In this document: one piece after another, positions 1 to 34,368 of the stretch | How positions within the stretch are numbered: position 1 is the stretch's first letter | How the letters are laid out: every line of letters begins with the position of its first letter | Source: Candidatus Zhuqueibacterota bacterium | GTDB taxonomy: Bacteria > Zhuqueibacterota > Zhuqueibacteria > Oceanimicrobiales > Oceanimicrobiaceae | DNA: 34,368 nt | Reading direction: 5' to 3' | NCBI GenBank assembly: GCA_029262035.1 | Contig: JAJDAE010000293.1 | Coordinates: forward strand, 1-34,368 | Program-made: the position numbers and the translations under genes | The notes under the pieces: generated by a model | Databases searched by the model: none | Told to the model about the DNA's origin: nothing | Seen by the model: only the letters and a program-made list of their open reading frames with translations

Positions 1-348
1 AGCCAATGGTACCAGGTATTTTTGCTTCTGCTCTTCAGTTCCGAAAAGATAGATTGGAGTAGCGCAAAGTGAAATATGCGCCGCCAAAGAAAGACAGGTT
101 GAGGCACAGGCTTTTGCAATTTCCTCGATGGTTAGCGCCAAGCTGATAGTATCCATGCCCGCACCGCCGTATTCTTCCGGAAAGGGAATTCCCAAAAACC
201 CAAGCTCTGCCATTTTTGTAAATGTTTCCCGGGGATACTCACAGCTTTCATCAATCTCTGCTGCCAGTGGTTCGATCTCATTTTTGGCAAACTCACGAAC
301 CGTATCCCTGAGCATAATTTGTTCTTCTGTTAATTCAATAAATGCCAT
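1..348 (-). CDS. Acyl-CoA dehydrogenase, N-terminal part (cut by left edge)
   Basis: The 116 visible codons start at the ATG read from 348 down to 346, with an AGGAG ribosome site at 354-358. The translation opens MAFIELTEEQIMLRDTVREF and continues through EYGGAGMDTISLALTIEEIA and a segment ending GTEEQKQKYL. This is the all-helical N-terminal domain of FAD-dependent acyl-CoA dehydrogenases, which oxidise an acyl-CoA to a 2,3-enoyl-CoA and pass electrons to ETF. The catalytic Glu and the FAD-binding middle domain lie outside the window, so chain-length or branched-chain specificity cannot be read. The neighbouring carboxyltransferase and AUH-type hydratase suggest a branched substrate such as isovaleryl-CoA or citronellyl-CoA. 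It is the last gene of the catabolic cluster seen here, 128 bases after the hydratase stop. Confidence 0.93.
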   Translation of the reverse strand, partial: MAFIELTEEQIMLRDTVREFAKNEIEPLAAEIDESCEYPRETFTKMAELGFLGIPFPEEYGGAGMDTISLALTIEEIAKACASTCLSLAAHISLCATPIYLFGTEEQKQKYLVPLA

Positions 349-365
349 AACTTCTCCTGATTGAC

Positions 366-384
366 CATCCCATTTTCGGGGATG
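366..384. other. Short inverted repeat upstream of acyl-CoA dehydrogenase
   Basis: The arms CATCCC (366-371) and GGGATG (379-384) pair perfectly across a 7-base loop, in the 128-base gap between the hydratase stop and the dehydrogenase start. On the plus strand the stem is followed by ATTATTTTTTG, like a terminator, but no plus-strand gene precedes it. On the minus strand it sits just upstream of the ribosome site. It could be a weak operator, an mRNA stem or chance. Confidence 0.25.
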
Positions 385-476
385 ATTATTTTTTGATTGT
401 ATCCAAACTTAAGTTGAGGAATAAATTCTTCACTCGTGTCAAACCGATGGACATTCCTTAAATATATTCAATCGCA

Positions 477-1262
477 TTAACTTCCTTCATATTGCGGTTT
501 GCGCTTTTCAACAAAAGCATTGAGCCCCTCAATACGATCCCGGGTTGAAATAATATTTTTATAATATTTATGCTCCAGCTTCAAGCCATCATCCAACGAT
601 TTCTCTAAACCTTCCAGAATGGCTTTTTTGGCTTCACGAACGGCAACCGGGCCATTCTTTGCAATATCAGATGCAACCGATAACGCCGTAGCCATCAACT
701 CTTTTTGGGGCACGATGAAATCTACAGCGCCCTGAACTAATGCTTCCTGCGCTTCAAACAAACGAGCGGAGGCAATCCACAGCAGCGCTTTTGCAGGCCC
801 GATAAGCCGGGAAAGTCTTTGCGTACCGCCTGCTCCCGGAATCACCGCCAGGGCGGTTTCACGCAAACCAACCTGAGCATTTTCTACCAAAATCCGAATG
901 TCAGCGGCGAGCGCCAGTTCTAATCCACCGCCAAATGCACTGCCCTGAAGCGCTGCTATTGTTGGCACCGGAATTTTGGCGAACCGGGTAAATGTTTTGC
1001 TGAGATTTTCCACCGTCGGCGCTACTTCCTTTTCAGACAAATCCATTCTTTCCTTTAAGTCCGCGCCTGCGCAGAAATATTTGCCATGCGCTGTAACCAC
1101 AATCACACGAACTTTGGCATCCATAATATCCGTGTTTATGGCTGCAACAACTTCAGCTATTTCTGCAACCACTTGTTTGCTGAGCGCGTTAACAGGCGGG
1201 CTATCAATAGTCACAATGCCCGTAAATTCTACTATTTCATATTTTAAGAATTCTAAATTCAT
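477..1262 (-). CDS. Enoyl-CoA hydratase/isomerase family, AUH (methylglutaconyl-CoA hydratase)-like
   Basis: Crotonase-superfamily protein of 261 residues, the usual family length. The frame stays open upstream to 1367, but those 35 residues overlap the previous gene and do not look like a crotonase. The ATG at 1262, 4 bases after the upstream stop, gives the standard N-terminus. The oxyanion-hole segment CAGADLKER is at 64-72 and GGGLELALAADIRI at 111-124. The two crotonase catalytic glutamates align with E115 and E135, and IPGAGGTQRL is at 141-150. The stretch QVGLRETALAVIPGAGGTQR resembles AUH and LiuC/AtuE-type hydratases, which hydrate 3-methylglutaconyl-CoA or isohexenylglutaconyl-CoA after the biotin-dependent carboxylation. 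That role fits the carboxyltransferase nearby. A general enoyl-CoA hydratase cannot be excluded. Confidence 0.9.
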   Translation of the reverse strand: MNLEFLKYEIVEFTGIVTIDSPPVNALSKQVVAEIAEVVAAINTDIMDAKVRVIVVTAHGKYFCAGADLKERMDLSEKEVAPTVENLSKTFTRFAKIPVPTIAALQGSAFGGGLELALAADIRILVENAQVGLRETALAVIPGAGGTQRLSRLIGPAKALLWIASARLFEAQEALVQGAVDFIVPQKELMATALSVASDIAKNGPVAVREAKKAILEGLEKSLDDGLKLEHKYYKNIISTRDRIEGLNAFVEKRKPQYEGS

Positions 1263-1266
1263 CAGC

Positions 1267-2802
1267 TCAAAAATCCTGCTTTGAGTTTTTGGGATCATGA
1301 AGATCAGAAATCGAATCAAGGCCTTCCGGCATTGGTAAAATGAAACGAACTTTTTGCACGCTGCCATCTCTTTTTACAATACGCTCCACGTTCTGGCATA
1401 TCAGGATGCAATGCTCAATCCAGATATCATCCTCAACAACGCAGCCAAAAATATACGACCGACCTTTAACGGTAACATTATTGCCGATTTTTGCAGGGTC
1501 TTCATCGCCGCCGGTAATACTCACGAACGATTCAATCTGGCAATTTTGGCCGAGCGTGAGATTACCCCGCAGTTTTACGCCATCATAAATTTTGGTATTT
1601 TCCCCAACATTTATTGCTTGTCCCGAATAAGTAGACATGTAGACATTGTCTTTTATTTCAACACCTTCTTCAATGGTCACATCGCCGGTAAGATGCACAT
1701 CGTGGCCGATACTTACGCCTTTATTTAGCTTGATGTTTTTGTCAATATAAACGCCTTTACCGATGGTTATATCGAGCGGCGCTTTGGTTTTATCTAGCTC
1801 AACAATCTGGTCAACCACTTCATCAGCAATGTAAAAATCTTCCTGGTCGTGAATCGTGATAATGTCCTTCAGACGCTCATAGACATTTCCGCGCGCATAA
1901 TTATTCATCTCCTTCAAAACACTTTTTACGTTGAAACCGAGAACCGTACTGTTGTCTTTCGCTGCCGCAGCTTTAACGGTGAGTTGGTTTTCATTAAAAA
2001 TGCGTATCAAGTCGGTCAGGTAAAGCTCGCCTTGCGCATTGTCCGTATCGAGGTTATTAATGTAGTGCATTAGCTTAACCCCGTTAAAAACAAAGACGCC
2101 GGTGTTAAACTCCCGGAGTTCAATAAGTGTATCTTTTGAGAAACTGTAGTTGCGGCCATTAAAAGCAACCCGGTACGATTCCTGCTGACCGAGAGAGAGA
2201 ATATCCTTGTGCTCCTTAATTTCAATCACCTTGCCAATATCCTCGCCAGCGCTATTTCCGGACACGTCGGATTCCGGAACACGCAAAATTCTACCGTAGG
2301 AATTGTCTTTTAAATCGCCGTCAAAAACACCTGTTAGCACCATCATGTCGCAGCTGTCATTTATGAAATCCTGCTTAAACTTTTCAACAGCCTGTGCACT
2401 CAAAAGGCCCATATCTCCGGGGAAAATATAAATATTACCACTGTAACCGGAGATTTCCTCCAAAGCAATTTTTACGGCGTGGCCGGTACCTTTTTGTTCG
2501 CCCTGAAATGCGAACGACAAATGCGTTTGCTTGCCGACTGCTTTGGCCACATCAATTGCTTTAATGCCGACAACAACAATTTGATTGTCCGAATTGAGAC
2601 CTTGTTTCGCAGCCTGCGCAACCCTGACCACTGTGGGTTTTCCCCAGACTTCATGCAGCATTTTGGAGGTTTCGGATTTGATGCGCTTGCCATGACCGGC
2701 AGCCAGAACAATTGTAGCATCCGATGAGTTTAAATCAATTGGCGAGTTGAGGGTCGTAAGCTGTGTAACAAGATCAGCTTTTGATAAAACCGTATCATCC
2801 AT
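1267..2802 (-). CDS. GlmU-like nucleotidyltransferase with left-handed beta-helix C-terminus
   Basis: Protein of 511 residues starting at ATG 2802, with AGGAGT at 2811-2816. The N-terminal half is a sugar-phosphate nucleotidyltransferase: LAAGHGKR at 33-40 (GxGxR nucleotide loop), K47 in SKMLHEVWGKP, a Q100...GTGHA (105-109) uridine-type pocket, D130 in IFPGDMGLL for Mg2+, then NTGVFVFNG and QGELYLTDLIRI. All are GlmU-like. From about residue 345 a hexapeptide-repeat beta-helix follows (IGKGVYI, VSIGHDVHL, VTIEEGVEI, AINVGENTKI, LTLGQNCQI, AKIGNNVTV). The end of the helix lacks the GlmU acetyltransferase signature (the NYDG and SxxxLVAP regions), so the acetyl step is doubtful. It probably makes a UDP- or dTDP-activated amino sugar. 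Its place between AtuA-type and hydratase genes is unexpected. Confidence 0.82.
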   Translation of the reverse strand: MDDTVLSKADLVTQLTTLNSPIDLNSSDATIVLAAGHGKRIKSETSKMLHEVWGKPTVVRVAQAAKQGLNSDNQIVVVGIKAIDVAKAVGKQTHLSFAFQGEQKGTGHAVKIALEEISGYSGNIYIFPGDMGLLSAQAVEKFKQDFINDSCDMMVLTGVFDGDLKDNSYGRILRVPESDVSGNSAGEDIGKVIEIKEHKDILSLGQQESYRVAFNGRNYSFSKDTLIELREFNTGVFVFNGVKLMHYINNLDTDNAQGELYLTDLIRIFNENQLTVKAAAAKDNSTVLGFNVKSVLKEMNNYARGNVYERLKDIITIHDQEDFYIADEVVDQIVELDKTKAPLDITIGKGVYIDKNIKLNKGVSIGHDVHLTGDVTIEEGVEIKDNVYMSTYSGQAINVGENTKIYDGVKLRGNLTLGQNCQIESFVSITGGDEDPAKIGNNVTVKGRSYIFGCVVEDDIWIEHCILICQNVERIVKRDGSVQKVRFILPMPEGLDSISDLHDPKNSKQDF

Positions 2803-2924
2803 AATTTCGTACTCCTTCCTTGGTGTTATTCCTTGAGTTTGTCATTCTTTCTTTGGTCGTTATATCAACGCTTCGTTTCGTCGCTCCAAGCGAACAATGT
2901 TCTTTTCTCTCAAAGGGAGACACA

Positions 2925-3254
2925 CTACTCAATACCTTCCGGGATTTCGAGTTCCATTAACAACATCGCCTGACCATGCGTTTTCCCCTGCGCGTCATTG
3001 CGTAAGCTTTCGCTGCCTCCACCACCAAGCGAATCGTGTAAAATAAAATTCAGGCAATGCAGGTTAGGAAGTTCATATCGGATGACATCTCCCTTAACGA
3101 TACCACCAAAATGTTGTTTTACTCGCTCTGGCGTAACGAGTTTTTTTATTAGGTTGAAGGCTTTTTCGTCGTTGGCAATTAAACCAACATTTGAACTGTC
3201 GCCTTTATCTCCGGAGCGGGCATGTGCGATTTCACGTAATTTTATTTTTCTCAT
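2925..3254 (-). CDS. AtuA-like C-terminal (ferredoxin-fold) domain protein
   Basis: A 109-residue protein. The frame also offers a TTG at 3260 that overlaps the upstream stop as TTGA. The ATG at 3254, with GGAGGGAG 7 bases before it (3262-3269), is the better start. The sequence MRKIKLREIAHARSGDKGDS is the hallmark of the small domain that follows the main AtuA/DUF1446 domain and is fused to it in many bacteria. Other conserved stretches are NVGLIA, VKGDVIRYELPNLHCLNFIL and LGGGGSESLRNDAQGKT. It starts only 2 bases after the AtuA-type gene, so the two products are likely translated together and form one complex. The molecular function of this family is not established; the link is to acyclic terpene and branched-acyl catabolism. 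Confidence 0.88.
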   Translation of the reverse strand: MRKIKLREIAHARSGDKGDSSNVGLIANDEKAFNLIKKLVTPERVKQHFGGIVKGDVIRYELPNLHCLNFILHDSLGGGGSESLRNDAQGKTHGQAMLLMELEIPEGIE

Positions 3255-3256
3255 TT

Positions 3257-4615
3257 TCAAACTCCCTCCACGGTTACAGAGGTTTTGATCAATTCTTTTT
3301 TAATTAACGCCGGCCAGTAGGCCACGATTTCCTGTGGCTTGGGTCGGCCTCCGGCAAAACCGGTTACGCCAGGAGGACCATTGGTTATCAGCGGTGCAAT
3401 CTCTTTGCCAAAACGTGTAACATTTGCAGCATCCTGGTCCTTCACCGATACCCGCAAAACGATCTCATTTACTTGCTCCGGGAAAGGTAGAATATCACCG
3501 TGGCAGGAATTCAGCCCGAGAAATTCGGTGTTGGTTTCAGCAAACGAGCACTTGGCATTTTTGAGGCGTTGCCAGATGATTTCAGCGCACTTTTCTGCTT
3601 TGGCGTGTGCATCCGGGCCGCTTATCGTCAGGGTGCCCGAGGCTTTGTAGCCATTATTATAACTCAAAGATACTTTGTAGAAAGGCGTACTCGGCATGCC
3701 TTTAATGCCGCTGACTTTCACCCGATCTTTACCAACTTCTTCCAGTTGAATTGTGGTAAAATCGACGCAAACATCCGGAGAAATATAATTTTGGGGATCG
3801 CCCATTTCGTAAACAATTTGCTCGGCAACGGTGTCTTTGGTTACCATTCCGCCGGTGCCGGAATGTTTGGTTACGATAAAAGTGCCATCCGCAAATGCCT
3901 CTACAATCGGATAGCCGATGTTGGCAAAATCCGGTACTTCCTGCCAGCGTGAAAAATTACCGCCTGTGGCCTGAGCGCCGCATTCAAGAATGTGGCCTGC
4001 GATAGTTCCAGCAGCCAGCCGGTCCCAATCATCTGCGGCCCAACCGAATTCGTGTATCATGGCGGCCAAAACCAAACCCGGATCAGTTGCGCGTCCGGTG
4101 ACGATAATTTGTGCATCCTGTGCCAGCGCTTCCGCGATGGGTATCGCACCGAGATAAACATTTGCTGATAAAACTTTTTCTTTGAAAGAAGAAAGCGGCA
4201 ACTCATTGTCCATGTGGCGAAGTTCGACGCCTGCGTCCAGCAAATCCGGCAAGCGGGTCAGGATGTCATCGCCTTCCACAATGCCGATTTTCACACCGCT
4301 AAAACCAAGTTCTTTTGCAACCGTGAACAGAGCCTCGCGGCAAGCCTGAGGATTAACACCACCAGCACTGGCGATAACTTTAATATTCTTCTCCATCAAA
4401 ATCGGCAACGTATCTTTAATGAGCTGCACAAAATCAGGAGCATAGCCACGGCTGGGATTTTTCTGCTTTTGCCGCTGCATGATAGACATGGTTACTTCAG
4501 CGAGGTAATCAAGGGTGACGTAATCAATTGGGCCGTCGGTCATCAAATTAATCGGGGCATCAATGCTGTCACCCCAAAATCCTTGGCCATTGCCAATAAG
4601 TAATGGTTGTTTCAT
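3257..4615 (-). CDS. Acyclic terpene utilisation AtuA family protein (DUF1446)
   Basis: Protein of 452 residues starting at ATG 4615, which overlaps the stop of a 48-codon ORF as ATGA. Recognisable family segments are an N-terminal GNGQGFWGDS, ASAGGVNPQACREAL (82 onward), TGRATDP (173-179), HILECGAQATGGNF (208-221) and KHSGTGGMV (250-258). This is the AtuA main domain without the ferredoxin-fold C-terminal domain, which is the next gene. In Pseudomonas, atuA lies with geranyl-CoA carboxylase genes and is needed for growth on citronellol; its reaction is not known. Here it sits with a carboxyltransferase, a hydratase and an acyl-CoA dehydrogenase, the same partners. The gene name is withheld because the substrate is unknown. 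Confidence 0.88.
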   Translation of the reverse strand: MKQPLLIGNGQGFWGDSIDAPINLMTDGPIDYVTLDYLAEVTMSIMQRQKQKNPSRGYAPDFVQLIKDTLPILMEKNIKVIASAGGVNPQACREALFTVAKELGFSGVKIGIVEGDDILTRLPDLLDAGVELRHMDNELPLSSFKEKVLSANVYLGAIPIAEALAQDAQIIVTGRATDPGLVLAAMIHEFGWAADDWDRLAAGTIAGHILECGAQATGGNFSRWQEVPDFANIGYPIVEAFADGTFIVTKHSGTGGMVTKDTVAEQIVYEMGDPQNYISPDVCVDFTTIQLEEVGKDRVKVSGIKGMPSTPFYKVSLSYNNGYKASGTLTISGPDAHAKAEKCAEIIWQRLKNAKCSFAETNTEFLGLNSCHGDILPFPEQVNEIVLRVSVKDQDAANVTRFGKEIAPLITNGPPGVTGFAGGRPKPQEIVAYWPALIKKELIKTSVTVEGV

Positions 4616-4758
4616 AGTTTAGTTTTTCCTACCTGAGTTTCTTTTCTTCGCTCAAAGTACTCCACAATTTCCTTCGGAGACTTCCCCTCTGTTTCAGAAG
4701 CGATTCTCTCCCTTTCTTTTCGTGCCATTTGAACGCAATCAAATTTTTTATTAATCAT
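4612..4758 (-). CDS. Small 48-residue hypothetical protein, possible antitoxin-type partner
   Basis: This ORF is too short for most gene callers. It runs from ATG 4758 to a TGA that overlaps the AtuA-family start (ATGA at 4612-4615). The translation begins MINKKFDCVQMARKERERIA and continues with SETEGKSPKEIVEYFERRKE. It is hydrophilic and helical. The pattern KKFDCVxM...E.KG.S..E...YF resembles a group of short proteins often found beside PIN or RelE toxin genes; this resemblance is from memory. No strong ribosome site is visible (GGGA close to the ATG), which weakens the call. It lies 57 bases after the antitoxin-like gene, so it may be a third member of that module or a leader peptide for AtuA. 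Confidence 0.5.
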   Translation of the reverse strand: MINKKFDCVQMARKERERIASETEGKSPKEIVEYFERRKETQVGKTKL

Positions 4759-4815
4759 GATTTCCCAGAATCAATAACCTCTTTTTCAAAGCATGATACA
4801 ATGCCTATCCCATGC

Positions 4816-5001
4816 TCATGCATCGTTTGCTGCTGTTTGCTTTTGAACGGGCTTGCGAGCTGGCAAGGAAACACGCTTACGTTTGGATTGCACCTGACGT
4901 TTAAGAATATCTTCAAATATAGCGTCGGGATCATGTTTAAATTCTGCTGCATACTTCTCGCGAAGCTCTCGTGTTTCCTTGATGACAGGATCTTGCCACA
5001 T
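4816..5001 (-). CDS. Small antitoxin-like protein downstream of PIN toxin
   Basis: A 61-residue protein from ATG 5001, whose ribosome site (GGGAG, about 5011-5015) lies inside the end of the PIN gene; only 4 bases separate stop and start. It begins MWQDPVIKETRELREKYAAE and continues FKHDPDAIFEDILKRQ, followed by a basic tail with KRKRVSLPARKPVQKQ. The MWxDPV..E.R..R..YA..F..D..AI..D pattern is common in small proteins encoded directly after PIN-domain genes, so it is probably the cognate antitoxin or a toxin-associated factor. The order, toxin first, is the reverse of most vapBC pairs. No DNA-binding fold is evident, so autoregulation is uncertain. Confidence 0.68.
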   Translation of the reverse strand: MWQDPVIKETRELREKYAAEFKHDPDAIFEDILKRQVQSKRKRVSLPARKPVQKQTAANDA

Positions 5002-5005
5002 AGCA

Positions 5006-5479
5006 TTAATCTCCCATTAATTCTTGAGGTGTACAAATAATCGGTGGTTCATAACCGTAATCCCGACATATAATTTCGATTTGGGGGCGTATTACTGCGT
5101 TTGCAATATGTGTACAATTCCACGTTAAAAAAAACTCAATTCCATTCACGGCTGCAACCGCTATGTGAAAAGCATCAATCTCTGCTTGCTCAGGTAAAGC
5201 ACCCTCACTTATTAATGCCTTTCCAAGAGTCCTCGCTTCTTCAGTTGCCTCTAATTCTGGAATACCCTCAATTGCCACCATCCGACGAACTGCTGCATCA
5301 GGATTCCCTCGCGACGCCTCAGTAACTACAAATTCAGAGATAAATACTTCAAATTGAGGCTTGCGCGTTTCCCACCACTCTATGGTTGTATTTTGGTTTG
5401 CTGTAGCACGAATATCGTTACTTGGCCGAGCAGTAAGGTAACTTGGAATTGAGGTTTCGATATAAACTGTGGGTTTCAA
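5006..5479 (-). CDS. PIN-domain protein, VapC-like toxin family
   Basis: Protein of 157 residues. The start is a TTG at 5479 with AGGGA at 5487-5491, 7 bases upstream. No in-frame ATG lies near, and the family N-terminus (K/M-PTVYIETSIPSYLTARPS) begins exactly there. PIN proteins are metal-dependent ribonucleases, usually toxins that cleave tRNA or rRNA. The putative acidic centre has E8 (replacing the more usual Asp), E49 or E54, and D102 in IDAFHIAVA. The fourth site is in LTWNCTHIAN (118-127) with N121 where many PIN proteins have Asp. The C-terminus ends PPIICTPQELMGD, typical of this subgroup. It is the first gene of a small module inserted between the carboxyltransferase and AtuA genes. 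No VapB-type repressor is present. Confidence 0.85.
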   Translation of the reverse strand: MKPTVYIETSIPSYLTARPSNDIRATANQNTTIEWWETRKPQFEVFISEFVVTEASRGNPDAAVRRMVAIEGIPELEATEEARTLGKALISEGALPEQAEIDAFHIAVAAVNGIEFFLTWNCTHIANAVIRPQIEIICRDYGYEPPIICTPQELMGD

Positions 5480-5595
5480 AATAATTTCCCTAGTTCGTTA
5501 CGTGTTGAGCTTGGGTATTCACAACAAATTTTCTCTTTCCATAAAACAAATTTTTCACAAAATTTGCAACCATAACTTGCATAAACACTACACTC

Positions 5596-7260
5596 TTAAA
5601 ATCTCAAAACACCGGTTTTGTATTCGGGAATATCAGGATTATTTTGTGCCATTTCAAGCCCGGCAATGAGTACCCGGCGGGTATCGCGAGGGTCAATCAC
5701 ACCGTCGGTGACTAAACGCGCCGCCGAGAAGTATGGCGAGGTTTCATGCTCATACTTTGCCACCAGTTTCTTCCGGAACTCCTTCTTGCCTTCATCATCC
5801 AATTTTCGTTTGGTCAGAAGCACTGTGTCCGCAGCAATGCCACCATCCATCACGGCAAGCTTCGCCGTTGGCCAGGCATATATCAGGCGCGGATCGTATG
5901 CTTTACCACACATGGCATAGTTGCCGGCGCCAAAGCTATTGCGCACAACTACAGAAAATTTTGGCACTACGGAGTTCGCCTGCACGTTGACCATTTCAGC
6001 ACCATCTTTTATGATGCCGTTATTTTCCGCCATTTTGCCAACCATAAAACCGGTGACATCATGTAAAAAAATTAAAGGAATCAAACGTTCATTGCAAAGC
6101 ATGATAAAATGAGAGGCCTTATTTGCCGAATCGCTGTAAATCACATTTCCGAGTTGCATCTGCGGCTGTTGCGGTCGACCCAGGTGGTCATCGGGCATTG
6201 GGCGCTTTACCGCTTTACCTTGGTTCGCCACAATCCCCACCGCGAATCCGCCAATTCGGGCAAAGCAGGTAATTAGAGTTTGACCGTAGTGCGGTTTAAA
6301 TTCTTCAAAGCGGCTGCCATCAACAATGCGGGCGATAATTTCGCGCATTTCGTAAGTGCCCGTGGCATTTCCTGGCAAAATGCCTAAAATTTCATCGGGG
6401 TCATACGCAGGTTTTTCCGGAGTCGTTCGGGCAAAACGGGTAGTTTCCTGATTACCCAGCGCTCCAATTTGGTCACGAATCCACTCTAATGCATCGTCTT
6501 CCGAATCAAACTGATAGTCCGCTACGCCGCTGATGGCGTTGTGCATTTCAGTGCCGCCAAGGCTTTCCATGTCCACAACCTGTCCCAAAGCTGACTGCAC
6601 CAAAAATGGCCCTGCAAGAAACATGGATGAGTGCTGTGTGATCATCGCGAGATCACTGCTCATACCGGGCAGGTACGCGCCGCCTGCCACACAAAAACCA
6701 AACACACAGGAAATTTGAGGGATGCCCATGGCAGTCATTTTCGCGTTGTTGCGGAAGATGCGACCGAAGTGCAATTTATCGGGAAAAATCTCCGCCTGTC
6801 GTTCTAAATTAACACCGGCGGAATCTACCATATAAATGATGGGCAGTTTGTTATCCATGGCGATTTCCTGAGCACGAAGATTTTTCTTACATGTGGTTTC
6901 CACCCAGGCGCCGGATTTAACCAGCGGGTCATTCGCCATAACCACAACTTTTTTGCCGTGAACCGTAGTTATCGCAATTATTGAACCTGCCGATGGATAG
7001 CCACCGGGAATATCATCGTACATATCCATCGCAGCGAGCTGACCAACTTCAAGAATCTCAGCGCCGCGATCGCTAATTCTCTTTATTTTCTCACGTGCAG
7101 GATATTTTCCGCGCTTGCTTAATTTTTTGACGGACTCGGGATTTTCGGTATCGGTTTCTTTCAAAATCCGGTTGAGCTCGCTGAGTTTTGTCAGCATCGC
7201 CCCTTTTCGGTCTTTGAAGTCATCAGATTTTTTATTTATTTGGCTGATGTATTTTTTCAT
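5596..7260 (-). CDS. Acyl-CoA carboxylase carboxyltransferase (beta) subunit
   Basis: Protein of 554 residues, normal for the biotin-dependent carboxyltransferase subunits of methylcrotonyl-, geranyl- and propionyl-CoA carboxylases. The N-terminal crotonase-like half has DSAGVNL (146-152), GRIFRNNAKMTAMGIPQISC, and the oxyanion-hole segment VAGGAYLPGM (191-200), then GGTEMH (235-240). The C-terminal half has HDVTGFMVG and SFGAGNYAMCGKAYDPR. The enzyme moves CO2 from carboxybiotin to the acyl-CoA. The partner biotin carboxylase/BCCP subunit is not in this window. The hydratase, dehydrogenase and AtuA neighbours favour methylcrotonyl-CoA (leucine) or geranyl-CoA (terpenoid) over propionyl-CoA, but this is inference. 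The start is ATG 7260; no good ribosome site is visible. The gene lies 38 bases after recJ. Confidence 0.9.
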   Translation of the reverse strand: MKKYISQINKKSDDFKDRKGAMLTKLSELNRILKETDTENPESVKKLSKRGKYPAREKIKRISDRGAEILEVGQLAAMDMYDDIPGGYPSAGSIIAITTVHGKKVVVMANDPLVKSGAWVETTCKKNLRAQEIAMDNKLPIIYMVDSAGVNLERQAEIFPDKLHFGRIFRNNAKMTAMGIPQISCVFGFCVAGGAYLPGMSSDLAMITQHSSMFLAGPFLVQSALGQVVDMESLGGTEMHNAISGVADYQFDSEDDALEWIRDQIGALGNQETTRFARTTPEKPAYDPDEILGILPGNATGTYEMREIIARIVDGSRFEEFKPHYGQTLITCFARIGGFAVGIVANQGKAVKRPMPDDHLGRPQQPQMQLGNVIYSDSANKASHFIMLCNERLIPLIFLHDVTGFMVGKMAENNGIIKDGAEMVNVQANSVVPKFSVVVRNSFGAGNYAMCGKAYDPRLIYAWPTAKLAVMDGGIAADTVLLTKRKLDDEGKKEFRKKLVAKYEHETSPYFSAARLVTDGVIDPRDTRRVLIAGLEMAQNNPDIPEYKTGVLRF

Positions 7261-7298
7261 ATATATTGAGACATAATTTTAGAAATATAAATCATTGA

Positions 7299-8999
7299 TC
7301 ATCTTAAATCTTTAACCCGCAACTGGATAGTCGTTCTACCCCTAAAATGATTTTCATCGATAACATAAACCACGTCAACATTGGCCTCCCCGGGAGAGAG
7401 TCTGTAGATTTTATCGCCAAGGTTAAAACCGATAGCATCCATAACTACACCGCTTTGCCGCACTTTAAATTTGAGGTGATTTTTACCAACAATTGTTGGA
7501 CTGCCTACGACTTCGAGCTTTTTAGACAGAAAATTAGGGCGACTGTTTTTCGGGCCGAAAGGCGCCATTTTATCCATCAATTTTAAAAATTCAGGGGTAA
7601 TATCTTTGAAGTCTAATTCCGCTTCGATGGTGAGATCCGGAATAAGCATATCTTCAGTTAATCGCTCAGAGGCGATCTGACAAAACTTTTCACGCAGAAG
7701 TGGGATTTTTTCGGTTTCTATGCTCAGACCGGCTGCATATTTGTGGCCTCCAAAACTGGTCATCAAATCGCTGCACTCTTTCAACGTCTCATAAATATCA
7801 AACCCGGGGATGCTGCGAGCAGAGCCCTTGCCCATACCATTTTCTGTAGCGATCATAATTGTTGGCCGGAAATAACGCTCAACAATTCTGGATGCGACGA
7901 TACCGATCACCCCGGGATGCCATTGCTCCTGATTTAGCACAAAGGCATACTCATCGGCAGGAGGTGACTCGTTTGATTCGATGATCTCAAACGCTTGCTC
8001 ACGAGTGGTTTCATCAATAAGCCGCCGTTCATGGTTTTCCGATTCCAGGATTCGGGCTATGTTGGCAGCGGTTTGATGATTATCTGTGGTTAACAAATGC
8101 ACAGCACGATCTGCGTCACCTAAACGGCCTACAGCATTAATTCTGGGCGCTAACACAAAAACAACCTGTCCCGTCCCGATGTCCTTACCTTTCAATGCAG
8201 TAATATCAATTAAGGCGTTTAAGCCAACATTCGAGCTGTCACAAATCGTTTCAAGTCCATGTCTTACAAATGTACGATTTTCATCGGCAAGTGGAACAAT
8301 ATCAGCAGCCGACCCCATTGCAACCAGGGGTAAATATTTGAAAATTTCCGATTCATCAAGATTCGTTTTTTGCTGATAGGCTTGTAAAAATTTAAACGCA
8401 ACCCCCACACCTGCTAATTCCTTAAATGGATAGGGGCAGTCACTTCTTTTGGGATTTAAAACAGCTACTGCAGGAGGTAATTCCAGGTCAGGTTGATGGT
8501 GATCGCAAACAATGAAATCTATATTGTGTGATTTAGCCAGGGCGATTTCACGCGTTGCAGTAACACCGCAATCTACCGTAATAATAAGGGAGATGCCGTT
8601 TTCACGCGCATATTCAATGCCTTTATCTGAAACGCCGTAACCTTCAGTAATTCGATCCGGGATATAATACTCAACAGTGCAGCCTACAGACTTCAGGAAG
8701 AGGTACATCAAAGATGTGGCAGTCGTACCATCAACGTCGTAGTCTCCGTAAACCAGCACCTTTTCATTATTTGCTAATGCGCTTTGAAAGCGTTCCACAG
8801 CCGTATGCATACCAGCCATTTCAAACGGATCGTGTAAATTTTCTAGTTTTGGAATAAAAAATTTTCGGGCATCTTCAATATTATCGATGCCACGGTTTAG
8901 TAGAATTTTGGCGAGAACCGGTGATGAGTTTAGTTGATTGGCAAAAGTTTTTATTTGTTCTTGATCATGGCCGTCCAACAGTTGCCAATTTAATTCCAT
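7299..8999 (-). CDS. recJ: Single-stranded-DNA-specific exonuclease RecJ
   Basis: Protein of 566 residues. An open frame reaches 9083, but that extension overlaps the 3' part of the RNase P RNA gene. ATG 8999 has GGAG upstream and gives the standard RecJ start MELNWQLLDG. DHH-phosphoesterase motifs are clear: VYGDYDVDG (83-91), VDCGV (142-146), CDHHQ (165-169), with Mn2+-binding aspartates and histidines intact. The DHHA1 motif GGHKYAAGLSI and a C-terminal OB-like segment follow. RecJ degrades 5'-ended single strands in RecF-pathway recombination, base-excision and mismatch repair. The length fits the family. It lies about 26 bases after rnpB on the same strand and 38 bases before the carboxyltransferase, with no terminator seen between. 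Confidence 0.96.
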   Translation of the reverse strand: MELNWQLLDGHDQEQIKTFANQLNSSPVLAKILLNRGIDNIEDARKFFIPKLENLHDPFEMAGMHTAVERFQSALANNEKVLVYGDYDVDGTTATSLMYLFLKSVGCTVEYYIPDRITEGYGVSDKGIEYARENGISLIITVDCGVTATREIALAKSHNIDFIVCDHHQPDLELPPAVAVLNPKRSDCPYPFKELAGVGVAFKFLQAYQQKTNLDESEIFKYLPLVAMGSAADIVPLADENRTFVRHGLETICDSSNVGLNALIDITALKGKDIGTGQVVFVLAPRINAVGRLGDADRAVHLLTTDNHQTAANIARILESENHERRLIDETTREQAFEIIESNESPPADEYAFVLNQEQWHPGVIGIVASRIVERYFRPTIMIATENGMGKGSARSIPGFDIYETLKECSDLMTSFGGHKYAAGLSIETEKIPLLREKFCQIASERLTEDMLIPDLTIEAELDFKDITPEFLKLMDKMAPFGPKNSRPNFLSKKLEVVGSPTIVGKNHLKFKVRQSGVVMDAIGFNLGDKIYRLSPGEANVDVVYVIDENHFRGRTTIQLRVKDLR

Positions 9000-9024
9000 A
9001 GAATCTCCATACTCGGAAGAATTA

Positions 9025-9443
9025 ATCCAAAGTAGTCCGATAAGCCGAATTCTGTCTTCCCTGTAAACAGGGGAGGCGACCATTTATCTAGGCCTGACAT
9101 TGCTATCAGGCTCAAGCAACCTACCCATTTCGCTACCCGAAATTAATCTGGTATAAAGCGGGCAGCCTTATTACCCCAACGAATCGGGATAAGCGAAATC
9201 TATTTGGTCTTGCACCGGGCGGGGTTTATCTTTTTTGCCATCACTGACAAAAAAGGTGAGCTCTTACCTCACCATTGCACCATTGCCTGTTGCCCGAATG
9301 AACGGGCTCATCGGCTGTATATTTTCTGTGACACTTATCCGTAGGGTTTCCCCTCCTTCGCGTTACGAAGCGCCCTGCCCTGCGGTGTTCGGACTTTCCT
9401 CACTCCGAATATCCGAAGCGCGATCGCCTGAACTACTTTGGAT
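9025..9443 (-). ncRNA. rnpB: RNase P RNA, bacterial class A
   Basis: Read on the minus strand, the 5' strand of helix P1 (CCAAAGTAGTTC, near 9441-9430) pairs with GGACTACTTTGG at the 3' end (9038-9027). The universal conserved segment GAGGAAAGTCCG is at 9401-9390. GGTAAGAGCTCACC, of the P10-P12 type, is in the middle. GACAGAATTCGGCTTATCGG closes the molecule near 9056-9036. A strong hairpin GCCTGAtagcaatgTCAGGC lies near 9110. These are the class A signatures of the catalytic RNA that trims the 5' leader of pre-tRNAs. The length of about 419 nt is slightly above the usual 350-400. Ends are set from P1 and are accurate to a few bases. Confidence 0.95.
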
Positions 9444-9465
9444 TGCTATTTGAAATATTTATATA

Positions 9466-10191
9466 CTAATTTGGTACTACTTCCTCTCCATTTACGTAAA
9501 CCAAAATTCTACCACAAGATTCACATAAAATGAGCTCACTCATCGTCCTAACTTCAACAGCTTTTTGCGCCGGGATTGTTGTAAAACATCCACCACAGGC
9601 GTACGAAGAGATATTTGCTACAGCGGTATTGCCGAGTCCTTTTCTAATCCTTTCATATTGATATAGAACCGGACGTTTTATATTGGCAGAAATCTCATTA
9701 CGCTGTTTTTTAAATTCTTCATATTCCTTTTCAGTGACCGTAATTTTCTTATTCAGTTCTTCATTCTTTTGAATTAAACCTTCCTCAAGTAAAACAATCT
9801 TTGGTTCCAGTTCTTCCACCGCCGTGTTCAAAGTTTCTTCTTTTTCAATCATTTCCAGAGTATTATCTTCTGATTCACTTATTTTTTCCTGCATCGAATC
9901 AATTTCTGTAGTAATTGCATCGTATTCTTTGTTGGAGGTAACTGCATACAGTTTTTCTTTAAGCAGTTTCAATTTGTCTTGAAATGAATTCAAGTCACCT
10001 TCATTTAATGCAAGTTGCTTTTTTGTTTCTAAAAGTTCCGCTTTTGTGTTCTCACAATCCAGTTTTAAATCATCTATCTCTTTCTTAAGTCGCTCCACTT
10101 GTTGAGGCAAATCCCCTTTGGTCTCTTCTATTGATTGCAACTCCTGATCAACAGTTTGTAATTTAAACAACTCGCTTAGATTAGCCCTCAA
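9466..10191 (-). CDS. Coiled-coil protein with C4 zinc ribbon (CT398/CdsZ-like)
   Basis: Protein of 241 residues starting at a TTG (10191) with a near-perfect GGAGGT 5 bases upstream (10197-10202). No suitable ATG is present. Residues about 5-165 are a long heptad-rich antiparallel coiled coil. The C-terminal ribbon has C199-x2-C202 and C223-x2-C226 (YACGGCFTTIPAQ and LCESCGRIL), the zf-RING_7/DUF164 pattern. The family is widespread and poorly understood. The Chlamydia member CT398 has been reported to bind the sigma-54 holoenzyme and type III export parts. It ends 22 bases before rnpB; I recall the same gene order in several phyla. The strong ribosome site suggests good expression. No membrane segment is seen. 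Confidence 0.9.
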   Translation of the reverse strand: MRANLSELFKLQTVDQELQSIEETKGDLPQQVERLKKEIDDLKLDCENTKAELLETKKQLALNEGDLNSFQDKLKLLKEKLYAVTSNKEYDAITTEIDSMQEKISESEDNTLEMIEKEETLNTAVEELEPKIVLLEEGLIQKNEELNKKITVTEKEYEEFKKQRNEISANIKRPVLYQYERIRKGLGNTAVANISSYACGGCFTTIPAQKAVEVRTMSELILCESCGRILVYVNGEEVVPN

Positions 10192-10241
10192 TTTTTACCT
10201 CCGACATATTAACGTTTTTTTTCATTCTGGGTACAAACAAA

Positions 10242-10266
10242 AAATGCACTCAAGTTGAGTGCATTT
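10242..10266 (-). terminator. Rho-independent terminator, probably of carAB
   Basis: This is a perfect 11-bp inverted repeat (AAATGCACTCA / TGAGTGCATTT) around a 3-base loop. Read on the minus strand it ends in TGCATTTTTTGTTTG, so a U-tract follows the stem. It lies about 174 bases after the carB stop and upstream of the zinc-ribbon gene's ribosome site. On the plus strand the tail is AAATTG, a much poorer terminator. The stem is AT-rich at its base but long. Confidence 0.7.
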
Positions 10267-10439
10267 AAATTGATTTCAAATTTAGTTTTTCGGTTTTGAA
10301 TAAAATCGATTTCCGCTGATTAGTCTGGAAGTGCATTCTTATAAGCATGATTTTATCAAACCCTGTTTTAAGTAAGCCACCAATATATCACTTTCTAAAA
10401 TAAATGCAAGTTATTTTACGTAAATATACATAAAACCAT

Positions 10440-13400
10440 TTAATATTCGTTCCAGGGTTTAATTTCCCAATCCTCAATCTTTGAGTTGCAGACTGCGTCG
10501 CAGAAACGCTTGGCAAGTTGAATATTAGTAATAAGCGGAACGCCACAATCAACCGCTCTTCTTCGAACCATATAATCATTTGTCAACTCTTCTTTCTGGT
10601 AATTCTTAGGAATGTTGACAACCAAATCTATTTTCTTTTCAACAAGATAATCCATTATATTTGGTTTTTTATTTTTAAGCGGCCAGTTTAAAACTTCAAT
10701 TTCCAGACCGTATTGTCTCATAAAAGCGGCGGTTCCTTTGGTGGCATAAATGGTTACGCCAATATCTGCCAAGCCTTTGGCGCTTTCTACAAGCTCTGCC
10801 TTACTTTCCAATGGACCGGAAGATAGCAGTATCGATTGAATCGGTACTTTCACACCGACTGAAATAAGCGCTTTTAAAAAAGCTTCCTCAAAAGTACGGC
10901 CAAGACAGCCCACTTCTCCAGTCGAAGCCATTTCTATGCCGAGAATTGGATCCGCACCAGCCAAGCGGGTAAATGAAAACTGGGGCGCTTTTACGCCGAC
11001 ATATTCAAGCTCTAAAAATGATTTTGAATTTACACTTATTGGCTCATCTATAAAAGCTCGTGTTGCAGCTTCAATAAAATTTGTTTTGTAAACTTTTGAC
11101 ACAAACGGGAAACTGCGTGATGCACGTAAGTTACACTCTATTACTTTTACCGAATTATTTTTTGCGATAAATTGAATATTGAAAGGTCCGGTTATTTCAA
11201 GATTTTTAGCAATTTTTTGTGAAGCCAAACGAATTTGGCGCATGGTTTCGATGTAGGTTCTTTGCGGAGGAAGTACCAGCGTTGCATCACCGGAATGTAC
11301 GCCCGCGTTTTCCACATGTTCTGAGATAGCATATAGCACCACTTCACCATCTTTCGCCACGCCGTCAAATTCTATTTCTTTGGCATTCTCTAAAAATTTA
11401 CTAATTACAACCGGATGATCTTTAGAAATATCCGCAGCTTTTTCCAAAAAGAAAGTTAGCTCTTCGTCGTTGGCAGCAACGCCCATGGCGGCTCCGCTTA
11501 AAACATAAGAAGGCCGAACCACAACCGGATAATTGACTTCATGGGCAAATTTCTTTGCCGCATCAATGGAAACCAGTTCTTGCCACTCAGGCTGATCTAT
11601 TCCCATTTTATCGAGCAGGCTGGAAAATTTATGGCGATTTTCTGCGCGGTCAATATTTTCAGGCGACGTTCCCCATATTTTTAATCCGGCATTGCCAAGG
11701 CGCCAGGCGAGATTATTGGGAATCTGGCCGCCCATGGAAATAATTAAACCAAGCGGCTTTTCCATCGCATAAATTTCTAAAATATTTTCAAAACTGAGTT
11801 CGTCAAAATATAGCCGTTCGCATTCATCATAATCCGTGCTCACAGTTTCCGGGTTATAATTGATAAGAATTGTGTTATAACCGAACTTACGCAAAGTCAT
11901 AACCGCATTCACACAGCACCAGTCGAATTCAACTGAACTCCCGATCCGGTAAACTCCTGAACCCAAAACAATTACAGTGTTTTGGGTTCCGAAAGTTACG
12001 TCATTGGCCATGCCGTTATATGTGAGATATAGATAATTCGTTTGCGCCGGGAACTCAGCGGCTAAAGTATCTATTTGTTTCACAACGGGATGAATACCAT
12101 AATTTAATCGCATTTCTCGAACTTCCTGTTCTTCACAACAGAGAATTTTTGAAATTTGTAAATCTGAAAATCCCGCCTGCTTGGAATTGACCAGTATGTT
12201 CTTAGGACAGACTCCATTGGCGTAAGTTGCCAATAATTTTTCTATTTTGACAACCCGCTCAATTTTGTATAAAAACCATTGATCTATTTTTGCCAGGTCG
12301 TAAATTTCATCGGCGGTCATGCCATTTTTAAAAGCTTCAACAACGGCAAAAATTCGTTCATCTGTTGGATTGCCTAACTCTTCCTTAATTTCATCCGGAC
12401 CGTTGAAGTTAAACTGGGAATTGGCAGTTAATCCTTCCGCGCCAATATCCAACATGCGCAATGCTTTTTGTAATGCTTCTTCAAAGGTTCGCCCTATGGC
12501 CATTACTTCACCAACCGACTTCATAGCCGTACCAATTCGGGTAGAGACCTTTTGGAATTTCTTTAAATCCCAGCGCGGAATTTTTACAACAACATAATCC
12601 AGCGCCGGCTCAAAGCAGGCCATTGTAGTTTGAGTAATAGAGTTTTTTATATCAGTTAAACAATACCCAAGTGCAAGCTTGGCACCGACAAAAGCAAGCG
12701 GGTAACCAGTCGCTTTGGAAGCAAGTGCAGAACTTCTGGAAAGCCTTGGGTTCACTTCAATAACGCGGTAATCACCTGTTTCGGGATTCAGAGCATATTG
12801 AATATTACACTCGCCAACAATACCGATATGCCGAACTGTGCGAATAGCAATTTCACGCAATTCATGATATTCCTGATTGTTGAGGGTTTGGCTTGGAGCA
12901 ACGACAATGCTTTCACCGGTATGAATACCAAGTGGATCAAAATTTTCCATATTACAAACGGTAATACAATTATCGAATGCGTCCCGCACGACTTCGTACT
13001 CAACTTCCTTCCAGCCTGAGAGGTATTCTTCGACCAAAATTTGTGTTGTGTGGGTGAAAGCCCTGTCAGACAGTTCCTTCAGTTCTTCATGAGAATAACA
13101 AATCCCGGAACCTAAACCGCCGAGGGCATAAGCAATACGAATCATAACCGGGTAACCGATTTTCTTCGCTTCGGCGAGTGCTTCGTCAACGGAATGAACC
13201 GCCTTGCTAAGTGGAGTTTTGACCTCAATTTCTTTTAGCTTCTCTACAAACCGCCCCCTGTCCTCAGTATCTTTTATTGCATCTATCGGAGTGCCGAGCA
13301 CTTCAATATTATATTTTTTCAAAACACCCTTTTCAGCCAATTCCAGTCCGCAATTTAACGCTGTCTGTCCACCAAAGGCAAGAAAGATACCATCGGGCCT

Positions 13401-13637
13401 TTCCTTGGAAATAATTTTTTCAACAAATTTTGCATTCACAGGTAAAAAATAAACTTTATCCGCGAGATGCTCAGAGGTTTGAATTGTGGCTATATTGGGA
13501 TTTACAAGAACGGTTTCAATGCCTGCACTTTTCAGTGCTTTAATGGCTTGACTGCCAGAGTAATCAAATTCACCGGCCTCACCGATTTTTAATGCTGAGC
13601 TACCAAGAATTATTACCTTTTGGGGAAGTTTCATCAT
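10440..13637 (-). CDS. carB: Carbamoyl-phosphate synthase large subunit
   Basis: Protein of 1065 residues, close to the usual 1060-1080. It makes carbamoyl phosphate from bicarbonate, ammonia (channelled from CarA) and two ATP, for pyrimidine and arginine synthesis. Both ATP-grasp halves are complete: GGLGSGICYS and VIEVNPRLSRSSALASKATG in the first, VVRPSYVLSGAAMGVA and VIECNLRASRSFPFVSK in the second, plus a C-terminal MGS-like allosteric domain (IYATKGTAAFMRQYG). Many stretches (ILGSSALKIGEAGEFDYSGS, NYNPETVSTDYDECERLYFD, SEHVENAGVHSGDATLV) follow the lineage shared by Bacteroidota and eukaryotic CAD rather than the E. coli one. It starts at ATG 13637 (ATGATG), 9 bases after carA, with only a weak ribosome site. 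Confidence 0.97.
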   Translation of the reverse strand: MMKLPQKVIILGSSALKIGEAGEFDYSGSQAIKALKSAGIETVLVNPNIATIQTSEHLADKVYFLPVNAKFVEKIISKERPDGIFLAFGGQTALNCGLELAEKGVLKKYNIEVLGTPIDAIKDTEDRGRFVEKLKEIEVKTPLSKAVHSVDEALAEAKKIGYPVMIRIAYALGGLGSGICYSHEELKELSDRAFTHTTQILVEEYLSGWKEVEYEVVRDAFDNCITVCNMENFDPLGIHTGESIVVAPSQTLNNQEYHELREIAIRTVRHIGIVGECNIQYALNPETGDYRVIEVNPRLSRSSALASKATGYPLAFVGAKLALGYCLTDIKNSITQTTMACFEPALDYVVVKIPRWDLKKFQKVSTRIGTAMKSVGEVMAIGRTFEEALQKALRMLDIGAEGLTANSQFNFNGPDEIKEELGNPTDERIFAVVEAFKNGMTADEIYDLAKIDQWFLYKIERVVKIEKLLATYANGVCPKNILVNSKQAGFSDLQISKILCCEEQEVREMRLNYGIHPVVKQIDTLAAEFPAQTNYLYLTYNGMANDVTFGTQNTVIVLGSGVYRIGSSVEFDWCCVNAVMTLRKFGYNTILINYNPETVSTDYDECERLYFDELSFENILEIYAMEKPLGLIISMGGQIPNNLAWRLGNAGLKIWGTSPENIDRAENRHKFSSLLDKMGIDQPEWQELVSIDAAKKFAHEVNYPVVVRPSYVLSGAAMGVAANDEELTFFLEKAADISKDHPVVISKFLENAKEIEFDGVAKDGEVVLYAISEHVENAGVHSGDATLVLPPQRTYIETMRQIRLASQKIAKNLEITGPFNIQFIAKNNSVKVIECNLRASRSFPFVSKVYKTNFIEAATRAFIDEPISVNSKSFLELEYVGVKAPQFSFTRLAGADPILGIEMASTGEVGCLGRTFEEAFLKALISVGVKVPIQSILLSSGPLESKAELVESAKGLADIGVTIYATKGTAAFMRQYGLEIEVLNWPLKNKKPNIMDYLVEKKIDLVVNIPKNYQKEELTNDYMVRRRAVDCGVPLITNIQLAKRFCDAVCNSKIEDWEIKPWNEY

Positions 13638-13646
13638 AATCTTACT

Positions 13647-14705
13647 TTACAGAAGGTTTATAAATTCATCGAATAAAAAGGCTGTGTCAACCGGACCCGG
13701 AGTAGCCTCAGGGTGAAATTGTACGGACATAAACGGCTTTGAACTATGCCGAATGCCTTCATTCGTTCCGTCATTGGCATTAAAAAACCACGGCTCCCAG
13801 CCATCGGGCAGGCTAGTTTCGTCCACAGCATACCCATGATTTTGCGACGTAATGAAGCAGCGCTTACTACCCACCCGAATACAGGGTTGGTTCTGGCTGC
13901 GATGTCCAAATTTTAGCTTATAGGTATCTGCACCGGCTGCAAGCGCCAGTAATTGATTGCCAAGGCATACTCCAAAGGTCGGGATACCAGCTTCAAGCAA
14001 ACCACGAATTGAATGGACTGTCTCCGCGCACATTTTGGGGTTTCCCGGTCCGTTTGAAATCAGAACCCCATCATAAGTTTCATTCTCAATATCCCAATTC
14101 CAGGGAACAACTTTCACTACTACATTTCTATTTACAAGAGAGCGTATAATATTATATTTGCAGCCGCAATCGAAAACTAATATTTTCTTTTTGCCTTGCC
14201 CAAATTCTTTAGGTGCATCAATTGAGACTTGTGCAACCAGATTATCGATATTAGGATCATGAAATTCCACATCATTATTATCGACAACAATTTTGCCGAG
14301 CACTGAACCATACTCCCGCAATTTTTGCGTAATAAAGCGTGTATCTATGCCTGTGATTGCAGGTATACCGCTGGTTTGAAGCCAATTACTCAAATTAGAG
14401 TAACCTTCTCTGTGGCTGTATTCAACAGAATAATCGGCCACAATAAGGCCTGAAATATGAATTTTTGAAGACTCAAATGCTGAGCTAATCAAATCAGGGA
14501 CATTCGTAAAATCGGGGACCCCGTAATTACCAATCAACGGATAGGTTAAAACCAAAATCTGACCGGCATAAGATGGATCCGTGAAGCACTCAGGATAACC
14601 AACCATACCTGTATTAAAAACGACTTCACCTGCCGCAGCTTTTTCTGCACCAAATGCAGTACCTTCAAATGTTGAACCATCTTGTAATACTAATTTTGCA
14701 TTCAT
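13647..14705 (-). CDS. carA: Carbamoyl-phosphate synthase small (glutamine amidotransferase) subunit
   Basis: Protein of 352 residues. The N-terminal CPSase domain runs from MNAKLVLQDGSTFEGTAFGA through FNTGMVGYPECFTDPSYAGQ. The C-terminal class I glutaminase domain has the nucleophile C247 in FGVCLGNQLLALAAG and the dyad H331/E333 in QFHPEATPGP. It frees ammonia from glutamine and feeds it to CarB. It is the first gene of a carAB operon and starts at ATG 14705. No clear Shine-Dalgarno sequence lies upstream. The upstream spacer shows TATAGT-like -10 sequences but no convincing pairing and no recognisable pyrimidine-responsive leader. Confidence 0.96.
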   Translation of the reverse strand: MNAKLVLQDGSTFEGTAFGAEKAAAGEVVFNTGMVGYPECFTDPSYAGQILVLTYPLIGNYGVPDFTNVPDLISSAFESSKIHISGLIVADYSVEYSHREGYSNLSNWLQTSGIPAITGIDTRFITQKLREYGSVLGKIVVDNNDVEFHDPNIDNLVAQVSIDAPKEFGQGKKKILVFDCGCKYNIIRSLVNRNVVVKVVPWNWDIENETYDGVLISNGPGNPKMCAETVHSIRGLLEAGIPTFGVCLGNQLLALAAGADTYKLKFGHRSQNQPCIRVGSKRCFITSQNHGYAVDETSLPDGWEPWFFNANDGTNEGIRHSSKPFMSVQFHPEATPGPVDTAFLFDEFINLL

Positions 14706-15119
14706 AAACTAAGATGTAGGATGCTCATTTAATTAAAACTATATTTCACCTGTTAAATTGGTCGTGAAAGTAGGTTTTTTCATGCAAAGAAGCAATTTAA
14801 AAAGTAACGATTTAATCGCCTGAAAAAATGGTCTGTCTGAATAGTTGCTCTATCTTGAATTAAAAGTGTAAGCTATGAAATATCTACTCACTAATCCAAT
14901 AGATGTAAAATCTTATAAAACAATGTGAGATCTAATCTGTTAGTCCCTATAGTTATGCAGAATGGTTTAATAAACAAAAAAAAATAGAAACCATATTTGG
15001 AATAAAGGTTCTTACTGCTTATTCCGATTTTTATTAAAAACACTACGAAGACCTGGCATTAAATTTGCAAACTTTTCATTTGTTTTGCTGATAAGACAGA
15101 GCTGGAGGTTCTAAGAACT
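14706..15119. other. Divergent intergenic spacer between carA and the beta-helix gene
   Basis: This is 414 bases of AT-rich DNA between two divergent genes. It holds a sigma-54-type promoter match at 15054-15069 (listed separately) and a GGAGG ribosome site about 11 bases before 15120. I see no tRNA, no sizeable ORF, and no terminator. The poly-A run near 14975 and the short palindrome CGATTTAATCG near 14806 look incidental. Confidence 0.6.
15054..15069 (+). promoter_or_regulatory. Sigma-54 (RpoN) -24/-12 promoter candidate
   Basis: The sequence TGGCATTAAATTTGCA matches the consensus TGGCAC-N5-TTGCA. GG is at 15055-15056 and GC at 15067-15068, exactly 12 bases apart, the required spacing; the one weak base is T for C after TGGCA. 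Transcription would start near 15080, about 40 bases before ATG 15120 and leaving room for the GGAGG ribosome site. If real, the beta-helix gene would depend on an enhancer-binding activator. No activator gene is in the window. Confidence 0.6.
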
Positions 15120-17072
15120 ATGCTGAAATTCAAATTCGTAATTGCACTCACGACTATGTTGTTTGTAAATTTACTACTAGAAAACAGGTTGTATGCACGT
15201 GAAATCAATGCTGCAAGTGGAAATCCTTCTGATGTTCAAAACTCGATTAATCAAGCATCGCAAGGAGATGTAATTAATATACCGGCGGGAACCTTTACCT
15301 TTAACCAGATGGTAAAAATGCAGGCAGGAATAACCCTGAAGGGAGCTGGCGTCGATCAGACTATTTTACGGAGAACAACCAGTTCAAGCCAGGCAATGAT
15401 TGAAATCGATGGCTCAAACGGCAACCCTTTATCTCGGATAACCGGAATGACAATGCAGGGCGTGGATCCGGAAAACGGTCAGGGTATAAACATCTACAAC
15501 AACTGTAAAGATTTCAGAATTGATAATATGAAATTTAGAAAATTTGTCGGTTCTGCAATCACCGTTCGTGGCGATGATGCAAGAGGAGTAATTGACCATA
15601 ATATTTTCTCAGAGCACTCAAGGTACGGTATCGTTGTAGTTGGAAATGGCGATGCAAACTGGGATAAGCCACTCGAATTGGGAACTGCGAATGCAATTTA
15701 TGTTGAAGATAATTATATGGAGCTAAGTACTTGGCATCACATGACTTCAAACAATGGCTCAAAATACGTCTTTCGGTACAATGAAATTTCAGATGACCAG
15801 GTAAGCGTCCATGCTATTGATGTGCATGGTTATGACTTTTGGCCACGAGGAAGTCGCAGCTACGAAATTTACAACAACCTCATTAAAGCAAATAGCAGAT
15901 TTACGGGCCTTAGCATTCGAGGCGGTGATGGTGTGATTTTCGAAAACACGTTGGAAGGGACTTTTAGCATACCTATAGATCTTTCTAATGATGGTCAGAG
16001 GGGAAATTGCAGTTATCCTTGCCCGGATCAAATTCGAAACACGTATATTTGGAATAACACATACAACGGCTCTCTGGTTAAAGCGAAAGTTAATTCGAGC
16101 GATACAAATGTAATTCAAGAAAACCGTGACTTCTTTTCGACACAGAAACCAGGGTATACGCCATACATTTACCCACACCCTTTGGTTAGCCAAGAGGGTA
16201 TCCCACTGCAAATATCTACGACAGACATACCTAATATTTATATTGGTGAAGACTTTAACTACCAATTGATCGCAATTGGTGGCTCTGCACCTTATGAATG
16301 GTCCATTTCCAATGGTGCCCTTCCAAGCGGAATATCATTAAATGGCAATACCTTGCAGGGGGTAACAAATGAGCAAGGCGGGGAGAACAATATTTCCTTT
16401 ACTGTAAGAGATTCTCAAGGCGAAAACGTTTCAAAAGTATTAAGCGTGAGTGTGATTTCTCAATTATTTTCAAATATCAGTTATTACGGGGACATTCAAA
16501 ACTGGGAACCCAATAATGAAAATTATTGGAAAATTTTACCCGAAGGTTCAGATAATAAATATGTTATTTCAACGACTAACTTGACGCCAATTGACAATAA
16601 GCTAGCAACCTACAGTTTAATAAAAAACAGAACTTTCGACAATTTCACAATGGGGCTAAAGGTTAAAACAATAGAGAATATTCAGGAGAACACTGCGGCA
16701 GACTTTGCAATCGTGTTCGATTACCAGAATGATGATAATTATTATTACTTTATTCTAAATGCAACGGCGGAATGGTCAGCTGTACATAAAATCGAAAATG
16801 GTTCGCGAATAGATCTGGCAACTGCAAATTTTGCACTCAGCGATAACGCTTATCATGATTTTGAGTTGACCAAAATCAACAACAAACTCATCGTGAAATA
16901 CGATGGGACAACCATTCTAGACATAATTAGCAGTTTTGATGGCAGCGGCAGACTTGGAATCGGCTCACTAAATGATGCGGCCTTTTTTGATGACATCGAT
17001 GTCACTATAGCAAATAACGTTGATACAACAGCACCGGCAATTCCACAGAATATTAACCTGAGCGTGGATTAA
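15120..17072 (+). CDS. Secreted right-handed beta-helix protein with Ig-like and lectin-like domains, C-terminus truncated
   Basis: Protein of 650 residues with a signal peptide (MLKFKFVIALTTMLFVNLLL, cleavage likely after LYA). Residues about 28-350 are a pectate-lyase-like beta-helix: DVQNSINQASQGDVINIPAG, GITLKGAGVDQTILRR, INIYNNCKDFRIDNMKF, HAIDVHGYDFWPRGSRSYEI. The Asp/His-rich face may be a sugar-binding or catalytic site, but a specific lyase motif is not evident. Then come a putative-Ig (He_PIG) domain (about 375-450, PYEWSISNGALPSGISLNGN) and a concanavalin-like domain (about 480-630, DYQNDDNYYYFILNA). The chain stops after DTTAPAIPQNINLSVD, which normally opens a fibronectin-type or sorting domain. 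It probably acts on or binds extracellular polysaccharide. It is the only convincing plus-strand gene. Confidence 0.85.
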   Translation: MLKFKFVIALTTMLFVNLLLENRLYAREINAASGNPSDVQNSINQASQGDVINIPAGTFTFNQMVKMQAGITLKGAGVDQTILRRTTSSSQAMIEIDGSNGNPLSRITGMTMQGVDPENGQGINIYNNCKDFRIDNMKFRKFVGSAITVRGDDARGVIDHNIFSEHSRYGIVVVGNGDANWDKPLELGTANAIYVEDNYMELSTWHHMTSNNGSKYVFRYNEISDDQVSVHAIDVHGYDFWPRGSRSYEIYNNLIKANSRFTGLSIRGGDGVIFENTLEGTFSIPIDLSNDGQRGNCSYPCPDQIRNTYIWNNTYNGSLVKAKVNSSDTNVIQENRDFFSTQKPGYTPYIYPHPLVSQEGIPLQISTTDIPNIYIGEDFNYQLIAIGGSAPYEWSISNGALPSGISLNGNTLQGVTNEQGGENNISFTVRDSQGENVSKVLSVSVISQLFSNISYYGDIQNWEPNNENYWKILPEGSDNKYVISTTNLTPIDNKLATYSLIKNRTFDNFTMGLKVKTIENIQENTAADFAIVFDYQNDDNYYYFILNATAEWSAVHKIENGSRIDLATANFALSDNAYHDFELTKINNKLIVKYDGTTILDIISSFDGSGRLGIGSLNDAAFFDDIDVTIANNVDTTAPAIPQNINLSVD

Positions 17073-17078
17073 TTATAT

Positions 17079-18053
17079 TTATTTGCTGAAAGAATGGTTA
17101 GCAGGCTTTACCTTATACTCGTTATAAGAGTAATTGAAAAAACCTAAAATATGTCCAATCTGGAGACTCAAGCGCATTGCCGATTTCACCAAATATTTGC
17201 GCTGTCTAAAGATACTGACTATTGCATGAAGTAAAAAGAAAATTGTACCTGCTGTCGATTTGATTAAGCCCAATACCGCTGAAACTGAATTATCTGTTTT
17301 TCGATTACTCACAATCGTAAAAGTTATACCCGTTCTAAAAGAACGCTTTATCAACCAACGCCAATCAAGCCTCTCCTTTGGAACATATTCGCGTACAATT
17401 GCTTCGTTACACCAAAAAAAATTCGCCTTCTCTTTTTCAATCATTCGGGCAAATAGATCAGAGTCCTCACCGCCAGTCAATCCAAAATCCGGATCAAACT
17501 TATTCTTGAGAAATAATTTTCGTTTTAAAAAAGCATTTCCTGTGCGTGCATCCTGCTCGGGGATTTGTGCACCGGTTAAAAAAGATTTTCGCTTAAAGAA
17601 AAAATCTCGCTCCAACCATGCTGGTGGTTCACTCTCAAAAACTGAATATACCGGACCAAAAAAACCATCTCCATCTAATCTGTTTTTTAGTTCAAGATAA
17701 GAAGCGAGCCATTGCTTATCAGCAACCTCATCATCATCAATAAAAGCAATCCATTCTCCGCAGGATTCTTCCACGAGCATATTTCTGGTCAATGCAATAT
17801 TCTGTTCAGACTGAGTAAAATAGTTAAAATTAGGGAACTGGTGTTTAAACTCTTCAAAAACCGGTTTAGCGCTCTGAGATGAATCATTGTCGACAATGAC
17901 AAATTCCATTTTCAGAAAATCAATGTCTAATAATTCCAAAAAACTTTTTAGCAATCTACGTAAGGATTCCGGTCGACGAAAGGTGGGCACACAAACAGAT
18001 ACTTCCAGCAATTTTGTAGTTTTAATTTTCTTTTTTTCTTGTAATGAAATCAT
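17079..18053 (-). CDS. Glycosyltransferase family 2
   Basis: Protein of 324 residues with a GT-A fold: VSVCVPTFRRPESLRRLLKS (18-37), EFVIVDNDSS (50-59), NIALTRNMLVEESCGEW (85-101), the metal-binding FIDDDE (104-109), and GLTGGEDSDLFARM, the acceptor-side ED motif. A hydrophobic C-terminal stretch (about 250-275) may associate with the membrane. It adds a sugar from an NDP-sugar to the growing repeat unit; donor and linkage cannot be read. The start at ATG 18053 overlaps the end of the deacetylase gene by 32 bases, which suggests translational coupling. It is the last gene of the glycan locus. Its stop is 6 bases from the stop of the convergent beta-helix gene. Confidence 0.9.
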   Translation of the reverse strand: MISLQEKKKIKTTKLLEVSVCVPTFRRPESLRRLLKSFLELLDIDFLKMEFVIVDNDSSQSAKPVFEEFKHQFPNFNYFTQSEQNIALTRNMLVEESCGEWIAFIDDDEVADKQWLASYLELKNRLDGDGFFGPVYSVFESEPPAWLERDFFFKRKSFLTGAQIPEQDARTGNAFLKRKLFLKNKFDPDFGLTGGEDSDLFARMIEKEKANFFWCNEAIVREYVPKERLDWRWLIKRSFRTGITFTIVSNRKTDNSVSAVLGLIKSTAGTIFFLLHAIVSIFRQRKYLVKSAMRLSLQIGHILGFFNYSYNEYKVKPANHSFSK

Positions 18054-18762
18054 ATGCGTCTTTTACATTTAAAATTAAGGCATCGGAAGCCGCTACCCTT
18101 TCTAAAGTATAATTAAAAGAATTGATCGAAATACCCCAATTAGAAGGTTTCACCTGAACATCATGTGTGTAGAAAATCAGCCACCCTTTATCTGCAACGA
18201 CACGTTCAATCCATTTATCTATTTCAATCTTTGAAAATCGATTTTCATATAACGCCACAGAATCTAAAAAGGCGAGATCAATCTCCCCTTTGTTTATAGC
18301 AGGGTGCGTACCTCGCATTGAATCATAAAATTTGCTCAACTTTTTTTTTGATGAAAATGAAAGCTTCCCGAAAGGGTAAGAAAAATGAGGATATTCATCC
18401 TCGGACAGTATTTCCTCTAGAGCATCTTTGTTCTTTTGAACTTCGGACTCTAATTCACTTTCAGCAATTGAATCAACATTTATATGGGAATATGTATGGC
18501 AACCAACATGATGGTTTCTTTCCCGTAAATTTTGGAGTTCATCGCGGGAGATATGAACTCCGCTTGGTCCATTCTTTCCTAATAAGCTTGCTGCAATATA
18601 AAAAGTACCGGTTGCACCAAAGGACTCAAGTAAAGTAGCTCCGTTTCTAAAGGCGGAATCCGGAAAATCATCAAAAGTAAAAGAAACAATAGCATTTTCC
18701 AGATTTAACTTAAACGGTTTACGACAAAAATTACGGACAGACAATCTTGTTAAACGATTCAT
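18022..18762 (-). CDS. Polysaccharide deacetylase (NodB homology, CE4-like)
   Basis: Protein of 246 residues from ATG 18762, 1 base after the FkbH-like stop; a TTG at 18783 also fits but lies inside that gene. NodB motifs are present: SFTFDD (27-32; D31 base and D32 metal ligand), HTYSH (89-93; two metal-binding histidines), YPFG (129-132), and a late YTHDVQ carrying the final histidine. CE4 enzymes remove N- or O-acetyl groups from sugars using Zn2+ or another metal. No signal peptide or membrane segment is visible, so it may act on a nucleotide- or lipid-linked intermediate in the cytoplasm. It is one of two unrelated deacetylase folds in this locus, the other being the PIG-L gene. Confidence 0.9.
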   Translation of the reverse strand: MNRLTRLSVRNFCRKPFKLNLENAIVSFTFDDFPDSAFRNGATLLESFGATGTFYIAASLLGKNGPSGVHISRDELQNLRERNHHVGCHTYSHINVDSIAESELESEVQKNKDALEEILSEDEYPHFSYPFGKLSFSSKKKLSKFYDSMRGTHPAINKGEIDLAFLDSVALYENRFSKIEIDKWIERVVADKGWLIFYTHDVQVKPSNWGISINSFNYTLERVAASDALILNVKDAYDFITRKKEN

Positions 18763-18763
18763 T

Positions 18764-20569
18764 TTATAATCTGAAACCTGCAACTTTCAGTACGCCATCA
18801 TCAGGGACCTCTCGACTAAGGTCATAAGAAAGTTGAAATATTCCATCAACTTCGGATTCAGTAATAAAAGAAAAATCGTCAAAAACTTTACCAGAAGGTG
18901 CATTCCTTTCAGTTTTTCGATAATTTACTCTAAATACTTTTGCCCCATCTTTTTTATATAAATTGAGTAGATATGTAAACAAGGCATGCTCCACCCGTTT
19001 TGCTTGAATACGACAGCTGAACATCAGGTCAATCATTCTTATATCTGATTTTTGAATTACAGAGAATCCAACTGTTCCGTAACTTCCGAACTTATCCGAA
19101 CAATCAAGTACGATACAAATCAATTCGGAATCATTCAGCATTTCCTTCAACCGCTCCTTTGTGTACCGGTTACCCGAAAAATTCATTTGATTGGTACGCT
19201 GAGTAAGCTCATGAATCCGCTCGAGATGATTTTCTGAAAACTCCTTTATTTGAAGTTTAATTGAACAGTTCTTTAAAAAAGAAAAATAATCTCCGGAAAA
19301 ATCACTTTGTATTTCTTCCCGCGTAATTTGATTTTTATAAAATTCTCTACGTTTTGCCGAGTCCGCAGTTTTAGGTAAAATAAACTCAGGATATGATAGT
19401 ATTTCTTGATATTTAATTGCATCAATACACATAACCTCGGGGCAAACTTCAAAAACCTCGGCCCTTTCAAAGGAAGAATCATCAATAAAGGCGACAGTAT
19501 CAATACCTATATTTAAACGTTTTACGATTTTTTTAATAGATTGACTTTTAGGTTCCCATGAAATTTGTGGAAAAAGAAAATAATCATTGAGTTTAAATTT
19601 TTCCAAAACCTCAACTGCTTCCGATGGATTATTTTTACTTGCAATGCTTAATAATATGCCTCGATTATCCAATTCTTCAATTATTGAAAAAACGTTCTCT
19701 TTCAATTTTAGATTTTCAGGGCCATCCTCAACTAAAATACCGTCCCAAAGTGTATTATCCAAATCCCAAACCACTACTTTAATTTTCTTAGGCTTATCTA
19801 CCTTCCCCTCAGCAGAGTGCTTATTGCAAACAAATTCCATCGCACCAAAATACAAAGTGACATTTTCAGTTTGAAGGTTTGGAGTTATATTAATTCCGAA
19901 TGGTTTTGTAGTATCAACTATGTCATGGATTTCGGAAAATGGTATTTGGAACCGCTTAAAGCCTTCGGTCTTAAGGAGTTTCAAATAAGGCATATGAGAT
20001 TTCTCGCCGTTGGGTCGAATTTCAAGAGTTAAATCTACAGAAAAACTATTTGGATTATAAACTTCGAGCATGAAATAATCAGGAGCCTGTTCATCCTGGA
20101 ATTTCGTATTATTCAAAGACCAATTTCTTCTTCGATTTTGGAAAACCCCTGTTACCGAACTACCTGATATTTTCACATTTGCAAACGGTAGAATTTGAAT
20201 TAAGCTGGATACCTGAAAATTCAACTTCTCGATTTTATTAGCTTTTTCAGTACTAAAAAGTCGGACATTACCCGGGCTCCAAAACTTGCCCCATTTCTTA
20301 AAAGTAAATTCGTTAACATAACCATAAAAAGAATTCCTGACCGCATAACGCTTAAGGCCATTCAAAAATCTTTGGCATTTCCCATCAGAACGAGGGCTAT
20401 AGAAATCACAGGTAGAATAACACTGCGGAATTGCGCATTCAGTGCAATGTTCACCCCATTCCAGAACTGAACGATGAGTTATTTGAGATTCATTATTCTG
20501 AAAGAATTCTGCAATATCACGAGCAAGGTTTCCGTTCAGCTGATTATTCTTAACTTCAAATTCGTACAT
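18764..20569 (-). CDS. FkbH-like HAD/GNAT protein with Cys-rich and beta-sandwich N-terminus
   Basis: Protein of 601 residues from ATG 20569, 2 bases after the upstream stop. Residues about 262-420 are a HAD domain: VVWDLDNTLWDG with D269 and D271, SIASKNNPSEAV, and FIDDSSFERAEV. Residues about 420-601 are the GNAT-like half typical of FkbH (RTNQMNFSGNRYTKERL, FGSYGTVGF). FkbH enzymes dephosphorylate 1,3-bisphosphoglycerate and load glyceryl on an acyl carrier protein; relatives occur in polysaccharide loci. The first 260 residues are unlike standard FkbH: five cysteines (C42, C45, C50, C54, C65) in WGEHCTECAIPQCYSTC and DGKCQRF suggest a metal site, and 125-245 look like a carbohydrate-binding-type beta-sandwich. 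No carrier protein gene is in the window. Confidence 0.82.
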   Translation of the reverse strand: MYEFEVKNNQLNGNLARDIAEFFQNNESQITHRSVLEWGEHCTECAIPQCYSTCDFYSPRSDGKCQRFLNGLKRYAVRNSFYGYVNEFTFKKWGKFWSPGNVRLFSTEKANKIEKLNFQVSSLIQILPFANVKISGSSVTGVFQNRRRNWSLNNTKFQDEQAPDYFMLEVYNPNSFSVDLTLEIRPNGEKSHMPYLKLLKTEGFKRFQIPFSEIHDIVDTTKPFGINITPNLQTENVTLYFGAMEFVCNKHSAEGKVDKPKKIKVVVWDLDNTLWDGILVEDGPENLKLKENVFSIIEELDNRGILLSIASKNNPSEAVEVLEKFKLNDYFLFPQISWEPKSQSIKKIVKRLNIGIDTVAFIDDSSFERAEVFEVCPEVMCIDAIKYQEILSYPEFILPKTADSAKRREFYKNQITREEIQSDFSGDYFSFLKNCSIKLQIKEFSENHLERIHELTQRTNQMNFSGNRYTKERLKEMLNDSELICIVLDCSDKFGSYGTVGFSVIQKSDIRMIDLMFSCRIQAKRVEHALFTYLLNLYKKDGAKVFRVNYRKTERNAPSGKVFDDFSFITESEVDGIFQLSYDLSREVPDDGVLKVAGFRL

Positions 20570-20571
20570 TA

Positions 20572-21735
20572 TTATACTGTCAAAAATTTAACGTCTATTT
20601 GAAATTCATCCATCATTTTTTGAATTTCATTTCTGTAAATTGCATTCATGATAAAAATAACGTCAGGCTTAAACTCTCGCAGAAAATCTGGTGAAATAAT
20701 TTTTTGCCCTGTACCTGCCACAAACATTCCCTGCTTGCGAGGATTAATGTCGACAATATATTGGATTTCATCTTTAATCTTGAACGTATTCAAAAAAGTT
20801 ACACCTTTTGAGCCGGCACCCCATAAAACAGCTTTTAAATTATTTTCTTTTATTTCACTAAGCTGCTTTGCAAAACTGTCTTTTTTCTCTGCATATTGCT
20901 TTTGGAAAAGACTAACATAGTTGCTAATATCTTCTGAAATCATCAACTCGGAAGATTGTGAATTATCCGTCAAGCGTGCTTCAATACACAAAAATTGCCC
21001 TGCAAAGGTTTCATATGTATCTAAAACCTCAAAACCGGAACATTTAAAAAGGTTCGTGATGGAAAAAGAGTTGAAATAGGAATAATGTTCATAAATGAGA
21101 TCCCATATCCCCATATCTCGCAAAGTATACAGAACATTTGGAACTTCGAAAAACAACACGGCATCTTTTCGATTTTGCAAAGCTGTTCTGATAGATTGCA
21201 TAAACTGACCTGGTTCAAAAATATGCTCCAGAACATGGCGACAACAGAGCAAATCTGCGCTGTAGTTAGAATATTTCGGAGAGTAGTAGTCTTTGATGAT
21301 TTCTAAATCAGCAGAGATGCTACCATCCTGGCGCTTTTCATCACGAAAACTGGGATCAAATCCAAAGCCTTTGTTGTTGCCAACATCGCAAACCATTTTA
21401 AGAAAATCACCCTGGCCACAGCCAACATCTATCACGCTTTTATTTTGAATATTATACTTCTCAACTATAGTATTGGCTAAACTCGAAGCATAGTCCTGAA
21501 ACTTATTTGAAAAATGTAATGAGTTTTCATATTCCGGGGTATAGTCCAAAAGCTCGGGTTTGAAATCAGAGTTATAAACATGCATGCAATCACCACAGAA
21601 AGCCAATTTAATATCACCTTTCTGTACGGCCAAAGCATAATCTTTTGTTGAGCATAAAATATTACAGAACAACGGCACATCATCCATTTCAAAAAAAACT
21701 GAAGGGCTGTCACTTTCACAAACAGGACATTTCAT
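20572..21735 (-). CDS. Zn-binding/SAM-dependent C-methyltransferase-like protein (paralogue 2)
   Basis: Protein of 387 residues from ATG 21735; a TTG at 21744 is possible but has a poorly spaced ribosome site. The N-terminus has a four-Cys zinc site (C3, C6 in MKCPVCESD; C47, C50 in FCGDC). The class I methyltransferase core has VIDVGCGQGDFLKM and LLCCRHVLEHIFEPGQF. The YEHYSYFNSFSI segment corresponds to the active-site region of TDP-sugar C-methyltransferases. The C-terminal Rossmann-like domain has LWGAGSKGVTFLNTF and YIVDINPRKQGMFVAGTG. This is the TylC3-like three-domain architecture, but the protein is divergent. It is about equally diverged from its upstream neighbour, clearly its paralogue. 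The target could be a deoxysugar or another acyl or keto group. Confidence 0.85.
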   Translation of the reverse strand: MKCPVCESDSPSVFFEMDDVPLFCNILCSTKDYALAVQKGDIKLAFCGDCMHVYNSDFKPELLDYTPEYENSLHFSNKFQDYASSLANTIVEKYNIQNKSVIDVGCGQGDFLKMVCDVGNNKGFGFDPSFRDEKRQDGSISADLEIIKDYYSPKYSNYSADLLCCRHVLEHIFEPGQFMQSIRTALQNRKDAVLFFEVPNVLYTLRDMGIWDLIYEHYSYFNSFSITNLFKCSGFEVLDTYETFAGQFLCIEARLTDNSQSSELMISEDISNYVSLFQKQYAEKKDSFAKQLSEIKENNLKAVLWGAGSKGVTFLNTFKIKDEIQYIVDINPRKQGMFVAGTGQKIISPDFLREFKPDVIFIMNAIYRNEIQKMMDEFQIDVKFLTV

Positions 21736-21757
21736 TTTAACCAATTACTCCATTTTC

Positions 21758-22945
21758 CTAAACAGTAAATAACTCGGGATAAAGATTCATTTTTTCTAAG
21801 TCTGCCTTGATTTCTTCTTTATAAATGGCATTCATAATAATAACCACATCCGGCTCATACTCTTTTAATGCATCCGGTGAAACAATAAGTTGTCCGTTGC
21901 CTGCCATATAGGTCCCCTGCCGGTGCGGATTAATATCAACGACATATTCAATTTGCGTAGTATTCAGCAAAGTTAAAAAAACCACCCCTTTTGAGCCCGA
22001 ACCCCAAATAATTGTTTTTAAGTTCTTTTGTTTGAACTCTTGCAACTTTTCAGTCCAGAATCCACTTTTCTTTTGGAAAGCCTGACTAAAATCTAAAACC
22101 TGATTTTTCAAGATCTCAGTGTCACCAAAACCCTCCTTTTTAACTACGTCATCTTTTACAGGCCTTGCTTCTATCATAAGGTATTGGTCACTATACCCTG
22201 TTTTCAAATCAAGAGCTTCGAAACCTGAATTTTGAAATAGATTCGTTAATGAACTTGGACTAAAGTATGAGCAATGCTCAAAATAGATATCCTCAAATGC
22301 ACAATCTTCAAGTATTCGTGAGACATTGGGGATTTGAAAAAAGACGATACTGTCTAACTCATTTCCAATTGCGCTTCGTACCATTCGCATAAATTCAAGT
22401 GGATTTTGAATATGCTCAAGCGTCATTTTACAACAGTACAAATCAGCTTTATGAGAAGCATACTTTTCTGAATAAAAGTCCTTAATAAACTCTATCCGGG
22501 TGAGCGCCTCGCTTTGCTGGCGGCCCTCAACATAAGCCGGGTCAACTCCAACTCCTGAATTATTGCCAAGCTCACACAACATGATTAAGAAATCACCTTT
22601 GCCGCTGCCAATCTCAACAATCTTTTTGTTTTTGAGATTGTATTTTTCTACGAGTTCAACAGCCATCTGCCGGTTGAATTTATTAAAAGTAGCGGAGTAA
22701 CCTTGTGACTCCTCACACTCGGTGGAATACTCAAGTAATGAGGAATCAAATACTGTGTTATAAATAAATCCGCACCTATTGCAAAACCCAAGGCGAATTT
22801 CTCCCTGTGGATAGTTTAGTGCCCTATCACGGGTTTTCATATTTAAAACGGTATGAACCGGGAAAGATTCAACTTCATAAAATATTTCAACTGAGTTGGA
22901 TTCACAAGCAGGGCATATTGAGTTAACCTGATTATTTTTCATCAT
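21758..22945 (-). CDS. Zn-binding/SAM-dependent C-methyltransferase-like protein (paralogue 1)
   Basis: Protein of 395 residues from ATG 22945 (ATGATG). The zinc site is C11, C14 (ICPACESNS) and C55, C58 (FCNRCGF). The SAM-binding core has IVEIGSGKGDFLIML and LYCCKMTLEHIQNPLEF; IYFEHCSYFSPSSL marks the substrate region. The C-terminal domain has IIWGSGSKGVVFLTLL and YVVDINPHRQGTYMAGNGQL. It shares this architecture and many motifs with the next gene, so the two are a tandem duplication that has diverged. They may act on different positions, work as a heteromer, or methylate two sugars. The product is likely cytoplasmic. It sits 21 bases after the FG-GAP gene stop and 22 bases before its paralogue, so operon membership is likely. 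Confidence 0.85.
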   Translation of the reverse strand: MMKNNQVNSICPACESNSVEIFYEVESFPVHTVLNMKTRDRALNYPQGEIRLGFCNRCGFIYNTVFDSSLLEYSTECEESQGYSATFNKFNRQMAVELVEKYNLKNKKIVEIGSGKGDFLIMLCELGNNSGVGVDPAYVEGRQQSEALTRIEFIKDFYSEKYASHKADLYCCKMTLEHIQNPLEFMRMVRSAIGNELDSIVFFQIPNVSRILEDCAFEDIYFEHCSYFSPSSLTNLFQNSGFEALDLKTGYSDQYLMIEARPVKDDVVKKEGFGDTEILKNQVLDFSQAFQKKSGFWTEKLQEFKQKNLKTIIWGSGSKGVVFLTLLNTTQIEYVVDINPHRQGTYMAGNGQLIVSPDALKEYEPDVVIIMNAIYKEEIKADLEKMNLYPELFTV

Positions 22946-22966
22946 ATCGTATCTTCTACCAATTTT

Positions 22967-25900
22967 CTATTTCAACAATAACATTTTCTTGGTATCCTTA
23001 AAATCTCCGGCATGTAAGAAGTAAAAATAAACGCCTGAAGGCATTTGAATACCTTGGTCACTTTTCCCATTCCATTTTACATTATAAGATCCTGCAGACT
23101 TGCTCTCGTTCAAAATCACTTTTACAACTTGTCCGGTTATATTCACAACAACCAATTTAACCGGCACAGCCCCGTTTACATTCTCCGGAATATCAAATTC
23201 AATTCTTGTTTCAGGATTAAATGGGTTTGGATAATTATGTGAGAGACCAAAAGTTCCGGGTAGCACACTGCCTGGGCTATTTACCGACACATAGACAGGT
23301 AACGCAGGGGGCAGTTGACCATATGTTTCATAAAAATCTTCAAGGTTTTGTTGTCCTGTTATTGTTAACATCGGTGCAGCGCCACCAACAGTCATAATAT
23401 TGGGAACATCAAATATCAAACCCCAGTAGCCTTGTTTTTCATTGACCTCAAAAGGATTTACTGTATAATAATTCTGCTGTGTTTCGTTCCAACCAAAAAC
23501 AGCTAAAATGCTATTAGGTGGCTCAGTAGTAACGGTTTGACTAACACCCCGCACTGAACCAATCATATCCCAGCCTTGTGATGTATAATTGGTCTCGTAT
23601 GAATTCACTACAACGCCACAGACTTCTACCACGGCCTCCGTCTGAAATAGCAGCCAGTAAGCGCGCCTTGGTTCTAAAGTTGTCGCAGTCTCATAAGTTT
23701 GGTTTGCGAAATCCCAGCCAAAAGCGGCAATGGCGCCGGGGAACACAGCACTCAGAGTATTGTCGTCAGGTATTACCGGAAGAGACACAAGATACCAGGC
23801 ACCACCTGTCACATCAAAATTAAAGGTGACACATGACTCCTGGGGAATTAGTGAGGCTAAAGAATCATTTCGCCAAAGGTGAATAAAACCCGGGTCATCC
23901 CATGCGATACTCACAATTTCGAGAACGCCATCATTATTTAAATCGTACAGTTTAGTTCCTAAATGGCTTTCTTTATTTATAGCGATGGTGTGCCCCACAA
24001 AAGAAGTATCGCTATCCCGGTTTTCCCATATACGAACCCGTTCATCCCCACGATGTTCACCAGTTATGATATCCAAATCATTATCATTATCAATATCAGC
24101 AAGCGAGAGAGAATGTGTAGTAGCCTGCGTAGTCAGTAAGTGTCTTGGCCAGCCTATGTTCATAGGGCTTGAAGGTTGTTCCCACCAATACGTTTTAGCA
24201 TCGGCAGGGTCACCATTCTCTTCGGTGACAATCACATCCAGTTTGCCATCGCCGCTCAGATCTCCAATTTCACATCTGTCGGGAAAATTGATTTCAGCAA
24301 CTGTGCCTAACTGAAATGCAGTCCAATCTGCACTGCTATCACCGGGATTTTTGTACCACTCAACAGTTTTGCTACTTCCGGTGGTAGCTGCGATATCAGC
24401 AAAACCATCATTGTCAATATCCCCGATTCCAAACCCTTCATCAGAGGGATTACTACTAACTCTTACTTTCGTCCAGGTTGAAGTATCAGGATTTACCGGT
24501 ATTTCAAAATAATAAATTCCATCGCCGCTGGAAAAAACAATTTCAGGTTTGCCTCCACCAACAAGTTCACCGATTTTATGACCCTGAGAGCCAAGAGAAT
24601 GACTTGCTTCCTGAACCTCTCCAATTTTTAGCTCTGTCCAACTCGCACCACTTGTATCTGTTGCTTCCAGCCAATAAATTGCAATATTCCCCTCATCTTT
24701 CATTGCGAGAATATCAGCTAAACTATCATCATCAACATCAATCATCAAAGCGGCTTCCATTCCCGAAGGAAGAAAGGTTCTAGTCCATCCCGGAATGCTT
24801 AAATCTCCAGGATTCCGATACCAAAATCTCCCTGAAACAATATCTGCATAATCATCACTGTTTACCTTGCCAAATGTTAGCCCAAAAGTTCTTCGGTGGT
24901 TGCTGGTTATTTCAGTATATTGCCATTCATCAATTGGCGACAGAACATTTTCCCACAAATGCAATGGCGGATTACCTGTCCAGTTTGAACCAAAAATATC
25001 AAAATCCCCATCGTTCCCAATATCTGCCACAACAGCATTATGAACACCCGAAGTTCCGATTACTTGTTTTTCCCATAATGTCGCATCCCCGTCAAGGTTT
25101 TTGTAAACCATTATTTCTTTTTCAGGCGAAGTATGCATTTGTGCCAAAACAAGGTCGATGTCTCCGTCTTTATCCATGTCAGCAGCTTGTATCGTATGAC
25201 ATCTGTTCAAATTAGAAACTACAAGGTTAGATGTCCATGAACCAGTCGGGTCTCCAGTTGATGGCGTAAACCATCTTACATCAAATGTGCTTTCAGAACT
25301 TGAGAAGACAATATCCACAATACCATCTTGATTTAAATCAGTAACTAATGCCTTATACTCCGGGTGAATATCACCTATTGTGAACTCGTTCCAGTTTGCT
25401 GTGCGCGAGTCACTACTTCCAGGGTTTTTTAGCCAAACCCCTTGAAAAACCAAATCGGTATGAGTGTCCTGATCTATATCACCAATTGTCATTCCTTCAA
25501 TGCCAAGTTTTCCCACACTTATACCTACTTTCTCCCAGTCAGAAGAATCTCCCTGAAAGAAAATCATTGCCGCATTTCTGTGCCTTGTCGCAACATCTAA
25601 CTTTCCATCGCTATCAAAGTCTGCAATTTGAACATCTTTACCCACACGACCAATCGCCCCAATAGAATCCACAACCCACTCAACCCCATTAAAGGGATTA
25701 CCTGTTGGTAGAGGATTGAAGAATAATTTTAGATTATCCCCGTCCCCGCCATCCGGGACAATGATGTCTAAATCCCCGTCATTATCCATATCTGCTAACG
25801 CGGCATCGGTAGTGAACTCATCGAAAGGCACCGCAATTTCAGTGACTGTCCAATTGGGGTAATGGTACCATTTCAAATTTTCTCCTATGCCACCACCTAT

Positions 25901-26086
25901 AATTAAATCATCAAAACCATCGTTATCAATATCACCCACCAATTTGCAATCCCCAGCCATCTGTGAATCAATGACAACAGTTTTAAAAGGGATTTCTTTT
26001 GAATACAATTCAGACTGGTTGTATAAAATACCATTAATCAGAAAAAGAAATAATAATTGAAATGAAAAATATTGAGGAAATGTCAT
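22967..26086 (-). CDS. Secreted FG-GAP/VCBS repeat protein with C-terminal type A sorting domain
   Basis: Protein of 1039 residues from ATG 26086, with GGAG 5 bases upstream. The frame reaches a TTG at 26119, but the ATG places the signal peptide (PQYFSFQLLFLFLINGIL) at the N-terminus. About 14 calcium-binding repeats of the type D.DNDG..D follow (DIDNDGFDDLIIGG, DMDNDGDLDIIVPD, DFDSDGKLDVATR, DIDNDNDLDIITGEH), which should fold as a beta-propeller. A Trp/Tyr-rich domain follows (GGAWYLVSLP, GYWGLIF). The last 80 or so residues are a FlgD-Ig/sorting domain opening with LSHNYPNPFNPETRIEF and ending in a short basic tail. Type IX cargo of this kind is exported across the outer membrane and often fixed to the surface. 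It probably binds the surface glycan or a ligand; no enzyme motif is seen. Confidence 0.9.
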   Translation of the reverse strand: MTFPQYFSFQLLFLFLINGILYNQSELYSKEIPFKTVVIDSQMAGDCKLVGDIDNDGFDDLIIGGGIGENLKWYHYPNWTVTEIAVPFDEFTTDAALADMDNDGDLDIIVPDGGDGDNLKLFFNPLPTGNPFNGVEWVVDSIGAIGRVGKDVQIADFDSDGKLDVATRHRNAAMIFFQGDSSDWEKVGISVGKLGIEGMTIGDIDQDTHTDLVFQGVWLKNPGSSDSRTANWNEFTIGDIHPEYKALVTDLNQDGIVDIVFSSSESTFDVRWFTPSTGDPTGSWTSNLVVSNLNRCHTIQAADMDKDGDIDLVLAQMHTSPEKEIMVYKNLDGDATLWEKQVIGTSGVHNAVVADIGNDGDFDIFGSNWTGNPPLHLWENVLSPIDEWQYTEITSNHRRTFGLTFGKVNSDDYADIVSGRFWYRNPGDLSIPGWTRTFLPSGMEAALMIDVDDDSLADILAMKDEGNIAIYWLEATDTSGASWTELKIGEVQEASHSLGSQGHKIGELVGGGKPEIVFSSGDGIYYFEIPVNPDTSTWTKVRVSSNPSDEGFGIGDIDNDGFADIAATTGSSKTVEWYKNPGDSSADWTAFQLGTVAEINFPDRCEIGDLSGDGKLDVIVTEENGDPADAKTYWWEQPSSPMNIGWPRHLLTTQATTHSLSLADIDNDNDLDIITGEHRGDERVRIWENRDSDTSFVGHTIAINKESHLGTKLYDLNNDGVLEIVSIAWDDPGFIHLWRNDSLASLIPQESCVTFNFDVTGGAWYLVSLPVIPDDNTLSAVFPGAIAAFGWDFANQTYETATTLEPRRAYWLLFQTEAVVEVCGVVVNSYETNYTSQGWDMIGSVRGVSQTVTTEPPNSILAVFGWNETQQNYYTVNPFEVNEKQGYWGLIFDVPNIMTVGGAAPMLTITGQQNLEDFYETYGQLPPALPVYVSVNSPGSVLPGTFGLSHNYPNPFNPETRIEFDIPENVNGAVPVKLVVVNITGQVVKVILNESKSAGSYNVKWNGKSDQGIQMPSGVYFYFLHAGDFKDTKKMLLLK

Positions 26087-26286
26087 AGTAACTCCAGATT
26101 CTGAATAACTGCTTTCCAATTAACAAATATATGAATTATATTGTTCTTATCTTAAGAGATTTCACCAAAGATATACGAATTTATGCTGCACGGTCTTCAG
26201 ATTTGATGCCAGCCATCCCTCTATCCCACCCAAACGATTTAACTGATTCTCTTATCTTTCTTCGAAACAGTTTATGCGCCTTTATC
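26087..26286 (-). other. Spacer between FkbM gene and FG-GAP gene
   Basis: This is the largest gap inside the glycan locus, 200 bases. It may hold a promoter for the FG-GAP gene and those after it. A sequence CTGGCATCAAATCTGAA (minus strand, about 26212-26196) resembles the -24/-12 promoter of the beta-helix gene, but the -12 GC is GA. No terminator hairpin with a U-tract was found. An open stretch of about 35 codons lacks a usable start. Confidence 0.4.
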
Positions 26287-27036
26287 TCATTTTTCTGAAA
26301 ATGCTAAAGCATGTGCAACGTGCCATTTTATATGCGCATAAGAATCCTTCAGATGTTCCACCGTATAACCTTTACCTTTCATAAAGCTATCAAGTTCGGC
26401 TAACTTTTTCTTTAAATCTAAAGGATCTCCGCTGTCCACTTCATATAAAATAATCGGTCTGTACTCAGCGATTGTTTTCTGCATTCCTTTCAAGACATTC
26501 ATTTCGGCGCCTTCAACATCCACCTTTACGAAGTGTGGCGGTTCAATTTTATTACTAAGAACCAGGTCATCTATTGTAACCAGTTCAACTTGTGCTTTGG
26601 TTTGTGCATCATGTGGGTGAATACCAAGAGAGGTCAATGTAGCACCAGCAAGATTCTTGGTAATGTAAATGTCCTCTGTTCCACTATGCTCTGATACAGC
26701 TTTGTCTATGACCTGAGTGTTAACAAAAGCATTTACTTTGATGTTCTTTTTAATAGATTTCACATTTTCCGGAACTGGTTCAAATGAGAATACTTTCCCA
26801 CTATGACCAACTAACCGAGCGCCTAAAATTGTAAAAAACCCAATATTAGCGCCTATATCGTAGAAAACGTCACCAGGATTTAAATATTTTTTCAACGCAT
26901 CCTGAACGAAAACTTCAATGCTTCCATTGATATAATCAAAATTATAAGGTGCAATAAATTTCAAGTTTGCCGCAGGGCCACATTTTATTTTTCGAGGGAA
27001 GATTTCTTTTACCGTATTTTTTAACGAGGCTAACAA
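26287..27036 (-). CDS. FkbM-family methyltransferase
   Basis: Protein of 249 residues. The start is a TTG (27036), 2 bases after the upstream stop, with AAGGAG (27046-27051) 9 bases before it; no in-frame ATG is near. SAM-binding motifs are GDVFYDIGANIGFFTILGA (DIGANIG 60-66), FSFEPVPENV (FEP 85-87), and the FkbM signature VKVDVEGAEMNVLKGM, followed by ILYEVDSGD. FkbM enzymes usually O-methylate hydroxyl groups of polyketides or sugars. In this locus it probably adds a methyl ether to a glycan sugar. The chain has a normal length and no membrane segment. It is the last gene before a 200-base gap. Confidence 0.9.
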   Translation of the reverse strand: MLASLKNTVKEIFPRKIKCGPAANLKFIAPYNFDYINGSIEVFVQDALKKYLNPGDVFYDIGANIGFFTILGARLVGHSGKVFSFEPVPENVKSIKKNIKVNAFVNTQVIDKAVSEHSGTEDIYITKNLAGATLTSLGIHPHDAQTKAQVELVTIDDLVLSNKIEPPHFVKVDVEGAEMNVLKGMQKTIAEYRPIILYEVDSGDPLDLKKKLAELDSFMKGKGYTVEHLKDSYAHIKWHVAHALAFSEK

Positions 27037-27038
27037 AT

Positions 27039-29072
27039 TTAGAGGCTCCTTCCTATAAAATTGCGAAATTCACTACCGGTATCATCGCCAAATTCCCAGT
27101 TAGCAACAATGCCAACACGATTTATTTTCAACCTGCTTGCAGCAGGGTAGATATCCGATAACGCACGATATAACACGGCTTCTCCATTCAGATAAGCCTG
27201 ATAATTCATTCCATCAAATACAACACGCAAGTTATATGGTTTTCCCCAGTAAATTCTTTTGCCAACATTTGTCCATACTGCTTTATAAAGATCTTCACGG
27301 CCATCCAAGTAAAAAAATGATGATATCGAAGCGCCATATCTGTCTTCGAGCCAAGTGTTGATAATGATATAATTATCCTTATCCTGAACAAAGATAAGTC
27401 CTGAGCGCCCTTTATGCCCTTGCCAACGCTCTGAACCAGGCGGTAATATTTCTACCTCCAGGTCAGCCAATTCATTTTCTTTCCACTCGGTTGTATACGC
27501 CGTGCGGCCTGGATTGGGATTTCCCAGATCAGCTTTTACTTTGGCACCGTTCTTTCCGGTTATGTAGAATAAACCATCCCCCACTTCTTTTTGCCAATCT
27601 AAACCGGTATTACTTTTATCTAAATTAGTAAGCTCCCCTGAAAAACTATCCTCAATTAACTTGTTAACTCCCAAAACCTGCCAAGGCTCTTTTATCTTTA
27701 ATTCAGCCGGAATATCAATTTCCTCAGCGTGCATTTCCATTCTTTGAATTGCAAATACTTTGGACGGCTCCTCCGCGTAGAAGCCAACTTTCTTCAAATT
27801 GTCATTAGGACCTAATGTACAAAAACCTTCAATGAAGTTTTGGTCAATAACCAGAGATATCTTCCCGGCGTAATCAGACAACTGGATTGAATTAACACCT
27901 TTCTCAAAGCAGATGTTTTTAGTGGAATACAAGATGCTTTTAGAACCTTGTTTCACCTGAATTAAGTGCGCTTCAGTTTTTTCGAATTGAAGCTGATAAT
28001 AGTTTTTTTCGTCCTCATAGCGCCAAATAATGCCGAAAAATTTCACTGCATTTATATTGGAAACCAACACATGAATTAAACAAGGTTTATGAATTCCTTC
28101 CACGATGGTGGTATTACTTTGAGCAGTTGCCCTCAGCCCTAAATGAGATCTGTGAAAATCTCCCGCAATTACCCGCCAGTTATTTTTTTGAGTAGTGAGT
28201 TTACTATCCTGCTTTGATTCAAACTTATCGTGAAAATATGCTGAGCTATACCAGGTTTTCCAATCGGTTATTTTATTTGCACGAACTCCATAAACGCGCG
28301 TGGCTGCTTTAAAACCAACCTCCCCAATTACGCTTTGATATATACCAAGAAAAATGGATTTCTTCTTAACCTTTGGCATAACATATAGAGGCCTCATTTT
28401 TGAATAAGCAGGGATGCCTTCAACGGACTCTAACGAAGAAATATAATACAAAATATCGTTCTCACGAATAACGCCAATATAATAATAAGGGATATTTTGT
28501 AGTCCGGATAAAGCCGCCATTTTCACTCGACCACCTTGAAGCAAAAGTTGACCATTCTCTACCCCTGTGGCTCGCATTATGAATGAGTTTCCGTTTTTTG
28601 TGGGGTTTGGAGGGTTCTTTGATTCGCACCAACCGACAACTAAGTTTTCACTGTAAGCCGGCCAGTTAATATAGTGTGAAATTTCAGGAACTTTCTTTTT
28701 TTTCAAAAAAACCGGCAAAGTATTATCCGGGATTTTTATTAACATTTGCCGAAAAATTCCTTTTAACAGATATTTGACGTAACTCTCGTCAGCATGTTTG
28801 GTCTGGGAGTTATTATGTCCGTTTATAAGGAACACAGAAAAGGCAAGTCCACTTTCAGATTTAAAAGGCCCGTAAGTTACACCGTGGCGATTCCATCCCG
28901 GAAACGTTGGAAAGTCAATTCGAAGAGTATTTTGCTCAACCGACAAAACACCTTCTTCATCCCTGCCATATCTGGTTATTTCAGAGGAAGCTTTTGAATT
29001 AATAACTGAACCCCGCTGAATATTCTCAGCAAAATCATCTTTTAAGCGGGCTACTGTTCCATTTTCACTCAA
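27039..29072 (-). CDS. Unrecognised 677-residue protein with repeated concanavalin-like beta-sandwich segments
   Basis: I do not recognise this as a named family. It starts at a TTG (29072) that overlaps the PIG-L stop as TTGA; the next in-frame ATG is over 100 codons in. No signal peptide or membrane segment is visible. Three regions look like laminin-G or DUF1080-type beta-sandwiches: about 155-275 (GNSFIMRATGVENGQLLLQG, IPYYYIGVIRENDILYYISS), about 290-455 (FFGIIWRYEDEKNYYQLQFE) and about 480-677 (SGLIFVQDKDNYIIINTWLE, YNLRVVFDGMNYQAYLNGEA). The repeated D-x-NYY/NYI element is shared with the C-terminal part of the beta-helix protein. Such folds bind or cleave glycans. Its place among cytoplasmic glycan enzymes suggests it acts on lipid-linked or nascent polymer, but this is inference. 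Confidence 0.7.
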   Translation of the reverse strand: MSENGTVARLKDDFAENIQRGSVINSKASSEITRYGRDEEGVLSVEQNTLRIDFPTFPGWNRHGVTYGPFKSESGLAFSVFLINGHNNSQTKHADESYVKYLLKGIFRQMLIKIPDNTLPVFLKKKKVPEISHYINWPAYSENLVVGWCESKNPPNPTKNGNSFIMRATGVENGQLLLQGGRVKMAALSGLQNIPYYYIGVIRENDILYYISSLESVEGIPAYSKMRPLYVMPKVKKKSIFLGIYQSVIGEVGFKAATRVYGVRANKITDWKTWYSSAYFHDKFESKQDSKLTTQKNNWRVIAGDFHRSHLGLRATAQSNTTIVEGIHKPCLIHVLVSNINAVKFFGIIWRYEDEKNYYQLQFEKTEAHLIQVKQGSKSILYSTKNICFEKGVNSIQLSDYAGKISLVIDQNFIEGFCTLGPNDNLKKVGFYAEEPSKVFAIQRMEMHAEEIDIPAELKIKEPWQVLGVNKLIEDSFSGELTNLDKSNTGLDWQKEVGDGLFYITGKNGAKVKADLGNPNPGRTAYTTEWKENELADLEVEILPPGSERWQGHKGRSGLIFVQDKDNYIIINTWLEDRYGASISSFFYLDGREDLYKAVWTNVGKRIYWGKPYNLRVVFDGMNYQAYLNGEAVLYRALSDIYPAASRLKINRVGIVANWEFGDDTGSEFRNFIGRSL

Positions 29073-29899
29073 ACTGAAAATCCATATTGGTAAAAAACCT
29101 CATGTTCATAAAAAAAACAATCTAAAAAATCACCGCAGGCCACTTCGCCCAAAGTCGGCCAATCTTTTTTTGAATTCATTTTGGTCATTTGCGATTTATA
29201 TGCATTTAGAGCTTCGCGTTTTTTTTGCAAAGCATCTGCAACGTACACACTAGTTTTAAAGCAATTAAATGCTGAAAGACCAAAACCAAAGGATGCAGCC
29301 TTACGAAACTCTGTTAAAAAAACTCGACTCACCTTTATATCAATGCCAATCCATGGCCAGTGGCTCCAAAACCATATAGGAAACTCAAAAACACTAACGG
29401 CCTTGCCTAAACTTTTCAAAGCCTCTTTTACAATTCTGTTGGTTTCGATGTGATCCGGATGGACATCTTGAAAAAAGGGCATGTATATTTGTTCAGGACT
29501 TATCTCATCAATAATTCTTTTTACGTTATCAACAGCATCATCATGAAATGTAATGAACTTACTTTGATGGTAATCTAAGAAAATTATCTTGTTTTCACTC
29601 AGGCCTAAAATTTTAGTCGCAGCTAAAGCCTCTTCATGACGCAATGCCTTGACGTCAGCTTCATCTAAAAACTTTGAGTGTGACCGACTACCGTCAGTCA
29701 GAAATACAATAAATAAATCGGCTCCCGCTTTAATTTTTTTATAGATAGTGGCGCCGCACCCTAAAGTTTCATCGTCTTGGTGCGGAATAAAAACAATAGC
29801 ACGCTTCTTTAACTCAGTCTCGTTTACGGTCTTACATCTTTGGTTTAAAAAATTTCTTACAGAAGAAGAACGATTAACTCTTATAGACGTTTCTACCAT
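29069..29899 (-). CDS. PIG-L/LmbE-family deacetylase
   Basis: Protein of 276 residues from ATG 29899, which directly follows the GT4 stop with no spacer. The zinc site is HQDDE (40-44; the usual form is HPDDE) in IVFIPHQDDETLGCGA, and HPDH (147-150) supplies the third ligand. The family removes N-acetyl groups from GlcNAc in nucleotide-, lipid- or thiol-linked sugars (GlcNAc-PI, bacillithiol, mycothiol). Here it most likely deacetylates a glycan intermediate in the cytoplasm. The Pro-to-Gln change lies beside the ligands and should not remove activity. A segment WFWSHWPWIGIDIKVSR near 180-195 is Trp-rich and may contact lipid or sugar. The stop overlaps the next gene's TTG start. Confidence 0.9.
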   Translation of the reverse strand: MVETSIRVNRSSSVRNFLNQRCKTVNETELKKRAIVFIPHQDDETLGCGATIYKKIKAGADLFIVFLTDGSRSHSKFLDEADVKALRHEEALAATKILGLSENKIIFLDYHQSKFITFHDDAVDNVKRIIDEISPEQIYMPFFQDVHPDHIETNRIVKEALKSLGKAVSVFEFPIWFWSHWPWIGIDIKVSRVFLTEFRKAASFGFGLSAFNCFKTSVYVADALQKKREALNAYKSQMTKMNSKKDWPTLGEVACGDFLDCFFYEHEVFYQYGFSV

Positions 29900-31186
29900 T
29901 TAACTCAACAATTTTTGATAATTTGAAAACAATTCCGAAGCAACTTTGGGCCAGGAGTATTCCTCCCTAACGGTTTTTAATCCGTTCATTGCCAGCTTTT
30001 CTCTTAAAGATAAATTGGTGATAACTTCCTTCAATGCATTTACCAGGTCGGTTGGTTTTGCCACTTCTATCAGCAACCCGTTTTCTTCATTACGTATAAT
30101 ATTGGCCATACCTCCAATTCGTGTAGCGATTACTGGAACTCCAAAAGACATTGCCTCGATTAAGCTGCGGCCAAAAGATTCACTATATGAAGGATTTACG
30201 ACGACATCGGCACCCTCATAATATTCAGCAATCGATTCGTGTGGAACCCTGCCTACAAAATTTATAGATTCAGAGCACTCGACATCTTTAGTTAGTGATT
30301 GCAGATACTCGAAATAGCCCTTCCCCGGCACAGGGTCGGAGTAAAATTTTTCCAACTCTTTAACATGCGGTTCATTACTTAAGCTTACTATAAATTCCTT
30401 GGGAACAATCGAATTTGTTGGTCCCACAATCTCTAAAAGGATGTTCGGGTTTTGTTTAACCAGCAGTTTAAATGCTTCGATTAAAACATGGAGTCCCTTT
30501 TCAGGAGAAACTCTGCCAACAAAAAGGATTTTGAACGGCCTGTCTTTCTTATTTTTACTGGCGTTTGATTCCTGTAGGTCGATTCCATTCTGAACGGTCA
30601 CACATTTTTCTAAAAATTCAGGAAAAGCAACTTTAGTTTCATTGGTTATAAAGTCACTAATGCCAATAATCATGTCAGATTTTTTGATTCTCTTTTTGAC
30701 CAGAACAGGGTTTAATTGTGACAGCCACTCACACCGCATATTCAGAACGATATTAATATTCGGATTAAAAAATCTGACCACAGGTATAAATTGTGAAAAG
30801 TTCATAATATGAACGATATCGCAGCGTCTTTTTCTTAAATCCAGTGCCACTTGAAATATGAACAAAAAATTAAACAAGCTTGAAGCAAACTGAAAAAACT
30901 CGGATCTTTTTTTCCCGGATAATAATGAATGTTTTAGTTTTTGACATTTGTTATGAATTCTATTTAAGAACTTATTTAGAAAGGTTGGAATTAAAATAAA
31001 TTCTATTTTTTTGCGCTTGATCGATCTTTTTTTTAGGGCATGTTCATCGAGTTCATAGACTACTATACTGCAATTGTAATTTTTGCTAAGTTCATGCATT
31101 AAATGGAAAATCCAAATAGCAATCGAACCATGAGCCTCATCGAGAGTAACCCTGCCAAACCCTTGAGAAACAAATGCAATTTTCAT
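29900..31186 (-). CDS. Glycosyltransferase family 4 (GT-B)
   Basis: Protein of 428 residues from ATG 31186, 4 bases after the flippase stop. The N-terminal domain opens MKIAFVSQGFGRV and includes CDIVHIMNFSQF. The C-terminal donor-binding domain has ILFVGRVSPEKGLHVLIEAF, INFVGRVPHESIAEYYEGAD, and the GT4 E-x7-E element SESFGRSLIEAMSFGVPVIA. These retaining enzymes move a sugar from an NDP-sugar to a lipid-linked acceptor at the cytoplasmic membrane face. Donor and acceptor are not readable. A hydrophobic patch near residues 95-115 may help membrane contact. It is the second glycosyltransferase of the locus in this window; others probably lie further right. Confidence 0.93.
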   Translation of the reverse strand: MKIAFVSQGFGRVTLDEAHGSIAIWIFHLMHELSKNYNCSIVVYELDEHALKKRSIKRKKIEFILIPTFLNKFLNRIHNKCQKLKHSLLSGKKRSEFFQFASSLFNFLFIFQVALDLRKRRCDIVHIMNFSQFIPVVRFFNPNINIVLNMRCEWLSQLNPVLVKKRIKKSDMIIGISDFITNETKVAFPEFLEKCVTVQNGIDLQESNASKNKKDRPFKILFVGRVSPEKGLHVLIEAFKLLVKQNPNILLEIVGPTNSIVPKEFIVSLSNEPHVKELEKFYSDPVPGKGYFEYLQSLTKDVECSESINFVGRVPHESIAEYYEGADVVVNPSYSESFGRSLIEAMSFGVPVIATRIGGMANIIRNEENGLLIEVAKPTDLVNALKEVITNLSLREKLAMNGLKTVREEYSWPKVASELFSNYQKLLS

Positions 31187-31190
31187 AATA

Positions 31191-32738
31191 TTAATTAAAC
31201 AATTGCTTCAAATTAGTTCGCTTAAATAGAATAGTCAGTTTTTCCGCAAAGTGTTTCTTATTGTCAAGAGTAAGACCATATACTGCTGATAGTCCAGTAT
31301 ATAAGACTAGAATGAGAACAGCACTGATAATAAAATCCAAGAGTACTTTATGTTCAAAATTGAAAAAGAAATGAAAACTACAAGCAATTAATGTAGAAAT
31401 TGAGAGTGGTTTAAAAATCGAGACATACAAAAATTTCAGAGCAGATATTTTGATAGTTTTCGAACAATAAAATGCCTGTACAATTAACTTTGTAATTACT
31501 AAAGGAATTATAGTTCCAAGTGCAACTCCATAAATCCCAATTTTCTTAACCAGGAAAATGCTTAAAAATAGATTAGCGAATCCCTCTGCAATTGCTGAAT
31601 AAGCATAAAACTTGTGTTTATTTACCGCGACCATTGCACCGAATGAAACACTCGTAGATGAATCAATCAGCTGCCCAATTAATAGAATTAGTAAAACTAT
31701 TTTAGCGTCTTCAAATCCTTCACCCACCCAAAAACTGATAAAATCCGGACCTAGAATGAATAATAATATCCCAACTCCAAAAGTCGCGACTCCTATCGAA
31801 TTTGAAAAAGCAAAGACACTGCTTGTAAATTCCCCATAATCATCCTCTCCTGCCAACCTGGATAATCTAGGCATAAAAACAGATGCGATAGATTTACTAA
31901 ACAAATTTAAATAACGAATCATCAAAGCTGCAACTGCATAAACCCCCACGCTCTCCACATCTAGAAATTTTGCAATCACAACGGAATCGACTTGATTCCT
32001 CAATATATTACTCATGAAAGTTATCCACAGAAAAATTCCGAAAACACCCAATTGCTTTATTATTGTAAAACTTATTTGATTGAGCTTTATGCGGAAGTCT
32101 GTGAATGAATAAAAACATATACCAAAATGTAAAACAACTCGTATGCCGGTACTAACAAATGTGGCTAACGCAAGTCCTTTAAGTCCATAATCATAATTTA
32201 AGGCAACAAGAGTGAGTACAACTCTTACAATTTCAGTAGAGACATTTGCCATATTTAGGGTGACAAACTTTTCGTGTGCCCTTATAAAGGAGGTAGCGAC
32301 TGCACCAACAAAAGTAAAGCCAGTTACAATGCCCAAAACCTTTATCACAAAAGTAAATTCAGCAAGTAAAATTGTTTCAATATTAAGAAAACTCGCAAAA
32401 GTGTGGGCAAAAGCAAAAGAAATAACAATAGACAAGATACCTGTGATGCCAAAAATTAGCAAAGCGGAATTTACAGTTGCTATTAATGTCTTTTTATCAT
32501 TTTTGCCAATATTGCGGGCAATAAAACGCTCAACGGCAGTAGTAATTCCAAAATTAAGAAATCCATAATAACCAACTATTGACCAAACTAACGTCCAAAT
32601 ACCATAACCGCCTTTACCTAAGCTTTTAATAATAAATGGAGTTAAAAATAGCCCAATTACAATATTCAAACCAAGCGTAACAGAATTGCTCATCGAATTC
32701 AGTATAAGCGATGGCTTCTTGTTTGTGTTGTTAGTCAT
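31191..32738 (-). CDS. Wzx-like polysaccharide flippase
   Basis: Protein of 515 residues from ATG 32738, with about 12-14 hydrophobic membrane segments spread over the full length, for example GLNIVIGLFLTPFIIKSLG near 24-42 and LLILLIGQLID in the middle. The short SLGKGGYGIWTLVWSIVGYY and EFTSSVFAFSNSIGVATFGV elements fit the polysaccharide transporter (PST/MOP) superfamily. It turns lipid-linked repeat units over to the periplasmic face for Wzy-type polymerisation or transfer to lipid A core. No polymerase is in the window. No Shine-Dalgarno site is clear. It lies 23 bases after the C-methyltransferase stop. Confidence 0.93.
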   Translation of the reverse strand: MTNNTNKKPSLILNSMSNSVTLGLNIVIGLFLTPFIIKSLGKGGYGIWTLVWSIVGYYGFLNFGITTAVERFIARNIGKNDKKTLIATVNSALLIFGITGILSIVISFAFAHTFASFLNIETILLAEFTFVIKVLGIVTGFTFVGAVATSFIRAHEKFVTLNMANVSTEIVRVVLTLVALNYDYGLKGLALATFVSTGIRVVLHFGICFYSFTDFRIKLNQISFTIIKQLGVFGIFLWITFMSNILRNQVDSVVIAKFLDVESVGVYAVAALMIRYLNLFSKSIASVFMPRLSRLAGEDDYGEFTSSVFAFSNSIGVATFGVGILLFILGPDFISFWVGEGFEDAKIVLLILLIGQLIDSSTSVSFGAMVAVNKHKFYAYSAIAEGFANLFLSIFLVKKIGIYGVALGTIIPLVITKLIVQAFYCSKTIKISALKFLYVSIFKPLSISTLIACSFHFFFNFEHKVLLDFIISAVLILVLYTGLSAVYGLTLDNKKHFAEKLTILFKRTNLKQLFN

Positions 32739-32761
32739 ATATAATGCTTAACTGTTCTTTT

Positions 32762-33991
32762 TTATATAATTTTTACATCAGGAACCGGAAGAATAAATTT
32801 TCCTCCCCGTCCTTTGTATTCTGATTGCTGCTTCATAATTTCATCTGCAAAATTCCACGCTAAAATCAAAACGTAGTCTGGCGTTTTCTCAAGCAGCTTG
32901 CTGGGAGCTAAAATAGGTATATGATTTCCACCCATAAAGAGGCCATGTTTGTGGGAATTCAGATCGACAATATAATCGAGCATAGAAGTATCGATTCCGA
33001 CATAATTTAATAAGGTATTGGCTTTTGCGGCGGCGCCGTAGCCGGCAATAGTTTTATTCTGCCTTTTTAAGTCTTTCAAAGTTTGCAGTAAACTATTCTT
33101 TAACTCTCTAACCCGGCTGGCAAAACTCATATAGAAATCAAGTGTGTCAATTCCGAGCTCTTTTTCCTGTTGCAATAGTTCACTAACTGAATCCTTTACA
33201 TTCTCTTTCTTTTCAACAAAAAGTCTCAGAGAGCCACCGTGAATTGAGACTCTTTTTACGTCAGTCAGAAACAATCCATGGTTTCGAAAAAGTTTATCCA
33301 GAGCTGTCACAGAAAAATAGCAAAGATGCTGATGATAAATCGTATCAAACTCACAATGCTCAATCAAGTCCAACAAGTAAGGCGCTTCGATAACAGCAAC
33401 TCCGTCATCTTTCAACAAGGTATATATGCCTTCAACAAAGCCATTTAAATCCGGAACATGTGCAAGAACATTGTTTGCCAAAAAGACATCTGCCAATTTA
33501 CCTTCATTCCTTAACTTCTTAGCCAAATCGATACTGAAAAATGTATTTAGTGTATTGACTCCTTTTTCAATAGCAGCGCCAGCGGGGCCATCTGCGGGAT
33601 CGATACCCAAAACACGAATTCCTTTTTCGTGAAAATTACGGAGCATGTACCCATCATTACTTGCAGCTTCAATAACCAAATGTTCTTTGGTTAATTTTCT
33701 TGAACTTATCAAATACTCCGCGCTCTCCCTAAAGTGCTTTAGTAATGACTCTGACACCGACGAAAAATACGGATAATTCCGGCAAAATAATATTTCCGGA
33801 TCGACTGATTCAGTTATCTGCACCAAAGTGCAATTGGGGCAAAAAACAAGATCTAATGGTGCTGTAATTTCGTGTTCATTTAATTGTTTCTGAGTTACTA
33901 AGGCATCTGCTAATGGCGTTTCACCAAATGAAATAATAGACTCCAGGTTATTATTGCCACAAGAGTGGCATTCAACTGCTTTTACAACCAT
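32762..33991 (-). CDS. NDP-sugar C-methyltransferase (TylC3/NovU type)
   Basis: Protein of 409 residues from ATG 33991, with GGAG 7 bases upstream. The zinc-binding N-terminus has C8, C11 (ECHSCG) and C51, C54 (FCPNC). The SAM core has [15 protein letters not shown] and [16 protein letters not shown], followed by the catalytic-region [17 protein letters not shown]. The C-terminal domain has [20 protein letters not shown] and [20 protein letters not shown]. All three Pfam-style modules (Methyltransf_13, _23, _14) are present and close to the family norm. These enzymes put a methyl branch on C-3 of a 4-keto-deoxysugar nucleotide. The end of an NDP-sugar epimerase/dehydratase lies 31 bases upstream, so the two probably make a branched deoxysugar for this glycan. 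Confidence 0.93.
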
Positions 33992-34022
33992 TAACTTTCT
34001 CCGATAGCTTAAATGTTTGTAC

Positions 34023-34368
34023 TTAATGTTTTCCGTTCGTAATCCAGCGAAGGTTTATATCCAATTCGCCTTTTTCAATTAATAATTTTATATGATCAAT
34101 TCGCTTAAACTTCTGGCCCTCGAAATCATCTAATTTTAATCCTACTTTTTTGTATGTTTCGTATAACTCTTCCGCACCTTTTCTTACATTCCAAATTGGT
34201 TTGAATCCCGGAACAGCTTTCAAAACCTTACTACAATCCACCCGATAACACCGTTTGTCAGGGCCGGCATCTTTTGCGTATTCAATGTGACAACCGGGCA
34301 CAGTGTCTTTAACAATATCCGCGATTTCGTGAATTCGATAATTATCTTCGTTGCGTCCAATATTGAAT
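34023..34368 (-). CDS. NAD-dependent NDP-sugar epimerase/dehydratase, C-terminal part (cut by right edge)
   Basis: About 114 C-terminal residues are visible, and the frame is open to the window edge. The visible part begins [20 protein letters not shown] and continues with [20 protein letters not shown] and a tail ending [13 protein letters not shown]. This matches the substrate-binding end of extended short-chain dehydrogenases (RmlB/GalE group), where FNIGxxxxNY marks the last beta-strand region. The Rossmann domain and the YxxxK motif are outside the window, so epimerase versus dehydratase cannot be decided. It is upstream of, and likely cotranscribed with, the C-methyltransferase. Confidence 0.85.

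Follow-up and report, generated by a model that had tools for sequence, protein, structure and literature searches.

To our knowledge, the FkbH enzymes characterised so far all load a carrier protein. FkbH enzymes are described as taking the glyceryl that they load from 1,3-bisphosphoglycerate (PMC7489565). Two kinds of FkbH protein serve here as terms of comparison: the FkbH/OzmB-type glyceryl-ACP synthases of methoxymalonyl-ACP operons, which consist of a HAD and a GNAT half (about 350 aa) and are encoded beside acyl carrier protein (ACP) and dehydrogenase genes, and the SGNH-like/FkbH fusions (BF1531, PDB 3slr type), in which an N-terminal half is joined to the FkbH half. Outside the FkbH enzymes, two glycan-modifying systems can be set beside the locus described here, namely the HfsH/HfsK proteins of Caulobacter and PglB2 of Neisseria. 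HfsK is a FemAB/GNAT-type protein, encoded outside the holdfast locus, and is not known to be an FkbH fusion; PglB2, as far as we know, has no FkbH domain either. In the Caulobacter holdfast, the deacetylase HfsH acts on the polysaccharide and HfsK, a putative acetyltransferase, modifies the same polymer (PMC8449245), while PglB2 has an enzyme domain proposed to furnish an amino sugar with a glyceryl-derived group where acetyl would otherwise be (PMC6959607). For the N-glyceroyl group on the pseudaminic acid of Tannerella, the authors could name no gene (‘remains elusive’, PMC6120980).

The DNA analysed here (the window) is a stretch of 34,368 nucleotides from a Candidatus Zhuqueibacterota bacterium (GCA_029262035.1, contig JAJDAE010000293.1). 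Its FkbH-type protein and the relatives of that protein share with the FkbH/OzmB type the HAD and GNAT halves and the universal residues, including C519, and form its sister clade. They differ from it in having a cysteine motif, a predicted beta-sandwich, two further cysteines (C435 and C490) and a deacetylase partner, and in having no ACP encoded locally. The features concerned are as follows:

18764..20569, minus strand: FkbH-type fusion protein, 601 aa (open reading frame; TIGR01686, E=7.6e-77)
20357..20458, minus strand: five-cysteine motif, residues 38-71 (W38, E40, H41, C42, C45, P48, C50, C54, R60, D62, C65, G71), from conservation and from sub-threshold Fer4_11/Fer4_20 matches in some relatives
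19823..20353, minus strand: predicted beta-sandwich, residues 73-249, with a helical insertion at 107-153 (AlphaFold2 model; best Foldseek match CBM11, 6r3m)
19370..19783, minus strand: HAD-IIIC phosphatase-like half, residues 263-400, with D269/D271, K341 and D363/D364 (TIGR01686; Foldseek, 3slr and MDP-1; residue conservation)
18818..19369, minus strand: GNAT-like half, residues 401-584 (Foldseek matches to SpeG-type N-acetyltransferases)
19265..19267, minus strand: C435, family-specific cysteine (alignment)
19100..19102, minus strand: C490, family-specific cysteine (alignment)
19013..19015, minus strand: C519, cysteine of all FkbH domains aligned (alignment)
18022..18783, minus strand: HfsH-like CE4 polysaccharide deacetylase, conserved partner (PF01522, E=6.2e-19; DD and HxxxH motifs intact)
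17079..18053, minus strand: family 2 glycosyltransferase, overlapping the deacetylase gene (PF00535, E=1.2e-20)

Architecture of the fusion protein

The FkbH reading frame starts with ATG and is uninterrupted only on the minus strand. The TIGR01686 domain covers residues 263-568 of the product (258.6 bits, cut-off 146.65), and DLDNTLW begins at residue 269, exactly where an earlier note on this DNA had placed it. In the full-length model (pLDDT 79.5, pTM 0.45), Foldseek relates the HAD half to 3slr and MDP-1, and the GNAT half to amine N-acetyltransferases of the SpeG type.

The cysteines of the N-terminal half were also correctly reported, the translated frame having them at 42, 45, 50, 54 and 65; the ‘18-residue core’ attributed to them was an error, as C42 to C65 spans 24 residues. 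Across the family the motif reads W-x-[ED]-H-C-x-E-C-x2-P-x-C-x3-C...C, and all five cysteines are kept in 16/16 members. Alignment A4 (15 rows) has W38, H41, C42, E44, C45, P48, C50, C54, Y57, R60, D62, C65 and G71 invariant, and the sixteenth row (L002) keeps them likewise. The N-termini in this alignment are 17-39% identical to that of the window protein, with the five cysteines invariant even at 17%.

Residues 1-261 gave no Pfam match at all up to a permissive E<=10, and profile searches of the N-terminus against NCBIfam, PHROGs and PDB sequences gave no meaningful match, in agreement with the earlier view that this N-terminus is unlike the usual SGNH type. Since it matches no described family in these libraries and the cysteines, whose conservation in homologues had been set beforehand as a refuting check, are kept in all of them, the novelty claimed for this region stands. 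The C-x2-C-x4-C-x3-C spacing is like that seen in certain 4Fe-4S proteins, among them the DmsB and GltD/DPYD types. The window protein itself matched none of the Pfam 4Fe-4S families, and some relatives match Fer4_11 and Fer4_20 below threshold (best Fer4_11 15.0 bits, gathering cut-off 26.2). This ferredoxin-like spacing is a lead, and only a lead, to an iron–sulfur site as candidate. The cysteine loop is poorly modelled, residues 46-53 and 60-66 lying at pLDDT <50.

By contrast with that loop, the beta-sandwich strands (73-100 and 165-249) are mostly confident in the AlphaFold2 model of the N-terminal half (15 sequences, mean pLDDT 74), with blocks of pLDDT about 80-95. Against the PDB, Foldseek ranked the CBM11 structure 6r3m first (E=2.2e-4, prob 1.00, TMq 0.36), and CBM30 and CBM28 appear lower in the ranking. 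CBM11 and CBM30 may have the jelly-roll fold in common with the predicted sandwich (Foldseek prob 0.99-1.00), whereas identity is about 9% and TMq 0.36-0.39, and the window protein, unlike them, is without an evident signal peptide. A CBM11-like jelly-roll fold class is plausible for the modelled domain, the TM-score being low on the query. For the carbohydrate-binding-type domain proposed in the earlier note, the fold search gives some support, CBM11 and CBM30 being the best matches with modest TM-scores.

Ancestry and distribution of the family

A maximum-likelihood tree was built from 55 FkbH domains (16 family members, 4 of the methoxymalonyl-ACP type and 35 ordinary ones). All 16 members form one clade (96/88), sister to the four methoxymalonyl-ACP-type proteins, of which three come from annotated plasmid operons (Streptomyces, Chroococcidiopsis and Alkalihalophilus) and one from the window's phylum. 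The 35 ordinary FkbH proteins split off from these two groups by a 100/100 branch. The likeness of the SGNH-like/FkbH fusions to the window protein thus ends at the fusion itself: they lie across this 100/100 branch, their N-terminus is unrelated, and the C-x2-C-x4-C-x3-C pattern is present in 0/39 of the other FkbH proteins, taken as controls. The tree indicates that the FkbH half is of polyketide-type ancestry, and not of the SGNH type of polysaccharide loci.

The alignment separates general from family-specific residues. D269, D271, D363, D364 and C519 are common to all FkbH types aligned, C519 being a cysteine in all 55 domains. C435 is found in 16/16 members, with leucine in 39/39 others; C490 is found in 15/16 (valine in the remaining one) and in 0/39 others.

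The window genome holds one copy of the gene, and a search for the N-terminal half found it in none of the 81 further genomes of the phylum that were searched. A scan of a genome collection, with one sequence rather than an alignment as query and hence of little sensitivity for phyla other than the window's and Acidobacteriota, retrieved one Acidobacteriaceae MAG, whose protein aligns along almost its entire length at 45% identity. Among Acidobacteriota sampled at phylum level, 3/396 genomes were positive (again 3/396 with a better profile), and within one order of that phylum 17/397. After removal of two fragments at contig ends (L028 and L029, left out of all counts) and one chance match, the family comprises the window protein and 15 Acidobacteriota relatives, the first MAG included. 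This chance match, the borderline candidate G653/L043 (E=6e-4), was rejected as an accidental frame beside unrelated genes. A plasmid collection searched with the N-termini of two members gave no match, and two scans of viral contigs found no member.

The family is therefore uncommon among the genomes searched in the two phyla. The nesting of the window protein among Acidobacteriota members in the tree suggests horizontal transfer of the window gene, phyla outside these two having been sampled very sparsely. No description of an FkbH family with a cysteine motif and beta-sandwich was found in the open-licence literature; the 16 proteins constitute a small family, so far undescribed, which extends the known kind of FkbH enzyme.

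The deacetylase partner and its surroundings

The product of the gene next to the window FkbH gene scores 68.6 bits against PF01522 (cut-off 23.1) and 176 bits against the HfsH model NF050820, under the equivalog cut-off of 400; on these scores it is classed as HfsH-like, and not as HfsH. A deacetylase directly adjoins the FkbH gene on the same strand in 14/16 members:

— Eleven members, the window among them, have an HfsH-like CE4 gene directly downstream on the same strand, with reading frames that mostly overlap or touch.

— In two members (L010 and L040) this downstream place is taken by a YdjC/ChbG-type protein (PF04794), and in one (L042) another kind of CE4 lies directly upstream.

Of the remaining two, L039 has its HfsH-like CE4 one gene away (about 1.1 kb), and the 11-kb contig of L041 encodes no deacetylase. 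All 13 CE4 copies retain intact DD and HxxxH motifs. In the control loci of other FkbH genes, for which the flank was 1.5 kb around the FkbH domain and only deacetylases similar to the queries were detectable, a same-strand deacetylase was found in 0/36, with one on the opposite strand (L046). Counting downstream same-strand deacetylases (L039 in, L042 out), the contrast is 14/16 versus 0/36 (Fisher p=7e-11, optimistic given the relatedness of the members); indeed, the members are few and come from two phyla, so that these counts are not independent of descent. As YdjC or another CE4 replaces the HfsH-like CE4 with adjacency kept, deacetylase function seems to have been retained while the gene was swapped.

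Other genes of the window locus, all on the minus strand, include, immediately upstream of the FkbH gene, two tandem C-methyltransferase-like genes (20572-22945; Methyltransf_23 and Methyltransf_14; products of about 390 aa each), then within the glycan locus a 1050-aa protein (22967-26119) that has FG-GAP repeats and ends in a type IX secretion sorting tail, a 677-aa protein without Pfam or NCBIfam match (27039-29072) and a further deacetylase, a PIG-L-type de-N-acetylase (29069-29899; PF02585). Among the relatives, similar ORFs for proteins of about 600-700 aa recur at a distance of a few genes from the family gene in L009 (5626-7725), L010, L035, L036 and L038; the L009 protein has no Pfam match. 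GNAT/FemAB-like acyltransferases (Acetyltransf_6) are encoded at L002:7835-8941, L041:5910-6860 and L042:12729-13943.

Proposed function and alternatives

We propose, with about an even chance of being right, that the FkbH enzyme and the deacetylase together exchange acetyl for glyceryl on an amino sugar, the glyceryl being transferred directly without an ACP. The proposal is founded on the deacetylase partner, the likeness of the GNAT half to amine acetyltransferases, the CBM-like domain, the lack of a local ACP and the FkbH chemistry of PMC8949500, from which its mechanistic basis is also drawn. The window protein would be a three-part enzyme, probably cytoplasmic, paired with the adjacent deacetylase in an exopolysaccharide locus. 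In a growing oligosaccharide, probably a lipid-linked one, the deacetylase would strip an amino sugar of its N-acetyl group; the HAD half would take a glyceryl-type group from 1,3-bisphosphoglycerate and hold it as a thioester, probably on C519, during phosphate removal; and the GNAT half would hand it to the freed amine, not to an ACP. The beta-sandwich would position the glycan, and the cysteine motif, perhaps with C435 and C490 of the GNAT half, would be a metal or iron–sulfur site shaping the acceptor side. The pair would thus resemble the Caulobacter system in having an HfsH-type deacetylase at work in a polysaccharide locus, and would match what is proposed for PglB2, a different protein, in putting a glyceryl-derived group on an amino sugar.

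The main alternative is a conventional FkbH reaction, in which glyceryl is loaded onto a housekeeping ACP and passed to the glycan by a separate transferase, the N-terminus only docking to a partner or to the glycan machinery. The FkbH half has its nearest kin among carrier-loading polyketide enzymes, and the GNAT/FemAB-like acyltransferases in several relatives' loci could perform the transfer. Across the window genome (about 96% complete), PF00550 has one match, on contig C326, the window contig being C216; the earlier statement that no carrier protein is encoded nearby was thus correct, and a housekeeping ACP could still act as carrier. In the other 15 genomes, PF00550 has no match closer than about 20 kb to the family gene, whereas ordinary FkbH genes in G427, G452 and G558 have one beside them. 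L037 has a weak ACP-like match (E=0.02; ORF 14425-14688) beside a second FkbH-like ORF (12549-14450), both a few genes from the family member. The lack of an ACP near the family gene in all 16 genomes tells against the conventional reaction, as does the absence of a visible FemAB-like gene in the window; moreover, loading of a housekeeping ACP would by itself leave the deacetylase pairing unexplained. We regard this alternative as possible, if rather doubtful.

An O-acylation of a glycan hydroxyl, with the deacetylase acting on a different sugar within the repeat unit, has a distinctly poorer chance. The two proteins would then share a pathway and not a reaction; both genes do lie in exopolysaccharide loci, and gene pairing alone does not imply a common substrate atom. 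However, the deacetylase has been replaced by non-orthologous proteins (YdjC, other CE4) that still adjoin the FkbH gene, which argues for a closer coupling, and GNAT enzymes are usually amine acylators. That the FkbH half no longer transfers acyl groups and is now a phosphatase or regulator, with the N-terminal cysteines as a structural zinc site, is very improbable: the sub-threshold level of the Pfam iron–sulfur matches leaves zinc possible, but the whole family has kept C519 and the HAD and GNAT residues common to all FkbH types.

A stronger form of the exchange proposal would have the carrier-independent transfer to the deacetylase-exposed amine accompanied by a metal site, iron–sulfur or other, that links the N-terminal cysteines with C435/C490 and puts acylation under redox or metal control; we consider this form unlikely. 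Overall, the earlier interpretation is partly supported, and three findings go beyond it: the conserved deacetylase partner, the descent of the FkbH half from the polyketide type, and the additional family-specific C435 and C490 in the GNAT half.

If the exchange proposal is true, it would define an acetyl-for-glyceryl exchange module for bacterial glycans, with FkbH chemistry freed from the carrier protein. It would also provide a candidate enzyme for a glycan step in which N-glyceroyl sugars are known and the enzyme has been hard to name, in the form of a two-gene module that is small and recognisable by its W-x-E-H-C-x-E-C motif.
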